Origin: Calothrix sp. NIES-4105
Lineage (GTDB): Bacteria > Cyanobacteriota > Cyanobacteriia > Cyanobacteriales > Nostocaceae
Assembly (NCBI RefSeq): GCF_002368415.1
Contig: NZ_AP018290.1
Location: 7,803,717 to 7,867,716 of the forward strand
Reading direction: 5' to 3'
DNA length: 64,000 bases
Made by a program: the position numbers and the translations under genes. Shown in pieces: positions 1 through 64,000 of this stretch; positions within the stretch are counted from its first letter, which is position 1; every line of letters starts with the position of its first letter. The notes beneath the pieces were generated by a model. The model had not been told where the DNA came from, searched no databases, and saw only the letters and a list, made by a program, of their open reading frames with translations.

Positions 1-1022
1 AAAGCTTCGGCGACTCCTTCAAAGCTAACGGACTCTGACTTTTCTGATGCTAAAATCACAGCGCTAGCAGAAGCTCCGAGTTGTTCTATATTTGGAATAG
101 GTAGACCAAGAACCGCGCGCAGGTGCAATTCAAACTCATTCAGGTTTTGTGAAATCAACGTCACCATACCTGTATCATGGGGACGAGGCGACAGTTCAGA
201 AAAAATAACTTCATCTTTGGTGATGAAAAACTCAACTCCAAAGATGCCGGCGCCACCAAGAGAGTCAGTAACTTTTTTAGCTATTTCTTGCGCTGCTTTT
301 ACTTTATCTTCAGAAATATCAGCAGGTTGCCACGACTCTTGATAGTCGCCACGTTCTTGACGATGACCAATTGGTACACAATAAATAGTAGGCGCCTGCC
401 ATTGTTTAATGGTAAGTAAAGTAATTTCGATATCAAAGTTGATATACTCTTCTACAATTATCTTTTGACTATCACCGCGCGAACCAGCAATAGCGTAATT
501 CCAAGCATTCTCAACATCACTAAAATCATTAACAACCGATTGTCCCTTACCTGAAGATGACATTACAGGTTTAACGACATTAGGAAACCCAATTATATCA
601 GATACAGCGATCAATTCCTCTAAAGTTGAAGCGTAAGCATATTTTGCAGTTCTTACACCTAACTTTGTATGAGCAAGCTCACGAATTCTATCACGATTCA
701 TTGTGTAATTTGTCGCTGCCGCTGTCGGAATAACCGTAATTCCACGCTGTTCAAATTCAAGTAATTTCTCAGTTCTAATCGCCTCAATTTCTGGAATAAT
801 AAAATCAGGTTTGTGCTTATTAACAACCGCTTCCAAATCATCCGCACTCAGCATCGATATAACTTCACACGCATTAGCAACTTGCATCGCAGGCGCCGAC
901 TCGTAGCGGTCAACAGCTATTATATAGTTACCAAGTCTTTGTGCAGCAATCACAAACTCTTTACCCAGTTCTCCCGAACCAAGTAACATCAATCTTTTAG
1001 GCAACTTAATCGAAGTATTCAT
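1..1022 (-). CDS. purT: Formate-dependent phosphoribosylglycinamide formyltransferase (GAR transformylase 2), 3' part beyond window
   Basis: This is an ATP-grasp enzyme of purine synthesis that makes formyl-GAR from GAR, formate and ATP. Only the first 340 codons are inside the window; the gene runs off the left edge (the family is usually about 390 residues). The N-terminus starts [20 protein letters not shown], the typical pre-ATP-grasp nucleotide-binding turn. Further in are the GKGQSV loop and SGGAGIFG-like and [14 protein letters not shown] segments characteristic of PurT and PurK, with the latter close to the metal-binding Glu/Asn end of the domain. The start is the ATG at 1022-1020; no strong ribosome site is visible. 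No frameshift is seen in the visible part. PurK is the main alternative, but GELGKE and [10 protein letters not shown] fit PurT better. Confidence 0.93.
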
Positions 1023-1242
1023 TTTTTGCCAACTGCTAATAATCTTTACCAGATAAACATTGAATCAAAAGAGCGCACGTTGCAGCATAAAATATATATG
1101 ATTGTTTACATAAAATAATTCTTGTAGGATGTGCATTATTATAAATGTTGTGGAATGGGCATCGCAAGCCCCGTTCCTATATATTAATAAAAAAAGCAAC
1201 AGCTTAAAAAGTTGATTATTTCGTAGGTTGGCAAAAGCCACC
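1023..1242. other. Intergenic stretch with a weak inverted repeat
   Basis: No convincing gene. A hairpin-like segment near 1139-1172 (GGAATGGGCATC then GCCCCGTTCC) belongs to a loose set of GGAAC-GGC hairpins also seen near 31530-31560. The small reading frame on the minus strand here overlaps the end of the macrodomain gene and has no family features. Confidence 0.4.
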
Positions 1243-1770
1243 TTACCCTTCACTAACTTGAATTACTTTTAGATAGCAATCATAAGCATCTTCACCAAAT
1301 GTAACAAAAATGACTTGTTGAAGCGAATCATTAGATTCCAGGAATTTACTTGTTTCACTCACAGCAATTTTTGCCGCGCGTTCCATTGGGAAACGATAGG
1401 CGCCTGTACTAATAGCAGGAAACGCAATTGTTTTAATATCGTACTCTGTTGCTAATTCCAAACTACGAACGTAACAACTTGCTAACAGTTCATCTTCATT
1501 ATGGTTCCCACCTTGCCATACTGGACCAACTGTATGAATTATCCACTTTGCTGGTAATTTATATCCTCCAGTAATTTTGGCGTTACCAGTCTTACAACCG
1601 TTGAGTTTACGACACTCTGTGAGTAATTCACTTCCTGCCGCACGGTGGATGGCGCCGTCTACTCCACCACCCCCTAGCAGCGAACTGTTCGCAGCATTGA
1701 CTATTGCATCTACTTGTAGCTGGGTAATATTACTTTGAACAACTTTTATACGCTCTTGATGTGAAATCAT
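1243..1770 (-). CDS. Macrodomain protein, probable O-acetyl-ADP-ribose deacetylase
   Basis: A complete 175-residue single-domain macro protein of the MacroD/YmdB type. It binds ADP-ribose and probably hydrolyses O-acetyl-ADP-ribose or mono-ADP-ribosyl adducts in the cytoplasm. Diagnostic pieces are [20 protein letters not shown] (about residues 21-40), whose Asn and Gly-rich loop contact the distal ribose, then [13 protein letters not shown], the HTVGPVW strand, and the [13 protein letters not shown] loop around the diphosphate. Length matches the family. The ATG at 1770 is followed by [18 protein letters not shown], a normal macrodomain first strand. It stands alone between purT (same strand) and the Uma2 pseudogene. 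Function is from family knowledge; the substrate is not shown by the sequence. Confidence 0.92.
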
Positions 1771-2019
1771 AATATCTACATCTTTTTATAATTTAATTAT
1801 GCATAGCAAGTGCCTTTTATAACACTTAACAACAGCATTAATCAGCATCTTAAAGCGAATAATACGTGTCAGAACAAAATCTGTCACAACCAATTACTAT
1901 TATCAATACAATTATATTATTTTGATACTAACGAGTGCGGTGGAAGTATCCACATCTACCATCTAAACTGAATTGTATACGGTGCTAGTCCCCACAGAAT
2001 ACTATTGAGGTGCTGCAAT

Positions 2020-2739
2020 ATGGTACGACAACTTACAGAATATGATACTGCCGACTTGGACATATACCCTTCAAGCGACGGTAAACCAATGTCAGATAAT
2101 ACAATACAATTTCGTTGGATTGTTTTAATTAAAGAAAATTTAGAAATATTATTTGCTTCATTTATAGAGGTATTTGTTGCTTACGACTTGGCGTGGTATC
2201 CAGTCAAAGATAATAAAGATAAAAAATGCGCGCCGGATGCAATGGTAGTATTCGGCAGACCAAAAGGTGATAGAAGCGCGTATGTTCAGCACCGTGAAGA
2301 TAATGTGGCGCCGCAAGTCGTATTTTAAATTCTTTCACCAGGTAACAAAGACGAAGAAATGGCGAAAAAGTTTGACTTTTACCAAGAACACGGTGTCGAA
2401 GAATACTACCTTTATAACCCCTATACAAATAATCTTCAAGGTTGGCTGCGCGCGAACAACTTATTGAAGAGAATTAAAAAAATAAATAATTGGATAAGTC
2501 CACGCTTAAAAATCAAGTTTGTCTTAACACCGCTAACACTTGAAATTTATTATCCAGATGGTCGAAAGTTTTTAACCTCAGTAGAGTTAGATCAACGACG
2601 TTTAGAAGCTGAACAACTTGCTCAACTCGAACAGCAACAGCGTCAACAAGCTGAAATACGCGCGCAACAGGAGCATGTACGTGCTGAACGTTTAGCTGCT
2701 AAGTTACGTGAATTAGGGGAAGACCCTGATTTGATATAA
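2020..2739 (+). pseudogene. Uma2-family (DUF820) nuclease-like gene with an in-frame stop at the conserved Glu
   Basis: Two reading pieces in the same frame are separated by one TAA at 2326-2328. The upstream piece (MVRQLTEYD..., ATG at 2020 with GAGG nine bases ahead) contains CAPDAMVVFGRPKGDRSAY and APQVVF. The downstream piece reads ILSPGNKDEEMAKKFDFYQE, EEYYLYNPYTNNLQGWLR and a Gln/Arg-rich coiled coil ending LRELGEDPDLI. Joined as VVF-stop-ILSPGN this is the Uma2 core, in which the family has Glu (VVFEILSP) at the stop. A single GAA to TAA change explains the break, and it removes a residue thought to be catalytic in this PD-(D/E)XK-like family. The downstream part could still be translated from the ATG at 2359, but would lack the nuclease core. 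Confidence 0.85.
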
Positions 2740-2759
2740 AATAAAATTTTTGCTTCTAA

Positions 2760-2866
2760 TAGTAGTCCATGTCATAAGTTTTGAGATGTTTAAGATTCCC
2801 GACTTCTTAAATAAGTCGCGAATCTGTCCACCCGCAACCAGCCAAAATTAATGACATAGACCACTA
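2760..2866. mobile_element. MITE with TA ends (copy 1), carrying a GATTCCCGACTTCTTAA-type palindrome
   Basis: A 107-bp element bounded by TA and imperfect terminal inverted repeats. The left end reads GTAGTCCATGTCATAAGTTT; the right end, reverse complemented, reads GTGGTCTATGTCATTAATTT. Its middle holds a palindrome (AGATTCCCGACTTC ... AAGTCGCGAATCT) that also occurs alone near 21543 and 23838. A second element with the same ends is at 11526-11700 but carries a different middle. TA at both boundaries would fit an IS630/Tc1-type transposase acting in trans; that is inference. It abuts a truncated RelE-like toxin reading frame. Confidence 0.75.
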
Positions 2867-2868
2867 GG

Positions 2869-2949
2869 GGTGACAAAAGTACTCAAGGAAAAGATATAGA
2901 AAAAGCGAAAGAATTTTGGAAAAATTATAAAAGTAGAAATGATGCATAG
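2869..2949 (+). pseudogene. C-terminal remnant of a RelE/HigB-like addiction toxin
   Basis: In the frame starting at 2869 the DNA reads GDKSTQGKDIEKAKEFWKNY, followed by KSRNDA and a stop at 2947-2949. This matches the C-terminal end of the COG3657 addiction-module killer proteins (GGDKSTQ..DI..A). There is no start codon and no 5' half: the MITE ending at 2866 lies immediately upstream and the Uma2 pseudogene ends 20 bases before that. The remnant overlaps the start of the antitoxin gene by 8-11 bases, the usual toxin-antitoxin operon layout. Interpretation: the toxin was lost by insertion and/or deletion, leaving the antitoxin. Confidence 0.72.
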
Positions 2950-3241
2950 AAGTGTAAGTTACCACGAAAAACTAATTCAAGACTTGAAAGACCCTTTGGA
3001 AGCAGCTGCTTACATTGAAGTGTCTTTAGAAGAGAATGAACCCAAGATTTTAAGTAAAGCACTTAAAAATGTAATTGAAGCACAAGGTGGTATTGAACAT
3101 CTTTCTTTAAGAGCAAAGCAAGCTTACAAAAAACTAGATACAAACTTAAAAGAAGATGGTCAAGTTGAATATTATGCTTTAAACACGTTGCTTAAAGAAT
3201 TAGGTTTATGTCTTTCTGTTGCGGCTCTTACTACGATATAG
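2939..3241 (+). CDS. Antitoxin of a HigA/COG3636-type addiction module (orphaned)
   Basis: A 100-residue protein. HDR-like start MMHRSVSYHEKLIQDLKDPLEAAAYIEVSLEEN is followed by about 60 residues ending in LNTLLKELGLCLSVAAL. This is the layout of DNA-binding antidote proteins of COG3636, which pair with RelE-like killers encoded just upstream. Either ATG at 2939 or 2942 could be used. The neighbouring toxin survives only as a C-terminal remnant, so this antitoxin is probably an orphan, possibly still binding its own promoter if one remains. Helix-turn-helix assignment rests on family resemblance and I cannot place the helices exactly. Confidence 0.7.
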   Translation: MMHRSVSYHEKLIQDLKDPLEAAAYIEVSLEENEPKILSKALKNVIEAQGGIEHLSLRAKQAYKKLDTNLKEDGQVEYYALNTLLKELGLCLSVAALTTI

Positions 3242-3506
3242 CGAGCTGTAATAATTTGGGAATCAATGGTTCTCATTTATGATTAGAAAAGTTTATTTTG
3301 GTACATTAGTACAGTGATTTAATTTTAGAATAGTCCGAGAAATAAATTTTTCTGTAGGACGGGCGAGATGCTTATCCTACAGGGAACTGGCGCCCTTTGA
3401 ACGGTTATCATTTGAGCTTATTTATTTAAAAAACTCTTAAAATGGCTTTTATTTTGTTTGCTTAGTTAATAAAATAACCAGTAGACCCTAATCGCAAAAC
3501 TCGCTA
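3242..3506. repeat. Intergenic stretch with a GTAGGAC...ATCCTAC hairpin
   Basis: No gene seen. Positions 3353-3381 form an inverted repeat, CTGTAGGACGGGC against GCTTATCCTACAG. A close relative is at 37023-37050 (GTAGGACAGGC with GGCCTATCCTAC), so this is a dispersed intergenic hairpin family. A GGCGCC follows near 3398. Confidence 0.55.
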
Positions 3507-5144
3507 ATGGATTGGATTACCGTACTGCGATGGCTTCAATCTGATTTTATTAACAGGTTATCATCTGGTTCACTGCTGCACTGTGAGAACTCTGGACAGC
3601 ATAGCGAGTTGACGGTCATTTCTGGAACTCGATTAAATTCACTGCGGAATTTTTGCTGGAGAATGGCTGAGAAGTATAAACGAGTGTCTCCAGTTCGTGA
3701 TGTTTTTATCAGTTATTTAAAAGGTAAGTTGGGTGAAGAACTTGTCAAGGAGCGACTTGCGGGTTTTATTACCGAGGTTGACTATGAACATCATCTTGGT
3801 GGAGATGGTAATGTTGATTTTACTTTGACTTCTAACCCATTGATTGGTGTTGAAGTTAAATCGCGCTGCGGTAGCTTTGATACAGTTAAGTGGTCGGTTA
3901 CTTCGGAAGAAGTCGCTAAAAATGCTGTTATTGTCTGTGTTTTGATTCAGGAGAAAATTAACGAGGCACAGTCAGAATACAATTTAGTTTTAGCAGGGTT
4001 TTTACCTACTGCGATGATTAAGCTCAAAACTGGGCGAATTTCTTTTGGTATCGAACAGTTGATGTATGGTGGTGGTTTGGTTTGTTATTTGGAACAGTTG
4101 CTGTCTAATGCTTCTAATGCTTCTAATGCTTCCAATGGTTCTAATGGAGCTTCTTATCATGTCAACCGCGATAAGTTACCTGTTTATCAATATATATCGA
4201 GTGGCGAACAGGGTAAGTATGAACACGAATCAGATTCACAGCGTAGTTCCGAACAATTAGTACAATTATATTTACAAAACGGTGATGATAGCTTTCAACG
4301 CGCGAATTATGAAGCGGCAATCATTGCTTATAACGGTGCTTTAAAGTTAGATAGTAATAATCCAGAGATTTATTATAAGATAGCTACGGCAAAGTATCAA
4401 TTTGGTGATTATGAAGGCGCCATTAATGATTGTAAGATCGCGGTAAATATCAACCCTAATTATTTAAAAGCTTATCAGAAAAGCGGATTGGCGCGTTATC
4501 AAATTGGAGATTGTTCAGGCGCCATTGTAGATTTTACCCAAGTTATCCGTATCAATCCACACGATGCGGGTGCATATCTTAACCGTGCTTACGCGCGCTC
4601 ACATCTTGGAGATAATCAAGGCGCCATTGAAGATTACACTTATGCCATCAACTTAAATCCAGATGCTAATATTAACAACAGTGGCTTGCAGCCAGAAATT
4701 CAAATTACACAAATTACAACAGTAGAAGAAACTCCCGATACCCCACAAGAATACATAAATCGTGGAAATTCTCGCTATGAAGTCGGTAACTATCAAGGCG
4801 CAGTCGCCGATTATACTGAAGCAATAGAAATGAATATAAAACTTAATATTTATGATGCAGACGCTTATTTTAACCGAGCAAATGCACTTATTGATTTAGG
4901 AGATAAAACAGGCGCCATCGAAGATTATACTCAAGTTATTAAAATTAATCCTTACGATGCAGAAGCTTATTTTCATCGTGGTAATTTACATCGCGAATTG
5001 GGTGATAAGCTTTTGGCAGTCGAAGATTTAAAGAAGGCAGTAGAGTTATATCACAAAGAAGGTAAGTTAGTTGAATTAAGAAACGCGCGCGAGCGGATAT
5101 TAGATATAGAAATTGAAGAATCTATTGATAATTTAAATTTTTAG
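3507..5144 (+). CDS. PD-(D/E)XK nuclease-like domain fused to tetratricopeptide repeats
   Basis: A 545-residue two-part protein. Residues about 70-170 resemble a restriction-endonuclease fold: KGKLGEELVKERL (helix with Glu), GNVDFTLTSNPLIGVEVKSR with Asp near 103 and an ExK (EVK) near 116-118, the classic D...ExK metal site. A low-complexity linker of Ser-Asn-Ala repeats (about 195-215) leads to at least six TPR units (about 250-390 and 410-525) with the usual YNRANALIDLGDKTGAIEDY-like pattern. The start at 3507 is uncertain because the first 60 residues look poorly conserved; an ATG at about codon 53 (MAEKYKRV) is an alternative. The stop TAG directly joins a dispersed repeat. A protein-guided nuclease, perhaps defence-related, is inference. 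Confidence 0.75.
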   Translation: MDWITVLRWLQSDFINRLSSGSLLHCENSGQHSELTVISGTRLNSLRNFCWRMAEKYKRVSPVRDVFISYLKGKLGEELVKERLAGFITEVDYEHHLGGDGNVDFTLTSNPLIGVEVKSRCGSFDTVKWSVTSEEVAKNAVIVCVLIQEKINEAQSEYNLVLAGFLPTAMIKLKTGRISFGIEQLMYGGGLVCYLEQLLSNASNASNASNGSNGASYHVNRDKLPVYQYISSGEQGKYEHESDSQRSSEQLVQLYLQNGDDSFQRANYEAAIIAYNGALKLDSNNPEIYYKIATAKYQFGDYEGAINDCKIAVNINPNYLKAYQKSGLARYQIGDCSGAIVDFTQVIRINPHDAGAYLNRAYARSHLGDNQGAIEDYTYAINLNPDANINNSGLQPEIQITQITTVEETPDTPQEYINRGNSRYEVGNYQGAVADYTEAIEMNIKLNIYDADAYFNRANALIDLGDKTGAIEDYTQVIKINPYDAEAYFHRGNLHRELGDKLLAVEDLKKAVELYHKEGKLVELRNARERILDIEIEESIDNLNF

Positions 5145-5262
5145 CAACGGATGTAAGAGGATGTTTTAAAAGCTATATTTAATACTCAGTTCTTGGTTTA
5201 ATCCCCTCTGACAGAGCGCGTGTCAGGGGGGAAAAGAGGCATTTAAGCCCCCCTTAATAAGG

Positions 5263-5453
5263 GCTACGGTGTATACACATCTTTAATAAGGCCTTTCTTA
5301 TCTTCCTTTGTGACATGCAGTGACCTTTGTGGTTCCTTAAAGAGATAAACCACGTAATCCGGAGGATTTCCCGTAGGGTAGGCACAAAGGACACAAAGGG
5401 GGGAAAGAAAGAGAAGAAAAGTAACTTTGAGAGACTTGTGTGTACATGGTAGC
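5263..5453. mobile_element. MITE B (copy 1): GCTACGGTGTATACACA ends, TTAATAAGG duplication
   Basis: A 191-bp element. Left end GCTACGGTGTATACACATCT, right end (reverse complement) GCTACCATGTACACACAAGT. It is flanked by a direct repeat TTAATAAGG at 5254-5262 and 5454-5462. It sits in the middle of a CCCCCCTTAATAAGGGG palindrome. A related element with matching ends and a TTATTAAG duplication lies at 44659-44892. No protein of useful length is encoded. Confidence 0.78.
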
Positions 5454-5497
5454 TTAATAAGGGGAGGAAAACAGGCATTTAAGCCCCCCTTAGTAAG

Positions 5498-5709
5498 GGC
5501 AGGGCTGATTCGTTCCCTCTTAAACTGGATTTGTCAAGATGGTTAGCGAGAAAAATCATAAGTATGGGTAACTCTAAAACAGACTTTTTAGCACATAAAT
5601 CTAAGTGTGATTGTCTATTTTAGAGGCGCCTGGGTAGCAAAATGACCAACATAAATTTGCGCGAAACCCTTGATTTTTCAAGCTTCTTAGGGAATGAATC
5701 AGCCCTGCC
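5498..5709. mobile_element. MITE C: GGCAGGGCTGATTC ends, TTAGTAAG duplication
   Basis: A 212-bp element. Its left end reads GGCAGGGCTGATTCGTTCCC and its right end, reverse complemented, GGCAGGGCTGATTCATTCCC. Direct repeats TTAGTAAG lie at 5490-5497 and 5710-5717. Because the target is palindromic, the duplication could be read as 8 to 12 bp with the ends shortened to match. It sits in the second tandem copy of the CCCCCCTTARTAAG target, 45 bp from MITE B. The short duplication and CAGGGC ends would fit an ISAs1/IS4-like transposase in trans, which is inference. Confidence 0.78.
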
Positions 5710-5851
5710 TTAGTAAGGGGGGTTGGGGGGATTTTCTAAGGCTATAGTTAAATTTGATACTTTTCAAACATCCTCTAACGGATAAGTGATATAAAATAAA
5801 TAAAATTTGTTTATACTACTAACTCATCCGTTACATCCGTTGTATCCGTTG

Positions 5852-7570
5852 CTAAATTTCCACTTTTACAGAGGCAGGAGTACCAGGTGTAATAAGTAAC
5901 TTGTATTTACCCAATATTTTGGGGTCAAATGAAATTTTGACAGGTGGACGCAAATGATTATATTTGGTTTTAGAAAGTGGTAGTATAGATTGCACTTTGC
6001 CTGTAAAGGTTTTATCTGTTAAAGATTTAAGTTGAATTTGCACTGACTGTCCCGGTTTGATTTTTTTTAGTTGTTCGTCTTCAAAGTCAGCTGCTATCCA
6101 GAGTTTTTGCGGTACAAGCGACATTAAAGTTTGTCCTGGTTCAACTTTTTGCCCTGTTTGCGCGCGTTTAATATTAATTTGCCCGTTGTTGGGAGCGGTT
6201 ATTTTGGTGTAGTAAAGCTGATACTCTGCGTCTTTTAATTGCCTAGCAGCTTGCGATAGCGCAGTTTGGGCACTTTTCAAGTACAATTGACTTTTTTCGT
6301 AATCTAAAAGTAGTATCTCTGTTTCTGCTAGTCTAGGCACAACTACTGTTTTTTGTTCTGTTAACCGCGCGATAGTTTTGTCTTGCTGTTCCCGTTTTGC
6401 TGCAAATTGTTTTTCTAGCTGTTGTATAGCTTTTTGGTGGTCAGCTTTTAATTTTTCAACTTTTTGGTCGTTCGCTTTTAACTCGTTAGCTTGTAATTTC
6501 TCGGCTTTTAGTTGTTCTGCTTTTAATTTCTCGATTTTTTGCTCGTTCGCTTTCAATTCGTTAGCTTGTAATTTTTTACCGTCTTGCTTAATTTTCTGCT
6601 GTAACTCAGTTTGCGATAACAATCTATTCTTACTGTCTTCCTGCATTTTCTGCTGTAATTTAGTTCGGCTTTCTAGTATTTTTTTACTATCTAACTCCAT
6701 TTTCTGCTGTAATTTTGCTTGTGCTTCTTGAGAATTTTTACGAGCTTCTTCTATTTTCTGTTGCGCTAGCTTTATTTGCCCATCAAGATAATTTTGCTGT
6801 GCTGTTGTTAACTTGGTTCGTGCAAGTTTGACTTGGGCTGTTGAGGAGTTGTACTGTTTAAATAAATCGTCATATTTGGTTTTAGTGTCTTGAAGCGTTT
6901 TTATGGGTATAAAACCCAATGAATGAAGCTTGACAAAACGCTCGTAATCAACAGAAGCTTTAGCAAAAGCTGGAAAAATGCGTTTTAACTCAGATAATCG
7001 TGTTTTGGCTTCTAAACGTGCCGCAACTACTGCCGGGTCATTCTGACCGCTTATTTCTACTTTCGGTTGATTTTTAATTTTAGCTTTTGCTGTATCACGG
7101 TCTGTTGCAGCTTTTTTAACTTGCTGTTGAGCTTGTTCTAGAATTGTTGTAGCTCTTTTAACTTTAGCTTGATATTGTGAGGGGTTGAGTTTGACTAAAA
7201 CAGAACCTTTTTTGACAACCTGATTTTCATTTGCGCTTACGCTTACCACTTGACCGGGAATCTTAGAATTTACGGCATATGTATCAGTCGTGACATAAGC
7301 TTTATCAGTAACTTCGTGAGTTCGAGCATATTGCCACCTTAGTACCCCTGTAGTACTAGTGGCGATGGCGGCAGTACACAGTAAACTCATTAGTAGTATC
7401 TTACGTGAAGAAGGCGGTTTTGCTAAAACTTGTAGATAGGATACTTCGTGAGGCTGGACGACAAGTACACCTGGCTCTGCAACAACGATTTCAGAGCTAA
7501 TGGGATTAGAAGTGTTAGCGTTATTACCTGGGTCTGCTTCAACATTACCTAAAGAATTAGAATATTCCAT
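5852..7570 (-). CDS. HlyD/EmrA-type membrane-fusion (periplasmic adaptor) protein with a very long coiled coil
   Basis: A roughly 572-residue adaptor of a drug-efflux or type I secretion pump. After a soluble N-terminus a single membrane segment (about residues 60-80, KILLMSLLCTAAIATSTTGV) is followed by VTDKAYVTTDTYAVNSKIPG and GQVVSVSANENQVVKKGSVL, the first lipoyl half. A long Lys/Gln/Glu-rich hairpin (about 135-440) follows, then KITAPNNGQINIKRAQTGQK, the second lipoyl half, and the beta-barrel GQSVQIQLKSLTDKTFTGKV. The hairpin contains near-identical units built on LQANELKAN and KLKAEQLKAE. I place the start at the ATG at 7570-7568, with AGGT six bases ahead, rather than the GTG at 7576. 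No inner-membrane pump or TolC gene is adjacent. Confidence 0.9.
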   Translation of the reverse strand: MEYSNSLGNVEADPGNNANTSNPISSEIVVAEPGVLVVQPHEVSYLQVLAKPPSSRKILLMSLLCTAAIATSTTGVLRWQYARTHEVTDKAYVTTDTYAVNSKIPGQVVSVSANENQVVKKGSVLVKLNPSQYQAKVKRATTILEQAQQQVKKAATDRDTAKAKIKNQPKVEISGQNDPAVVAARLEAKTRLSELKRIFPAFAKASVDYERFVKLHSLGFIPIKTLQDTKTKYDDLFKQYNSSTAQVKLARTKLTTAQQNYLDGQIKLAQQKIEEARKNSQEAQAKLQQKMELDSKKILESRTKLQQKMQEDSKNRLLSQTELQQKIKQDGKKLQANELKANEQKIEKLKAEQLKAEKLQANELKANDQKVEKLKADHQKAIQQLEKQFAAKREQQDKTIARLTEQKTVVVPRLAETEILLLDYEKSQLYLKSAQTALSQAARQLKDAEYQLYYTKITAPNNGQINIKRAQTGQKVEPGQTLMSLVPQKLWIAADFEDEQLKKIKPGQSVQIQLKSLTDKTFTGKVQSILPLSKTKYNHLRPPVKISFDPKILGKYKLLITPGTPASVKVEI

Positions 7571-8179
7571 TTTCACACCTGATACTACTATTCAAAACGG
7601 AGATTGACTTTAGCCATGAAAGGCCAGTGTGAGCATTTCGAGACGCATTTTAAGCTTTTTTTGACACAAATACACAGTTTACCAGCAATATCACTATTAA
7701 TATCTCTACCAAAAAATGGGTACCTCTTGAATAGAGCAAAAGTCTAATTTAATTTATGCACTCAGAGAAAAATTTTTCTGTACATTTGTTCTATCAAAAA
7801 AAGATTAGCTTTCTAGCTCCAAATAGGTTACTTTTATACGTGGCGATATTTAGACATAAGCCCGCGCGACAAATTCCCTTTAGTGACATCGATTGCGTTT
7901 AGAAATTTAGTACATTTACATTATTTCGCTTGTAAATATTCATTACTCCGGGTCGTACTTTGCTTGCGAGTCAAATGGCGTGCGTATTGCGGTATTCGCT
8001 TTTTGAGTAATGAGTAAAAATTACGCTGCCTACTTAAGTAATGACGCTTGGATTTGGAAAGATTACACTGTGGATAATGGCTAGCTAGAGTTGCTAAAAA
8101 CAACACCCGTATACATGAAATCGAATAGTTAATCCCGTTAAACACTTCTAATTATCGAATCCTATATCAAAAGCTAATT
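7571..8179. other. Divergent intergenic region between the HlyD gene and the adenylate cyclase
   Basis: About 600 bp, AT-rich, between divergent genes, so it should contain both promoters. I could not pick a reliable -35/-10 pair by eye. A 74-codon minus-strand frame at 7921-8145 has no recognisable family features and I do not call it. Confidence 0.4.
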
Positions 8180-10759
8180 ATGTCTGTTGAACAACTTAGT
8201 TGCGGTAGTACTGCCGATTTAATAATTGGTGTTAGTAATCAAGACCGTGACTTGCAGCCAGCAGCTGCTATGGGTGCCCTCGCCAAACGTCAGGGAACAA
8301 TTTCTACTTTTTTGGCTCCGCTAACTCAAGACACTTTTAAACAGGTTGTCACGGAAGTTGAGCAAAAGCTATTGGTTGTCAACCAAACTCTATCGATGCT
8401 TGATTCGCATGGGTTTGAGACAATCTTGAAAGAGATGCTGCATTCTATCACACTTAAAACAGGTGAGCTACTAGGAGCAGACAGAACGACAATATTTTTA
8501 TTAGATGAAGAAAAACAGGAACTTTGGTCTATTGTTGCTGAAGGTGATGGCGCCAGTTCTTTAGAAATTCGCGTTCCTGCGAACAAAGGTATTGCCGGAG
8601 AAGTTAGCACACACAAAAGAGTTATTAATATTCCTTTTGATTTTTATGATGACCCGCGTTCAATATACGCGCAGCAACAAGAGAAACGCACGGGGTATCG
8701 TACCTACACAATGTTGGCACTGCCATTACTCAACGAACAAGGACAATTAGTTGCAGTAGTACAATTGCTCAATAAGTTAAAACCTTCGCACCGCACGACA
8801 GCACATTTATCAGAGCGAATTGATATACGAGGGTTTACTGTTGCTGATGAACAATTATTTCAAGAGTTTGCCCTGTCTATCCGGCTAATATTAGAATCTT
8901 CGCGCTCATTTTATGTCGCAACACAAAAACAACGCGCGGCAGCAGCATTGATGAAGGCGATAAAATCACTTAGTCAAAGCAGTTTAGATTTAGAAGAAAC
9001 CCTGAAACGGGTAATGGACGAGGCAAAAGAGTTAATGAACGCTGACCGCAGTACGCTGTGGTTATTAGACCGCGAGAAGAATGAGCTATGGACAAAAATC
9101 TCTCAAACTGACGGCTCGATGAAAGAGTTGCGCGTCCCGTTTGGTAAGGGGTTTGTTGGACAAGTTGCGGCATCAGGAAAGACTTTGAATATCATGTTCG
9201 ATTTATATGACCATCCTGACTCTAGTACAGCCAAGCAACTCGACCAACAAAATGGCTACCGTACTTGTAGCTTATTGTGTATGCCAGTATTTAATGCTGA
9301 CCAAGAATTAATAGGTGTTACTCAATTAGTCAATAAAAAGAAATCGGGAGATTTTGCGAATTATGACCCAGCAGACTGGCCTAAAGCTCCAGAATGTTTC
9401 CAAGCTAGCTTCGACCGTAACGACGAAGAATTTATGGAAGCATTTAATATCCAAGCTGGGGTAGCGCTACAAAACGCGAAATTGTTTGATACCGTTAAGC
9501 AGCAAGAACAGATGCAACGCGATATCCTACGCAGTCTTTCTAACGGTGTAATTTCCACTGATAAAGCTGGAAATATTATTGCTGCAAATGAAAGCGCTAA
9601 GAAAATACTCGGAGTTGAGACTCTTGACCGCTTGGAAGGCAGGGTGATAACGGATGTTATTAACATCAAGCAAGGTGACTTTAGCAAGTGGTGTCACAAC
9701 GCTTTACACGCTGCCGATAAAAAGCGAAGTCAGCAATACTATCCCGACCAAACCCTATTAATAAGTAATAACTCTGAACACAGCATTAATTTATCGATTA
9801 ATTCTATCGCTGATGTTAGCGACCACTCTTCAGTTCGAGGCGCCTTAGTGGTGATGGAAGACATTAGCGATGAAAAGCGTCTCAAGAGTACGATGTATCG
9901 CTATATGACGCAAGAGTTAGCGGAAGAATTACTCAAACTTGATGATGCGAAGTTAGGAGGAGACAGAAAAGATGTTTCAATTCTGTTTTCCGATATTCGT
10001 GGTTATACAACTTTGACAGAAAACCTCGAAGCTGAAGAAGTCGTGAGTATGCTCAACGAGTACTTCGAGTCAATGGTCGAAGCAGTATTTAAGCACAAAG
10101 GCACTCTCGATAAATATATCGGTGATGCGATAATGGCAGTGTTTGGTTCACCTCTACCTTTAGAACAACATGCATGGATGGCAGTGCAAACCTCCTTAGA
10201 AATGCGTCACCGTCTACGCGAGTTCAACCGTCGTCGTCATGCCATTAATAAGCCTCGCATCGATATTGGTATCGGTATTAACTCTGACACCGTTATCAGT
10301 GGTAATATTGGTTCGAGTAAGCGGATGGAATTTACTGCAATCGGTGATGGCGTGAATTTAGGCTCACGTTTAGAAAGTGTTAGTAAACACTACAGTTGTG
10401 ACATAATTATCAGTGATAACACGTACAAACCATGTCAAGACCATATCTGGGCGCGCGAACTTGATTACATTCGTGTTAAAGGTAGAAACGAACCTGTAGC
10501 AATATACGAACTAGTAGGTTTACGCACAGACCCAGTTGATAGTAAAAAGCTAGATTTAATCGAACACTATCATAAAGGGCGCCATTACTACCTAAATCGT
10601 GAATTCACCTTCGCAAAATGCGAGTTTAATAAAGCCTTGGAACTAAACCCACACGACCATGCAGCAATGCTCCATGTGCGACGATGTAACCATTGGTTAC
10701 AAAGTCCACCTTCAGACGCTGACTGGGATGAAGGTGTATGGACATTTAAAGATAAGTAA
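8180..10759 (+). CDS. cyaB: GAF-GAF-PAS class III adenylate cyclase, CyaB1/CyaB2-like
   Basis: An 859-residue cytoplasmic cyclase making cAMP, the same length as Anabaena CyaB1. Order: N-terminal tail; GAF-A (about 75-250, DRTTIFLLDEEKQELWSIVA, NIPFDFYDDP); GAF-B (about 270-440, DRSTLWLLDREKNELWTKIS, NIMFDLYDHPD), which in the family binds cAMP in GAF-A/B tandem modules; PAS (about 450-570); and the catalytic domain (about 595-780). The latter has metal Asp residues in SILFSDIRGYT (Asp605) and DKYIGDAIMAVFG, the adenine-selecting Lys in LDKYIGD and Thr in MEFTAIGDG, and NLGSRLES with the transition-state Asn/Arg pair. A short TPR-like tail follows. All catalytic residues appear intact. Family members are cAMP-autoregulated; a cNMP-binding kinase lies at 32714. 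Confidence 0.94.
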   Translation: MSVEQLSCGSTADLIIGVSNQDRDLQPAAAMGALAKRQGTISTFLAPLTQDTFKQVVTEVEQKLLVVNQTLSMLDSHGFETILKEMLHSITLKTGELLGADRTTIFLLDEEKQELWSIVAEGDGASSLEIRVPANKGIAGEVSTHKRVINIPFDFYDDPRSIYAQQQEKRTGYRTYTMLALPLLNEQGQLVAVVQLLNKLKPSHRTTAHLSERIDIRGFTVADEQLFQEFALSIRLILESSRSFYVATQKQRAAAALMKAIKSLSQSSLDLEETLKRVMDEAKELMNADRSTLWLLDREKNELWTKISQTDGSMKELRVPFGKGFVGQVAASGKTLNIMFDLYDHPDSSTAKQLDQQNGYRTCSLLCMPVFNADQELIGVTQLVNKKKSGDFANYDPADWPKAPECFQASFDRNDEEFMEAFNIQAGVALQNAKLFDTVKQQEQMQRDILRSLSNGVISTDKAGNIIAANESAKKILGVETLDRLEGRVITDVINIKQGDFSKWCHNALHAADKKRSQQYYPDQTLLISNNSEHSINLSINSIADVSDHSSVRGALVVMEDISDEKRLKSTMYRYMTQELAEELLKLDDAKLGGDRKDVSILFSDIRGYTTLTENLEAEEVVSMLNEYFESMVEAVFKHKGTLDKYIGDAIMAVFGSPLPLEQHAWMAVQTSLEMRHRLREFNRRRHAINKPRIDIGIGINSDTVISGNIGSSKRMEFTAIGDGVNLGSRLESVSKHYSCDIIISDNTYKPCQDHIWARELDYIRVKGRNEPVAIYELVGLRTDPVDSKKLDLIEHYHKGRHYYLNREFTFAKCEFNKALELNPHDHAAMLHVRRCNHWLQSPPSDADWDEGVWTFKDK

Positions 10760-10767
10760 ATATTATA

Positions 10768-10865
10768 TTTTGATCCCCGTTCCACACAAATTTGTGGGTA
10801 GAGACGCGATTTAATCACGTCTCTATGTGGTCTGAAATTATATAAAATCTTTAGGGGATCAAAGT
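10768..10865. repeat. Inverted-repeat unit containing a GTAGAGACGCGATT-type palindrome
   Basis: Outer arms TTTTGATCCCC (from 10768) and GGGGATCAAAG (to 10864) enclose two smaller hairpins: CCACACAAATTTGTGGG, and GTAGAGACGCGATTTAATCA with its arm CGTCTCTAT (10798-10826). The inner palindrome belongs to the family found perfectly in mnmE at 41635. Position just after the cyclase stop codon suggests terminator use as well. Confidence 0.6.
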
Positions 10866-10927
10866 ATGACAACATGTCTTTTGACTTCAGGCTATCACTA
10901 TTGGGATTCTAGAAATAAAATCCCATA

Positions 10928-11524
10928 ATGTATCTATCAAATCTCACCCTTAACCTAGGCTGGATAATCATTCTCGCCTCTATAATTTCTCCTGCTGCCG
11001 CTCACAACATCCAAGTCAAAGGAGACGTAGCCGGTCTTTGGCATATTGAACCAAACCATAGTCCCAAAGCTGGTGAAAATGCGAGAGCTTGGGTAGGACT
11101 GACTCGCAAAGGAGGAAAAATATTACCTCTTAGTCAAGCAAACTGTCAAATGGCGGTTTACTCAAAACCTCGTAAACCCAATGATAAACCTATCCTAGAG
11201 CCAGCCGTTCAAGCAATTAACGCAGAAAAATATCAGGGTATTCCCGGCGCCGATATTATTTTTCCTTCTGTTGGTCTTTACCAATTAGAGTTAAACTGCA
11301 CACCAAAAACAGAAGGCGATTTCCGCGCTTTTGAAATGAGTTATGATGTCACAGTCGCAACCGGAACCCCTTCCCAACCTTCCCCTCAAGTATCTCCACA
11401 AAAAGTAAGTGGCGCCAGTGCTGCAACAGAACCCCAAGAAACAAATGTTCTATCATTTGCGTTACCAGTTGTTATAGGATTGGGTGTTGTGGGAATCGCT
11501 GCGTGGTTTTTGAAAAAACGGTAA
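10928..11524 (+). CDS. Secreted, C-terminally membrane-anchored protein of unknown function
   Basis: A 198-residue protein. A signal peptide (residues about 1-25, ending SPAAAHN) precedes a soluble domain containing VAGLWHIEPNHSPKAGENAR and ELNCTPKTEGDFRAFEMSYD. A Pro/Ser/Thr-rich stretch (about 145-165) follows, then one C-terminal membrane segment (VLSFALPVVIGLGVVGIAAW) with a KKR tail. The topology is periplasmic domain on a stalk with a cytoplasmic basic tail. The domain looks like a small beta-sandwich of the sort found in FixH/YtkA-like proteins, but I do not recognise it with confidence. The ATG at 10928 gives a normal signal peptide. A MITE begins two bases after the stop codon. Confidence 0.75.
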   Translation: MYLSNLTLNLGWIIILASIISPAAAHNIQVKGDVAGLWHIEPNHSPKAGENARAWVGLTRKGGKILPLSQANCQMAVYSKPRKPNDKPILEPAVQAINAEKYQGIPGADIIFPSVGLYQLELNCTPKTEGDFRAFEMSYDVTVATGTPSQPSPQVSPQKVSGASAATEPQETNVLSFALPVVIGLGVVGIAAWFLKKR

Positions 11525-11525
11525 C

Positions 11526-11700
11526 TAGTAGTCTATGTCATAAGTTTTGGTAGGTTAGTTTGCAACGGATGCAACGGATATAACGGATGATTTATTTGTT
11601 ACAAACAAAGCACAGTAATTTAAAAATTCCCATCCGTTACATCCGTTTATCATCCGTTGCCAATTTTCCTACCTCTCAAATTTAATCACATGAACCACTA
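11526..11700. mobile_element. MITE with TA ends (copy 2), carrying a GCAACGGAT hairpin
   Basis: A 175-bp element with the same ends as 2760-2866. The left end reads GTAGTCTATGTCATAAGTTT; the right end, reverse complemented, reads GTGGTTCATGTGATTAAATT. TA is present at both boundaries. Unlike copy 1, its interior is occupied by a GCAACGGAT-family hairpin (11562-11660). It begins just after the stop codon of the secreted protein. Confidence 0.75.
11562..11660. repeat. GCAACGGAT hairpin repeat (copy 2)
   Basis: Left arm GCAACGGATGCAACGGATAT at 11562 and right arm ATCCGTTACATCCGTTTATC followed by ATCCGTTGC to 11660. The arms are built of a 9-base unit related to GTAACGGAT and are separated by an AT-rich loop. 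It is nested inside the MITE at 11526-11700. Confidence 0.75.
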
Positions 11701-11714
11701 GATAGGCGTAATAT

Positions 11715-11740
11715 ATAGACGTGATGTATCACGTCTCTAC
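11715..11740. repeat. GAGACGTGAT-type palindrome
   Basis: ATAGACGTGATGTATCACGT followed by CTCTAC, a slightly imperfect copy of the palindrome family that is perfect at 41635-41662. It lies just upstream of the ynfA start codon. Confidence 0.6.
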
Positions 11741-11746
11741 ATTCAG

Positions 11747-12073
11747 ATGATAATTAATTCGCTGTTTTATTTTATTGTCGCTGGATTATGTGAAATTGGC
11801 GGAGGTTATTTAGTTTGGTTGTGGTTACGAGAAAGTAAAAGTCCTGTTTTAGCTTTGCTAGGTTCTGCACTCCTTACTGTGTACGGGTTCGTTGCCACAA
11901 AACAACCTGCTAATTTTGGACGCGCGTATGCTGCTTATGGTGGTGTTTTTATTCTTTTGTCTATTATATGGGGCTGGAAAATTGATGGTGTGGCGCCGGA
12001 TAAGTTCGATTGGGTAGGTGCTACTATTGTATTTGCAGGCGTGTTAATAATGATGTACGCACCTCGAAACTAG
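11747..12073 (+). CDS. ynfA: YnfA/UPF0060 family small membrane protein
   Basis: A 108-residue protein with four membrane segments, all the length the family needs. Typical motifs are [20 protein letters not shown] near the N-terminus, [19 protein letters not shown] in the middle and [18 protein letters not shown] before the last helix. These inner-membrane proteins resemble small multidrug-resistance transporters, but their substrate is unsettled. The ATG at 11747 follows a palindromic repeat by six bases, and no strong ribosome site is seen. It is isolated from its neighbours, with a toxin-antitoxin pair 60 bp downstream. Confidence 0.93.
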
Positions 12074-12133
12074 TTAAGTCATAATATAAATACTACTTTA
12101 CATGTATTTTTACTCATCAAAAATGATAATTTT

Positions 12134-12382
12134 ATGACCAAGACAGAAATTGTTGAAGCACTAAAAAAAATGACGACTGAAGAGCGTTTGGAATTAATTG
12201 AAACCGCATCGAAAATGATACGTGAAGAGATTTATACAAATTCTGAAATTAATGCCCATAAACAAGTTAGCCTCGCTGAAGCTGCTGAAATCATGCGTCC
12301 TTTTTACGAGGAAGGCAGTGAATTCGTAGTTTTTGCAGACCAGGACACAGAAGACTTTTATGAGTATGAAGATTATGCTTAG
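12134..12382 (+). CDS. Antitoxin of a MazEF-like pair
   Basis: An 82-residue acidic protein, MTKTEIVEALKKMTTEERLE with a central helical stretch and an extended acidic C-terminus (DQDTEDFYEYEDYA). It lies directly upstream of, and overlaps, a MazF/PemK toxin. Small, acidic, helical at the N-terminus and disordered at the C-terminus is what an antitoxin of this type looks like; it does not resemble a classical MazE AbrB domain. Assignment rests mainly on position. Confidence 0.72.
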   Translation: MTKTEIVEALKKMTTEERLELIETASKMIREEIYTNSEINAHKQVSLAEAAEIMRPFYEEGSEFVVFADQDTEDFYEYEDYA

Positions 12383-12719
12383 AGGTCAAATTTGGCTTTT
12401 TAATGCTGACCCTACAGTTGGTGATGAAATAGCTAAAACTCGTCCAGCAGTTATTGTTAGTAATGATGAAATAGGCATTTTACGCCTAAAAGTTATTGTT
12501 CCAATTACCAATTGGAATGATGCTTTTGCTACAATACCCTGGATGGTAAGGTTAGAACCCACATCAGACAACGGATTGAGTAAAATTTCTGCTGCTGATA
12601 CATTTCAAGTTCGTTCAATTTCTGAGCAAAGATTAATTCGCCAAGTAGGAGCTTTATCAGACGAGTATATGCAAAATATTAGTGTAGCCCTATCGGTCGT
12701 TTTGAAAATAAATATATGA
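12375..12719 (+). CDS. MazF/PemK-family mRNA interferase toxin
   Basis: A roughly 114-residue endoribonuclease toxin. MLRGQIWLFNADPTVGDEIA followed by KTRPAVIVSNDEIG is the family's N-terminal beta core with the conserved Arg-Pro. VIVPITNW and the AADTFQVRSI segment (Thr/Asp near the active site) complete it. Starts are possible at 12366 (MKIMLRG) or 12375. The second overlaps the antitoxin stop by eight bases, has a GAAG ahead, and gives the family's usual N-terminus, so it is preferred. The reading frame is intact, so this is one of the few complete toxin-antitoxin pairs in the window. Confidence 0.9.
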   Translation: MLRGQIWLFNADPTVGDEIAKTRPAVIVSNDEIGILRLKVIVPITNWNDAFATIPWMVRLEPTSDNGLSKISAADTFQVRSISEQRLIRQVGALSDEYMQNISVALSVVLKINI

Positions 12720-12767
12720 TAATTTTATTCATTGGAGTTACAGTGCCTGTTTTTAATTAATATAGGT

Positions 12768-13382
12768 ATGCGTGAGAAAATAGTTACCCAAGAATATGAC
12801 CAAGTAGCGAAGATTTATGACCGACGTTGGAATAGCTACAATACGAAAACGCTAACTTTTCTGAAAAATTGGGCAGATATTCCACCCCAAGCGACAGTAT
12901 TAGATGTTGGTTGTGGAACGGGTGAGTTTGAAAGTTTTATTATACGTGATAATCCTAATCAGCAAATTACAGGTGTAGATATTTCTGAACAAATGTTACT
13001 TGTTGCTAGGCAGAAATTTATCGCACATCCTAACGTATCCTTTCAAATAGCAGGCGCCTCAAATTTACCTTTTGCGAATCACAGCTTTGATATAGTAGTA
13101 TCTGCTAGTGCATTTCATTTTTTTGATGACCCAGTTGCAGCATTAGCAGAAATAAAGCGGGTATTAAAACCAGATGGAAAAGTATTTATTTTAGATTGGT
13201 GTAAAGACTACTTTTTTTGCCGTTTGATTGACCTATACCTAAAAATGTTTAATCCTGCCCATGAACGTTGTTATACCCAAGCAGAATTTCATGAGTTACT
13301 AACATCAGCAAATTTTAATATTCAACGCGCGGCTAAATTTCATTTTGATGTAATCTGGGGCATGATGGTTGTAGAACTGTAG
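12768..13382 (+). CDS. Class I SAM-dependent methyltransferase (methyltransferase type 11)
   Basis: About 204 residues. Motif I VLDVGCGTGEFE, motif II GVDISEQMLLVARQKF, PFANHSFDIVVSASAFHFF and LKPDGKVFILDW mark the Rossmann-type methyltransferase fold. The substrate is unknown; UbiE/arsenite-type relatives share this pattern. The frame is open from 12732, but MREKIVTQEYDQVAKIYDRR at 12768 is the usual N-terminus for these proteins. The preceding toxin ends 48 bases upstream; no functional link is evident. Confidence 0.85.
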   Translation: MREKIVTQEYDQVAKIYDRRWNSYNTKTLTFLKNWADIPPQATVLDVGCGTGEFESFIIRDNPNQQITGVDISEQMLLVARQKFIAHPNVSFQIAGASNLPFANHSFDIVVSASAFHFFDDPVAALAEIKRVLKPDGKVFILDWCKDYFFCRLIDLYLKMFNPAHERCYTQAEFHELLTSANFNIQRAAKFHFDVIWGMMVVEL

Positions 13383-13441
13383 GTTGGGCAACGCTTTAGC
13401 GGAACCCAGCATCATCTAAATCTATCGTTAGAGTGAATAAT

Positions 13442-13521
13442 TTTTTCTTCTCTGTGAACTCTGCGTCTCTGTGGTAAAAATAATTACTTGACTGCACATC
13501 TGGGACAGATGTGCTACAATT
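13442..13521. repeat. Dispersed intergenic repeat (CTCTGTGGTAAAAA / CACATCTG...CAGATGTG), copy 1
   Basis: TTCTCTGTGAACTCTGCGTC, TCTGTGGTAAAAAT, then a hairpin GCACATCTGGGACAGATGTG. The same order (TTCTCTGTG..., CTCTGTGGTAAAAA, GCACATCTGAGGACAGATGT) recurs at 44400-44475. A related TTTACCACAGAGACACACAG in reverse orientation is near 31570. It lies between two convergent genes. Confidence 0.6.
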
Positions 13522-13522
13522 A

Positions 13523-14773
13523 TTATGCTACCCAGATATTTCTGGAAAACCTGATAGCAAAACTAGCGAGTACAATTGCAAAATATATTAAAGTTGGTAG
13601 TCCCCAGCGACTGTGACGAGATAGTAATATTCCAAAGGCAATTGCAATTGATACGATACCATATGCAAAACGCTCTGTGGCTACAATGCTGCCTGAAAAG
13701 AAAACTAGTAGCAGTGAAAAAATACAGTAGGTAAGTACAACAGGACGAAGTTCGGGGAGCAAATGCCATAATAGATAGCTACCACCAAAAACCATGTAAG
13801 TTTTTACAAACCCATCTCCCCATAGTAGCCACATCCACGTTAATAAAATAAAACCGATACATGCTGAAACTACTTTATTTAGTTGCTGGTGTCGGCGCCA
13901 CAATAAATATACTCCCACACAAATCAAAACAAATTGGACTAGGTGAAATGGATTTTTCAGCGTGTAATTACTCCAGTTTATCGAACCAAAGGCGCCACGA
14001 ATAAAATTTAGTCCCCAACCACGTAAGTCAACACCAGCAGCAGAACGATGTCCAAAAGCTGCTTGTGCTGTTAAAAAAGCTAACGGGTCGCCAAATTTTA
14101 CTGCACAATACGCACTATATAATAAAAACCCAATACTACTTACACCTGCTGTAACATAAGCTTTTATACCTCTTTTTTCCTGCCAAGCTAAAAATAAATA
14201 TGTTGGAATTAATGTAATACCTGTAAGTCGAGTCGCTGTTGTTAAGGCGCCCCAAAAAGCAGCCCCTACATATTTATTTTTATCAAAAGCTCGTAAGGAT
14301 AAACTACTCAACAGCAAAAATAACCCTTCAGTATAAGTAACGGTGCCATAAAGTGATAAAGGACACCAAGTTAAAGCGGCAACTGTCCAGCGCGCGGCTT
14401 TGATATTATGCCGTTCGCTAACCCAATGGTATATTGTGATTAACGCTCCTAAAAATGCCAAATTATTTACTAATGTTCCAGCAAACCCAAACGGCAACCC
14501 TAATTTCATTACTGCCCAAGTGATAGTAGGATACAAGGGGAAGAAAGGAACGGAATGTAAACGACCATCGTTAACAAATTCATAACCTGAAGTTGCTATT
14601 TGTTGATACCATACTCCGTCCCAACGCGCGAAAGCATCCCATCCCCACGTTGCTATATGCTCCCCTTTTGATATCGAGGGAGCAATTAACTGCATGGCAA
14701 TTACAATGAATATTCGACTACAGAACCATAAAACTAAAATAAACTTCAAGCCGCTTGCTTTTGATAAAAACAT
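13523..14773 (-). CDS. PIG-V-like mannosyltransferase, integral membrane (COG5542)
   Basis: A 416-residue polytopic membrane protein with about ten hydrophobic helices. The N-terminal lumenal-type loop has WGWDAFARWDGVWYQQIATS followed by GYEF, the hallmark acidic/WDG motif of PIG-V and bacterial relatives that use lipid-linked sugar donors. VPFFPLYP and GTVTYTEGLFLLLSSLSLRA with TATRLTG are also typical. It probably transfers a hexose from polyprenyl phosphate to an envelope glycan outside the membrane. It stands alone between the methyltransferase and an Rpn-like gene, transcribed toward the former. Donor and acceptor cannot be read from the sequence. Confidence 0.85.
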   Translation of the reverse strand: MFLSKASGLKFILVLWFCSRIFIVIAMQLIAPSISKGEHIATWGWDAFARWDGVWYQQIATSGYEFVNDGRLHSVPFFPLYPTITWAVMKLGLPFGFAGTLVNNLAFLGALITIYHWVSERHNIKAARWTVAALTWCPLSLYGTVTYTEGLFLLLSSLSLRAFDKNKYVGAAFWGALTTATRLTGITLIPTYLFLAWQEKRGIKAYVTAGVSSIGFLLYSAYCAVKFGDPLAFLTAQAAFGHRSAAGVDLRGWGLNFIRGAFGSINWSNYTLKNPFHLVQFVLICVGVYLLWRRHQQLNKVVSACIGFILLTWMWLLWGDGFVKTYMVFGGSYLLWHLLPELRPVVLTYCIFSLLLVFFSGSIVATERFAYGIVSIAIAFGILLSRHSRWGLPTLIYFAIVLASFAIRFSRNIWVA

Positions 14774-15146
14774 CGTAAAATCCGGCGCTACTTTATCTTT
14801 TAACGATAGTTCCCATTTATACGATGCCGCTGGGTGATAGTATCAAAAGCATCTGTGGGCAACTGTGAGGTTAGTCTATTTTGTATATAATAACTTGTAA
14901 AGATAAAAACATATAGCGTTACTATTTTATTTTTGAAATATATGTAAGGTGGGCACTGCCCACAGATGCGGGTACGCGCGTAAACCGGAGGTTTAAGAGT
15001 AGGGATTTGTTCAATTATTAAATCGGATTCCTATAGCTTATATTTTCTTCAAGATTTATTAATTAAGTATTTGATTGTATTCAACTCATTAGAGAATAAA
15101 AACTTGGTGATGAAAGGAACCCAGGCTCTGTATCTGTTAAAATTCA
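14774..15146. other. Divergent intergenic region
   Basis: About 370 bp, AT-rich, between divergent genes. It contains a short hairpin GGTGGGCACTGCCCACAG near 14950. I see no gene; promoters for both neighbours must lie here but are not resolvable by eye. Confidence 0.4.
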
Positions 15147-16055
15147 ATGACGAAAAACCCTTTTGATCAGTTCTCAAAGCAATTTTTCAAGGAATGTCTA
15201 TCATCATTAGGTGAGGTGAAAATTAGTGAGGAAATTCCTGGAGAGTCAAGATTTGTTGATATTTGGTTTATTCCATCACTTCAGGCGCCTACTGACAGCC
15301 AATTTGATTTGGGTATTTTAGCAAGAATTGCTGAAACCCCCTGTTTATTGGAACCGTTCCGCAACCAACCAACAAAGCTAGAAATTCGTAGTTGTCTTGC
15401 AAAGTTATTTCACCTAGAAGCAGAAATTCGACGCGAAACTCGACGAGACGAAGACACGTTATCTGAGGATGAACTTCCACGGTTATGGATTATTGCAACC
15501 TCTTGTTCAGATGAACTACTGAGTAAATTACCTGCTTATAGAGACTCTTCTTGGCCTAATGGTATTTATTTTGCAGGAGAAGTACTTTTAACTCGGATTG
15601 TCGCTATCGACAAATTACCAGCTACTCCCGAAACACTTTGGTTAAGAATTTTGGGTAAAGGTTTGATTCAGAAGCAAGCTGTTGACGATGTGGTGGCTTT
15701 ACCAAAAGGAAATCCCAAGCGTTCTAAGATTTTATCTCTACTCTACAACTGGAAGATTAATATGGAAATAAGCAAAGAGATTGATATTGAAGATAAAGAA
15801 GAGTTAATTATGAATTTATCACAAGCTTACTTAGAGTGGGAGCAAGAAACCGTAGAGCGCGGTAAAGAGATTGGTAAGGAGCAAGGGCAACGCCAGGTTG
15901 TGGAAAACTTGCTCATGTTTCGCTTTGGTTCATTAGACCCAGAACTCCAAGCAATTATTGCATCGATCTTGGCACTGTCTCCATCAGAATTTACCCCTAT
16001 GTTAATGCAATTGTCTCGCGAGGAATTAATAACCAGATTCGCCACGCAAAACTAA
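15147..16055 (+). CDS. Rpn-family/DUF4351 protein (putative recombination-promoting nuclease relative)
   Basis: A 302-residue protein. MTKNPFDQFSKQFFKECLSS, followed by SRFVDIWFIP, corresponds to the PD-(D/E)XK-like N-terminal half seen in cyanobacterial proteins often mislabelled flagellar assembly protein H. The C-terminus (about 235-302) carries EQGQRQVVENLLMFRFGSLD and SREELI, the DUF4351 helical module preceded by a charged coil (EWEQETVERGKEIGKEQGQR). Such proteins are abundant and multicopy in filamentous cyanobacteria. The catalytic Glu/Lys of the nuclease fold are not obvious here, so activity is uncertain. The ATG at 15147 is the only good start. Confidence 0.8.
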   Translation: MTKNPFDQFSKQFFKECLSSLGEVKISEEIPGESRFVDIWFIPSLQAPTDSQFDLGILARIAETPCLLEPFRNQPTKLEIRSCLAKLFHLEAEIRRETRRDEDTLSEDELPRLWIIATSCSDELLSKLPAYRDSSWPNGIYFAGEVLLTRIVAIDKLPATPETLWLRILGKGLIQKQAVDDVVALPKGNPKRSKILSLLYNWKINMEISKEIDIEDKEELIMNLSQAYLEWEQETVERGKEIGKEQGQRQVVENLLMFRFGSLDPELQAIIASILALSPSEFTPMLMQLSREELITRFATQN

Positions 16056-16075
16056 AAAACACTATTTTTTATGTT

Positions 16076-16105
16076 TAGGGTAAGTAGAAATACTTTTACC
16101 CTATC
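16076..16105. terminator. Possible terminator hairpin after the DUF4351 gene
   Basis: AGGGTAAGTAGAAATACTTT followed by TACCCT forms a stem with a short loop about 20 bases after the stop codon. A clear T-run is not present downstream, so function is uncertain. Confidence 0.3.
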
Positions 16106-16316
16106 AGGGAAAAAACGCAAAGGGCGGGCGCCAATTGCACCACCCCCACCAACAGAAGCACCGAGCGGGAGCATCCCAACAAACTAGAAACCGGGCTTTT
16201 TTACAGGAAATCGGTTTAAAGTTAGCGTACATCGTTTCTTCAATTTTTTGACACAACAATGCAACATTATCTTCTTAAGATGGACTGCATTACCATTCTT
16301 GCCACTGCTAAATTTT

Positions 16317-17303
16317 ATGAATAACGTATTACACTCAATAGTGAACAACGAGCAACCAAGGGAGAAAATTGATTTAGTGCGTATGTACCTTCAAGAAATC
16401 GGACGTAAACCACTCTTGACTCACAGTCAGGAACTTGAAATGGGGCGCCAAGTTCAACAGTTGATGAAGATACTTGCGGTTAAAGATGAGCTAGCTGTTA
16501 AATTAGGGCGCCAGCCAACAGATATAGAATTGGGGTTACATTTTAATATTAGTGAAGAAATACTCAAAGAGGTAATCAACAGTGGGAAACAAGCAAAGCA
16601 AAGAATGATTGAAGCTAACCTGCGGTTGGTCGTATCGGTTGCTAAAAAATTTCAGCGGCGGAATATGGAGTTTCTTGATATTATTCAAGAAGGCACATTG
16701 GGATTAGAACGGGGAGTAGAAAAATTTGACCCCGAAAAAGGTTATAAATTTTCAACTTATGCTTATTGGTGGATTCGTCAAGGAATTACACGCGCTTTAG
16801 CACAAAAATCGCGCGATATACGTTTACCGATTCATATTACAGAAAAACTTAATAAAATCAAGCAAGTTCAAAGAGAACTATCTCAAAAATTGGGACATAC
16901 CCCCACTGTTTCAGAAATAGCAGAAGCACTTTCTTTAGAACCAAGGCAAATTCGAGAATATTTACTTTTAGTTCGTCAACCAATTTCTTTAGACCTTAAA
17001 ATAGGTGCTTCACAAGATACTGAACTGCGTGACATGCTTGAAGATAATGCTCCACCTCCTGAAGAGTATACTGAACGCGAATTACTTTATCAAGAAATTA
17101 AAAATTTATTAGATATTCTCAAACCACAACAGCGAGAAGTATTGATTTTACGTTACGGTTTAACTAATGGACAGGAGCAGACTTTAGTCCAAGTTGCTCA
17201 ACACATGGGGTTAAGTAGAGAAAGAATTAGACAAATTGAACAACAAGCTTTCAAAATTTTAAAAAGGTACAAGTATAAATTAAAAAATTATCTAGCTAGC
17301 TAG
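16317..17303 (+). CDS. Group 2 RNA polymerase sigma-70 factor (SigA/RpoD family)
   Basis: About 328 residues. Region 1.2 (DLVRMYLQEIGRKPLLTHSQ), region 2 with ANLRLVVSVAKKFQRRNMEF, DIIQEGTLGLERGVEKFDPE, and FSTYAYWWIRQGITRALAQK (promoter melting and -10 recognition) and region 3 are all present. Region 4 follows with LKPQQREVLILRYGL and GLSRERIRQIEQQAFKILKR (-35 helix-turn-helix). The absence of a long region 1.1 and this length fit group 2 cyanobacterial sigmas that respond to nitrogen, carbon or stress signals; which one is not decidable here. The frame is open from 16248 but MNNVLHSIVNNEQPREKIDL at 16317 is the plausible start. The gene's last 12 bases overlap the convergent kinase gene. 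Confidence 0.9.
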   Translation: MNNVLHSIVNNEQPREKIDLVRMYLQEIGRKPLLTHSQELEMGRQVQQLMKILAVKDELAVKLGRQPTDIELGLHFNISEEILKEVINSGKQAKQRMIEANLRLVVSVAKKFQRRNMEFLDIIQEGTLGLERGVEKFDPEKGYKFSTYAYWWIRQGITRALAQKSRDIRLPIHITEKLNKIKQVQRELSQKLGHTPTVSEIAEALSLEPRQIREYLLLVRQPISLDLKIGASQDTELRDMLEDNAPPPEEYTERELLYQEIKNLLDILKPQQREVLILRYGLTNGQEQTLVQVAQHMGLSRERIRQIEQQAFKILKRYKYKLKNYLAS

Positions 17304-18548
17304 CAGCATTGCAGTAGTTTGAACAATTGGAATTTGGATTATAAACTCTGTATCGGCGCCACTATTTGAAGTAAACATCAATTTACCTTTATGTTTTTCA
17401 GTAATAATTTGATAGCTAATAGACATTCCCATACCTGTTCCCTTTCCAACGGGTTTAGTTGTAAAGAACGGATCGAAAATACGTTGGTGGAAGTCAATAG
17501 GAATATACGGGCCATTATTGGCAATTTTTATTTCGACCCATCGCGAATTTACTATATAGGAACTAATTGTAATTCGATTTGAGTCCTCTTGTTGAATTTT
17601 CGGGCTTTTTTGTTGATGGTTTATTTCTTCTAAAGCATCAACAGCATTTGCTAAAATATTCATAAACACCTGATTAAGTTGTCCGGGATAACATTCTACT
17701 TGAGGGATGTCACCATAATTTTTTACAATGTCGATTTCTATATTTTCTGGACTAGCTATAAAACGATGCTGCAAAATTAATAGTGTACTGTCAATCCCCT
17801 CATGAATATCTACTTTTTTCAATTCTGCTTCATCCACGCGCGAGAAGTTTCGCAGCGATAGCACTATTTCCTTAATGCGCTCAGTGCCTATTTTCATCGA
17901 CTTGAAAATTTTAAATAAATCTTCTTTAACAAACTCTAGATCAATTTTCTGTGATAGCGCACGAATTTCTGCAACTGGTGTAGGAAAATGTTTTTGGTAA
18001 AGTTCTATAAACTCTAGCAAATCCTGAACATATTCTTGGATATAATCAAGATTCGCGTAGATAAAATTTACAGGATTATTGATTTCGTGAGCAACACCTG
18101 CTACTAACTGCCCTAAACTAGACATTTTCTCTTGCTGTATTAATTGACTTTGAGTTAGCTGCAATTTCAGCATTGCCTGTTCAAGAATTTTGTTCTTATC
18201 CTCAAGCTCGACTTTGGAGGTAAAAATTTGGCTGAAGCGCGCGAGCAAATCAAAACTTCGGTAAAAACTCAGAAAATATACGGCAATTATTACCGTCACG
18301 AAATCTGTTGCAACTTGCCAAACAATTGGGTTAGGTAGTCCCAGCATCCCAGCACCATGCATACCATGACCTAATGCACAACTAAAAAATATGCCAGCTA
18401 CTGCCATTACAAGTGGGTCAACACCCGCATGTCGATTACGCCATACTCCATATGCGATTCCTAATGATATAGCAAAATAGCAACAAGCTATAATTATATT
18501 TTCGCCTGTTAAAATCAAAGAAGCGTCTGTGAACACCGTATGATGCAT
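17292..18548 (-). CDS. Membrane histidine kinase with N-terminal four-helix sensor
   Basis: A 418-residue kinase. Residues 1-105 contain three or four hydrophobic segments (SLILTGENIIIACCYFAISL, PLVMAVAGIFFSCALGHGMH with several His, and VTVIIAVYFLSFYRSF). A coiled coil leads to the dimerisation/phosphoacceptor helix QEKMSSLGQLVAGVAHEINN (His near 155), then N box MNILANAVDAL, NNGPYIP and FFTTKPVGKGTGMGM of the ATPase domain. The His-rich membrane module with GHGMHG resembles putative metal or ligand sensing modules; that is inference. No cognate receiver is adjacent. Its stop overlaps the sigma factor gene's end. Confidence 0.9.
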   Translation of the reverse strand: MHHTVFTDASLILTGENIIIACCYFAISLGIAYGVWRNRHAGVDPLVMAVAGIFFSCALGHGMHGAGMLGLPNPIVWQVATDFVTVIIAVYFLSFYRSFDLLARFSQIFTSKVELEDKNKILEQAMLKLQLTQSQLIQQEKMSSLGQLVAGVAHEINNPVNFIYANLDYIQEYVQDLLEFIELYQKHFPTPVAEIRALSQKIDLEFVKEDLFKIFKSMKIGTERIKEIVLSLRNFSRVDEAELKKVDIHEGIDSTLLILQHRFIASPENIEIDIVKNYGDIPQVECYPGQLNQVFMNILANAVDALEEINHQQKSPKIQQEDSNRITISSYIVNSRWVEIKIANNGPYIPIDFHQRIFDPFFTTKPVGKGTGMGMSISYQIITEKHKGKLMFTSNSGADTEFIIQIPIVQTTAMLLAS

Positions 18549-18642
18549 AGATTACAATAGATACAAAGCATTATCTTTCATTATCATGCATTGTTTTTGT
18601 GATTCGGCGCCAGCGTAAATTCAACATTCAGTAATAATCCTG

Positions 18643-18709
18643 GCAACGGATAAAACGGATGTAACGGATAAACTCGTAAACTATCCGTTACATCCGTTAC
18701 ATCCGTTGC
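18643..18709. repeat. GCAACGGAT hairpin repeat (copy 3)
   Basis: Left arm GCAACGGATAAAACGGATGT and AACGGATAA, loop ACTCGTAAAC, right arm TATCCGTTACATCCGTTACA ending TCCGTTGC. This is a compact 67-bp copy with 9-base internal periodicity on both arms. It lies between two tandem leftward genes. Confidence 0.8.
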
Positions 18710-18780
18710 AAGAAATTTACTAAGTGAGTTGATTGTCAGGAAAACCGAACAAACGCACTATATTGAATTTTCTTATTTTT

Positions 18781-19419
18781 TCAAGCTTCATCAAAAACAG
18801 CATCTGTCAAATTGCAGTTGATTAGATCAGTATATTGAAGTTTGGCGCCTCTAAAGTCGGCGCCTGTTAAATTAGCTCCAAGAAAGCAAACGTGATTCAA
18901 ATTTGCACCTTTAAAATCAGCACCTTCTAAATTGGCAAGTTTGAAATTTGTTCTTACTAACTGCGAAGAACTCAAATTTGCTTGCTTTAGGTTAATTTCG
19001 CTTGCTGAAGCTCCGGTTAAATTAACTTTACTTAAATTAGCTTCGCTAAGGTTCGCCATATCTAATTGAGCAAAGCTTAAATCAATATCGCTTAAATCGG
19101 CGCCTGCAAGGTCAGCACATCTTAAGTTCGCGTTGATAAAAATTCGCTCTCCTCGTGCGTAACGGTCTTTGAGTTGTTTTGGTTTTAAAGTGTCAATAAC
19201 AGCTTTTGTATCACCCTGATAGCACCATGACGTTTGAAGAAGACTTGCAGCAGCGTTGACTGCAACTTCATCGCACGGGTGTATGACCACACCATTGCAA
19301 CCATCCCACTCGCCTTTAAGCATAAATGCGATGTCGTTCGCTTTTTCAACTGAATCGAATAATAAAATCGGTGATTGAGCGCGCGGTAAAAAGCTTTGAA
19401 TAAAATGTAGTATATGCAT
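18781..19419 (-). CDS. Pentapeptide-repeat protein with a short N-terminal domain
   Basis: A 212-residue protein. Residues 1-85 form an unrecognised domain (LHFIQSFLPRAQSPILLFDS, GCNGVVIHPCDEVAVNAAAS). From about residue 95 there are roughly 22 pentapeptide units of the A(D/N)LXX type (NLRCADLAGADLSDIDLSFA), which fold as a right-handed quadrilateral beta-helix. Several codons for Ala-Asp-Leu units carry GGCGCC. These proteins are common in cyanobacteria and their functions are mostly unknown. It ends DAVFDEA without a membrane segment or signal peptide, so it is probably cytoplasmic. Confidence 0.88.
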   Translation of the reverse strand: MHILHFIQSFLPRAQSPILLFDSVEKANDIAFMLKGEWDGCNGVVIHPCDEVAVNAAASLLQTSWCYQGDTKAVIDTLKPKQLKDRYARGERIFINANLRCADLAGADLSDIDLSFAQLDMANLSEANLSKVNLTGASASEINLKQANLSSSQLVRTNFKLANLEGADFKGANLNHVCFLGANLTGADFRGAKLQYTDLINCNLTDAVFDEA

Positions 19420-19703
19420 AGCTTTATATATCCCTACTGCCCTATGCTAGACTGCTACTTGTGGTGTAAAATATATCTAAAGGTAGATACATAACATGTT
19501 TCATCCCTGATTTTATAATAATCCATCGAAAGAAATACACAGCTTACTCCTCCTTTATTGAGTTAAATTTTGTATAAAAATGCGGCAATAATATTAATAA
19601 TGCTCGAATCAAAAAGAAATTATAAGTTTAATTAAAGCTTTGAAGGAGCAGCTACGGCATATATCATCTATTAAACCGATTGTTTACTAACTTGGAGGCA
19701 CAT
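19420..19703. promoter_or_regulatory. Divergent promoter region with a clear ribosome site for the CAAD gene
   Basis: Positions 19690-19697 hold TTGGAGGC, with GGAGG six bases ahead of the ATG at 19704. This decides that start over the upstream in-frame ATG at 19680. The rest is AT-rich and should carry promoters for both divergent genes, which I could not assign reliably. Confidence 0.5.
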
Positions 19704-20156
19704 ATGACAGCTCAACTACCAGCACAAGAATATAAAGAGTATATCGATGATATCTCGGAGATTTCAGAGATTTCTCAAAACACAGCCGCATTGGGAAGTT
19801 CACAGCTTGCGACTCGTCCTTTATTGCCTCCTGCAACCGAGACTGAAAGCGAAATCGAAGCTATTATAGCGCAAGTTGCTGACTTTTTTGCAGAGTTACC
19901 TAATAATACAGTTTGGTTCTACAACGAGTACAAGTTTATATTTGCTAGCTTTGGTGCATTAGTCGCAACAGTTTTTGCACTGCGTATTATAGCGGCTGTA
20001 CTCGGTGCCGTCAATAGTTTCCCACTGCTCAAAGAGTTCTTTGAGTTAGTCGGTATCGGTTATACTGCTTGGTTTGTAAAGGATTATCTCAAGGACGAAT
20101 CAAATCGTAAAGAACTGACTGAAACGATTGGCTTGATAAAGAAAGACATTAATTAA
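19704..20156 (+). CDS. CAAD-domain thylakoid/membrane protein (CURT1-like fold)
   Basis: About 150 residues. A disordered acidic N-terminus (IDDISEISEISQNTAALGSS) precedes a short amphipathic helix (EIEAIIAQVADFFAELPNN), two membrane helices (YKFIFASFGALVATVFALRI and FFELVGIGYTAWFVKDYL) and a C-terminal amphipathic tail (NRKELTETIGLIKKDIN). This is the CAAD arrangement found free or appended to cyanobacterial aminoacyl-tRNA synthetases, and related to the plant CURT1 grana-margin proteins. The stand-alone form probably sits in thylakoid membranes. The start is fixed by GGAGG. Confidence 0.88.
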   Translation: MTAQLPAQEYKEYIDDISEISEISQNTAALGSSQLATRPLLPPATETESEIEAIIAQVADFFAELPNNTVWFYNEYKFIFASFGALVATVFALRIIAAVLGAVNSFPLLKEFFELVGIGYTAWFVKDYLKDESNRKELTETIGLIKKDIN

Positions 20157-20252
20157 TTTGTGTAATGGTGGGGTTTTTCCCACCAAAATTTTATTTTGTG
20201 TTCGGTTCATAAAAATACATTTACTTAATAAAACATCTTTACTTTTTATTAT

Positions 20253-21443
20253 TTATACAGTTTTTACCTCTAGTGGCAGGGTAACGCTAAAAGTAGTCCC
20301 CATTCCCGGCGCCGATGTCAAACTAATTTCACCCTGCAATAATTTTACTAACCGTGCAACGATTGCTAGTCCTAACCCTGTACTATCGGGAGGATGCTGT
20401 TTTCCTGGATGTTGCGCGCGTCCAAACGGTTCAAATATATGAGCTTGGTCTTCAATTCTAATACCAATACCAGTGTCTTTAACAGACAACGACCAGTTAA
20501 AATCTGGCAAGGAATAACACTCAACTGTCACATAACCAGCTTCAGTATAGCGAATTGCATTACTAACTAGATTTATGATAATTTGTTGCAGCCGCAGTGG
20601 GTCTGTTACGACTTGCTTTGGTGCATTATCACAATTGACTTTTAACTCTAAACCTTTTGCTGAGGCTAAAGGCTCTATTATTTCAATTACAGTATTAGTA
20701 ACCGCGCTTACATTAGTTGGCGCCAGATGTAACTGCATGTTACCCGTTTCATATCGCGAAAGTTCGAGCGCATCGTTGATAAGATGTAATAGCTGGCGCC
20801 CGTTACGCAGCACACGTTCGATGTGTTCAACGGGTTTCGTTGTTTTAAGCTGTTCGGAACGTTGTTGACGCAGGAAAAGTTCTGAGTAACCGATAATAGA
20901 ATTTAGTGGAGTTTTGAGTTCGTGTGCCAGCATATTCATATTTTCCTGGCTGGTGCGAACTAAGCGCTGTAATTCTTGGACATTTAAATTTAATTGATGT
21001 TGCAGGTCTTCAAGTTCGTGTAATCTGTGCTTTATATAACTCTTGAAGCACTGAGCAATTGCCTCATCCACAACTGTATTAATTAAAGATACAGCGCGCA
21101 ATACCTCCGAGGCTTGACTTTCTAACAATTCTGCTTCTAAATTTGCAACAATGCAACTGCGTAACAGGTGATATTCTCGCACTACCTCAGTTGGGTCAAA
21201 ACCTTGTTCGGCTCTTGTTGCACCATGTTCTAAGCTATTTTCGACAATTTTTTTGACATCCGAAGCTTCGTTTTGCGATAATACCGAGATTAAAGCCTCG
21301 AGAAGATAAGGTATATGGTCTTGAACAGCAGGTCGTGACAGCTTATCAGTAGTTTTTATCTGTTTGTCCTTAATAACTGCTTCTACCCACTGTTGCGATA
21401 TTGTATCTACTCTTTGGGAAAGTAACTGGCTGAAATCTTCCAT
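20253..21443 (-). CDS. Soluble histidine kinase with RsbRD-type N-terminal sensory domain
   Basis: A 396-residue protein. Residues about 8-140 are helical and fit the RsbRD_N/globin-like sensor found in stressosome proteins (LSQRVDTISQQWVEAVIKDK, GFDPTEVVREYHLLRSCIVA). A short coil precedes QENMNMLAHELKTPLNSIIG with the phosphoacceptor His near 178. The ATPase domain follows with N box QIIINLVSNAIRYT, DTGIGIR, FEPFGRAQ and GTTFSVTLP. No transmembrane segment. It reads in the same direction as the hybrid kinase just upstream, 113 bp away, so co-transcription is possible. Confidence 0.88.
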   Translation of the reverse strand: MEDFSQLLSQRVDTISQQWVEAVIKDKQIKTTDKLSRPAVQDHIPYLLEALISVLSQNEASDVKKIVENSLEHGATRAEQGFDPTEVVREYHLLRSCIVANLEAELLESQASEVLRAVSLINTVVDEAIAQCFKSYIKHRLHELEDLQHQLNLNVQELQRLVRTSQENMNMLAHELKTPLNSIIGYSELFLRQQRSEQLKTTKPVEHIERVLRNGRQLLHLINDALELSRYETGNMQLHLAPTNVSAVTNTVIEIIEPLASAKGLELKVNCDNAPKQVVTDPLRLQQIIINLVSNAIRYTEAGYVTVECYSLPDFNWSLSVKDTGIGIRIEDQAHIFEPFGRAQHPGKQHPPDSTGLGLAIVARLVKLLQGEISLTSAPGMGTTFSVTLPLEVKTV

Positions 21444-21542
21444 GAATGCAAGTCAGAGGGTATGCAAGTGGCTATCATGTAATACCTTCCCTTACTCCCT
21501 ATCCAAGATGCAATTGATCTAAAAGTAGATATAACCTTTACT

Positions 21543-21574
21543 TTAGATAGATTTTCTTAAGAAGTCGGGAATCT
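21543..21574. repeat. GATTCCCGACTTCTTAA palindrome supplying the kinase stop codon
   Basis: AGATTTTCTTAAGAAGTCGG followed by GAATCT is an imperfect copy of the perfect palindrome at 23838-23868. On the minus strand it encodes the last residues RFPTS and the TAA stop of the hybrid kinase. Copies therefore bracket that gene. Confidence 0.7.
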
Positions 21575-23788
21575 GACTACCGGCGCTAGTTGGGCAACTA
21601 ATGTAACTAACTCAATAGGTTCTACAGGTTTGGCAATATGATTATTAAAACCTGCTGCTAAAACTTGCTGTTTATCCACATCTGTAGCAAATGCAGTTAG
21701 TGCAATTGCAGGAATTTGCCCACCTTGTTCTGCTGCAATAGTTCTAATTTGACGAATTAAACTATAGCCATCCATTAGAGGCATTCCTAAATCACTTAGT
21801 AATATATTTGGCTGACACTGTTGAAATATATTTAGTGCATCAGAAGCGGATGCTGCAACTGTTACGTTTGCCCCATATTGTTCCAACACAAAAGCCAGTA
21901 ATTCGCGCGTGTCACTTTCATCATCGACAATTAAAATTTTTATACCCTCTAAAGACGGCTCACTTTGAGGTTGTAAGTTTGATGGAACATTATATGCAGG
22001 TGATATTAATGGTAGATTAACAGTAAAGGTGGCGCCGTGTCCCTCTCCTTGACTTTGTGCGGTAACAGTACCACCATGTAACTCTACTAAATGGCGAACT
22101 ATCGCTAATCCTAAACCTAATCCACCAAAATTTCTGGTTGTGCTGCTATCTGCTTGACGGAAGTGTTCAAATACATAAGGTAAAAATTCCGGGTTTATCC
22201 CTTTACCTGTATCGCGTACTTGAATTTGGGCACAGGGAGTTGAAAACTGAGGGTTGAAAATCGATAAGGAAACTTCGACTTGTCCTTCATTTGGTGTAAA
22301 CTTAACTGCGTTAGTAAGTAAATTGACAACAACTTGCTGTAAGCGATTTACATCACCTTTAACAAGAGCCTCGTTTGTATTAAACTGCGTTTGGATTTGA
22401 ATTGATTTAGCTTCTGTAGAATATCGTACTGTTTCGACTGCGGCATCGATGACAAAGCTTAAGTCAACGGTTGTTTCATGTAAACTTATTTTTCCTCGCA
22501 AGATGCGCGATATATCTAATAAGTCATCAATTAGTTGAATTTGTAATTTAACGTTACGCTCTATAGTATTCAAAGCCTTATTTGTGGTTGCCTCATCAAA
22601 CTTGCGCGACTTTAGTAAGTTTGTCCAGCCTAATATCGGGTTGAGAGGAGAACGTAACTCGTGAGAAAGCACGGCGATAAATTGATCTTTAACGCGGTTA
22701 GCTGCTTCAGCTTCACTTCGTGCAACTTCTGCGCTTTCTAAAAGTTGTTTACGTTCAGTTTCGAGTCGAACGCGCTCAGTAACATCTACTGCCGTACTTA
22801 GTACTAACTTTCTACCATCTGGTGTTAAACCCAAAGGCGCCGAGCTAAAATCCCAGATTCTTTCCTCACCACTTTTTGTAGAAATTAAGTACTCACCTGA
22901 GTGGATTTTTTCATTCAGCTTGTATAACTTATCTATATCTTTCCGCACTAATTCTTTTCTCTGTCCAAAAGCTTTCTCAGTCCAATCAGCAATAGTAGAA
23001 ATTTCCGCTTGCGTATAACCCGTTAATTCCTGCCATGTAGTGTTAATTTTCTCAACTGCCCCATCGGATGCGTGAATCATTAGTGGAAAAGGAGCATTAT
23101 TTACAGCACTTGAAAAGCGCGCTTGTGTTTGACGCAAAGCTAATTCCATTTCCGCGCGCTTGCAAATATCATTAGCCACTAGGTAATAAATTAAACATAC
23201 TAGCCCAATATCAAGGCAAATTAACATTAAAAATGTTTTTCTTGTAGCTTTACTCGTCGCTTCCTCTTGCTGAGTTCGACGATTTAATAAATTCTTCTCC
23301 TCTCGCTGCATTTCGGTAATCATCTGCCGAATTTCATTCATATTTCGCTTACCTTTACCGGAAAGCACTATTGGCGATGCTGCATTAAACCCTAGTTTTT
23401 GCCGCACTTCAATCGTTTGCTTTAACTCGCTTAATTTGGCAGTGATTAGCGGCTTCAAAATTGCGATTCTGCGCTGTTGATTTGCGTTATCCCTCGTCAA
23501 TTCTTGAAGTTGCTCAATATATCTATCAATTTTAGCAGTTGCCTGATTATAGGGTTCTAAGTAACTTTTATCACCAGTAAGCAAATACCCACGCTGCCCA
23601 GTTTCAGCATCCTTCATAACCGACAGCGTTGTTTCCAACTCAGTCAGCACCTTATTGGTATGTTTTACCCAATAGTTCGCAGCGTTTTGCTTTTCAGGAA
23701 TTTGATATAAAAGCCAGCCAGAGAAACCAAAGGATGCTAAGGCAGTTGTAAAAGCTGTAATAATTTTTTTATTAAGCAATAATTTCAT
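21557..23788 (-). CDS. CHASE3-PAS hybrid histidine kinase with C-terminal receiver
   Basis: A 743-residue membrane kinase. TM1 (about 8-28) is followed by a periplasmic CHASE3 domain (about 35-180, LSVMKDAETGQRGYLLTGDK) and TM2 (about 185-205, FLMLICLDIGLVCLIYYLVA). PAS (about 225-340) leads to QFIAVLSHELRSPLNPILGW (His near 375). The ATPase domain has VVNLLTNAVKFTP, RDTGKGI and GGLGLGLAIVRHL. The receiver (about 620-735) starts ILIVDDESDTRELL with phospho-Asp in LLSDLGMPLMDGYS and Lys in HIAKPVEP. All signalling residues look intact. The C-terminus RFPTS and stop fall within a dispersed palindrome. Confidence 0.93.
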   Translation of the reverse strand: MKLLLNKKIITAFTTALASFGFSGWLLYQIPEKQNAANYWVKHTNKVLTELETTLSVMKDAETGQRGYLLTGDKSYLEPYNQATAKIDRYIEQLQELTRDNANQQRRIAILKPLITAKLSELKQTIEVRQKLGFNAASPIVLSGKGKRNMNEIRQMITEMQREEKNLLNRRTQQEEATSKATRKTFLMLICLDIGLVCLIYYLVANDICKRAEMELALRQTQARFSSAVNNAPFPLMIHASDGAVEKINTTWQELTGYTQAEISTIADWTEKAFGQRKELVRKDIDKLYKLNEKIHSGEYLISTKSGEERIWDFSSAPLGLTPDGRKLVLSTAVDVTERVRLETERKQLLESAEVARSEAEAANRVKDQFIAVLSHELRSPLNPILGWTNLLKSRKFDEATTNKALNTIERNVKLQIQLIDDLLDISRILRGKISLHETTVDLSFVIDAAVETVRYSTEAKSIQIQTQFNTNEALVKGDVNRLQQVVVNLLTNAVKFTPNEGQVEVSLSIFNPQFSTPCAQIQVRDTGKGINPEFLPYVFEHFRQADSSTTRNFGGLGLGLAIVRHLVELHGGTVTAQSQGEGHGATFTVNLPLISPAYNVPSNLQPQSEPSLEGIKILIVDDESDTRELLAFVLEQYGANVTVAASASDALNIFQQCQPNILLSDLGMPLMDGYSLIRQIRTIAAEQGGQIPAIALTAFATDVDKQQVLAAGFNNHIAKPVEPIELVTLVAQLAPVVRFPTS

Positions 23789-23837
23789 GGTTGTTACAAG
23801 TCGTGTAACGCGACAAGATTTTTTATGGCAAGTTTAA

Positions 23838-23868
23838 GATTCCCGACTTCTTAAAGAAGTCGGGAATC
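23838..23868. repeat. Perfect GATTCCCGACTTCTTAA-type palindrome
   Basis: GATTCCCGACTTCTTAAAGA followed by AGTCGGGAATC: a 15-bp arm on each side of a one-base centre. Degenerate copies are at 2785-2820 (inside a MITE) and 21543-21574. The following GGCCACCCGCAACC is shared with the 2785 copy, so the unit extends past the palindrome. Confidence 0.75.
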
Positions 23869-24178
23869 TGGCCACCCGCAACCTGGTGAGGCATGATATA
23901 GGATTTAAGTTCATATACATATTACCATCGAATATTACTTCAGGCAGATGAAGAATTAAAAAATAAATGCATTATCCAGCCAAGTAGAGATTTAAGATAT
24001 TTTTTATACTAAAACAAATAGCGACATTCGGACAGTGAACGTTGCACTCTACCCTAAGACATAGTTGAAAGCAGCGTAAACATATATCTAATGGAGGATA
24101 AGTGTTTACGCCTTTAGCACGAGCCATTGATAGAGGATTCTTATCTATAAGACATTAAAGAATCTTAAACTCACGAAG
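23869..24178. other. Divergent intergenic region upstream of the hybrid kinase and the receiver gene
   Basis: About 310 bp, AT-rich. No gene or recognisable motif beyond the shared repeat tail at its left edge. Promoters for the receiver gene are expected here. Confidence 0.35.
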
Positions 24179-24586
24179 GTGCTGATTTTGTCTAATTTTC
24201 CCTCTGCCTACCGTATATTAGTCGTTGATGATTTGGTAGATAATTTAGTACTTCTGCAAATAATTCTAGAAACAGAAGGTTATGAGGTTGAGACTGCCCT
24301 AAGTGGTAGCCTTGCTTTAGCTCAAATTACAGCGTCACCACCAGATTTAATACTGCTTGATGTCAGGATGCCCGATATGGATGGATATGAAGTAACGCGG
24401 CGAATTAGAGAAAATACTGAGTTGCCCTTTATTCCAATACTGCTTGTTACAGCTAACGAAAACGCTAGTGCAGTTGAAGGATTAAACCTTGGAGCAAATG
24501 ACTTTATCCGCAAACCCATTGACCCTGATGAAATAGTGGCTAGAGTCAAAGCGTTTTTGCGGCTCAAAGAAAATCTTATATCTTAG
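24179..24586 (+). CDS. Single-domain response regulator
   Basis: A 135-residue CheY-like receiver. RILVVDDLVDNLVLLQIILE gives the acidic pocket, PDLILLDVRMPDMDGYEVTR the phospho-Asp, LLVTANEN the Thr/Ala switch strand and DFIRKPIDPDEIVARVKAFL the conserved Lys-Pro. There is no output domain, so it probably relays phosphate or acts by protein contact. No ATG is available at the N-terminus. The frame starts with GTG at 24179, and a TTG at 24188 with AAGG eight bases ahead is an alternative. Nearby kinases on both sides are candidate partners. Confidence 0.92.
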   Translation: MLILSNFPSAYRILVVDDLVDNLVLLQIILETEGYEVETALSGSLALAQITASPPDLILLDVRMPDMDGYEVTRRIRENTELPFIPILLVTANENASAVEGLNLGANDFIRKPIDPDEIVARVKAFLRLKENLIS

Positions 24587-24655
24587 CTTAACAATAACCG
24601 AATTACTACGGCGCCTTCTGTCTTAATGCATAAAATTTATCTTTTTTTAAGGTTT

Positions 24656-25750
24656 TTATATTTTATTTTCTATTTTGCAACCTGCGCGCGCACTTTGTGG
24701 GGTGAAGGAAATTATTTCTCGCACGTTTAATAATATAGTGTCGCATATAACATTTAAAGGTAGGTCATTCGAGTCACAGCCAAAAGGTTCTTCAATTTCA
24801 CCTCCAACATGTTCGATACTCAGTAAGCTAAAACCAACAAACGCATTAATGGCGCCAGTCCACCAGTGTATATTGTTCACAAGTTCAAGCGGCAAGATTA
24901 TGCAGTAAACAAATACAAACATTCTTAATATAATACCGTATATTAACGGTAGAGGTGTTTTTAAGATGCGCTCACAACCTCCTAAAATATTTACTAATTC
25001 ACCGACTAATTTATTTAAAGCTGTGAGTTGATAAATATCTAAACATCTATAGTCATGCTGCTGCTGTAAATAATCTCCTATCCAAAAAGCAATTTGTAGT
25101 GGAGGGTGGTTTACTTGTTGAAGTTGGAGGTATTGACTCTCGCTCATTAATAATTCTAGCTCTTCGTTGACTGGTTTCCCTCTTAGATGTAACTTCATGG
25201 CAATGGCAAACGCAGCGATGAGCAGTAATGTTGCTTCCTTATCCTGTCTATCTTCAGGTGACTTCTCTTTAATTATTATCCATATATCACGAGCTAAGTT
25301 TCGTATTACATTGACCAAGCTTCCCCAAAGTTTTCTCCCTTCCCAAAATCTATCGTGAGCAGTATTTGTCCGGAAAACCAGTAATAAAGTTAGAATAATA
25401 TTAAAACTCCAAATTATTCTGGTAAGAACATTACTATTTTCAGACAGCGCTATAGAAGTAAACCCTAGATTAAAAAGCAATGATACAAAAAAACCATACG
25501 CTGCAAAAAACACAGTCCACGGAATTACTGCCGAAAGTAACGAATTAATAGGTTGTAATATTACTTGTAAGTGGTTTGGTATTTTTCCTCTATAAAGACG
25601 ATACTTTAAACGTAACGAATTGCTTGCTTCTTGTAATTGCTCTTGACTTTGGTCTTTGCTGTTGCTGACGCGCTTGTTATAGCGCTTTTGATTCGATGGC
25701 AATATTCTTACAAATTTGAGTTTGAGTTGAAGTAATTTACGCAACATCAT
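24656..25750 (-). CDS. Bestrophin-like chloride/anion channel (UPF0187)
   Basis: A 364-residue membrane protein. Family signatures are WTVFFAAYGFFVSLLF (first helix), LLLVFRTNTAHDRFWEGRKL with the conserved Arg-Thr-Asn/Trp-Glu-Gly segment, and GGEIEEPFGCDSNDLPLN, the acidic cluster near the last helix. Bacterial and chloroplast relatives are pentameric anion channels, and cyanobacterial ones may tune thylakoid ion balance. The N-terminus is about 60 residues longer and more basic than usual (KLKFVRILPSNQKRYNKRVS). Either of two adjacent ATG codons can start it. Short direct repeats of GGCGCCTTCT type flank the gene. Confidence 0.9.
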   Translation of the reverse strand: MMLRKLLQLKLKFVRILPSNQKRYNKRVSNSKDQSQEQLQEASNSLRLKYRLYRGKIPNHLQVILQPINSLLSAVIPWTVFFAAYGFFVSLLFNLGFTSIALSENSNVLTRIIWSFNIILTLLLVFRTNTAHDRFWEGRKLWGSLVNVIRNLARDIWIIIKEKSPEDRQDKEATLLLIAAFAIAMKLHLRGKPVNEELELLMSESQYLQLQQVNHPPLQIAFWIGDYLQQQHDYRCLDIYQLTALNKLVGELVNILGGCERILKTPLPLIYGIILRMFVFVYCIILPLELVNNIHWWTGAINAFVGFSLLSIEHVGGEIEEPFGCDSNDLPLNVICDTILLNVREIISFTPQSARAGCKIENKI

Positions 25751-26225
25751 TGCTCATTCCATTATTAATAAGTTACTCAAAACCAAGTCTAATATAATAT
25801 ATAATAATTTTTATGTGGTATTAAAATATCGGTAAAACGCTAATCCTATGCTTTCGGATTTAGCGCTCTACCGATTATCTTCAAGGTCTTTATATCAGCT
25901 GACCTCGCTTTATGCTTGTTTTATATTAACTGCAATTAGGAAGAGGCGCCTTCTATCGCAGTGCATAAATCTTATAAATTTTTAATAATTCTAGATTGAG
26001 TTTCATTTATAACTATTATTGACAAAGCTAATATTAACTAGATTATGCGTCAGCGAAGAAGCTGTGATGTCATAATATAACTCTCATGACTGAAGCCCAA
26101 ATGTATATGGTTCACTACTAAGAGGGAAGATTTTAATTTAAATTTAAGTAACGTATATAAGTGAAACGAAATAATAAACTTTTTTAAGCTTCGTCTCCGG
26201 CCATAAAGCCAAGGCAGTTTGTAAG
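25751..26225. other. Divergent intergenic region
   Basis: About 475 bp, AT-rich. It contains a GGCGCCTTCTATCGCAGTGC segment at 25945 that resembles 24610 on the other side of the bestrophin gene, plus short hairpins near 25825-25875. No gene seen. Confidence 0.4.
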
Positions 26226-28301
26226 ATGACTACTTTTCTAGACAGTATTACCGATGGTGTGATTATCCTTGATACACAGTGGCACCTTATTTTTATCAAC
26301 GACCAAGGCGCCAAGTTTTTCGATAAGAGTCAAGAAGAGTTAATAAGTAAAAATATTTACGATATATGGACGGAAGCGGGAGCAACAGTTTTTAATGAAA
26401 ATTGTCAAAGCGCTGTAACCGAAAAAGTGCCTCGCCATTGGCAACAGTTCAGCACATCACTCAATACATGGCTAGAATTTTACATCTATCCATCAGAAAA
26501 TGGATTAGTTCTACTGACTCAAGAACTTTCAACGCACCAACAACTTCAACAAGCACAGCTAAATATATCTAACCCACTCGAATATCAATTATTATACCAA
26601 ACTGTAAAATTAGCTAAAACCGACGGCGCCGCTTTAAATCAAATGATACAGCATCTCATTGCTGAAGCTGCACTGCGTCATACCAACGCTCAGTTCGCAA
26701 AAATACTTGAAAGTATCACCGATGGAGTTGTTGCCTTTGACCAGGATTGGCGTTACATTTTTGTCAATGAAAAAGCTACACAGATTTTACAAAAGTATGA
26801 AGGTGAATTGTTAGGTAAGAATATCTGGCAAGTGTATCCAGAACTAGTTAACACACTACCTTTCCAAAAATGCCATGAAGTAGCCGATACTGGAACTTCG
26901 ATACAATTTGAGTACTATTACACCCAGTTGAATCTGTGGTTAGAACACAATATTTACCCCTCAGTAAACGGAATATCGATTTACTTCCGAGACATTACAG
27001 AGCGTAAACTTCGAGAAGCAGAGCGACACGCATTATTTGAACGTGAACAAAACGCGCGTATTCAAATAGAAATAGCAGAACAAAAGTATGCTTTTTTATC
27101 GGAAGCAGGACGAATATTAGCAACTTCACTCGATACTCAAATCACTTTATCAACAGTACTGCGTTTGGTTATACCATTCCTCGCAGATTATTGCTTAGTG
27201 CAGAAACTGGGTTTGGATGGTTCTTCTGGGCTAGTTGCTGCAATGCACTCTCATGTAGAAAAACAGAAACTAGTTGATGAGTTAGCAAATCATTATCAAA
27301 ATCACATTATCAATCTAACTAGTTTAACAGCTAGAGTATTTCAGAGTCGAGAACCGATTTTGATTAGAGAGCTTGACTATAAAACGGTGACTGAAGTCAT
27401 GCAAGACGAAGAAATGCTTAACATCTACGAGCAATTAAACCCAAAGTCATGTATGATGGTGCCGTTAATCGCGCGCGGTCAAATCTTTGGAACTTTATTT
27501 TTAGCAACTTCAGAGTCAGAACGTAGGTATACAGAATCAGATTTGGTATTGGCAGTTGACTTAGCTTGTCGCGCGGCAATGGCAATTGACAACTCGCAAT
27601 TATACTATCAAGCGCAGGAATCAAATCGTCTCAAAGATGAATTTCTGGCTACGATGTCTCACGAAATCCGCACGCCGCTGCACGCTATATTAGGATGGGC
27701 ACAAACGCTCGCGCGTCGCAATACAGATACTGTAGTCCAAAAAGGAGTTGAGACAATTGAGCGCAATGCTAAAAACTTGCTAAAAATTGTCTATGATTTG
27801 CTCGATGTCTCCCGTATTATTACAGGTAAGTTGAATTTAGATGCAGCAACTGTAGATTTTGCAATGGTAACTCAGGAGGCAATATCGTCGTTACAACTTG
27901 CAGCAGAGGCAAAATCAATTCATATCGACACATACCTTGACCAAAATATTAATCCAGTGCGTGGAGACGCAGAACGTTTAAGGCAAATTGTTTGGAATTT
28001 GATTTCTAACGCTATTAAATTTACACCCAAAGGAGGAAGCGTTACAATTCGTCTTTTTCAGGTTCAGCAATATGTCCAGCTAGAAGTTAGCGATACAGGA
28101 CAAGGTATTGGCGCTAATTTTTTACCCTATATATATGACCGTTTTCGTCAAGCGGATGGTTCTTTTACTCGTGTACATGGAGGGTTAGGATTAGGTTTAT
28201 CTTTAGTACGGCATTTAGTCGAAATGCATGGTGGCACTATCGATATTTATAGTGCTGGAGAAGGTCAGGGAACAACTGCGACTGTCAGACTGCCAATTTG
28301 A
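26226..28301 (+). CDS. PAS-PAS-GAF histidine kinase
   Basis: A 691-residue soluble kinase with two PAS domains (residues about 1-105 and 155-270), each starting with ITDGV and with YIYPSENG / NIYPSVNGISIYFRDITERK endings, which shows internal duplication. A GAF domain (about 290-455) includes MMVPLIARGQIFGTLFLATS and DLACRAAMAIDNSQLY. HisKA is DEFLATMSHEIRTPLHAILG (His near 480), and the ATPase domain has IVWNLISNAIKFTPK, SDTGQGIG and HGGLGLGLSLVRHLVEMHGG. No membrane segment and no receiver. The first PAS begins almost at residue 1, so the start may be close to the domain edge or slightly upstream. Confidence 0.92.
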   Translation: MTTFLDSITDGVIILDTQWHLIFINDQGAKFFDKSQEELISKNIYDIWTEAGATVFNENCQSAVTEKVPRHWQQFSTSLNTWLEFYIYPSENGLVLLTQELSTHQQLQQAQLNISNPLEYQLLYQTVKLAKTDGAALNQMIQHLIAEAALRHTNAQFAKILESITDGVVAFDQDWRYIFVNEKATQILQKYEGELLGKNIWQVYPELVNTLPFQKCHEVADTGTSIQFEYYYTQLNLWLEHNIYPSVNGISIYFRDITERKLREAERHALFEREQNARIQIEIAEQKYAFLSEAGRILATSLDTQITLSTVLRLVIPFLADYCLVQKLGLDGSSGLVAAMHSHVEKQKLVDELANHYQNHIINLTSLTARVFQSREPILIRELDYKTVTEVMQDEEMLNIYEQLNPKSCMMVPLIARGQIFGTLFLATSESERRYTESDLVLAVDLACRAAMAIDNSQLYYQAQESNRLKDEFLATMSHEIRTPLHAILGWAQTLARRNTDTVVQKGVETIERNAKNLLKIVYDLLDVSRIITGKLNLDAATVDFAMVTQEAISSLQLAAEAKSIHIDTYLDQNINPVRGDAERLRQIVWNLISNAIKFTPKGGSVTIRLFQVQQYVQLEVSDTGQGIGANFLPYIYDRFRQADGSFTRVHGGLGLGLSLVRHLVEMHGGTIDIYSAGEGQGTTATVRLPI

Positions 28302-28516
28302 GCGGTTTAATTGTCTGCATAATATAAATTATGCTTTGTTTATATTTAATTTTAAAAAAAATATTTAACCCCCTCGTGGAAGGGGGCTAAGAATAGGATT
28401 AAAGTCTTCGCTTTTAAGCGGAGACTTGCATCTTATTAATCGTTTTTAGCGGAGACTCACATCTTCTTCCCCCCAATCCTGCGGGGGATCAGGGGGATAA
28501 AATTCAGGACTAAAAA
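28302..28516. repeat. Intergenic stretch with direct repeats
   Basis: Two copies of TTTTAGCGGAGACTCACATC-like sequence (one beginning near 28410 as TTTTAAGCGGAGACTTGCAT, one near 28444) and a CCCCCTCGTGGAAGGGGG hairpin near 28371. It lies between two convergent genes. Confidence 0.45.
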
Positions 28517-28705
28517 TTACGCTTTATCAACGATGTCTTTAACGCCATCTTTGACATCTTCTTTTGCATTGCGCGCTTCAGCTTCTACTTGTTTAGCTTT
28601 GCCTTCTGCTTTGTCTGCTGGATCGCCAGTTACATTACCTAATGCTTCTTGTGCTTTACCTTCGATATTTGTGGCAGCTGCCTTTGCCTTTTCTTCTAAA
28701 CTCAT
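28517..28705 (-). CDS. CsbD-family stress protein
   Basis: A 62-residue highly charged helical protein, MSLEEKAKAAATNIEGKAQE followed by ALGNVTGDPADKAEGKAKQV. This is the CsbD pattern of a general-stress protein whose biochemical function is unknown. AAGGAG seven bases ahead of the ATG at 28705 is a strong ribosome site. It sits inside the signalling block, consistent with stress control, though no specific operator is visible. Confidence 0.93.
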   Translation of the reverse strand: MSLEEKAKAAATNIEGKAQEALGNVTGDPADKAEGKAKQVEAEARNAKEDVKDGVKDIVDKA

Positions 28706-29021
28706 GACTAAGCTCCTTATTAATTATCCAACGATTTTTTGTTAATTAATGAAACAAATTTACTTGTTCCACATAATATTTAATGTAAGGTAAAGGTGGA
28801 ACAATGCCATCCCGCTCAAGATGTATAAGTACTTATATTTGATATTCCAAAGGGTATATATTAGACTTTTAATTTGTCAAAGAACTATGGATTTTAGTAA
28901 AATTGTATGCAAAATCATCTTTAATATCTCTCTTAAGATTATTGAAAAACGTGTGAAATACGGGGTAAGCTCAGAATGCGTTTAATCAAATAGTAACTAC
29001 AATCAATAACAATCACGGCTT
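28706..29021. other. Divergent intergenic region
   Basis: About 315 bp, AT-rich, holding promoters for csbD and the 68-residue gene. No further feature identified. Confidence 0.3.
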
Positions 29022-29228
29022 ATGCTTCTACAAGACAAAGAAACCGGAACTTTAGTAGAGATAAATGACTTGCAGGCACTAATAAGCCCTAACCAAGATA
29101 GTGTGACGGTGCAAGATCAATCAGGTCAAGAAGAACAAGACCCAGAACCATTAAAAAAATCAAATTTGATTTTCCCTTCTGGTGAAAGTTTACCTCGCTG
29201 TTGGGTAGATGCTAACTACCAGAAATAA
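29022..29228 (+). CDS. Small conserved cyanobacterial protein of unknown function
   Basis: A 68-residue acidic protein: LLQDKETGTLVEINDLQALI at the start and FPSGESLPRCWVDANYQK at the end. I recall close relatives as short hypothetical proteins in many filamentous cyanobacteria, which favours a real gene over chance. No signal peptide, membrane segment or metal motif; one Cys. It is followed by a PsiE-family gene on the same strand. Confidence 0.65.
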   Translation: MLLQDKETGTLVEINDLQALISPNQDSVTVQDQSGQEEQDPEPLKKSNLIFPSGESLPRCWVDANYQK

Positions 29229-29360
29229 TAAGTAAGTATACTTATCCACGGTTGAATTGAATAAGGTAAATTACAAGGGTGGACATATGTTCGCCCTTTT
29301 GATATTCTTGCTAATATAAGAAGTGTTTTGTTGATTCACAAGATTATTCATATTGGGAAG

Positions 29361-29831
29361 ATGCTACCAAGACATGAATCGCAGCAGCAAAATTGGTTTG
29401 ATATTGAAAACTTAATTGTATTTTTAGAAAGCGTCCAGAATATTATCGTATTTATTTTGGCTATCGGTTTATTTGGAGTCATGGTAATTCGTTTGTACGA
29501 TTTATTTAGTTCTCTGATAGTACCTATTAAGTTTCAAAACGTTACATCAGATATATTATTCATTTTAATTTTAGTTGAGTTATTCAAACTTTTGATAATA
29601 TATCTACGCGAACAGCGTATATCAGTAGGGGTAGCGGTTGAAGTTTCAATTGTATCTGTGCTACGGGAAATAATCATTCGCGGCGCCCTAGAAATTCCTT
29701 GGCAGCAAATATTAGCAATGTGTAGTTTGTTACTAGTATTAGGAACACTGTTATTAATTAGAGCTTGGATGTCACGCATCTACACTACTCAAGATTTGAT
29801 GGACGACGAAATTGTATACCATGATAATTAA
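29361..29831 (+). CDS. PsiE-family (phosphate-starvation-inducible E) membrane protein
   Basis: About 156 residues with four membrane helices (VQNIIVFILAIGLFGVMVIR, DILFILILVELFKLLIIYLR, a short helix with REIIIRGALEIP, and QILAMCSLLLVLGTLLLIRA). The central ELFKLLIIYLREQRISVGVA followed by SVLREIIIRG is the family's conserved core. Function is unknown. The frame is open from a TTG at 29328; the ATG at 29361 is the first good codon with GGGAAG close ahead. It is separated by 23 bases from the receiver-TrxR-like gene, so the two are probably co-transcribed. Confidence 0.85.
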   Translation: MLPRHESQQQNWFDIENLIVFLESVQNIIVFILAIGLFGVMVIRLYDLFSSLIVPIKFQNVTSDILFILILVELFKLLIIYLREQRISVGVAVEVSIVSVLREIIIRGALEIPWQQILAMCSLLLVLGTLLLIRAWMSRIYTTQDLMDDEIVYHDN

Positions 29832-29854
29832 TATTTGCTTTTATAAAGGGACTC

Positions 29855-31519
29855 ATGGCTAAACCCGTAATAATGACGGTTGACGACGACCCAGAAGTTT
29901 TACAAGCAATAGCGCGCGACTTAAGACAAGAGTATGGTGACCGCTATCGAGTAATGCGTGCGGAGTCTGGAGCAACAGCGTTAGACGCACTTGAAAAGCT
30001 CAAGCTTCGTAACGAAACAGTAGCATTGTTCCTTGCCGACCAGCGAATGCCACAAATGTCGGGTGTAGAATTTTTAGAAAGTGCGTTGTCGATATATCCC
30101 GGCGCCAAGCGAGCGTTACTTACAGCGTATGCTGATACAGATGCAGCTATCCGCGCGATTAATACAACCAGAGTAGATTATTATTTAATGAAACCGTGGA
30201 ACCCTCCAGAAGAACGGTTATATCCAGTTTTAAATGATTTACTCTATGATTGGTCAGCGTCTTTCAGACCACCTTTTGAAGGTATAAGGGTAGTTGGCAA
30301 CCGTTGGTCACCACATTCGCATTCTGTAAAAGACTTTCTCGCGCGTAACCAAGTACCCTACGAATGGATGGATATTGAGTTATCCTCTGAAGCACAGAAA
30401 TTAGTTGAATATGCTGAATGCGACCATTTGCAACTACCTTTAGTATTTTTCCCCGATGGCACAAGTGTTTTACAACCAACAAATGCACAAATAGCAGAAA
30501 AAATAGGCTTACAAACCCAAGCAGGAAAACCCTTCTATGATTTAGTTATAGTTGGTGGTGGGCCTGCTGGTTTAGCTGCTGCTGTATATGGAGCATCAGA
30601 AGGTTTACGTACACTTATGTTAGAACGCGAGGCGCCTGGAGGGCAAGCAGGTACAAGTTCGCGTATCGAAAATTACCTAGGTTTTCCAGTTGGATTAAGT
30701 GGTGGAGACTTAGCGCGTCGGGCTGTAGACCAGGCAAAGCGGTTTGGTGTGGAAATTCTCACACCCCAAGAAGCTAAGGGACTTCGCGTAGAAAACCCAT
30801 ATCGATATATACAGTTAGCAAATGGTAGTGAGATTAGCTGTCATGCGCTCATATTAGCACTGGGTGTATCATGGCGCCGTTTAGATATACCAGGTGTAGA
30901 ACGTTTAACAGGTGCAGGTGTTTACTATGGCGCCGCTCAAACCGAAGCATTATCATGTCAAGGAGAAGAAGTATATATAATAGGAGGCGCCAACTCTGCC
31001 GGACAAGCAGCAATGTACTTTTCTAGATACGCTGCCAAAGTCACAATGTTAGTGCGGGGAGACTCGTTGACAAAAAGTATGTCGCAATATTTAATCGAGC
31101 AAATAGAGTCAACACCAAATATCGAAGTCAAAGTACACACTAGCGTCATCGAAGCAAAAGGTGAAACTTCTTTAGAAGCAATAACACTGCTAAACGTATT
31201 AACCCAAGAAACACAAACAGTACCTGCAAACTCACTATTCATATTTATAGGTGCCCAACCAGCAACTACATGGTTAGATGGAGTAGTAGAACGTGACGAA
31301 CGCGGTTTCATATTAACAGGCCCCGACTTAAAACGTGGCGAAAGGCGCCCAAAAGGGTGGAACCTAGAACGCGACCCATACCTACTAGAAACAAACATCC
31401 CAGGAGTATTCGCAGTTGGAGACGTGCGTCACAACTCAGTCAAACGTGTAGCATCAGGAGTAGGAGAAGGTTCAATATGTGTCCAGTTCGTCCACCAATA
31501 TCTAAGTAAAGTCTTATAA
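29855..31519 (+). CDS. Response-regulator / glutaredoxin-like / thioredoxin-reductase-like FAD oxidoreductase fusion
   Basis: A 554-residue three-part protein. Residues 1-130 are a receiver (MTVDDDPEVLQAIARDLRQE, phospho-Asp62 in LADQRMPQMSG, Lys in YYLMKPWNPP). Residues about 145-215 have a glutaredoxin-like fold (NRWSPHSHSVKDFLARNQVP, LPLVFFPDGTSVLQPT) with the usual Cys-Pro-Tyr-Cys replaced by Ser-Pro-His-Ser. Residues about 225-554 are a thioredoxin-reductase-like FAD/NADPH flavoprotein (IVGGGPAGLAAAVYGASEGL, VYIIGGANSAGQAAMYFSRY, VFAVGDVRHNSVKRVASGVG). Where TrxR has Cys-Ala-Thr-Cys this reads Gly-Ala-Ala-Gln (GVYYGAAQTEA). It is thus probably a signal-controlled flavin oxidoreductase, not a disulfide reductase. 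GGGA lies ahead of the ATG. The likely partner kinase is at 32714. Confidence 0.92.
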   Translation: MAKPVIMTVDDDPEVLQAIARDLRQEYGDRYRVMRAESGATALDALEKLKLRNETVALFLADQRMPQMSGVEFLESALSIYPGAKRALLTAYADTDAAIRAINTTRVDYYLMKPWNPPEERLYPVLNDLLYDWSASFRPPFEGIRVVGNRWSPHSHSVKDFLARNQVPYEWMDIELSSEAQKLVEYAECDHLQLPLVFFPDGTSVLQPTNAQIAEKIGLQTQAGKPFYDLVIVGGGPAGLAAAVYGASEGLRTLMLEREAPGGQAGTSSRIENYLGFPVGLSGGDLARRAVDQAKRFGVEILTPQEAKGLRVENPYRYIQLANGSEISCHALILALGVSWRRLDIPGVERLTGAGVYYGAAQTEALSCQGEEVYIIGGANSAGQAAMYFSRYAAKVTMLVRGDSLTKSMSQYLIEQIESTPNIEVKVHTSVIEAKGETSLEAITLLNVLTQETQTVPANSLFIFIGAQPATTWLDGVVERDERGFILTGPDLKRGERRPKGWNLERDPYLLETNIPGVFAVGDVRHNSVKRVASGVGEGSICVQFVHQYLSKVL

Positions 31520-31634
31520 ACTCTTGTTTTGTGGAACAGGCATCCTTGCCTGTCCTTGCTACATCTTTTTTTTACCACAGAGACACACAGAAACAGAGAG
31601 AGGAAGCAGCGTAGGGTGGGCATTGCCCACCATA

Positions 31635-32165
31635 CTATCCTACTATTTGTTTATCAGACTCAGCTTTCTTTTTACCTTTAGATAACACATCCTCTATCTT
31701 CATAGGCGTTCTTCTCAAACTATCCAAAGGCACTAAAAACTCACCAGCTTTTACCTTCATATCAAGCGCAAAAAAAACTCCCATCATCTCTGAGAAAGTG
31801 GCGCCATCATAATCTTTATCTTCATAATGCTTTAATTTTTCTTCTGTTAAGCTAGATAACGCAGCAAGTTCTTTGTGACTCAATTTTGAAGCAATTCTAG
31901 CTCTAATTAACAGTTGTGGAAAATAGTAAATATCCTCAAGAGTTAATACTATAGGTGTATGACTGTCATGAGCAACAAGACTTTCGTACTCAGCTATTTC
32001 CGCTTGTAATTTTTCTATATGACATAGCAGCGCGCTTCTATTAGACTCCCATCCTAAAAAATCCTTACTCTTTCGTTCTTCATCTTTATCCATTAAATCA
32101 ATAGAATGTTGAAATTTTTTAACCCATTCTTGAGAAACTTGATATTCAAAATCATCTTTAATCAT
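31635..32165 (-). CDS. XRE-type helix-turn-helix protein, likely antitoxin/regulator
   Basis: About 176 residues. A charged coiled coil (about 20-70) precedes a helix-turn-helix region (about 85-125, LLIRARIASKLSHKELAALS, SLTEEKLKHYEDKDYDGATF), then a segment ending KGKKKAESDKQIVG. The ATG at 32165-32163 overlaps the upstream gene's TGA (ATGA), and GAGGTGG five bases ahead fits; the GTG at 32174 is less likely. Translation-coupled pairing with the DUF6932-like gene suggests a toxin-antitoxin or regulator-enzyme pair. It is opposite in strand to the signalling genes on both sides, so probably inserted. Confidence 0.75.
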   Translation of the reverse strand: MIKDDFEYQVSQEWVKKFQHSIDLMDKDEERKSKDFLGWESNRSALLCHIEKLQAEIAEYESLVAHDSHTPIVLTLEDIYYFPQLLIRARIASKLSHKELAALSSLTEEKLKHYEDKDYDGATFSEMMGVFFALDMKVKAGEFLVPLDSLRRTPMKIEDVLSKGKKKAESDKQIVG

Positions 32166-32608
32166 AGTTGCCACCTCAGTAGATCAATTGCAATAATTCC
32201 TTTCTTCTTTAGCTTTCTATCTCGCTGGAAAAACTCGAATGAATTCTCTCCATAGTTACCAACAGGTTGGTTAGATGGAAAAATTTCTCCCCTGTATCTA
32301 GCTTTCTGCCCTGCACGGTCATAATGATTTAACAATCGAGGAGCATTAATTCTAAGATAATCTCTATCTATAGTCTCATCATCATAACAAGCATCAAAAT
32401 CGATAGGGTTGACTTTAATTGTAACAAAACTGCCATCTATAAAAATTGTCCTGCACCCTGCTGCTTGTAACTGCTCCATTGCTGTTTGCAGTCCTTGTAT
32501 TAAATACAACCTTCGGTCACTATTTCCAAACCTCTCTACAAACTCCTCCCATTCACAAAAATGAACACCAGGCGGTAAATTGCCATTTTCGTCAAAATTT
32601 GGTATCAC
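32162..32608 (-). CDS. DUF6932-like predicted nucleotidyltransferase-fold protein, candidate toxin
   Basis: A 148-residue protein. NLPPGVHFCEWEEFVERFGN, then GCRTIFIDGSFVTIKVNPID followed by FDACYD: a Gly-Ser with later Asp-x-Asp, resembling the GS...DxD core of minimal nucleotidyltransferases such as AbiEii/MNT toxins. The rest (INAPRLLNHYDRAGQKARYR, ENSFEFFQRDRK) is charged. It is coupled by ATGA overlap to an XRE-type regulator. The toxin role is inference from fold and pairing; direct evidence is lacking. It starts with ATG at 32608 with no clear ribosome site. Confidence 0.68.
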   Translation of the reverse strand: MIPNFDENGNLPPGVHFCEWEEFVERFGNSDRRLYLIQGLQTAMEQLQAAGCRTIFIDGSFVTIKVNPIDFDACYDDETIDRDYLRINAPRLLNHYDRAGQKARYRGEIFPSNQPVGNYGENSFEFFQRDRKLKKKGIIAIDLLRWQL

Positions 32609-32713
32609 TCTCTCACACCCTAGGACAAAGTAACTAATGATTAAAAGCTTATCATAAATATTAGAATGTACATTAATATCACAATCTCTTAAAGAATCTC
32701 ACTCTCTACCATT

Positions 32714-34111
32714 ATGCTGCACGACCCACACATCGGCGCCTTGTTTCCAAAGTTACCAGAAGACGCTTTAGAAAAAATGCAAACAGTCGGCGCCCAAGTT
32801 GATTATAAATCTGGAGATATTGTATTTACAGAAGGGCAATCTGACTATAAATTTTGTGTTGTTCTTGATGGTGAAATTGAAATTACAAAGCAACTTGGTG
32901 GAGAGAGAAAATTACTTGCAGTTCACCGTCGTGGCGAGTTTTTGGGTGAGATATCAATGTTAACAGGGGAAGTTTCTTCAGTTAACGCTCGCGCATTAAC
33001 GGATGCAACCGTTTTGCAAATAGATAGTGAAACTTTTAAACATATTATTGCTCAATGTTCGCCAATTGCGGATATAATTTTAACTGCGATGATCGGACGC
33101 AGTAAAGATGCGGAAGCGCAACTGCGACAGCAAGAAAAACTCGCAGCACTTGGTAAACTTTCCGCAGGTTTAGCACATGAATTAAATAACCCCGCAGCAG
33201 CAGCACAACGCGCGTCTTGTAACTTGCGTGATGTTGCCCATACTTTACAATCTTTAACGTTTCAACTTAACTCATTATCGCCAAACGAGTTAAATTTTAT
33301 TTGTGAATTGGAACGTGAAGCGAGAAACTCTTCAATAAAACTTGACCCTCTCGACCAAAGTGACCAAGAAGACACTGTAACCGACTGGTTGGAAGACCAT
33401 GATATTAAAAATAGTTGGAAACTGGCGCCAACTTTTGTGAATGTTGGTATATATATAGATAAACTAGATAATCTTGCTTCGCTTGTACCGTTCGATAAAC
33501 TTGAAATAGTACTAAATTGGTTAGAAGCAACACTTGCCCAAAATTGCTTATTAAATCAGATTGAACAAAGTACCGCGCGCATTTCTGAAATAGTCAAAGC
33601 AGTTAAAGGGTATTCTTATATGGACATGGCGCCGTTACAAGAACTAGACGTACATCAAGGGATAGAAAACACTTTAATTATCTTTGGTCACAAATTGAAA
33701 AAAGGTATAACAGTCAAACGAGAATATGACCAAACATTACCCCATATTCAAGCTTACGGCAGCGAACTAAATCAAGTCTGGACAAACCTGATAGATAATG
33801 CAATAGACGCAATGAAAGGTCAAGGGCAATTAACAATTCGTACCGCAAAAGATAATACCTGTATATTAGTAGAAATTACTGATACAGGAATAGGAATACC
33901 AGAAGCACTTCAACCGCGTATATTTGAACCGTTTTTTACAACAAAAGAAGTAGGCGCCGGTACTGGGTTAGGGTTAGATATAGCGTACCGCATCATAGTA
34001 AAGAAGCATCACGGAGATATTCACGTTCAATCAAAACCTGGAAATACTTGTTTTCGTATTTATTTACCAATTAACCCAAGTGAGTTAGTTAAATGTGGGC
34101 AACGGATGTAA
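32714..34111 (+). CDS. cNMP-binding-domain histidine kinase
   Basis: A 465-residue soluble kinase. Residues about 15-130 are a CRP-like cyclic-nucleotide-binding domain (SGDIVFTEGQSDYKFCVVLD, RRGEFLGEISMLTGEVSSVN, including the phosphate-cassette Gly-Glu). Then LAALGKLSAGLAHELNNPAA (His near 155), a helical insert, N box VWTNLIDNAIDAM, DTGIGIPE and FFTTKEVGAGTGLGLDIAYR. The C-terminal GQRM and TAA stop are encoded by a GCAACGGAT repeat arm. In my knowledge such kinases are often next to receiver-TrxR fusions, so it is the probable partner of the gene at 29855. Whether it binds cAMP made by the cyclase at 8180 is untested. Confidence 0.9.
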   Translation: MLHDPHIGALFPKLPEDALEKMQTVGAQVDYKSGDIVFTEGQSDYKFCVVLDGEIEITKQLGGERKLLAVHRRGEFLGEISMLTGEVSSVNARALTDATVLQIDSETFKHIIAQCSPIADIILTAMIGRSKDAEAQLRQQEKLAALGKLSAGLAHELNNPAAAAQRASCNLRDVAHTLQSLTFQLNSLSPNELNFICELEREARNSSIKLDPLDQSDQEDTVTDWLEDHDIKNSWKLAPTFVNVGIYIDKLDNLASLVPFDKLEIVLNWLEATLAQNCLLNQIEQSTARISEIVKAVKGYSYMDMAPLQELDVHQGIENTLIIFGHKLKKGITVKREYDQTLPHIQAYGSELNQVWTNLIDNAIDAMKGQGQLTIRTAKDNTCILVEITDTGIGIPEALQPRIFEPFFTTKEVGAGTGLGLDIAYRIIVKKHHGDIHVQSKPGNTCFRIYLPINPSELVKCGQRM

Positions 34112-34167
34112 CGGATGTAACGGATAATTCATTTGTTACATCCGTTACATCCGTTATAATCCGTTGC
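34099..34167. repeat. GCAACGGAT hairpin repeat (copy 4) overlapping both convergent gene ends
   Basis: Left arm GCAACGGATGTAACGGATGT and AACGGATAA, right arm TTACATCCGTTACATCCGTT and ATAATCCGTTGC. The plus-strand kinase stop TAA (34109-34111) and the minus-strand permease stop TAA (34156-34154) both lie inside the repeat, so it encodes the C-terminal residues of both proteins. Confidence 0.85.
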
Positions 34168-35080
34168 CATCGGCGCCACTAAGCAATAATCGTAAAACTG
34201 ACAAAGCCAAAATAATCAAAAACAATACCAAACCAATTGTACAAGCATAGCTAATCTCTAAGTTAGTAAAAGCCTGCTCGTACAAATAATAAACAATTGT
34301 TTTGGAACTATTGCGTGGTCCCCCTTGGGTCATAATATATACTTCTTCAAACACCTTTGTAGCAGAAATCGCTGAAATTACGGCAACTAATGCTAAATAA
34401 GGACGCATTAGAGGTAAAGTAATATCCCAGTGTTTTAGCACACCATCCGAACCATCTATTGAAGCTGCTTCGTATACATCAGCAGGTATTGATTGTAACC
34501 CAGCTAAGTAAATAACCATGTAATAACCTAAACCTTTCCACACGGTTACAGCCATTACACTAAAAAGGGCAAATTTTGGACTTGTTAGCCACGGAATAGC
34601 TTCTTTGATAATACCTAAACTCTGAAGTAATTGATTAATCAAACCATTTTCTTGATATAACCAGTTCCAAGCAATACCAGCAACCACCATTGAAATTACT
34701 ACTGGTGCATAATATGCTGCCCGAAACCAAGTTATACCACGCAGTTTCTGGTTAACTAAAATCGCTAGCCCTAAAGGCGCCGTAACTAAAATCGGTACTA
34801 CTATAATTAGATATAATATAGTATTGCCTAAAGTTTTCCAAAACACCGAATCATTTGATAGTTTGATGAAATTAGCTAAACCTACCCACTGCGTTTGCGT
34901 TCCACTGATATCTTGAATTTGGGTAAAAGTTAAGTAAAAAGCTTGAAGTGCGGGTATAAAGACTGTAAATCCTAAAATAAATAAAGCGGGTAGTAGAAAT
35001 AAATAAGGTGTTAATTGCTGCTGGATGCGAAGTTTGTCTTTGATTTTATAGTTAAGCATAAGAGTAATACGGTTCAACAT
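34154..35080 (-). CDS. Sugar-type ABC transporter inner-membrane permease (MalF/UgpA family)
   Basis: A 308-residue permease with six membrane helices. LTPYLFLLPALFILGFTVFI opens it. The EAA loop reads YEAASIDGSDGVLKHWDITL followed by PLMRP, and VFEEVYIMTQGGPRNSSKTI is the usual MalF-type periplasmic/helix 6 region. It should work with a second permease, an ATPase and a binding protein, none of which is adjacent. The C-terminal Asp-Gly-Asn-Gly-Leu and stop derive from the GCAACGGAT repeat. Substrate is not predictable from this gene alone. The N-terminus may begin at the second ATG (MLNYKIKDKL). Confidence 0.9.
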   Translation of the reverse strand: MLNRITLMLNYKIKDKLRIQQQLTPYLFLLPALFILGFTVFIPALQAFYLTFTQIQDISGTQTQWVGLANFIKLSNDSVFWKTLGNTILYLIIVVPILVTAPLGLAILVNQKLRGITWFRAAYYAPVVISMVVAGIAWNWLYQENGLINQLLQSLGIIKEAIPWLTSPKFALFSVMAVTVWKGLGYYMVIYLAGLQSIPADVYEAASIDGSDGVLKHWDITLPLMRPYLALVAVISAISATKVFEEVYIMTQGGPRNSSKTIVYYLYEQAFTNLEISYACTIGLVLFLIILALSVLRLLLSGADGNGL

Positions 35081-35207
35081 TTATTTTAAGAAAGTAAATC
35101 TATCTCTTGGCAGTAGTATTTTGGTTCTATAGGTAGATGATTAAGAAAGTTTAACTTTTGCATTATATAAAAGCAAACTTATACTACACCAAAGTTTCTC
35201 TTAGAGC

Positions 35208-35963
35208 ATGATAGTTAACCTACATGAACAAGGATGGGAGGTAATATACCATCGTGCCCATGCATTACTCGCTGCCCAAATTGCCGGAAATTGGCACCCA
35301 GAACTACGCCCGCAACGCTGGTTAGAAACTATTGCCGCTATTTCTCACCACGATGACTTAGAAAAAGAGTGGGAAGGAAATCATCTTACACCAGCAGGCG
35401 CCCCGCGCGATTTTACTTTAGAAAAAGGCGTTGATTTAGAACGTGTACGTAAACTTACGCAAAACGCTCAGTATCGTGGACGCTGGGTAGCAATGCTTAT
35501 TTCGATGCATATGAGCTTTTTAATCGAAGGTTTGCGCGGTGAATCAAAAGAAATAGATGAATTTTTAGATGAACAGATAGCAAATCAACAAAAATGGATT
35601 GAAGAATTAGAAATTACAAAAGATGATGCTGCCAAAGCCTATGCCTTCTTCCAATGGTGCGATAGAATGTCACTGATTCTCTGCAACAAAGAAGTTCCCG
35701 AAGGTACCACTAGCGCAGAAGACTCTGAAGATTTCCGCGCGTTAGAAATAGCCAAGGATGGTGACGGGCAAAGCTATAGTGTATCAATGCGTAGCGATGG
35801 TAACATCACAGTAAAACCTTGGGCATTCAAAGACGATAAATTTACCGTTAGACTTGAAGCTGCTTATTTAGACCAATTGCAATTTAAAGATAACGATGAA
35901 CTTACAGAAGCACTGCAAAAGGCGCCGATTAAAACCTTAGAATGGACTTTTGCTAAAGAATAA
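35208..35963 (+). CDS. DUF3891-family protein
   Basis: A 251-residue cytoplasmic protein. An N-terminal segment with AHALLAAQIAGNWHPELRPQ and ETIAAISHHDDLEKEW (adjacent His-His-Asp) resembles an HD-type metal-binding helix bundle, which is the feature of DUF3891. The C-terminal quarter is beta-rich (YSVSMRSDGNITVKPWAF). Function is unknown; phosphohydrolase activity is a reasonable but unproven guess. It is divergent from the ABC permease with about 130 bp between them. Confidence 0.8.
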   Translation: MIVNLHEQGWEVIYHRAHALLAAQIAGNWHPELRPQRWLETIAAISHHDDLEKEWEGNHLTPAGAPRDFTLEKGVDLERVRKLTQNAQYRGRWVAMLISMHMSFLIEGLRGESKEIDEFLDEQIANQQKWIEELEITKDDAAKAYAFFQWCDRMSLILCNKEVPEGTTSAEDSEDFRALEIAKDGDGQSYSVSMRSDGNITVKPWAFKDDKFTVRLEAAYLDQLQFKDNDELTEALQKAPIKTLEWTFAKE

Positions 35964-36043
35964 GTTGTTGTATTATGGGGACGCAAGGGGACTTGCATCC
36001 CACAATAATTAAATTGGAATTGTTTGAATAAATAATTAAACTA

Positions 36044-36430
36044 TTACCAAATTTTTTCTACCGGATAAGCATCAAAGATTTCATCTTTACTGACTACAGG
36101 CATCTTCTCAAACAACGCTTGAGCAATTATAATACGGTCAAAGGGGTCACGATGATTATCTCGTAAATCCTTTAGCACGTATATATGATTTAACTCAATA
36201 GGTAAAATTTGTATTTTATTAACTTGCTGCTGATTTGCTATCAATTCTGGTAGTGGTGCAATTAAATTTAACTTACCAAGTTGAGATTTAATCTGCATTT
36301 CCCATACACTAGCTATACTAAAGATTAGAGAGTTATCAGTGTCAGTAATTAAATCATAAACCTTGTTAGTCAATTTATCCGAATTCGATGACCACCAGAT
36401 AAGTACGTGAGTGTCCAATAATAATTTCAT
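36044..36430 (-). CDS. PIN-domain toxin (VapC-like ribonuclease)
   Basis: A 128-residue complete PIN protein. MKLLLDTHVLIWWSSNSDKL has the first acidic residue, SIASVWEMQIKSQLGKLNL the conserved Glu, and DLRDNHRDPFDRIIIAQALF the DPFDR motif with the third and fourth acids. SKDEIFDAYPVEKIW ends it. Its ATG overlaps the antitoxin TGA (ATGA), so the two are translationally coupled. The active site appears intact. Confidence 0.92.
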   Translation of the reverse strand: MKLLLDTHVLIWWSSNSDKLTNKVYDLITDTDNSLIFSIASVWEMQIKSQLGKLNLIAPLPELIANQQQVNKIQILPIELNHIYVLKDLRDNHRDPFDRIIIAQALFEKMPVVSKDEIFDAYPVEKIW

Positions 36431-36663
36431 ATTTCTCCCTCACCTAACCAAAATTCATCTGGCAGAGGGTCATCAAAATCATCGCTCATAATAATTTGTC
36501 CTTTGTTTAAGTCTGGAACTCGTTGCTGCGGTGCCTCCTGAGACTGAGGATACCTTTGCGCTAAAAAGTCAATAAAATCAAACACTTGCTTTTGCTGTTC
36601 AGGCGCCAAAGTTTGCAACTTGGTAACCACTTCCGACGTGGTATATACAACTTGAGCAGTCAT
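36427..36663 (-). CDS. DUF2281-type antitoxin for the PIN toxin
   Basis: A 78-residue protein. The N-terminal half (VVYTTSEVVTKLQTLAPEQQ, FDFIDFLAQRY) is the DUF2281 helical module; the C-terminal SDDFDDPLPDEFWLGEGEI is the acidic tail that binds VapC-like toxins. It is followed by the toxin with a four-base overlap. A degenerate copy of this gene lies about 90 bp upstream. Confidence 0.88.
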   Translation of the reverse strand: MTAQVVYTTSEVVTKLQTLAPEQQKQVFDFIDFLAQRYPQSQEAPQQRVPDLNKGQIIMSDDFDDPLPDEFWLGEGEI

Positions 36664-36752
36664 ACTAACTTTTCCTTTTAATATAATACATACATTACTC
36701 TACATATGCTCATAGCACGTAAAGTTAAGCTTGCTAGCAATAAGTAGTATTT

Positions 36753-36956
36753 CTATATTGTACCATTACCCAACCAAAATTCATCCGGTAGCGGGTCATT
36801 AAAATCATCCAAAATCCAAAATTCTGCCTTATTTAACCCTAATATTCTTTGTTGTGGTGTTTCTTGAGGTTGAGCATATTTTGATGCTAAAAACTCTATA
36901 AAATCTAGCACGTGCTTTGTGGCTTTGTATATCTGATGAATATTAACCATGCACAC
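36753..36956 (-). CDS. Orphan DUF2281-type antitoxin, degenerate duplicate
   Basis: A 67-residue frame whose C-terminal half (LDFIEFLASKYAQPQETPQQ, DDFNDPLPDEFWLGNGTI) closely matches the antitoxin at 36427-36663, while its N-terminus is diverged and shortened (MCMVNIHQIYKATKHV). No toxin follows directly; the next gene is the intact antitoxin. It is a tandem duplication in decay, or a relic of a second module. Expression is uncertain. Confidence 0.6.
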   Translation of the reverse strand: MCMVNIHQIYKATKHVLDFIEFLASKYAQPQETPQQRILGLNKAEFWILDDFNDPLPDEFWLGNGTI

Positions 36957-37022
36957 TATGGCAACATTACAACCACATTATATGCTACTTAAGTTAGTGA
37001 TATACTATGAAAATAATTTGGG

Positions 37023-37050
37023 GTAGGACAGGCTGTCCGGCCTATCCTAC
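37023..37050. repeat. GTAGGACAGGC / GCCTATCCTAC hairpin
   Basis: GTAGGACAGGCTGTCCGGCC followed by TATCCTAC. This is a near-perfect inverted repeat related to that at 3353-3381, in a noncoding stretch upstream of a PIN module. Confidence 0.6.
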
Positions 37051-37250
37051 GGGACACGATTATGGTAAACCGCAAGTACCGGGCGTTACTGATGTACTAC
37101 CATTCGGCGCCGTAATTACGATATTGTTGAGATGTCAGCAGGGGAACAGTCAGTATTTCCAATACTTTATGAGTTTGTGCGGCAGCAAATTGCTCATTCA
37201 ATAGTACCAACGTTATGTTGTTGAGTAGTTTTTATAACCATAGGACGTTT

Positions 37251-37583
37251 ATGAATCAAAATATCTTTTTTCGCAGCCAAGAACCCCCACTTTCTCAACA
37301 CCTGCAAAGTTTGCAGGAAGAACATCGGGACGAGTTAGAAAATATCGTTCGGGTATTAGCAAGTATTACTAATATTTCCCCTGAACAAGTTAAACCGTAT
37401 ATGAACAACCTGTTATGGCAACTGTTAAATAAGCAGGAAGAACGTCCCTTTTATGAAACTGCAACAGCATTAGAGTGGGTAACAGCTTTTCGGGAATGGG
37501 CAGCAAGCCATCACCATAATGCACCTCCCCTTTCCGACTATGCGGTAAGCCGTGAAAGTATATATGAGGACGAGAGACTGTAG
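37251..37583 (+). CDS. Putative antitoxin partner of a PIN-domain toxin
   Basis: A 110-residue protein (ATG at 37251; the frame is open from 37215). The first 70 residues are helical (LSQHLQSLQEEHRDELENIV); the second half, ETATALEWVTAFREWAASHH, ends in an acidic Asp/Glu tail (SRESIYEDERL). Its stop TAG shares a base with the GTG start of the PIN gene. I recognise the arrangement, with LEWVTAFREWAASH common to antitoxins beside such PIN proteins in cyanobacteria, but no DNA-binding motif can be named. Confidence 0.7.
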   Translation: MNQNIFFRSQEPPLSQHLQSLQEEHRDELENIVRVLASITNISPEQVKPYMNNLLWQLLNKQEERPFYETATALEWVTAFREWAASHHHNAPPLSDYAVSRESIYEDERL

Positions 37584-38032
37584 TGGCTTATCTAATAGAT
37601 ACTAATGTTCTATTGCGGAGCGCAGACCCTAACCACCCCATGTATAACGATGCTACAAACGCAATTTCTTTGTTGCGGAATCAGGGAGAAACGCTCTGCA
37701 TCGTACCACAGAATATCATTGAGTTTTGGAATGTATATACCCGTCCTGCTAATAAAAACGGGCTGGGGCATACGAACGAAGAAGCTGGGGAAGAAATTAG
37801 ACGGCTCAAAGCTTTTTTTAGAGTTATGGCAGATACCGCCAGTATTTACGATCAGTGGGAGCGGCTTGTCATGCAGTATCAGGTGAAAGGTGTTAACGTC
37901 CACGATGCACGGTTAACTGCGGCTATGTTGGTGCATGGGTTGACCCATATCCTCACTTTTAACATAGAAGATTTTAACCGTTATGCCAGGGAAATCACCC
38001 CTGTTCACCCGACCTCTGTTACCTCTCCATGA
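37583..38032 (+). CDS. PIN-domain toxin (VapC-like)
   Basis: A 149-residue PIN protein. MAYLIDTNVLLRSADPNHPM gives the first Asp, QNIIEFWNVYTRP the Glu, and VKGVNVHDARLTAAMLVHGL, with LTFNIEDFNRY, the HDAR and Asp residues of the second half. All four acids appear present. The start is GTG at 37583-37585, overlapping the partner's stop (TAGTG). The second intact PIN module in the region. Confidence 0.88.
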   Translation: MAYLIDTNVLLRSADPNHPMYNDATNAISLLRNQGETLCIVPQNIIEFWNVYTRPANKNGLGHTNEEAGEEIRRLKAFFRVMADTASIYDQWERLVMQYQVKGVNVHDARLTAAMLVHGLTHILTFNIEDFNRYAREITPVHPTSVTSP

Positions 38033-38115
38033 GTAGGCAGCGTTTCTAGCGTTCCATAGGCTAATTGCTCAAGTCCTCTCAAAGATAACTTCTTTTAAGT
38101 GAGGTGTTTTTAGTT

Positions 38116-39453
38116 CTAAAATGCAAAAAGTTTGAGTGCCATTTTTACTAACTTTTCTTCACGGTTCTTAAATTGTTGCTCATTCCACTCAGCTATATTA
38201 GCAAGTTCGCGATTCATTCGTATCGACGATTTCTGGTAAAGCGGCTTCTTTATGTCAAAAACATCGTTACTCGCTTCACGATTCTCACCCGGCGCCCAAA
38301 ATGACAAATTACCGATATTGTTTATGTAAGCTTCTAGCAGTGGTATTTTAACTTTTGCTTTCTGAGGGTATATATGCTCAATCGATAATTGGTTTATATC
38401 GTATGTTGAGATTTTACTCGGCTTTGGTTTACCTGCGGCGCCATTGGAAAACCAATTATGATAATCTTCTAAAGTTGTTAAGAAATGCTTTACAAGTCTT
38501 TTTCTTGTAGAATCATCGCTATATCTGAGCTTTTCGATTAGATTGACCTGAAAAACACTATCTGGTGCTTTTTCCGCAGCAAGTTTGCTTAAATCATCTT
38601 CTAACTTAGCCAGTTTATACTTCTTGGGATTTTGTCGAATTTCGGTTGCATGTTCATGATATATATCTGATAATGAGTCAGCACGGGCACCAACAACTGT
38701 AATATAGCGAAAAACAAATCTTTCTAATAAATTTACAGTTTCTGAGAATATATCCTCACTCAAACACGTATGAATACTAATTAACAAAGGAAAACACAGA
38801 GTATGTTTCAATATTTTTACCAAACGATATAAACGTTGTCTATCCCAATCACATACAGTTGGATTTTCATATACCCATTCTCCTTCTCTTATTTTTGAAA
38901 ACGTGTTATACTCATCCCGCATGTTAGCAACACGCTGTTCTACAGATTTAGCTTCGCTCTCACTTTTTAAACAAGATGTGGAATAATTGAAGAACTTTTT
39001 GCAGTAATCATCGAATATATCTCTTTTCGCCGCACGTTCTCCAACGTGTGATGGAAAATAACTAACTAGAAAATCACTAATTTGTGAAGGTGTACCAGAC
39101 AAAATTTCGTCCCAGTAGCTTTCTACTCCGTTTTGAAGTATTAAGTGACCTTCGAGTAACTCCAAAGTACGAGAACGTAACAATTCACCATCACTTAGAG
39201 TTTTACCACGGTCGTTTAATACTGCAAAAAGCCGATAGGTTTCGTTTCTGTCATCACTAACTATATGTAGTACATAACAATCATCTGTAACACATGACTT
39301 TAAACTTAACAAACATAGTAGCTTTTCTTGAATTGATAGTTTTTCTTCATCTAAAATTGGTTTAATAAGCTCTTTATTTATTTTATCAAATGATTTTTTT
39401 AGCCTTTTGTGTGAATCTGGTTTAGGTTTTGCGACAGAAGTTTCATTAATCAT
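38116..39453 (-). pseudogene. DUF262/DUF1524 (GmrSD-like) protein, C-terminal part after a frameshift
   Basis: A 445-residue frame starting MINETSVAKPKPDSHKRLKK. It contains AVLNDRGKTLSDGELLRSRT from the end of the DUF262 region, a helical middle, and QLSIEHIYPQKAKVKIPLLE followed by NNIGNLSFW, the His/Asn motif of the DUF1524 HNH-type nuclease. It should be one protein with the 39450-39938 frame. At 39460-39466 there is a run of seven A on the plus strand; adding one would restore a continuous reading through IFFEQMINET. So it is broken by a one-base loss, expressed by slippage, or split with ATGA coupling. Confidence 0.8.
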
Positions 39454-39938
39454 CTGTTCAAAAAAATACGGTCAACTTTTGAAAGTGTTAATCTCAACCT
39501 TTGCTGTAAGTTACCATTTTCAATTTCATCATAATGGAGAAAACTACGTCTTGTTTGTTCATAGTGTGCTTTAACTTGTTGTTCTGTCGCTAAATCATTA
39601 TCTTGATTTGCTTTACTGGCAAGGTTATCAATTGCTCGAACAATTAAAGCGATCGTAATTATAAAAGTAGCTAAACGTTGCTGACCATCTACTACTTCAT
39701 AAATTCTTCCCGCAGAATTTGTTGCAAACAAATCAACACTCACCAACCCACCGAAAAAATGTTTGACTATTTCAGATGGTGTTTTCTGTCTTATATTATA
39801 TAAACTACGAATATCTTCAATAAAATCACTTACTTCATCTTCTTCCCAAGCATAAGCACGTTGATAGCTAGGTATTACAAAAGGTACTCGACGTGAAATT
39901 AAATCTCCAACAGGTAGCGTTTCAGTTCCTTTAATCAT
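39450..39938 (-). pseudogene. DUF262 (GmrS-like ParB-fold NTPase) N-terminal part, frame-shifted from the rest
   Basis: A 162-residue frame: RRVPFVIPSYQRAYAWEEDE with the DUF262 QR..W signature, then YEVVDGQQRLATFIITIALI with the DGQQR motif of the ParB/Srx fold. It ends KVDRIFLNR where the full protein should read IFFEQ. GmrSD and its relatives are type IV restriction systems that attack modified phage DNA, so this was, or is, an antiviral gene. The stop (TGA) and the next ATG overlap as ATGA, which could still allow a split but functional pair. Confidence 0.8.
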
Positions 39939-40504
39939 AACTGTTTAAATATAAAAGTGATGTTTGACGATGCTTAGTTTACTTTTGGACAAGTATTGTA
40001 CAAACTGTTACCCATTAAGCAATGAGTTACAGTCAAGTAAGTGTATATTAAAGCACAAATAGTTAATATACATGCTTAAAATATTGTAGGGATTCTGCAC
40101 AAAGGTATATATTTATTCAAAAGGTATAGGAATTTTGACCAAATTGAGCATCCTGTAATAAATACAACACTATTTATTATCCATCGTAAGCATTGATAAA
40201 AATATATAAGTATAAGTTATAACTTGACTAAGCTGTATTGAGATTCGTTAGCTACAATACTTAAAGTCTATTTATAAATATAGATATATTCGGTGCCAAT
40301 TATCATGAGAAACCAGCTTCACTCTAGTTTTGTACTTATGATTGCTATAACAATTCTCTGCTGAAACTTAATTGATATCGATTGTAAAATTTTATTACCA
40401 AAAACAGTCCTCTTCAGAGGACTTAAACTATTAGCATATAGCTTGCAGCTATAGGCGGTTATGAACGCAGCGCGCATTATGATATACAGCTACAATTGAG
40501 ATTT
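39939..40504. other. Divergent intergenic region upstream of mnmE
   Basis: About 565 bp, AT-rich, with no gene or named motif recognised. It should carry the mnmE promoter and that of the DUF262 gene. Confidence 0.35.
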
Positions 40505-40566
40505 GGTGCGTGGCGCCACAAGTCTTTTCAATACGTTCAAATTTGTTCACGGCGCCACACACCCTA
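40505..40566. repeat. GGTGYGTGGCGCCACA inverted-repeat unit, copy 1
   Basis: TGGTGCGTGGCGCCACAAGT at 40505 and the reverse complement of AGGGTGTGTGGCGCCGTGAA at 40546-40565. The reverse complement of this whole unit reappears at 42651-42713, so the two copies are in opposite orientation on either side of mnmE and the VOC gene. The outer part overlaps a spurious upstream extension of the mnmE frame. Confidence 0.65.
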
Positions 40567-40608
40567 CGTTTTGATGTACAAAATATAAATATCCCATATC
40601 CAAACTCT

Positions 40609-42000
40609 ATGCCTTTCGCCACTACTGGAACTATTGCTGCCATCGCTACCGCTATTGTCCCGCAACAAGGTAGCGTGGGGATAGTACGCGCGTCAGGTTC
40701 CGAAGCTATAGATATTGCCAAAAAACTTTTTCATGCACCAGGTAAGCAAGTTTGGGAAAGTCACCGGATATTATACGGTTACATTCGTCATCCTCAAACC
40801 CAAGAATTAGTAGACGAAGTGCTGCTATTAATCATGACTTCCCCGCGTTCATACACCCGCGAGGATGTGGTGGAGTTTCACTGTCATGGAGGAATTATGG
40901 CAGTGCAGCAAGTGTTACAGTTGTGTTTAGAAGCAGGCGCCCGTCTGGCACAACCAGGAGAATTTACACTACGCGCGTTTTTAAATGGGCGCCTAGATTT
41001 AACGCAAGCTGAAGGTATAGCTGACTTAGTTGGCGCCAAATCTCCACAAGCAGCACAAAGCGCACTCGCTGGTATTACAGGCAAACTTGCTCAACCAATA
41101 AAAAAATTACGCGCTGATTGTTTGGATGTTTTAGCCGAAATCGAGGCACGTATCGATTTTGAAGACGATTTACCACCTTTAGACTATGAGTTTATCACTT
41201 CGGAACTCCAAAAAATAGAAAAGGAAATAAATCATATTCTTGCTACAGCCGATAAAGGCGAGTTACTGCGAACAGGTTTGAAAGTCGCAATTGTCGGGCG
41301 CCCAAATGTTGGAAAATCAAGTTTACTAAATGCATGGAGTCGTAGCGATAGGGCAATTGTCACCGATTTACCTGGAACCACGCGCGATGTTGTCGAATCA
41401 CAGTTAGTAGTAGGTGGTATACCTATACAAGTGTTAGATACTGCCGGAATAAGAGAGACAGAAGACACCGTAGAGAAAATAGGAGTAGAACGTTCGCGCA
41501 AAGCTGCCGAGTCTGCAGATTTGGTACTATTAACAATTGACGCATCACAGGGATGGACACCATTAGATGAAGAAATTTATTCTAACGTGAAGGGGCGCCC
41601 GTTAATTTTGGTTGTTAATAAAATCGATATTGTCGTAGAGACGCGATTAATCGCGTCTCTACAGCATTACCCAAACGAAATAAACCAAATCGTCAAAACA
41701 GCAGCAGCAAAAAATCAAGGAATAGACGCACTAGAAGCAGCGATATTAGAAAAAATCCAAACTGGGAAAATACAAGCAGCAGACTTAGATTTTGCCATCA
41801 ACCAACGTCAAGCAGCTGCACTGACACAAGCAAAGTCATGTTTAGAACAAGTACTAAACACTATCGAACAAGACTTACCCCTTGATTTTTGGAGCATCGA
41901 CTTACGTGGCGCCATTTATGCCCTAGGAGAAATTACAGGAGAAGAAGTCACAGAATCAGTATTAGATAAAATCTTCAGTAGGTTTTGTATTGGCAAGTAA
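40609..42000 (+). CDS. mnmE: tRNA-modification GTPase MnmE (TrmE)
   Basis: About 463 residues. With MnmG it installs the cmnm5 group on uridine 34 of some tRNAs. N-terminal folate-binding domain ([25 protein letters not shown]), helical domain, then the GTPase: G1 [13 protein letters not shown]2/G3 [12 protein letters not shown] and [11 protein letters not shown]4 NKID. The C-terminal CIGK supplies the conserved Cys. The frame is open 33 codons upstream, but only the ATG at 40609 gives the normal family start, and the upstream part lies in a repeat. Just after NKID the DNA is a perfect 28-bp palindrome coding [10 protein letters not shown] without shifting the frame. Confidence 0.95.
41635..41662. 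repeat. Perfect 28-bp palindrome inside the mnmE coding sequence
   Basis: GTAGAGACGCGATT joined to its exact reverse complement AATCGCGTCTCTAC. The same palindrome, less perfect, is intergenic at 10798-10826, 11715-11740 and 47696-47722. Here it codes VETRLIASL in the loop after the G4 NKID motif. Length compared with relatives I recall appears unchanged, so it may have overwritten rather than lengthened the gene. Confidence 0.85.
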
Positions 42001-42132
42001 AAGTTCGCTTCGTAAATAAAATCCCCGGAATTGTCTGATTACTAAAAATCTATCTTTATGAGGAAGACAAATAACAGTGATTTTGTTAAGAATATATACG
42101 ACTAAAATGAAAGCACGTTGTTGATTTTGAAT

Positions 42133-42528
42133 ATGAAAGTTAGTTCTGCGTATACAAGGTTGCTTGTCTCGGATTTGGAAGCTTGTTTTCTCTTTTATAA
42201 AGACATCATGGAATTTGATGTTAAACAAGAAGACTTAGAAGATGGATATGCTGAATTTCTAGTTGGAAATATGCGTCTTAGTTTATTTCGTCGGCAAGAA
42301 ATGGCACGAATAATTCATAATGTAAATAAACCAGACCGTGCAGAATGTCAAGACAAAGTAGCTTTAATATTGACAGTGCATGATGTGGAAGAAGAATATG
42401 ATAAGTTGAGACATAAAGGAATTGAATTTACCGTGGCGCCAATGAATAATCCCCACTACGGCATCAAAACAGCTTACTTGCGTGACCCAGATGAAAATTT
42501 GATTGGACTATTTCAAATGTTAGTTTAG
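42133..42528 (+). CDS. VOC-superfamily (glyoxalase/bleomycin-resistance-like) protein
   Basis: About 131 residues. Two beta-alpha-beta-beta modules: TRLLVSDLEACFLFYKDIME with EFLVGNMRLSLFRRQEM, and VALILTVHDVEEEYDKLRHK with TAYLRDPDENLIGLFQML, the second ending in the usual DPDGN-like turn and metal Glu position. Metal ligands (His/Glu) are not all obvious, and the substrate is unknown. The frame is open from TTG at 42118; the ATG at 42133 (MKVSSAYTRLLVSD) is the usual beginning. Confidence 0.88.
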   Translation: MKVSSAYTRLLVSDLEACFLFYKDIMEFDVKQEDLEDGYAEFLVGNMRLSLFRRQEMARIIHNVNKPDRAECQDKVALILTVHDVEEEYDKLRHKGIEFTVAPMNNPHYGIKTAYLRDPDENLIGLFQMLV

Positions 42529-42650
42529 ATCAACTTACGAAAAACTCAGATAAAAATATCGATATGCACAAACATTAACAGTTACCGGTTGGGTGGAGGA
42601 ACGTAACCCAACTTATAACTTCTTACGCGCTTGAGTAGTACCATTAACAG

Positions 42651-42713
42651 TAGGGTGTGTGGCGCCACAAAAAATTTTGTACTTTGATTAGGGACTTGTA
42701 GCGCCACGCACCA
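42651..42713. repeat. GGTGYGTGGCGCCACA inverted-repeat unit, copy 2 (opposite orientation)
   Basis: TAGGGTGTGTGGCGCCACAA at 42651 and ACTTGTAGCGCCACGCACCA at 42694-42713. It corresponds to the reverse complement of 40505-40566, with one GGCGCC changed to AGCGCC. Confidence 0.65.
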
Positions 42714-42778
42714 TTCTTGACATATAATTTTTAGTAGTATACATATCAAGAACATTATTAATTTAATAGAAATTATTT

Positions 42779-42820
42779 ATGTCAGCTAAAGATATCTTTC
42801 ATGATGTCGTTGTCAGATAA
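42779..42820 (+). pseudogene. xisH: xisH N-terminal remnant
   Basis: ATG then SAKDIFHDVVVR and a TAA stop: 13 residues matching the start of XisH (MSAKDVFHDVV...), one of the fdxN-element excision control proteins that are multicopy in filamentous cyanobacteria. Nothing of the rest of xisH or its usual partner xisI is recognisable downstream. It is a broken relic. Confidence 0.7.
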
Positions 42821-42973
42821 GCAAATTTTAACAAATATCTAAATATAAGAATTACAGAAATTTGCGTGAGTAACCTTTTTGGAATATTTAACCATACTGT
42901 CACCATGAAATTAGTTTCTACAGATAAATGCGAATTCTCCATTGCTTTTAATAAAGATAATGCTATTAACGCC
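42821..42973. other. Intergenic stretch with a short unassigned frame
   Basis: A 38-codon frame starts at 42905 (KLVSTDKCEFSIAFNKDNAI) and runs into the opposite-strand antitoxin. I do not recognise it and it may be a remnant of a lost gene next to xisH. Confidence 0.35.
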
Positions 42974-43189
42974 CTAGAAATTCTTTTCCATCAGGCGCCC
43001 AGAAAATTGTTTTGCTAAGTCTTGCCTTAAGCATTGACCGATATAGAACTTGAGCAAAGCTTCTACAGACATATCCTTAACCGCAGCAATCTTCTGAAGT
43101 GATTGTAGAGTATCAGTTGGTATTTTGATCGAGACTGTTTCTGTTGGACGAGGATGGAAATTTAATTGAACTTCTTCAGGATTCTTCAT
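42974..43189 (-). CDS. BrnA-like antitoxin (CopG/ribbon-helix-helix type)
   Basis: A 71-residue protein. The core TETVSIKIPTDTLQSLQKIA with a following helix, and MSVEALLKFYIGQCLRQDLA, fits a ribbon-helix-helix DNA-binding antitoxin with a BrnA-like C-terminus. It overlaps the 3' end of a frame-shifted brnT by 14 bases. It probably still represses its own promoter if that remains active, but its toxin is dead. Confidence 0.75.
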   Translation of the reverse strand: MKNPEEVQLNFHPRPTETVSIKIPTDTLQSLQKIAAVKDMSVEALLKFYIGQCLRQDLAKQFSGRLMEKNF

Positions 43190-43471
43190 ATAACTTTCTT
43201 TCTGTGCGAGTAGCTGGACGTGCCGATATTATACGTGTTCTTTGACTGCGTTCGACATAGACTACTAATAACAAACGTTCAGTAAGCGAATACCCAATGA
43301 TAAAATCACGCTGTTCGTTGGAGAGCGGAAGCATCACCTGTTTGGTAGAAAGGGTCAAGAAAAACTTCTCCAGCTTCTTCAAATGTAACACCATGCTTAT
43401 CTATATTGCTTTGTGCCTTGGGGAGCATCCCATTCAAATTCAATACCTTGCAGCCTATATACAAACTCCAT
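43176..43471 (-). pseudogene. brnT: BrnT-type toxin gene broken by two frameshifts
   Basis: Starting at the ATG at 43471 the first frame reads GIEFEWDAPQGT. After a one-base shift it continues SNIDKHGVTFEEAGEVFLDP followed by FYQTGDAS. After a second shift it continues SNEQRDFIIGYSLTERLLLV and SQRTRIISARPATRTERKLY. Joined, these three blocks form a full BrnT ribonuclease toxin (FEWD..K...N..KHGVSFEEA...RIISAR.AT..ER). Only the last block is an open frame (43176-43394), so an annotator might call a 72-residue gene; it is the tail of a pseudogene. The antitoxin downstream is intact. Confidence 0.85.
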
Positions 43472-43565
43472 TTTACCTAACTTTCTTATGCTTATTAAAC
43501 ATGCTATAATATGAAACGCTAGTTGATCAAATACAAATAAGACAAACAATTAAAAAGTTAAATTT

Positions 43566-43772
43566 ATGAAACAGGCATTTACAGCAAGTGTATGGCAAGA
43601 GGATAATTGGTTTGTAGCACAATGCTTGGAAGTTGATATTGCAAGTCAAGGGGAAACCGAAGCTGAGGCTTTAAAGAATCTAAGCGAAGCGTTGTCACTA
43701 CATTTTGAGCCACCAGTAGCTACAATAGTACCCCAAATTAAGACTTTCGAGGTAGAAATAGGTGCCGCTTAA
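43566..43772 (+). CDS. hicB: HicB-family antitoxin
   Basis: A 68-residue HicB: ASVWQEDNWFVAQCLEVDIA and SQGETEAEALKNLSEALSLH form the partial RNase H-like fold typical of the family. No separate DNA-binding domain is visible. The next gene is a truncated HicA, whose GTG start overlaps by 11 bases. The pair therefore consists of an intact antitoxin and a damaged toxin. Confidence 0.9.
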   Translation: MKQAFTASVWQEDNWFVAQCLEVDIASQGETEAEALKNLSEALSLHFEPPVATIVPQIKTFEVEIGAA

Positions 43773-43887
43773 ACCTCTGCCTTTTCGTGAAGTAAAACGT
43801 AAGTTAGAAGCTGCTGGTTTTGAGGTCGCTAGCCAGAAAGGTAGTCATGTGAAATTTGCGAAAGACAATCTTTGCAGGTTGATATGA
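43762..43887 (+). pseudogene. hicA: Truncated HicA toxin
   Basis: From the GTG at 43762: PLKPLPFREVKRKLEAAGFE, VASQKGSHVKFAK and then DNLCRLI with a stop, 41 residues. HicA is usually about 70-75 residues; the dsRBD-like fold with the catalytic His in GSHVKF is present, but the last third is missing. The DNA just after KFAK can be read in another frame as RQSLQVDMN, resembling the normal HicA C-terminus, so an internal deletion of about 60-75 bases that also shifted the frame is likely. Confidence 0.78.
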
Positions 43888-44378
43888 ACATCAATGACAT
43901 CCAATTCCCAGAATTTGAGTTTGCCGGAATAGATGCGGAAATCAAAAAGCAGCAAGGATATTATAAAAGAAAAGAAACTAGAAATCATTGTTGTTCGGAT
44001 GAAAGTTATGAAGTAGAAGTAGATAGTTATGGTGATGTTTATGATATAGACTTGCGCGAAACAGCAGAGTTAATTAAACAAAAGATTGATGAACAGGTTA
44101 AGAAAAACCAGAATCTTCTAGAAAGAGTGATTGATAAACAAGTTTCAGGAGATTTTAAAAGTGCAGAGCAACAAATTAACGATTATATCAAAAAGTTTCA
44201 GCATGAGTTTGACTGTTTGCTAAAAGAACGAGAAACTAGAGAATCTGAAAAAATGGAGATTCGTGCAACTCTTGAAGCTGAGAAAGTTAAGTTAAATGAG
44301 TTTTTAAATGAGTTGGCGCCTGTCCGCGCGTCTTTAAATAACTGGAAACCTCAGCAAATCCCGATAATGCTTGGTTAA
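43884..44378 (+). CDS. Coiled-coil hypothetical protein
   Basis: About 164 residues, MNINDIQFPEFEFAGIDAEI at the start, a Cys-Cys pair (NHCCSDESYEVEVDSYGDVY), then a long charged coiled coil (about 60-145) and a short tail ending QQIPIMLG. No family recognised. ATG at 43884 overlaps the hicA remnant's stop by a few bases, so it may be translated in the same operon. Its composition (Lys/Glu-rich, single coil) does not point to a function. Confidence 0.55.
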   Translation: MNINDIQFPEFEFAGIDAEIKKQQGYYKRKETRNHCCSDESYEVEVDSYGDVYDIDLRETAELIKQKIDEQVKKNQNLLERVIDKQVSGDFKSAEQQINDYIKKFQHEFDCLLKERETRESEKMEIRATLEAEKVKLNEFLNELAPVRASLNNWKPQQIPIMLG

Positions 44379-44658
44379 TAATTTTAAGATTTGAAAAACT
44401 TTTTTCTCTGTGTCAAGAGTGTCTCTGTGGTAAAAAAAACGCGCATTGCACATCTGAGGACAGATGTTCCACAAGCTATCAAAATAATTGAGGTTGGATG
44501 CCTGAAGTTTTTGCGGGAAACCATACAATGATGTTGGGTTTTGCGACAGCGGAGCCAACCTACGATTGTTATTATTTATATATAGAGTGTATTAAATTGT
44601 TTTGATTCCCCCTTGATAAGTGGGGGACAAAAGTGCTTTAAAGCCCCCCCTTATTAAG
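44379..44658. repeat. Intergenic repeat block including copy 2 of the CTCTGTGGTAAAAA repeat
   Basis: 44400-44475 matches 13442-13521 in order (TTCTCTGTG, CTCTGTGGTAAAAA, GCACATCTGAGGACAGATGT). A GGTTGG...CCAACC inverted pair follows at 44490-44565, and a CCCCCTTATTAAG target lies at 44646-44658. Confidence 0.6.
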
Positions 44659-44892
44659 CCTACGGTGTACACACAAGTCTAAAAAAGATGGCAGGGGATG
44701 CTTTGGGTGCAACGGAAAGGTATGGAGGGGAGGAGGAATAAGGAGAAATATGGGGCTTAATTGATTCTTTATTGACGCAAATATGCTTCAGAATAGTTTC
44801 TCAATTTCCCCCACTTCTCCCGTTTCCAACCTCCCCCTGCTCAAGAGCTCAAGAAGCCCCCGATGCCAAAAAGTTATGTGTACACGACAGCC
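44659..44892. mobile_element. MITE B (copy 2): CTACGGTGTACACA ends, TTATTAAG duplication
   Basis: A 234-bp element. Left end CCTACGGTGTACACACAAGT; right end (reverse complement) GGCTGTCGTGTACACATAAC. Direct repeats TTATTAAG at 44651-44658 and 44893-44900. The flanks are again a CCCCCC-TTAWTAAG palindrome, as for copy 1 at 5263-5453. The interior is unlike that of copy 1, so only the ends are shared. No protein is encoded. Confidence 0.72.
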
Positions 44893-44920
44893 TTATTAAG
44901 CAGGGCTGGAGGGGATTAGG

Positions 44921-45400
44921 TTAAGGTAAATTTTGAAACATAGTATCAACGATTTGCTTGGCTTTGACATCTAATGTATTCCAATCTACTTCTCCTTGCT
45001 CATCGATTAAACTAGTATCTATATATACTGGTTCAGATGACGGATAATTCTGGAAACATACTTGGTAGCATAGTTCCCATAAATCGATTTCTTCGCGCTG
45101 CTCTTGACGCTGTAGACACAGATGATATCCTGGATGGGGCATTGGTAGTTTCGCGAGGGTCTGCTTGATATCGTCTGTTCGTTCCGGGGTGGCTGTTTCG
45201 AGTTCCTCGACTAAGGAAGTCACCATTGCTTTGGTTTCTTCGCTGGTACCTGGCGCCCAAACGAGTACATCTTGGTATGTTCCTTTCCAATTCGATACGT
45301 CAAGCTGTTTGCGGATATTATCGATCAGACGGATAAATGCTGGCTGCATCAGGGTTTCTGCTTGCTGCCATACGTTGGAGTCGGTTATCTTAGGCGGCAT
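44921..45400 (-). CDS. Conserved hypothetical protein, cyanobacterial
   Basis: A 159-residue soluble protein: MPPKITDSNVWQQAETLMQP, LDVSNWKGTYQDVLVWAPG, LPMPHPGYHLCLQRQEQREE and IDLWELCYQVCFQNYPSSEP. I recall similar proteins as unnamed cyanobacterial hypotheticals. No catalytic motif is evident; a helical N-terminal half is followed by a mixed C-terminal half. It lies divergent to the Ser/Thr kinase with about 180 bp between them. Confidence 0.75.
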   Translation of the reverse strand: MPPKITDSNVWQQAETLMQPAFIRLIDNIRKQLDVSNWKGTYQDVLVWAPGTSEETKAMVTSLVEELETATPERTDDIKQTLAKLPMPHPGYHLCLQRQEQREEIDLWELCYQVCFQNYPSSEPVYIDTSLIDEQGEVDWNTLDVKAKQIVDTMFQNLP

Positions 45401-45578
45401 AAGTGATATTTGATATATTCTGTTCTTAAAAATTAAAAAACTATGTTAGAAAAAATATCTACAAGAAAGTTTGGTTTTTGGGAAAATCTTTTCTTAAGAT
45501 AGCGGATTTTGCTGTTGAGGATTTGGAGATATTTATTACCACCTGTTTGAGTCGGGTGTCAACAAGCTTGGAGGATAT

Positions 45579-47600
45579 ATGATTGGCAAGCTACTAGACT
45601 ATCGTTATAAAGTTATCAGAGTTCTTGCCACGGGCGGTTTTGGTGAAACTTACATTGCTGAGGACACCAAGCGACCTGGCAACCCCATCTGTGTAGTCAA
45701 GCATCTTAAACCTGCTTCTAGTAATGATTCTAAGATGTTTGATACTGCCAAACGCTTGTTTCAAAGCGAGGCAGAAACTTTGGAAAAACTGGGGAGTCAT
45801 AACCAAATTCCTCGGCTTTTGGCTTATTTTGTTGATAATCAAGAATTTTATTTAGTACAAGAATTTATTGAAGGTCATACACTTAGTGAAGAACTCGTTC
45901 CGGGAGAAACGCTTTGCGAAGGTCAGGTTGTTCAACTTTTAGATGAAGTCCTTAGCATTCTCGAATTTGTCCATACTCAGGGAGTTATTCACCGCGATAT
46001 TAAGCCTGATAATATTATCCGGCGCCGTGGTGACAATAAGCTAGTATTAGTAGATTTCGGCGCCGTCAAACAGTTACGCGCTACTGCCTATACTCGCACT
46101 ATTGGTTTACAGCATTCCGCTACGGTCGCAATTGGCACACCTGGTTACATGCCTACTGAACAAGGGCAAGGTAAACCTCGTCCTAACAGTGATATTTACG
46201 CCCTTGGTATTATTGCTATTCAAGCTCTAACTGGTGTAGCGCCAGTAGATTTACAAGAAGACCCCAACACCGGCGAAATTCTTTGGCAAAATACTTCTAT
46301 CAGTCCACAGTTAGGCGTCATCTTAAATAAGATGATTCGCTATCACTTTAAAGACAGATTCCAAAATGCTACCGAAGCTCTACAAACTTTACGTGCATTT
46401 GTACCAGTATCTTCTGTAGAGCAAGAATTTCATAAACCACAACAGTACCCAATTGTCAAATATTCTTCGCTTCAGTCTCGACAGCAAACAATTGCTGTGG
46501 CGCCTGGAAATAGAGGCGGATCACCTGAAAATGTAAAAGCTATAAGTAAAGGAGCAACTGGGCCTGACATATTACAGTTGTTTATTTTGGCATTGCTTGC
46601 TGGTGGTGCAGCATACGCGGCGCCAGGAGTTGTGAAAAATTTCCAAAGCCTCAGCGCTAATTGGACAAAAGGTAATACCCTAGCTGCACAAACCTGTATG
46701 GCGATAACAAGCAATACAGCTAATATTCGTTCCGAACCTGCGGCTATATCCGACGATACAATTTTAGAAACCGTCAGCGAACGTACTGCCCTAGAAGTCA
46801 CTGGTACACGCACAAAACGTGGATGGGTACAGGTACGATTAGATACAGGTAAGGTCGCATGGGTTAACTCGGATGTTATTGGTAATAATTCCCAATGGGC
46901 AAATTGTCTACGTGATAAGGGTGTTGCCACAAAAATTATTAACGATACTAATACTATTGCCGTGCGTCAGTCACCGAAACCGAAAAGCGTATTTGATTGG
47001 TTGACCTCAAATAACAGTGATTCTGAGCAAACTCAAGATAAAAATATACAAAGTGATATAAATAAAAATACAGACGAAAATAAATTTTCCTCAAAAACCA
47101 CTAATGAAACAACAGAGCACGAAGATGGCGAAGTAATAGAGCAAGCGCGCTCCAAGTATGACTCTGGTGACTTACAAGGAGCAATTGATTTATTAAAATC
47201 GATACCTGCAGGAATTGAGGAGACAGGTAAAATGATTTCTCAATGGCAGCAAGACTGGTCAAAAGCCGAGTCACTATTTAGAGATGTTGATGAAGCTGCA
47301 AAAGCAGGAAATTGGGATAAAGTAACCTCTTATCAGAAGCACCCTGAAAAACTGCCTAACATTCAGTACTGGCGTGACAAAATCAATCCACTCTTGCAGC
47401 AAGCCGCTGATAATATTTCTACTAGTGCTAAAAATTTATCAAAGCAGCAACAGCCTAATCTTGGCAAACCTGCTAAAGCTGAGACAAAGAAGCCACAGAA
47501 ACAAGAAAACCTCACTCTCGAAGAAAACCTACAACAATTTTTCTTTGGAAGTCCAGAACCAACACCAACTCCTAAATCTAAAAAAGCTCCATCAAATTAA
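45579..47600 (+). CDS. Membrane Ser/Thr protein kinase with extracytoplasmic SH3 domain
   Basis: A 673-residue PknB/Hanks-type kinase. Kinase domain about residues 8-275: ATGGFGETYIAED (P-loop), VVKH (Lys), GVIHRDIKPDNIIRRRGDNK (HRD), VDFGAVKQL (DFG) and GTPGYMPTEQ (activation segment). One membrane helix (about 328-350, LQLFILALLAGGAAYAAPGV) is followed by an SH3b domain (about 370-440, ITSNTANIRSEPA, GWVQVRLDTGKVAWVNSDVI) and a helical C-terminal region (about 520-640). TGGAGGATAT just ahead of ATG is a good ribosome site. Such kinases probably sense wall or envelope state. The C-terminal tail is rich in Lys/Gln/Pro. Confidence 0.93.
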   Translation: MIGKLLDYRYKVIRVLATGGFGETYIAEDTKRPGNPICVVKHLKPASSNDSKMFDTAKRLFQSEAETLEKLGSHNQIPRLLAYFVDNQEFYLVQEFIEGHTLSEELVPGETLCEGQVVQLLDEVLSILEFVHTQGVIHRDIKPDNIIRRRGDNKLVLVDFGAVKQLRATAYTRTIGLQHSATVAIGTPGYMPTEQGQGKPRPNSDIYALGIIAIQALTGVAPVDLQEDPNTGEILWQNTSISPQLGVILNKMIRYHFKDRFQNATEALQTLRAFVPVSSVEQEFHKPQQYPIVKYSSLQSRQQTIAVAPGNRGGSPENVKAISKGATGPDILQLFILALLAGGAAYAAPGVVKNFQSLSANWTKGNTLAAQTCMAITSNTANIRSEPAAISDDTILETVSERTALEVTGTRTKRGWVQVRLDTGKVAWVNSDVIGNNSQWANCLRDKGVATKIINDTNTIAVRQSPKPKSVFDWLTSNNSDSEQTQDKNIQSDINKNTDENKFSSKTTNETTEHEDGEVIEQARSKYDSGDLQGAIDLLKSIPAGIEETGKMISQWQQDWSKAESLFRDVDEAAKAGNWDKVTSYQKHPEKLPNIQYWRDKINPLLQQAADNISTSAKNLSKQQQPNLGKPAKAETKKPQKQENLTLEENLQQFFFGSPEPTPTPKSKKAPSN

Positions 47601-47635
47601 CTATAAGCCTATGTTATGTGGAGACTTGATTATAG

Positions 47636-47722
47636 GGAGACGTGAATGGAGACGTGAATGGAGACGTGAATGGAGACGTGAATGGAGACGTGAATGGAGA
47701 CGTGATAAATCACGTCTCTACA
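47636..47722. repeat. Tandem GGAGACGTGAAT repeats ending in a GAGACGTGAT palindrome
   Basis: Five perfect 12-base units GGAGACGTGAAT (47636-47695), then a sixth, GGAGACGTGATA, directly followed by AATCACGTCTCTAC (to 47722). The last unit and its complement form the dispersed palindrome; the five upstream units look like amplification of one arm. It lies between two convergent genes. Confidence 0.85.
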
Positions 47723-47725
47723 AAA

Positions 47726-48373
47726 TTAATACTTCTGTGGAGTTATAGGGGAAGGCGCCGTCGTTGGTGGCGGCAGTACAGGGGTTTGCCCAGGAACACT
47801 AAATTGTTGAGTTGATTGTGGAGATGGCGCCACGTTTGTTTGAGTTGCTGGACGTAAAAGACTAGCTTCGTAAAAGTAAACGCGGTCACAATATCGGTTG
47901 CCACTTGTACAAACAGCCTCTATCGAAACATTACTAACATTACTAACATCCAATGACAGCGTATTTTGCTGCGAAGTAGAGACAGTTCTTGCTTCTGCTG
48001 GTCTGCCATCTAAATACACTCTTACTTCCGCATTCGGACTGGAACTATCACTATCACGCATCCCAAACCCTAAATTCAAAGTTTGAAAAATTGGCTGCTT
48101 ACTGCTATTGGGTCTAATTCTACATGTTAGTGTAGCCGAACGTGAGCCAGGACCCAAAAAGAATCGACTCGTATATACTGCCCTTCCGATTGCAATATCT
48201 GTATTCTCTTCGCGCGCGCTACCGAGTCCGCTAGAAACGCATCTTGACCTAAGTAATTCTACCGGACGTGGTGAGCGTTGTGCCTGAACAATATTTTCAC
48301 CGATCAAAACCGAACAACCAAGCGTGCTAGTAATTAAACAAGCAATCAAGCTAATTTTGTAAGTTTTTCGCAT
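47726..48373 (-). CDS. Secreted protein, last gene of the envelope cluster
   Basis: About 215 residues. Signal peptide (LIACLITSTLGCSVLIGENI, cleavage probably after VQA), then a jelly-roll-like domain (GRAVYTSRFFLGPGSRSATL, FGMRDSDSSSPNAEVRVYLD, SIEAVCTSGNRYCDRVYFYE) resembling NPCBM-type carbohydrate-binding beta-sandwiches, with Cys pairs that could form disulfides. The tail is Pro/Gln/Thr-rich. The ATG at 48373 is preferred over the TTG at 48382. Family assignment is tentative; secretion is well supported. Confidence 0.75.
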   Translation of the reverse strand: MRKTYKISLIACLITSTLGCSVLIGENIVQAQRSPRPVELLRSRCVSSGLGSAREENTDIAIGRAVYTSRFFLGPGSRSATLTCRIRPNSSKQPIFQTLNLGFGMRDSDSSSPNAEVRVYLDGRPAEARTVSTSQQNTLSLDVSNVSNVSIEAVCTSGNRYCDRVYFYEASLLRPATQTNVAPSPQSTQQFSVPGQTPVLPPPTTAPSPITPQKY

Positions 48374-48501
48374 AAATATCAATAATTAATCTATCGGCGA
48401 TAGGTAAAAACCACCAACATCATACAGTAGAGTGCTGAGTAGAAAGTGCGCTCGTGCTGAGTAGTATTTCCTGACTCTAACTCAGCACTCATCACTTTAC
48501 A

Positions 48502-50154
48502 CTAATTTATACTGACGCGGAAGCGGACAAATCCAAATTGACCACCGGGAATGCTACCAAGATTTGCAACTACGGCGCCGTTATTATTGCTACCTGGGCA
48601 AATATTGACAAAAGTGTCTAATGGTGCTAAAGGAGTTAAAAATCTAGCGCCATCGGCACCGCTACCTGCACCAGTTATACCAATACTGTTATTTGTAAAA
48701 GTAGTTCCGCTTGGTACTAAGTCACAAAAGCGCACATTAGTAATATTCTCGTCTCCTTCAGTCAGGAAATAAACTGTGTATTCGATTTCATCACCTGATT
48801 GTACAGGCGCCTCTAATTGGGGAACACCTCGAAACCTTTCTGGTGCAGGCAACGAATCATCGTTATTGTTGTTCGGGTCAGGTACAAAATTACTAAAATT
48901 AGTGCCAGTAATCGTTTGTCCGTTACGTGTTGCTCCCGTAATTCGTTTGAGAAGTTGGATATTTGGTGTGCCTGCCGCTCCTAAAGCTGTTGAACGGAAA
49001 CCAAAGTCAATATCAAGTCGTGTTGGGTTTGCTTGTGTTAGGTTGGCTGCTAAAGTGGTGTTTGTTGTTGGTCTAAAATCATTGTTGGGTCGCACTGCTT
49101 CAACCGTGTAATCTCCTAGCGGTAAACCAGTAAACCCGTAAATACCATTGCTGTTAGTAGTGGTTCGAGAAATTTCCTGACCGTTGGCGCCTCGTAAAAT
49201 TAAAGTCGCACCTTGTATACCTGGTTCACCTTGGTCTTGAATACGGTTAGCGTTACGGTCATTAAATACTGTGTCACCTATCGAACCAGTATTCGAGGGG
49301 GCACAAATATTAATTCGAGCAAGACCAATAGTTTCGTCTTGTCTAGGTGGTCCAAATTCGGTACCTGGTTCGTAAATTAATCTAACGCTGGTTATTTGAC
49401 TCACAGGTGTAACAGATACGTTGCCATCCGAACTATTTGGGAAAGCATTTTCGTTAATACCTACAGCAACATTTCCTGTAACGCGCGTTGTACGACCAAG
49501 TGATTGAAGTGTGACATTAACAGGAGAAGAACCATTAAATGCGTTAACAGTGACTCTATCTTGGTAAGTAAATCCTACGTCCCTTGCGCCATCACGGTCT
49601 ATGTCAAGAACAGTTAAAGGAGACGCGAGTGTAACGGGTCTATCAAAGTTTACGGTTAACGTCGCGTTACTACCAACGGGTGCAGGTTGTTTACCAATAC
49701 CAATATGAAATCTTAAGTTAGGTCCAGGTAAACCACCGTAGACATCATTGTCAATTCGAGTTCCGTAAACTTGACCTTGAAAATCAACTAATTCAGACTC
49801 GATCACTTGTCCGGGAATACTTTCAGTAAAGTTTAATCTTACTCCTACCCCACCAACATTAATGTTTTGGGCAGAAATTGCTTCTACACCAACTGCTGGT
49901 TGCCAATTTACAATTGTTGGCGCTGTACCTGCTGGACAAACACCATTCGTTTGGGCTACCACTTTTTGGTTAGGAATAGTCCCAAAAATTGCTGTTTGTG
50001 TTACTACCATTAGTGCCGTGAGAAAAAAATATCGAAGAGGTTTAATAATTCTTGGCGCCCTTCGATTATTGATTGTGATATATAAAAGCAGATGTATTAA
50101 TTTATTGAATATTGCTTTTACTCGTTTCAATACTCGAACATTTATAGATTTCAT
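48502..50154 (-). CDS. SdrD_B-like/DUF11 surface protein, paralogue 1
   Basis: A 550-residue secreted protein with an extended N-terminus and signal peptide (RYFFLTALMVVTQTAIFGTI, cleavage near VVAQ), an N-terminal beta-sandwich (about 75-285, FDRPVTLASPLTVLDIDRDG, YQDRVTVNAFNGSS), an SdrD_B-type domain (about 290-390, SIGDTVFNDRNANRIQDQGE, GIYGFTGLPLGDYTVEAVRP, with Asp/Asn calcium-like loop) and a C-terminal DUF11-like region (about 400-550, ENITNVRFCDLVPSGTTFTN) ending VRFRVSIN. It is about 60-70 percent similar by eye to the next gene. Probably exported and displayed or assembled at the outer surface. Confidence 0.85.
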   Translation of the reverse strand: MKSINVRVLKRVKAIFNKLIHLLLYITINNRRAPRIIKPLRYFFLTALMVVTQTAIFGTIPNQKVVAQTNGVCPAGTAPTIVNWQPAVGVEAISAQNINVGGVGVRLNFTESIPGQVIESELVDFQGQVYGTRIDNDVYGGLPGPNLRFHIGIGKQPAPVGSNATLTVNFDRPVTLASPLTVLDIDRDGARDVGFTYQDRVTVNAFNGSSPVNVTLQSLGRTTRVTGNVAVGINENAFPNSSDGNVSVTPVSQITSVRLIYEPGTEFGPPRQDETIGLARINICAPSNTGSIGDTVFNDRNANRIQDQGEPGIQGATLILRGANGQEISRTTTNSNGIYGFTGLPLGDYTVEAVRPNNDFRPTTNTTLAANLTQANPTRLDIDFGFRSTALGAAGTPNIQLLKRITGATRNGQTITGTNFSNFVPDPNNNNDDSLPAPERFRGVPQLEAPVQSGDEIEYTVYFLTEGDENITNVRFCDLVPSGTTFTNNSIGITGAGSGADGARFLTPLAPLDTFVNICPGSNNNGAVVANLGSIPGGQFGFVRFRVSIN

Positions 50155-50312
50155 TGTCTTGTTTCCTAATTACTTAAAAATATAAAGAAAGAAAGTTAAT
50201 ACGAGCCTTAATCTTTTTTAATGAGAGCGTTCATCGTTTATTTATTTTTTATTAACGACAAAATAATCTCGAAAAAGGAGACGCGAAATCCTCGCGCCTA
50301 GAAAGAAATAAA

Positions 50313-51932
50313 TTAATTAACTGTGACGCGGAAGCGTACAGAGCCGAAGTTACCACTAGCTATATTTCCTAGATTTGCAACCACGGCGCCGTTATTATTA
50401 CTGCCGGGGCAAATATTGGTGAATGCTTCTAATGGTGCAAGTGGTGATAAATATCTACCACCGTCGGCGCCGCTACCAGCACCGTCAATGTTAATACTGT
50501 TCGAGGCAAACGTAGTTCCATTTGGCACTAAGTCGCAGAAGCGAACATTGTTAACAGTTCCATCACCTTCAGCTAGAAAATAAATCGTGTATTCGATTTC
50601 ATCTCGTGACTGTATAGGCGCCTCTAATGTAGAAACACCACGAAAGCGTTCTGGTGAGGGTAATGCATCATCGTTATTATTGTTGGGGTCAGCAACAAAA
50701 GTGTTAAAGTTAGTACCGCTAATTAGTTGACCATTACGTGTAGCGCTCGTAATTCGCTTAATCAAGCTAATATTTGGCGCCCCCGCACTACCTAGACGAT
50801 TTGTATTAAACCCAAAATCAACAGTCAGCAATTCTTGGTTTGGCTGTGTGAGATTTGCGGCTAGAGTTGTGTTTGTCGTCGGGTTAAAATCAGTGTTTGG
50901 TCTTAACGCTTCAACAGTATAGTTACCCAACGGTAAATTTATAAAACTATAAATTCCGTTGCTATTTGTCGTCGTTCTGCGAACCTCTTGACCGCGCGAG
51001 TTACGTAAAATTAAAGTTACGTTACCGATACCGGGTTCACCCTGGTCTTGTCTACCATTACCGTTACGGTCGTTGAACACTGTGTCACCAATTGTGGCAC
51101 CAGGAGGAGCAGGAAGACAAATACTAAACCTAGCCAAACCGACAGTTTCATCTTGTAAAGGTTGACCAAACTCGGTACCAGGTTCGTAAAGAAAGTCTAT
51201 GCGATTTAATTGACCTCCAGGTGTCACCGAAACGTTTGAATCTGGTCTATCTGGGAAAGAATTTTCGATAGTACCTACAACAGTGTTTCCTGTCACACGA
51301 GTATTAGGGGTAAGTGACCTTAAAGTTACTCCTACAGGAACATCACCATTAAATGCATTAACTGTCACTCTATCTTGATAGGTAAATCCGATATCGCGTA
51401 CACCATTACGGTCTACATCAAGAAGAGTTAGAGGAGATGCAATTATTACAGGTCTAGAAAAGTTTATACTTAGAGTCGCGCTTCCAGGTGATGGAGTTTT
51501 TTCTTGACCGATATTAAAGCGTAAGTTGGGGCCAGGTAACCCACCATAGACATCATTACTGATAAGAGTTTCCTCATTATCTATAACTCGCCCTGGAAGA
51601 CTTTCTGTAAAACTGAAATTTACATTTACTTCACCAACAGGAATTGTTTGAGTAGCAATATTAGGCGCCCCAACTGCTGGTCTCCAGTTAACAGTTGTTG
51701 GCACATTACCCGCAGGACAGAAATTCTGTTCTTGCGCTACTGCCTTTTGTTTTGAATTTACATTGCCAACTATTTGCATGACTACCAGTACTAATGCCAA
51801 TAAGTAATATCGCAATGACTTCGGACGTAAAAACTTAAAGATTTGCCCTGAACACAACCCTCCAAAATGCTGTAATAAACTAATCCAGACGTTATTGAAC
51901 GCTTGAAGTACTCCTTTAAACAAATGTTTCAT
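50313..51932 (-). CDS. SdrD_B-like/DUF11 surface protein, paralogue 2
   Basis: A 539-residue tandem paralogue of the gene at 48502, with the same order: extended signal peptide (YYLLALVLVVMQIVGNVNSK, cleavage near AVAQ), N-terminal beta-sandwich (TLSINFSRPVIIASPLTLLD), SdrD_B (TIGDTVFNDRNGNGRQDQGE, GIYSFINLPLGNYTVEALRP) and DUF11-like end (VNNVRFCDLVPNGTTFASNS, GNFGSVRFRVTVN). Both N-termini carry about 40 basic/hydrophobic residues before the signal core. The duplication and shared end GxxRFRVxxN suggest both are handled by the same machinery. Start ATG at 51932. Confidence 0.85.
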   Translation of the reverse strand: MKHLFKGVLQAFNNVWISLLQHFGGLCSGQIFKFLRPKSLRYYLLALVLVVMQIVGNVNSKQKAVAQEQNFCPAGNVPTTVNWRPAVGAPNIATQTIPVGEVNVNFSFTESLPGRVIDNEETLISNDVYGGLPGPNLRFNIGQEKTPSPGSATLSINFSRPVIIASPLTLLDVDRNGVRDIGFTYQDRVTVNAFNGDVPVGVTLRSLTPNTRVTGNTVVGTIENSFPDRPDSNVSVTPGGQLNRIDFLYEPGTEFGQPLQDETVGLARFSICLPAPPGATIGDTVFNDRNGNGRQDQGEPGIGNVTLILRNSRGQEVRRTTTNSNGIYSFINLPLGNYTVEALRPNTDFNPTTNTTLAANLTQPNQELLTVDFGFNTNRLGSAGAPNISLIKRITSATRNGQLISGTNFNTFVADPNNNNDDALPSPERFRGVSTLEAPIQSRDEIEYTIYFLAEGDGTVNNVRFCDLVPNGTTFASNSINIDGAGSGADGGRYLSPLAPLEAFTNICPGSNNNGAVVANLGNIASGNFGSVRFRVTVN

Positions 51933-52030
51933 TTATCTAGTAACACGAAACTGCTATTAGTTCAGGTTAAAGGTTTAGGGTTAAAGGTTACAAGTTTTAA
52001 GAATTTACCTTTCCTTTTCCCCTTTCCCCT

Positions 52031-54346
52031 CTACCGATTACGACGCACGGGTTGTGTAGGATTTTGGTTACGTCGCTGCTCAATTTGTAAATCGTCTTCT
52101 TGTGGTTCGATAATTATGTCTACTCCTCGAATGTCTTTAAAGATAATTTCCGCACGTCTATCTCTTGCGTAATCTACAATATCTGTACTTCCTGGGTAGA
52201 GAAGTTGTGATTCACCCGCTGAACGTATTGTCATCCGCTCAGGCGCCACACCTCTACGCAATAAGTAGTTACGTGTTGATAACGCTCTTCGTCTACCTAG
52301 TGCTAAGTTATATGCGTCACTTGCACGCGGGTCAGTATGTCCAACAATTTCAATTACAATTACTGGATTTTGTAGCAATACTTCCGCAACTCGATCTAAG
52401 ACTTGAGCAGAAGCTGGACTGATAAACGATTTATCAAGTGCAAAGTGAATATTGCGCGGTACACGAATTTTTAATGGTGGTGGTGGTGGTGGTGGTGGCG
52501 GTGGTGGTGGTGGCGCTGGTGGAACTGGGCGCGTTGTACACTGTGGTGGGACTATCGGTGAAGGACGCGTAGTGGGTGTTAAATTCGGAAAAGTCCCCGC
52601 TTGTCCTATTACTGCTGCTACCGATGGTTCTGATGTACCATATTTAGGATCAGTCGCAATAGCGCTGATTGCATCTCCTTGCTGTACATTTGTGATATTG
52701 GTACTAAAATTACCTTTTGCATCAGCAGTTACAGTTGTTAAAGGTACGTTGAGGGCGCCATATCCATAGTCGTATATAGCTTGTTTGCCGCGTTGATAGT
52801 CGCTTAACTTATAAATTGCAACTTCGGAACCTGGGTCAGCTTTACCTTGAATTGTGACAGATGTACCAGGTGGAAATGCGCGCGTTGCAAATTGCGGAGC
52901 GTTAACTGCACCGTTTCCGGTATCAAGACGACGGTTATCGGAATTACGTTTGGGGTTGGCGCCATCTCCACGTTGAAAGTCGCTAACTTCAAGATTTTGC
53001 TGTGTAATTAAATCAATACTCAACCCTTCGAGTACAGCAAATCTATTACCCCGAATAATATTGCCGCTCGATGTACTACTACTACCAATATCATTACGTG
53101 GGAATGAAGTAACGCTGACTCCTGGCCCAGTTTGGTTATCGATTTCGTTACCAATTACTCGATGGTTGCTACCCATCAAATATACTGCTGCTCGTCGCAG
53201 GCGCCTGCCGTTGTAAGTGATTTTGTTATTCTGGAGCAGTACATTTCCATCGGGTTTAAATAAATACACACCTGCGCCATCGTTCGCACAAATCAAGTTA
53301 CCTGTGATTTGCGAATTTGTCACAACACCCTCGATACGCAAAGCATCTGGCATTCCAGCCAAACCATTACCGACAATAATATTTTGCGTGACTAAAGTAT
53401 TTTCACCACGTACAGATGTAATAATCGCACTACCGTCATGATAGTAAATACGATTACGACGAATCGTTGTACCTTGTGAGTTAAATACATAAACCCCAAA
53501 AGCAGAAGTTTCTTGAGGTATTTTTTCATCAGTCGTTAACCCTAACCAGTTGTCTTCAATAACAACATTCTTGGGTGGAATGTCACGGTTATAAAATGGA
53601 AAATTGCTATTGGGAGGTTGTTGTCTGGTTGTATTTGGTGGTGGAAAACGGTGAGCAACGACAATATCCCCAGGAGGTGTAGTTAGTGTCACAGGTTTAG
53701 GAACACCGTCATATATTAGTAGGTTTCCCAATTGCTGTTTAACAGGACTTGCATTAAAGCCATATAAGCTTAACCCACGTACTGTTATGCCATCTGCAAC
53801 AACGGTCAACCCACGAAAAATTTCGATGTTTGGCGCTGGAGTTACCGCTACAACTGGTATAGGAATTGCAATTTCAGCAGTTGCTGATTTTGTCGCATCG
53901 TAACCGGGTTGACTTGTTCCATCAATTACAAGATTTGGAGAAGCCAAGTCGGGCAATATTCTTTGCAGTTGAATTGTAGTGGCGCCGGAGGCGGGTAAAT
54001 TAAATTCAATCCGCGAACCACCAGATGTAGAAGGTGTAACAAGTGCTTGTTCTGCTGGACTAAGCTGTGACTGTTGTAGCGTACCATTAGCTAGTTCAAT
54101 CGCTTCACGTAATGTTAATTGGTTATCTTGTTGAACATTACCATCAAGGTTGCTATTTACAATTATCCGCAGTGCTGGAGTTGGGGTTGGGACGGTATTA
54201 CTACCACTTTGTTGACTAAATGCAACATTTGATGGTACCAAAGACAAGCTCAATGCCAGCAGGGTAGGGGTAGGTAATGACGTTATCCTTTTCCCCTTTT
54301 CCTTTTTCCTACTCCTTTTCGACCAATAACGTTTTAATTTTTCCAT
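52031..54346 (-). CDS. Beta-helix/OmpA-family outer-membrane-associated protein
   Basis: A 771-residue exported protein. Signal peptide (LLALSLSLVPSNVAFSQQSG), then a right-handed beta-helix (about 60-490) with NosD/parallel-helix units (GTTIRRNRIYYHDGSAIITS, GNLICANDGAGVYLFKPDGN). A bacterial Ig-like stretch follows, then a proline tract of about 15 residues (plus-strand GGTGGTGGT at about 52474-52515). The C-terminal OmpA/MotB domain (about 640-760) has VIEIVGHTDPRASDAYNLAL, GRRRALSTRNYLLRRGV with the peptidoglycan-binding Asp/Arg. It should anchor a stalk to peptidoglycan. The frame is read to 52031 with about 100 bp to the next gene. Confidence 0.88.
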   Translation of the reverse strand: MEKLKRYWSKRSRKKEKGKRITSLPTPTLLALSLSLVPSNVAFSQQSGSNTVPTPTPALRIIVNSNLDGNVQQDNQLTLREAIELANGTLQQSQLSPAEQALVTPSTSGGSRIEFNLPASGATTIQLQRILPDLASPNLVIDGTSQPGYDATKSATAEIAIPIPVVAVTPAPNIEIFRGLTVVADGITVRGLSLYGFNASPVKQQLGNLLIYDGVPKPVTLTTPPGDIVVAHRFPPPNTTRQQPPNSNFPFYNRDIPPKNVVIEDNWLGLTTDEKIPQETSAFGVYVFNSQGTTIRRNRIYYHDGSAIITSVRGENTLVTQNIIVGNGLAGMPDALRIEGVVTNSQITGNLICANDGAGVYLFKPDGNVLLQNNKITYNGRRLRRAAVYLMGSNHRVIGNEIDNQTGPGVSVTSFPRNDIGSSSTSSGNIIRGNRFAVLEGLSIDLITQQNLEVSDFQRGDGANPKRNSDNRRLDTGNGAVNAPQFATRAFPPGTSVTIQGKADPGSEVAIYKLSDYQRGKQAIYDYGYGALNVPLTTVTADAKGNFSTNITNVQQGDAISAIATDPKYGTSEPSVAAVIGQAGTFPNLTPTTRPSPIVPPQCTTRPVPPAPPPPPPPPPPPPPLKIRVPRNIHFALDKSFISPASAQVLDRVAEVLLQNPVIVIEIVGHTDPRASDAYNLALGRRRALSTRNYLLRRGVAPERMTIRSAGESQLLYPGSTDIVDYARDRRAEIIFKDIRGVDIIIEPQEDDLQIEQRRNQNPTQPVRRNR

Positions 54347-54352
54347 TAGTCT

Positions 54353-57300
54353 TTACTCCTCTCCTCTACACCATGCTGTACAAGCGTTTAAAGACTGGTT
54401 GAAGTCAATTGGCGCCTTAGTAAATTTTCTAAGTTTGTCTAGAAGCTGCTGTTGCCCCAATTTACTTTCTGGTTGTAGGGGTTGAATTCTTAGTTGATTT
54501 TCCGGAACTGAAGAATAAGAAAGTACATTTTGTTCCTCTAAATGGATATCTTGATGATTTACATTATTTATATCCTGTTTAGTTGGGAACCATGCACTTT
54601 CACTCGCAAACTCAGTATTTGTAGTTACTTCTTGCGGTTGAAACGCTATTTGCTGTTGTGAGGAAGTAGTTGATTCATTATTATCAAATCTGTTTGTGCG
54701 TTGATTGACAAAAGATTCAACATCTGTTGGCTGTCTCAACTCATTACTAGAAATTTGATTTAATAGTGGAGCCGTTCGACTTTGAGTTGTAACTTCTTTA
54801 TTTACATTTTCCTGCTCAACATTACTAGTAGTTGGAGTTTGTTGTAGTTGAGTTTGCTCGCGTTGAAATTGCGGTATTTGTGGTTGAGACTCACTACTTG
54901 TAGTTGGAGTTTGTTGTAGTTGAGTTTGCCCCCCTTGAGACTGGGGTATTTGCGATTGAGACTCGTTATTTGGTACAGCAGGAAATGGATTTGGTGGTGG
55001 TGATGGTTGTGTTTGCGGTGTCGTCGCTGAAACTTGCTGAACTGTTGATTCTTGCTGCTGTCTTGGTACAGGTTTTTGTAACCCAAATCCACCTAACAGT
55101 TCGTTAAGTTTCAAGCTTACGTTTACATAAAACCCACCTTCGGAACGATAACCTGTGAAGTCTCTATCGCCATTAACATCAACGCTACCGAAACTGTAAC
55201 CTGCTGCTAATCGTAAATCGGGTGTTAAGTAATAACCGCTTTCAACTGCAAAACCATACTCAGTATAGTCGTTATTACTATTTGAATTTTGCCCAATCCA
55301 GCGTCCTTCTACTGCTAAGTCAGTGCGATAACCTAAACGATATGTCGCGCGCAGTTGTGCTAATTTCGCTGTACCATCGAATCTATCGCCACCTGCAAAA
55401 GTAACACCATTACGAAGCGCAAATTTACCAAAGAATTCCCAGCGCCAGTTTGGTGCGTAAATACCTTCTGCCGAGAATACATGACCTGTTACTGTCGAAC
55501 CATTAAGTTGTGTTTCGGGTATTGAGTCGTAATTTTGGCGCCACTCATATTTAAGTAAGCCGTTAAATTTATCGTTCGTAGGGTCGCGATATGCTAAACC
55601 AATTCTCAGGTTTGCAGTATCACCAAGGTCTTGGAATCTAATGCCATCAGTACCTCCAATGCTCGAAGATGTCGGTAAAAAGACGTTAGCTTCACCTGCT
55701 TGTTGATACCTGACTAAAGCTGTTAACGCAGGAGTAACTTTACCAGCGGCAGCAGCAGAAATTACAAGGTTATTGCTCTCATCTCCATCACGATATTCAA
55801 ATCGAGTGCTAGCTTGGAAATTTGGATTATCAGTATATTCAAGACCAACGCTATAAACTGAACCAGCAAACAGTCCTAATGAGGATGCGGTTTGTCCCAC
55901 AGTATAGTATTGCTCGTAACGCGGACCTGCGGCAGTTGCGTTGAAAAGATTTCTGAAAACGTATTCGTAACCAAGACTCATCCGCAAACCGGGAGCTAGT
56001 ACCCATTTATTATTTAGTCCAACGGCGCCTTGTCCTTGAAGTCCGTTATATGCGCTAAGTACTGAATAACGTCCCGTAATTGCCGTATTTTCAGAGAATT
56101 TATGGTCGAGTATCGTGTCAAAAGTAGTTATCGAGTTTCCTTGAAGTAATTCGCTACTGTCATAAAATTGATGCGCTAACCGGAATGTCACTCCCTGATA
56201 TGCTCTCCAATCTAATCCCAGTGTTGTTCTATTTGGATACAAGGGGTCATTACCATCGATATTAAGTTCGTTCTGCGCTTGGAATAGTAACGATTCTCCC
56301 AATGGTACTTTAAGCCTTGATACTAGTTGATTTGCATCACCGCTTAGAGTATTGTTTACCCTATCTTCACGAGAACGGTTCACATATTCTACGCTTGCTT
56401 CTGGACTTAAACGGCTTGTACCAAAGCGTTGTAAAATTCCCGCACGGAAAGTTCGCAATTCATTGCTAACTCGTTCACCAGGACGTGCGAGCGGTTGTGG
56501 GTCGAATAAGTCAAAGAAATCTACAACTCGACCAGGTGCAGTACCATAGTTCTCTTCAAAGTCGTAAGAAAGCCGGAACGTAGTAGTATCAGTCGCTCTA
56601 GCCAACACCGACGCTCCATAACGAGTCTGTCCAGGTGAAAAGCTAGTGGTTGCGTTATTGACAAAATTCGGTTCTACTGCTCTGTAATAACCTTCACCTA
56701 AAACTCTTTCACCAAAATTTAAATTTGCTTCGAGTCGGTACGCATTCCCGTTAACGCTTTCTCCTGTTAGCAAATCGCTATTTGAGCGTGCGATTTCCCC
56801 AATTATTTTACCAACGTTACCAAGTGATACTAAAAAGTCGGCACCGTACAGTTCAAAGTCATTATCTCCTTGGTCTTCACGCAAATAACTTCCTGCTAAG
56901 AATGATTTTCTCTCCAAATCATTTGAGAAGTTATATTGAACTCGTCCAGCATAAAGATTAGAATCTTGACCACCTTCGTTTTGGTACGATACAACTACTC
57001 GGCGTACCAAAGTTGCACCAAACGGGTTTAAATCAGTCGCTAATATTGGCCGCCGGAATAGTAATGTACCTCGGTCGTAGTCAATTTCATAGTCTAAGTC
57101 CCGATATAACGGTTGACGTTCAACTACTGTTCCTGGACGGTTTATTTCCTCTGCTTCAACATATACAGTTTCACTTCCTGGTACGAGCAGGCGCCGTGAT
57201 AAGAAGTAATTTCCACTGGTACCATTCGGTACAAAAGTATCGCGCTGGAATCCTTCGATGTTATTCGCGTACATCCCAGTAATTTGTAAAGATCCGAAGT

Positions 57301-58750
57301 TATAGTTCAACTTCAAACCGTGCAATTGTCGTGATGTCGCTGTATATAACTGTGAGATGCGGGAGAATTCTTCAGTATTGTAATCACCCCACATCAAAAA
57401 ATCAGGTTCGGCGCCGGGTATTGATGGAGTGCGCTCAAAGCGAGCATACACACTATCTATAGACGGTGTAGTTGGAGTCATCGTCGAACTATCACCGTAA
57501 ACAGGATACTGCTGTTCGCAAAACTGAATACTGCCAAATAACCTATTTCTGCCTTCGCAATCTTGATTTAATGGACGATAGCTATTAAATGCTCCAGTAA
57601 ATAACCATTCACCAACTCTACCTGTTGCAAATACTGAAGCTTTAAAATCTACCGTTGTACCATCGTCAATTTTACTAGGGTTGAGAAAATCACTAAAGCT
57701 ACCCCAGTAATCAGTACCACCTGGGCCAATTCGTAAGTTGATAATACCTGTAGCGAGTGAAGGACGTAAAAACGTCACAAATTCGACTTGGGTATAAGCT
57801 TCCAGGGGTGATTCGATGGTGCTATTTAGAATTGTGGTGTCATTTTGTTGTGGGAAAAAGTCATCCGAGCGTGGGCCGACTATTCGAGGGTCTAATTGGT
57901 CAACTCTTGGAGAAATGCGTGAAGCATCCCTGACTCGAATTTTATCAACTGCTGCCCGAACGCGCACTTGTTGCGGCTTAATATCTGATTGCAGGGTAGC
58001 AGTAAATTCCCCATCCCGCGCGATAACTTGGAAACCCTGTTGGTCACGACTTTGATCGGCGCCAACAAATTTACCAGCGCTTGTGGTTAATGTTATAACC
58101 ACATCACCCATAATTGGCTGACCTTTTTCATCGGTTAACGTTCCACGTAACTTAATTGTCGAACGTCCATCAGCTTGCGCTCGTGGATCTCCTGCTGGGG
58201 CAATATCTAACTTAACTTTATTAGCTGTAATCCCTTGCGGTAAAGCAGTTGGTTGTGTTTGTTGCTGCGGCAGCTGTACCGAAGAATTTTGCGGTGAATT
58301 TTGTGGAGAATTTTCCGGGTTTACTTGAGTCGGACTGGAAGAAGGGATTATAGGATTGTTAAATGTGGGAATTGGATTAACTGGATTCGTTAAATTACTA
58401 CCCCCTTGTCCATTTGCCGCTGGTGTTGTTCCTTGTTCAGCCTCAGCAATTAGTTGAGAATTAACATCAAATGTTGTCGGTGTTTCTTTTGACGTTAAAG
58501 TTGCCGCATATGCCCCTTTTGGTGCAAATGTATTAAAAAAAACAAACGAAGGTATGATTAGGGCAAGGAATGCGGCTCCAACTGCATTACCTTTGGCTGA
58601 TATCGCTAAATGTAAAGCGAAGCGTAAAACTGAATAACTTGATTTGTTGCCCTTTAAATGTATGGTCAAATGTGGGGTCTGTACCCTTTGACATTTATAG
58701 TGGTTATCGTGCAACTTAGTATAAATATTCGCTTCTGATTTTGTTTTCAT
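54353..58750 (-). CDS. Very large predicted outer-membrane beta-barrel with invasin-like domain
   Basis: A 1465-residue protein. Its 80-residue N-terminus has a late hydrophobic core (GAAFLALIIPSFVFFNTFAP then AYAAT), so an extended signal peptide. A Gln/Pro/Asn-rich linker (about 95-170) leads to a Big-1/invasin-like Ig domain (about 170-290, DGRSTIKLRGTLTDEKGQPI). From about 320 to 1220 are repeated amphipathic strands (GRVGEWLFTGAFNSYRPLNQ, LKLNYNFGSLQITGMYANNI, YRTDLAVEGRWIGQ), consistent with a 20+ strand barrel. A Gln-rich tail of about 240 residues (with a tandem SQPQIPQFQREQTQLQQTPT-type repeat) follows. It overlaps the preceding DUF11 gene by four bases (ATGA). A porin-like display or secretion channel is inference. 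Confidence 0.8.
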   Translation of the reverse strand: MKTKSEANIYTKLHDNHYKCQRVQTPHLTIHLKGNKSSYSVLRFALHLAISAKGNAVGAAFLALIIPSFVFFNTFAPKGAYAATLTSKETPTTFDVNSQLIAEAEQGTTPAANGQGGSNLTNPVNPIPTFNNPIIPSSSPTQVNPENSPQNSPQNSSVQLPQQQTQPTALPQGITANKVKLDIAPAGDPRAQADGRSTIKLRGTLTDEKGQPIMGDVVITLTTSAGKFVGADQSRDQQGFQVIARDGEFTATLQSDIKPQQVRVRAAVDKIRVRDASRISPRVDQLDPRIVGPRSDDFFPQQNDTTILNSTIESPLEAYTQVEFVTFLRPSLATGIINLRIGPGGTDYWGSFSDFLNPSKIDDGTTVDFKASVFATGRVGEWLFTGAFNSYRPLNQDCEGRNRLFGSIQFCEQQYPVYGDSSTMTPTTPSIDSVYARFERTPSIPGAEPDFLMWGDYNTEEFSRISQLYTATSRQLHGLKLNYNFGSLQITGMYANNIEGFQRDTFVPNGTSGNYFLSRRLLVPGSETVYVEAEEINRPGTVVERQPLYRDLDYEIDYDRGTLLFRRPILATDLNPFGATLVRRVVVSYQNEGGQDSNLYAGRVQYNFSNDLERKSFLAGSYLREDQGDNDFELYGADFLVSLGNVGKIIGEIARSNSDLLTGESVNGNAYRLEANLNFGERVLGEGYYRAVEPNFVNNATTSFSPGQTRYGASVLARATDTTTFRLSYDFEENYGTAPGRVVDFFDLFDPQPLARPGERVSNELRTFRAGILQRFGTSRLSPEASVEYVNRSREDRVNNTLSGDANQLVSRLKVPLGESLLFQAQNELNIDGNDPLYPNRTTLGLDWRAYQGVTFRLAHQFYDSSELLQGNSITTFDTILDHKFSENTAITGRYSVLSAYNGLQGQGAVGLNNKWVLAPGLRMSLGYEYVFRNLFNATAAGPRYEQYYTVGQTASSLGLFAGSVYSVGLEYTDNPNFQASTRFEYRDGDESNNLVISAAAAGKVTPALTALVRYQQAGEANVFLPTSSSIGGTDGIRFQDLGDTANLRIGLAYRDPTNDKFNGLLKYEWRQNYDSIPETQLNGSTVTGHVFSAEGIYAPNWRWEFFGKFALRNGVTFAGGDRFDGTAKLAQLRATYRLGYRTDLAVEGRWIGQNSNSNNDYTEYGFAVESGYYLTPDLRLAAGYSFGSVDVNGDRDFTGYRSEGGFYVNVSLKLNELLGGFGLQKPVPRQQQESTVQQVSATTPQTQPSPPPNPFPAVPNNESQSQIPQSQGGQTQLQQTPTTSSESQPQIPQFQREQTQLQQTPTTSNVEQENVNKEVTTQSRTAPLLNQISSNELRQPTDVESFVNQRTNRFDNNESTTSSQQQIAFQPQEVTTNTEFASESAWFPTKQDINNVNHQDIHLEEQNVLSYSSVPENQLRIQPLQPESKLGQQQLLDKLRKFTKAPIDFNQSLNACTAWCRGEE

Positions 58751-59715
58751 CGTTTACCCTCTGAAAACGCTGGCGTGACTGCAAAATTAACTCGTGCCAT
58801 ACTACCTGGCGCCAGTCTTACCATTCGAGACTGACTGTTTCTTTCAATGAAATAATTATTGGGTGCCAAAGCATAACCTGGTAAGCTCGTCAAATCAAGC
58901 GTTGCCGACCGATACCCAGAGACAACATTAGCGAGGGAGTACAAACCGTTAGCATCTGTGACAATTCGGTTGCCATCATCCATATAAATTATTGCATTTG
59001 GCACTCCAGGCTCATTGCGTTGCTGTTCACCATCAAAGTTCTTATCGACAAACACGCGCCCGATTAATGTACCGCAATCTGACACAATACCACTACGTAT
59101 ACGCAGCGTATGACTAGCTTGATTACTCGTCAGGTTTCTGTTGCGCGCTTGTGCAAGGTTTCTACCTGTTCCACGCACTGCATCCGGAGTTACTTCGACT
59201 GCGTAAGAAACAATCAATGACTCGTTCGGTCGAAGTTGAATGTTTTCTGGTAAATCGATTGTAACTGTAGCCGCATTACTATTAATGCTACTGGACTTGG
59301 GATCGAGTGCTTGGGTTTGACCGCGATAAAGAACTCCCAGTGACTTACCAATAAATAACAATCCTAACGGTAGCCTATCTGTGATGGTAATTTTTTCTGC
59401 TGTCGTTGTAGTGCCGCTGTTTCTAACCACAACGTTGTAAGCGACAGTATCACCTGGCTCCGCTGATGCATGGCTTCCGGTCTTAATAACCTCTAGCGCT
59501 GCTTGACTCGCCCTAACTGTAACATTGTTTGAATCAACAACCCTACCACCTGGTCTTTCAGGAATATTGTCTGCACCTACGCGTGCGGTATTACGTATTT
59601 CTGTTCGTACTTCAGTTTGAGCAGAACCAGGGATAATTCCGTAAGTAAATATACTGAATGTAAAAATTGGAAAAAAGAGGTGTTTACGCCTCAACCACGA
59701 AAGTATAGATGTCAT
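58747..59715 (-). CDS. DUF11-repeat/SdrD_B surface protein, first gene of the envelope cluster
   Basis: A 322-residue exported protein: signal peptide (FPIFTFSIFTYGIIPGSAQT), a domain with TRVGADN-like motifs, a DUF11 conserved repeat (about 70-200, EVIKTGSHASAEPGDTVAYN, ITDRLPLGLLFIGKSLGVLY) and an SdrD_B-type domain (about 210-300, CGTLIGRVFVDKNFDGEQQR, GLYSLANVVSGYRSATLDL). Its TGA overlaps the ATG of the giant barrel gene. DUF11 repeats typically form extended beta stalks. Cluster promoter must lie upstream of 59715. Confidence 0.88.
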   Translation of the reverse strand: MTSILSWLRRKHLFFPIFTFSIFTYGIIPGSAQTEVRTEIRNTARVGADNIPERPGGRVVDSNNVTVRASQAALEVIKTGSHASAEPGDTVAYNVVVRNSGTTTTAEKITITDRLPLGLLFIGKSLGVLYRGQTQALDPKSSSINSNAATVTIDLPENIQLRPNESLIVSYAVEVTPDAVRGTGRNLAQARNRNLTSNQASHTLRIRSGIVSDCGTLIGRVFVDKNFDGEQQRNEPGVPNAIIYMDDGNRIVTDANGLYSLANVVSGYRSATLDLTSLPGYALAPNNYFIERNSQSRMVRLAPGSMARVNFAVTPAFSEGKR

Positions 59716-61198
59716 TGTTAGGCATCAAGTAATAGAATTGGTTGTAATTAAAAGTTAGGTTTTAATTTTAAATTAAAAAACCTAATCTGTTTGGATTTGT
59801 TATCAAAACCTGACTCATACGAGAGTACAGAGGCGAATTTCTGATATTGAAAAGCATGTGTTTTTGGAAAAAATCCATCTTCTTGTGATCGTTTGTAAAA
59901 AAAAATTTAGTTAGAGCATATTATCGCTTATTCCATACGTCCTTACAATAGGGTTAACGTGTCTGCTAATTTTTGCTGTTTTTTAATCATCCTTTCAATC
60001 TCTCTTCCGGATGATACAAAGCGTAAATGTATGTAGAGACAACTGTATTACCTGCTAACAATAAAAGCTAGCAAGTATGATAAACGCGCTCTCATTAATT
60101 GAATAAAAGCACAACAGTCATTCTAATTTTTAACAACATGTATAACTTCGTTTTAAGAAGCAATTACTGCTGCCAATTAATTATATTTTTGCAAGCGATC
60201 GAGGAGCTTGCTGTGATTTCTGTGTGAGGATTTAGAACACGCTTAGGAAAAACGACTTCAAAAAAGCAGACTTATTTGGGGATTATTATGTTCCTAAAAT
60301 AAAACATATCCGCGTATAAATTAACCATGATTAATCATGATATCTGCTGCTACCAAGAACTCATATCGGCTGAACCCGAGTCATTATACTTTAGCCGATG
60401 CAACCGAATCTTTAAAAGCTGAAGGTAACACTTAAGTAATACTACCCACAAATCGTTCATAAGCAATCAGGGTGCTAAAAAATAGTTCAGTATTTTTTCT
60501 TATCTTGCCACGTACAGATTTACCCGTATATACTTCGCTCGAATGATACGTGTAAAATTATACCTATACCTAAAGGAATAAAAATTAATTTTAATCAATT
60601 TGTTTTGTCAATGCCAGAATAGTACTAAAGAACTACCGTGAAAAACGCAGATTTACGTTGCTGCTATTTTCGTTCAGATATTAATACTTTTGAAGGGTTC
60701 TAGCTCTGAGTTATTTCGATGCTTTCCAGGCTGTCACGACTTTATTATATTACAAAAACTCTTGTTATTACTTCCAATAAATATTAGATAATTGGTTAAT
60801 TTCTAAATCGAAGTAGTTATAAACTAGTATAAACTACATCTCCTTATTAATAAATAAAATTCTCAGTACTGAAACTATTTAGTATATACTGATACTTTTA
60901 TTGCCCATTTAATAATAACTGAATCGATATATTTAGATAAAGTTGAATATTAAAAATGATACAAAGTTGTATCGAAATCACAATTTTAATTAGTGATTAG
61001 CACTTAGTGCCAGTTTAAAAACTGTCTGCTCAAGTAGTAATGACTTCACATAAAAAGGCTAAGTATAAATATATATAACTTAACTAAAATATAAATAAAT
61101 CAAAAGGGACTTAGATAAATAGTGATAAATTTAAAAAATCATATGCTTACCACTAGTATCATCGTCCCGTTGAGGAACTATTTCCGAATGCAGTCTGC
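59716..61198. other. Long noncoding region between the envelope cluster and the coiled-coil protein
   Basis: About 1.48 kb, AT-rich. No protein gene is convincing; a 32-codon frame at 60337-60435 has no recognised features. A perfect 14-bp palindrome CATGATTAATCATG lies at 60326-60339 and could be an operator. The stretch likely includes the cluster promoter and possibly small RNAs; none could be identified by eye. Repeats are notably sparse here compared with other gaps. Confidence 0.4.
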
Positions 61199-61846
61199 CT
61201 AGTATGTATCGTCGTACTCGTGAGTTTCAACTCGTCTAACCTCATTGCGTGGAGGTAAAAATTCCGCACGACGGGTAGGAGCAAGTGGTGGAGTTGGGCC
61301 TGTATAAGGATGTACTACTTGAACAGTACGAACAGGACGTGGTTTTTGTGAAAACAAACTTGATACGCCGGCTACAACTATACCACCGCCGACAGTTAAG
61401 GCCATACCGCCCACAGCCCAGAGGATGCCCGAAGACCACCAAGGACTTTGAGCTTGCGCTATAGCATTTCGCTGTTGATTTTGTTGGTCTTGTAAAGCTC
61501 TTTGTTGAGCAAAAGCCTGAAGTTGAAGATTCATTTGCTGATTTTCAACTTTGAGTCGTTCATTGTCGCGTTGGAGAGTATCAACCTGCATTTTAATACG
61601 CTCTGACTCCAAACGGAGCTGTTGGTCATTAGGAGCATTTGGTACGGGATTTGGAATTACTCCTTGTTGTCCAGGGTAGCCGTATTGTCCGAACTGCTGT
61701 GGTATTACCTGCTGTGGTACAATCGGCGCCTGGATTTGCGGTGGAACAAAACCGGATTGAACTGGGTTGCCTGTTCCCTTGAGTAGTACTAAAGCTGCTA
61801 GTCCAGCAACTGCTACCCCACCAATGAATGCCATGCTTTCACTCAT
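61199..61846 (-). CDS. Bitopic membrane protein with coiled coil, unknown function
   Basis: A 215-residue protein. N-terminal membrane segment (AFIGGVAVAGLAALVLLKGT), a Pro/Gln/Gly-rich linker (about 30-75), a coiled coil (about 78-125, RLESERIKMQVDTLQRDNER), a second membrane segment (about 135-163, ILWAVGGMALTVGGGIVVAG) and a basic/acidic tail with PRPVRTVQVVHPYTGPTPPL. I recall such proteins only as cyanobacterial hypotheticals. Start ATG at 61846. Membrane localisation is well supported. Confidence 0.75.
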   Translation of the reverse strand: MSESMAFIGGVAVAGLAALVLLKGTGNPVQSGFVPPQIQAPIVPQQVIPQQFGQYGYPGQQGVIPNPVPNAPNDQQLRLESERIKMQVDTLQRDNERLKVENQQMNLQLQAFAQQRALQDQQNQQRNAIAQAQSPWWSSGILWAVGGMALTVGGGIVVAGVSSLFSQKPRPVRTVQVVHPYTGPTPPLAPTRRAEFLPPRNEVRRVETHEYDDTY

Positions 61847-62116
61847 CGCGCGTTCTTCCCCTTTTGCGATGTAACAATATTCATAATTTACCTATACACT
61901 CTCACACTTCCTACTTATACCCTAATTAACTACATATGACAGCCGACATATCCGAATACATGGCGCCTCTGATCAGCTAATCGTCCGATATAGACTTTAT
62001 ATATTCAAGACGATAACTGTTAAATTGTCTACTACGTAAGGTGATACTCTAGTTACCCTTAACACTTTTTATAATCACCTTTTCGGGTAAAAATCACTGA
62101 TTCGTATTTGAATTAT

Positions 62117-62914
62117 TTATGCACTAATAGCTTGTTTAAGACTGCGAGTAAATTCACCAATCGATTGGAGACCCTGTTGTGGGGTACCCTCTGCCAAACG
62201 TTTAACGTAAGCACTACCAACTATGACTGCCGAGGCACCCCAGTCTTTAACTTGACGAGCTTGAGGAGGTTGTGAAATACCAAAGCCTACACCTATTGGT
62301 TTATCTGTAACTGCACGAATTTGCGTAATTAGATCAGAAACTCGCGTTTCAATTTGAGTACGTACTCCTGTTACTCCTGTAACACTGACCAAATAAATAA
62401 AGCCTTGCGACGCGCGGGCAATAGCCTCGATTCGTTGTTTTGAACTAGTTGGTGCAATTAAAAGTGTTACATCAATTTCCATAGCTGCGGCCGCTTCGAG
62501 CAAGGTCGCTGATTCTTCTAAAGGTAAATCAGGAATTACTAACCCTGCAACACCGGATGATTTTACTATCTTCAAAAAATTATCAACACCACGATTTAAA
62601 ATTGGGTTGTAGTAAGTAAAAAGAATTATTGGTGCCAACAAAAGTGGCGTAGTTGCCTCTAACATCTCCAAAACTGATGGCAGCGTTGTCCCTTTTTGAA
62701 GCGCGCGTGTAGCTGCTGCCTGAATTACAGGCCCATCTGCAAGCGGGTCTGAATACGGAACCCCCAACTCAATCAGACTGGCACCATTCTGGTCAAGAAC
62801 CTGTAAAGCTTGAGCGGTAGTATGTAAATCTGGGTCCCCAGCAGTTATAAAAGGAATTAAGGCACAGGAATTGGAAAGCGCCAAAGTCTTAAAACAATCA
62901 GAAATAGCAGTCAT
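62117..62914 (-). CDS. trpA: Tryptophan synthase alpha chain
   Basis: A 265-residue TIM barrel that cleaves indole-3-glycerol phosphate, with TrpB as partner. The catalytic Glu is in [20 protein letters not shown] and the Asp in [29 protein letters not shown] covers the phosphate loop, and the C-terminal [20 protein letters not shown], with [11 protein letters not shown], closes the barrel. The length is standard. Downstream of DUF3007 and ndhL on the same strand; this order is usual in cyanobacteria. Confidence 0.97.
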
Positions 62915-62956
62915 TATTTAATTGAGCCACAAAACTATTAATACTTGAGTACTGAA

Positions 62957-63265
62957 TTATTTAGGTTTTTTTTCCTGTTCGATTTCGGCTTGAATTTTTT
63001 CAAGTTCTTCGGGAGTCAGCTCGTTTAAACGCTTTTCAAAGTAAGCTTCTTCATACTTTTGACGTTGCTCGTGATAAGTCATTTTATTACCCACCGCGCG
63101 TCTAAGATAGGTCACGAGCCAACCAATTAAGCCAACGACAAGTATAGCTTGAGTCCAGATACCAGCAGATTGACTATCAAAGCCAACTTGCTGAAATATC
63201 ATGTAGCCCAAACCACCTGATAAAAAAACGCCCAATATAATAATAATCGCGTCTATACGCCGCAT
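62957..63265 (-). CDS. DUF3007-family small membrane protein
   Basis: About 102 residues: MRRIDAIIIILGVFLSGGLG with two membrane helices (the second QAILVVGLIGWLVTYLRR), then a charged helical tail (YEEAYFEKRLNELTPEELEK). Family members lie between ndhL and trpA in many cyanobacteria. Function is unknown; proximity to ndhL suggests a link with the photosynthetic NDH complex or its assembly, as inference. The ATG at 63265 is preferred to the upstream TTG at 63286. Confidence 0.88.
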   Translation of the reverse strand: MRRIDAIIIILGVFLSGGLGYMIFQQVGFDSQSAGIWTQAILVVGLIGWLVTYLRRAVGNKMTYHEQRQKYEEAYFEKRLNELTPEELEKIQAEIEQEKKPK

Positions 63266-63312
63266 ACAGTTGCTATGACCTATCAAAAAGTTTTTAATGC
63301 TTGAAAATAATT

Positions 63313-63549
63313 TTAAGCTGGAATTTGTCTCTTCTTAGGACGAAAATTGAGGAAAGGTGACAAAACGAGCAACCCTGGAAGGAAGAGAAACACTAAGAAG
63401 TACATAAATGCGCGCTCGAATGAGCTTACCGAGTACCAGCGTAGCTTCATGTAGTACACGATGATAAGCGGTAATACTAGGAGATAAGCTCCAGCCAAAA
63501 CCAAGTACAGCAGGGGTACAATCATCGTCGAAGATAAAAGCGTTGTCAT
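63313..63549 (-). CDS. ndhL: NAD(P)H-quinone oxidoreductase subunit L
   Basis: A 78-residue Ndh[21 protein letters not shown] with two membrane helices ([20 protein letters not shown] and [20 protein letters not shown]) and the tail [13 protein letters not shown]. It is a cyanobacterial/plastid-specific subunit of the ferredoxin-dependent NDH-1 complex in thylakoids. The frame extends 35 codons upstream, but the ATG at 63549 is the normal start, with AGGA upstream. It is the first gene of a ndhL-DUF3007-trpA set. Confidence 0.94.
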
Positions 63550-63778
63550 GGGAGCGTCCTGTTGTTTTGATATCACTGCACTGTTTACATCATAGGCTAG
63601 GTGCCCCACTTGCGGAAAGTCCAGCTTGATTGATTTTAACGGTGCCACTCCCACAAAAATCGCTCTGCTAAAATTTTTTTCAATTTTTTTTTCAAAATGT
63701 TGGACAAATTACAAAATTGATGCTCAAATATATAGGGGGTAATTAATGACCTCGCATTCTTAACCCAAATCATATTTT

Positions 63779-63812
63779 GGGGGCGTGGCGGAATGGTAGA
63801 CGCTACGGACTT
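63779..63812 (+). tRNA. trnL-UAA: tRNA-Leu(UAA), 5' exon
   Basis: GGGGGCGTGGCGGAATGGTA followed by GACGCTACGGACTT. This is the acceptor stem 5' strand, D-arm and the 5' half of the anticodon stem of tRNA-Leu, cut after U34 of the anticodon exactly where cyanobacterial and plastid trnL-UAA genes carry a group I intron. The 3' exon is beyond the window. Confidence 0.92.
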
Positions 63813-64000
63813 AGACAACTGAGCCTTGCTGTGAGAAATCCTGCAAGTGTAAGCTCTCAAATTCAGGGAAACCTAAATCTAACCAGATATGGCAATCCTG
63901 AGCCAAGCCAAATTAAGTGATGAGTAGAAAGTGCTGAGTGCTGAGTATTTATAACTCAATACTCATAACTCAATACTCTTAACTATCTGGAAGGTGCAGA
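63813..64000 (+). other. Group I intron of trnL(UAA), 5' part
   Basis: It starts AGACAACTGAGCCTTGCTGT followed by GAGAAATCCTGCAAGTG. Conserved core segments AATTCAGGGAAACCTAAATC and GGCAATCCTGAGCCAAGCC are the P, Q and P4 core. The loop that follows (from about 63912) is replaced by CTGAGT/ACTCAATAC short repeats typical of the variable P6b region, and the final GGAAGGTGCAGA is the start of the R segment. The 3' end and splice site lie beyond 64000. Confidence 0.9.

Follow-up and report, generated by a model that had tools for sequence, protein, structure and literature searches.

Three mini-transposons nested between two convergent genes of Calothrix

Small mobile repeats of filamentous cyanobacteria, reportedly described by Elhai et al. 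in 2008, are said to be found inserted also into other repeats. The elements treated here are like them in being short and mobile and in residing in filamentous cyanobacteria.

That IS elements enter palindromic repeats is already known. Insertion into repetitive extragenic palindromes was reported by Tobes and Pareja (2006; PMC1525189), who describe how the Sinorhizobium meliloti element ISRm22 (IS4 family) enters a palindromic repeat at its axis, with hybrid direct repeats in 3/9 copies and possible recombination between copies as the authors' explanation. Classical REPs and REPINs are recognized by an end tetranucleotide of GTAG or CGTC type and by a RAYT transposase. A review of MITEs notes that IS1111 inserts in the palindrome of QMITE2 (PMC10969869), and G/C-rich intrastrand triplex motifs are reported to abound in cyanobacteria, where they have been connected with unstable genomes (PMC4666352).

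The locus described here lies in a window (the whole stretch of DNA analysed, 64,000 nt, to which all coordinates refer) from the filamentous cyanobacterium Calothrix. Nested between two genes are A, B and C, three mini-transposons that are unrelated to one another, and the stack is a clear example of known behaviour in which some features are unusual. Like ISRm22, element B is of IS4-family type and sits at a palindrome axis; unlike ISRm22, as far as the description in that paper goes, the duplications are 9 bp (B) and 10-12 bp (C-ended elements) rather than 6 bp, an IS4-type and an ISAs1-type lineage with their MITEs use one kind of C-run/G-run hairpin, and some of the target hairpins are borne by an IS5-type MITE; the term "ISAs1" is absent from the main text of PMC1525189. 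The likeness to IS1111 and QMITE2, as the review presents them, is that a palindrome within a MITE serves as target, whereas the IS family and the palindrome are others, and here the inserted elements are also MITEs, two of them within a single host MITE. Hairpin 3 of A recalls the triplex motifs of PMC4666352 in its succession of C-run, loop, G-run, short gap and G-run, and with stems of 6 and a loop of 7 nt it falls just beyond the 1-6 nt loop limit of the search given there.

Layout of the locus and order of its layers

The features of the locus are as follows (strand is given for the two genes).
3507..5144, + strand: left convergent gene, TPR-repeat protein
5144..5156: outer ACGGAT hairpin, left part, from the left gene's stop codon; ends in TAA (5154-5156), the first target copy of A
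5157..5775: MITE A, IS5-family type, ends GAGGATGTTTTAAAAG / CTTTTCAAACATCCTC, TAA duplication (5154-5156, 5776-5778)
5203..5231: first of A's hairpins (CCCCTCTGACA...TGTCAGGGGGG), with nothing inserted; folding energy -10.8 kcal/mol (z -4.3)
5248..5467: hairpin 2 of A (CCCCCC-TTAATAAGG-...GGGGAGG), loop holds B
5263..5453: MITE B, 191 bp, IS4-family type, ends GCTACGGTGTATACACA / TGTGTGTACATGGTAGC
5484..5722: hairpin 3 of A (CCCCCC-TTAGTAA-GGGGGG, then TTGGGGGG), loop holds C
about 5500..5707: MITE C, 208 bp, ISAs1-family type, ends CAGGGCTGATTCGTTC / GAATGAATCAGCCCTG
5776..5856: outer ACGGAT hairpin, right part, with the second TAA (5776-5778), into the right gene's stop codon
5852..7576, - strand: right convergent gene, HlyD-family protein

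Gene calls in the window agree with the first-pass annotation that the stack is noncoding and lies between convergent genes, and the three layers do peel off as it had claimed, with exact target duplications around A, B and C. That of B is the 9-bp TTAATAAGG at 5254-5262 and 5454-5462, and C is flanked by the 12-bp CCTTAGTAAGGG at 5488-5499 and 5708-5719; since the target is palindromic, the duplication of C can be read as anything from 8 bp (C then being 5498-5709, 212 bp) up to 12 bp (5500-5707). The proposed order, from hairpin to A and from A to B and C, stands, while B and C may have arrived in either sequence. B and C do occupy separate copies of what had been called a tandem unit of A, these units being hairpins 2 and 3 of the three tandem C-run/G-run hairpins that A carries. 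Two points escaped the first reading: B and C land preferentially in C-run/G-run hairpins, and relatives do not share the outer hairpin at this locus. Rfam searched at gathering thresholds gave no match in the whole window, and an RNA gene, which this leaves unsupported, was rejected.

With A removed and the outer flanks joined, the predicted fold has -20.9 kcal/mol (z -7.6). The outer repeat recurs in the window at about 18643 and 34099, where it had been noticed before, and an additional copy lies at about 11562-11660; at the locus itself it is imperfect, having a long loop and arms of unequal make-up, with ACGGAT twice on the left and three times on the right. The empty sites that had been suggested as a check were found, the gene pair being without A, B and C in 6/6 same-genus relatives, and the slot of the outer hairpin holds different hairpins, or none, in relatives. 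A scan of syntenic stretches for other slots in which hairpins had been exchanged yielded a single case and missed the known slot, so that it provides no measure of how frequent such swaps are.

Element families and their candidate parents

All three ends recur in the genome far more often than in the control, with 49 matches for A (27+22, at most 1 mismatch), 237 for B (114+123, at most 2 mismatches) and 28 for C (14+14, at most 2 mismatches), versus 1 (0+1), 1 (1+0) and 2 (1+1) for the control, which was the reversed pattern searched in the same genome. The earlier annotation had proposed to look in the genome for full-length IS with the ends of A, B and C; longer elements with these ends and with transposase genes were found in relatives.

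The ends of A are 16 bp long, and identical TNA stands on both sides in 11/13 own copies (both ends at most 900 bp apart, at most 3 substitutions) and in 20/24 copies in relatives (read from 24 loci, of which L189 gave none and L222 two). The candidate parent is a 937-bp element of a relative (L197) with ends GAGGGTGTTTGAAAAG / CTTTTCAAACATCCTC, whose transposase scores 127 bits against the IS5-family model NF033580 (cut-off 110); its reading frame of 189 codons versus 258 in the model, together with its unequal flanks TGA and TAA, makes it possibly incomplete. The own genome holds one fragment matching PF13340, an IS5-related model. Given terminal inverted repeats, a short fixed duplication and ends common to a transposase-bearing candidate, A may be classed as an IS5-family MITE. 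Without B and C it measures 199 bp in the window; a copy of 198 bp in the congener G003 (L216) has three hairpins with all loops empty, and aligns over its full length with the A of the window once B and C are excised, at 159/198 identical positions. Two copies have two hairpins with empty loops (L186, L187), and two further copies are without B and C (L061, L062); the three empty-loop copies in G003 do not themselves show identical 3-bp duplications. A copy of 74 bp with no hairpin (L052) could be the ancestral form or a deletion, and the hairpin array may or may not be native to A.

For B the candidate parents are four 1489-bp elements in the relative G035 (L193-L196), three of which lie in C-run/G-run loops with 9-bp duplications. 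The L194 transposase scores 389 bits against NF033590 (cut-off 160); the profile was run on L194 alone, and the frames of L193, L195 and L196 are near-identical to it. With ends and duplication length common to an IS4-family element, B may be regarded as a MITE of that family. C likewise shares its ends and duplication with an ISAs1-family element, and may be regarded as an ISAs1-family MITE. Its candidate parents in relatives (L179-L184, 1159-1228 bp) were scanned with NF033564 (cut-off 70) in two cases, both ORF pieces of L181 scoring 121 and 161 bits and the first piece of L184 128; the frames of L179 and L180 are those of L181. The ORF is split into two overlapping frames, and activity is for this reason not certain. 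Of six C-ended elements counted, 4/6 lie in C-run/G-run loops and 5/6 have 10-12-bp duplications; L185 was dropped, as each of its ends is part of a separate short element, and two C-type places of G035 (L210, L211) as well as L188 and L190-L192 are in no count. The DNA of B, of C and of the 74-bp A copy gave no match when compared with plasmids.

Hairpin loops as probable targets and the likely origin of the stack

An insertion was scored as lying at a C-run/G-run hairpin if runs of at least four C and at least four G fell within 24 bp of its two ends. So scored, 30/39 own B copies, 11/13 own C copies and 13/17 B-type elements of G035 sit at such hairpins, versus 0/13 own copies of A. Mixed coding and noncoding controls gave 24/20000 random positions and 96/63800 window positions; noncoding controls gave 65/12792 and 212/66721 (0.3-0.5%), three to four times higher, and relative to these the frequency of B and C at hairpins is raised by a factor of about 150 or more. 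The 39 own B copies (both ends within 400 bp, at most 2 substitutions per end) come from loci retrieved out of the 237 end matches, about 30 of the loci searched having been picked by similarity to the window's B and others by end pattern, and are thus not a random sample; the 13 own C copies have both ends at most 400 bp apart with at most 3 substitutions, and the 17 elements of G035 come from 16 loci chosen since both ends were listed. Some of the copies that failed (9/39 own B, 2/13 own C, 4/17 in G035) did so narrowly, by run length, and 13/30 hairpin-sited B copies are without a duplication of at least 7 bases. Most copies, not all, occupy a fixed position in a repeated palindrome, and from these insertion-site statistics we infer that the transposases of B and C select the palindrome.

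The locus is very probably a stack of non-autonomous insertions that arose in at least three steps, with B and C targeting the hairpin loops of A. The short gap between the convergent genes would first have been filled by an ACGGAT hairpin, of which the window has several copies, a step deduced from the absence of this hairpin from relatives at the slot. The IS5-type MITE A, with its three C-run/G-run hairpins, then inserted at TAA in the ACGGAT repeat, and the IS4-type B and ISAs1-type C each entered the loop of an A hairpin, their transposases apparently choosing short C/G palindromes at the centre and duplicating the loop. The latter two steps are shown by the duplications, by other copies with and without inserts, and by relatives without them.

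It might be argued that a safe intergenic gap simply gathered unrelated MITEs with no preference for one another as targets, and the noncoding site between convergent genes and the indifference of A to hairpins (0/13) would fit this. The roughly 150-fold or greater excess of B and C at hairpins over noncoding controls makes it very improbable, and with B and C so enriched in loops we rejected chance: the nesting follows from target choice, apparently since B and C enter the tips of small hairpins and A carries such hairpins. Two further A copies hold B (L003, L047) and one holds C (L050) in the same kind of hairpin, which speaks against chance. The same copies are in favour of A, B and C being a single composite element that moves together. 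Such a composite is scarcely credible: A occurs without B and C at L216, L186, L187, L062 and L061; in the set examined 2/39 own B and 2/13 own C are enclosed by a paired A copy; the genome has 237 matches to B ends and 49 to those of A; and B and C have duplications and transposase families of their own. It was rejected, A occurring without the other two, and B and C mostly lying outside A in this set.

What the transposases of B and C recognize is more evenly balanced. They may read symmetric bases, a C-run, an 8-12-bp staggered cut and a G-run, in the way conceivable for a dimer, so that the loop of a hairpin would be incidental, and we hold the chances of this to be about equal either way. 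Among the 32 B sites whose duplication measures 8-9 bp, positions -5, -3 and -1 are almost always C and positions +1, +3 and +5 almost always G, and the duplicated loops vary, with 28 different sequences, many of them variants of CTTANTAAG, as this reading would have it. The five flanking bases on each side pair in 28 to 30/32 of these sites, and position 4 pairs in 28 versus 17.2 expected from independent columns, which favours a hairpin; the T-A pairs at that position, however, are all 9 in G035 (pairing there in 13/13 sites), and these sites may belong to one repeat family. In the own genome both sites with T at -4 have G opposite at +4, so that pairing is not restored there.

Mixed loops and what the stack may mean

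Eight B copies and three C copies have differing loop types on their two sides, each beside its C- or G-run, the status of one B copy (L006) being less clear, and this suggests recombination between copies. That unlike loops instead reflect insertion without duplication, or decay, is unlikely: missing duplications have several known causes, as set out in PMC11708052, yet one hairpin entered once would not end up with a different loop type on each side. For one mixed-loop B copy (L030) the right flank was found in 6/6 relatives and the left flank had weak matches elsewhere only; in the 300 bp beside the right flank, three of these six places (L236, L239, L240) had no B and no C-run/G-run hairpin. 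The window genome and its relatives show poor conservation of gene order, with about 13 kb shared at the A/B/C locus, and the result for L030 is therefore compatible with rearrangement or local conversion.

Rather doubtful, if conceivable, is a broader reading in which the IS4 and ISAs1 families would have converged on one landing pad, recognizing the structure of an extruded or triplex-forming C/G hairpin rather than its base sequence, while the IS5-type MITE would spread the pads and seed sites for both, and recombination among occupied pads would reshuffle the genome.

Targeting of hairpin loops by B and C offers a reason for the nesting of MITEs in these cyanobacteria, in which hairpin repeats would be landing pads, some of them spread by one MITE family. 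As transposases of two families share one kind of target, they make a natural comparison for the recognition of DNA structure versus symmetric sequence, and the mixed loops around some copies may preserve a legible trace of how repeats recombined in genomes with a fast-changing gene order.

A nested locus between convergent genes

The window occupies positions 7803717-7867716 of contig C1 in a genome of 12.04 Mb, and the locus lies, as the first-pass annotation had described, between two convergent genes, for a TPR protein and an HlyD-family protein. That its nested layers can be separated exactly is borne out by flanking duplications at each of the three MITEs, of which A (IS5-type) sits inside the outer ACGGAT hairpin repeat, and B (IS4-type) and C (ISAs1-type) sit inside A.

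Features of the locus (window coordinates)
3507-5144, + strand: TPR-protein gene, left side of the stretch
5157-5775: MITE A, TAA flanking each side
5263-5453: MITE B, TTAATAAGG flanking each side
MITE C, inside A: CCTTAGTAAGGG bordering each end
5852-7576, - strand: HlyD-family gene, right side, converging with the TPR-protein gene

The target at C is palindromic, so that its duplication has a length of between 8 and 12 bp depending on the reading; other C copies with a duplication have 9 to 12 bp. The ends of A, B and C recur in the same genome, as had been expected, with 49, 237 and 28 matches to the respective patterns versus 1, 1 and 2 for reversed control patterns, and by this comparison each end type is a genuine family.

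Without B and C, A measures 199 bp and consists of three tandem hairpins (C-run, loop, G-run), B occupying the loop of the second and C that of the third. The congener G003 carries a 198-bp A copy of the same plan (L216), identical to the window's A at 159/198 aligned positions and with every loop empty, as well as two 161-bp copies (L186, L187) with two hairpins each and empty loops. These copies are the direct evidence that B and C arrived after A, the order first read from the window; their own 3-bp duplications are non-identical. Calothrix sp. NIES-4105 itself has A copies with one hairpin (L062) or none (L052, which may be an ancestral form or a deletion product), two with B inside (L003, L047) and one with a C-type element in its hairpin (L050). 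By eye, the interior of this C-type element has CTTTGTG / CACAAAG stretches resembling the core of MITE B, and C-type ends may here enclose B-like sequence. Other A copies in relatives are, by eye, markedly unlike in their interior; L216 aside, the loci L215-L234 (19/20 from G003) have the A ends in common and mostly a TNA target, their interior being unlike the hairpin array. A single set of A ends may be able to move cargo of more than one type.

The flanking genes are adjacent in all six same-genus relatives searched, 11 to 75 bp apart, and the empty sites that the annotation had proposed to look for are there: A, B and C are each lacking from the slot between the two stop codons in 6/6. 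The window's ACGGAT outer hairpin is likewise absent from these six slots. Because they hold other hairpins, of GTTGGGT type (G002, G006) or AGCACT type (G003, G004, G005), or none (G001), the ACGGAT hairpin of the window is a late arrival or a replacement. Slot hairpins (window 5144-5852; orthologs L132-L137) span nearly stop codon to stop codon, and their families differ between species in one slot, as if swapped. The second ACGGAT hairpin of the window (about 11562-11660) was not seen in the four relatives with a readable orthologous gap; the gap in G002 holds an unrelated palindrome.

Hairpin loops as insertion sites

Copies with both ends in the loci examined (39 B, 13 C, 13 A) were counted as lying in a hairpin loop where the 24 bp to their left contain four or more consecutive C and the 24 bp to their right four or more consecutive G. 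Such a loop surrounds 30/39 B copies, 11/13 C copies and 0/13 A copies; it was found at 24/20000 random positions of the same loci and 96/63800 window positions, and, among noncoding positions, at 65/12792 in the window and 212/66721 in the loci. B and C favour hairpin loops, with an enrichment of about 150-fold or more over noncoding positions. Thirteen of 17 B-type elements in G035, a genome from another genus, also lie in such loops.

A duplication of 8 or 9 bp is present at 32 B sites (19 from the window's genome, 13 from G035). Between the five bases on one side of the duplicated loop and the five on the other, pairing is seen in 28 to 30 of these; at position 4 it occurs in 28/32 versus 17.2 expected were the columns independent. 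All nine T-A pairs at this position come from G035, and the two sites with T there in the window's genome have G opposite. The duplicated loops are diverse (28 sequences among the 32 sites), many being variants of CTTANTAAG. The insertion site is palindromic, and the transposase may read either structure or symmetric sequence.

Loop types differ between left and right in eight B copies (L004, L025, L030, L038, L081, L083, L085, L115), with a less clear ninth (L006), and in three C copies (L105, L109, L128); four B sites combine a left loop TTCCACGC with a right loop CTTATTAA and have different outer flanks. The simplest account of the mixed loops would be recombination between a pair of occupied hairpins, whether close together or distant; Tobes and Pareja (PMC1525189) likewise suggest recombination for 3/9 copies of ISRm22.

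Candidate parent elements

The annotation had pointed to full-length elements with these ends as the source of the transposases, and a search of the relatives' genomes with the A, B and C end patterns recovered elements with transposases for all three. B ends bound 1489-bp elements in G035 (L193-L196) with an IS4-family transposase (NF033590, 389 bits, scanned in L194); three of the four have 9-bp duplications, and the same three lie in C/G hairpin loops. At L196 a 160-bp B-type element adjoins the 1489-bp element, whose left and right flanks differ. Elements of 1159-1228 bp with C ends occur in G002, G004, G005 and G018 (L179-L184), 5/6 with 10-12-bp duplications and 4/6 in C/G hairpin loops; in these copies two overlapping frames encode the ISAs1-family transposase (NF033564, as scanned in L181 and L184), an arrangement that may reflect programmed frameshifting or shared decay. 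A ends bound a 937-bp element of G018 (L197) with an IS5-family transposase (NF033580, 127 bits), and decayed IS5-type remnants adjoin A ends in the window's genome.

Earlier reports and the order of nesting

Insertion of IS into repeated palindromes, sometimes at the axis, is established (PMC1525189) and includes an IS4-family case, ISRm22; an IS sitting in the palindrome of a MITE is already described (PMC10969869). G/C-rich intrastrand triplex motifs are reported as abundant in cyanobacteria (PMC4666352), and the C/G hairpins resemble these in sequence. With C removed, hairpin 3 and its tail (window 5484-5730) read C6-N7-G6-N2-G6, near such a motif. Among titles and the beginnings of abstracts, we recognised no report of ISAs1-family elements or MITEs with such a target in cyanobacteria. 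We claim no priority for this target preference. The most relevant earlier work is probably that of Elhai et al. (2008).

Stepwise insertion with target choice is the best account of the nesting: the hairpin would have been present first, A would have inserted after it, and B and C would then have entered the loops of A's hairpins by choice of target.
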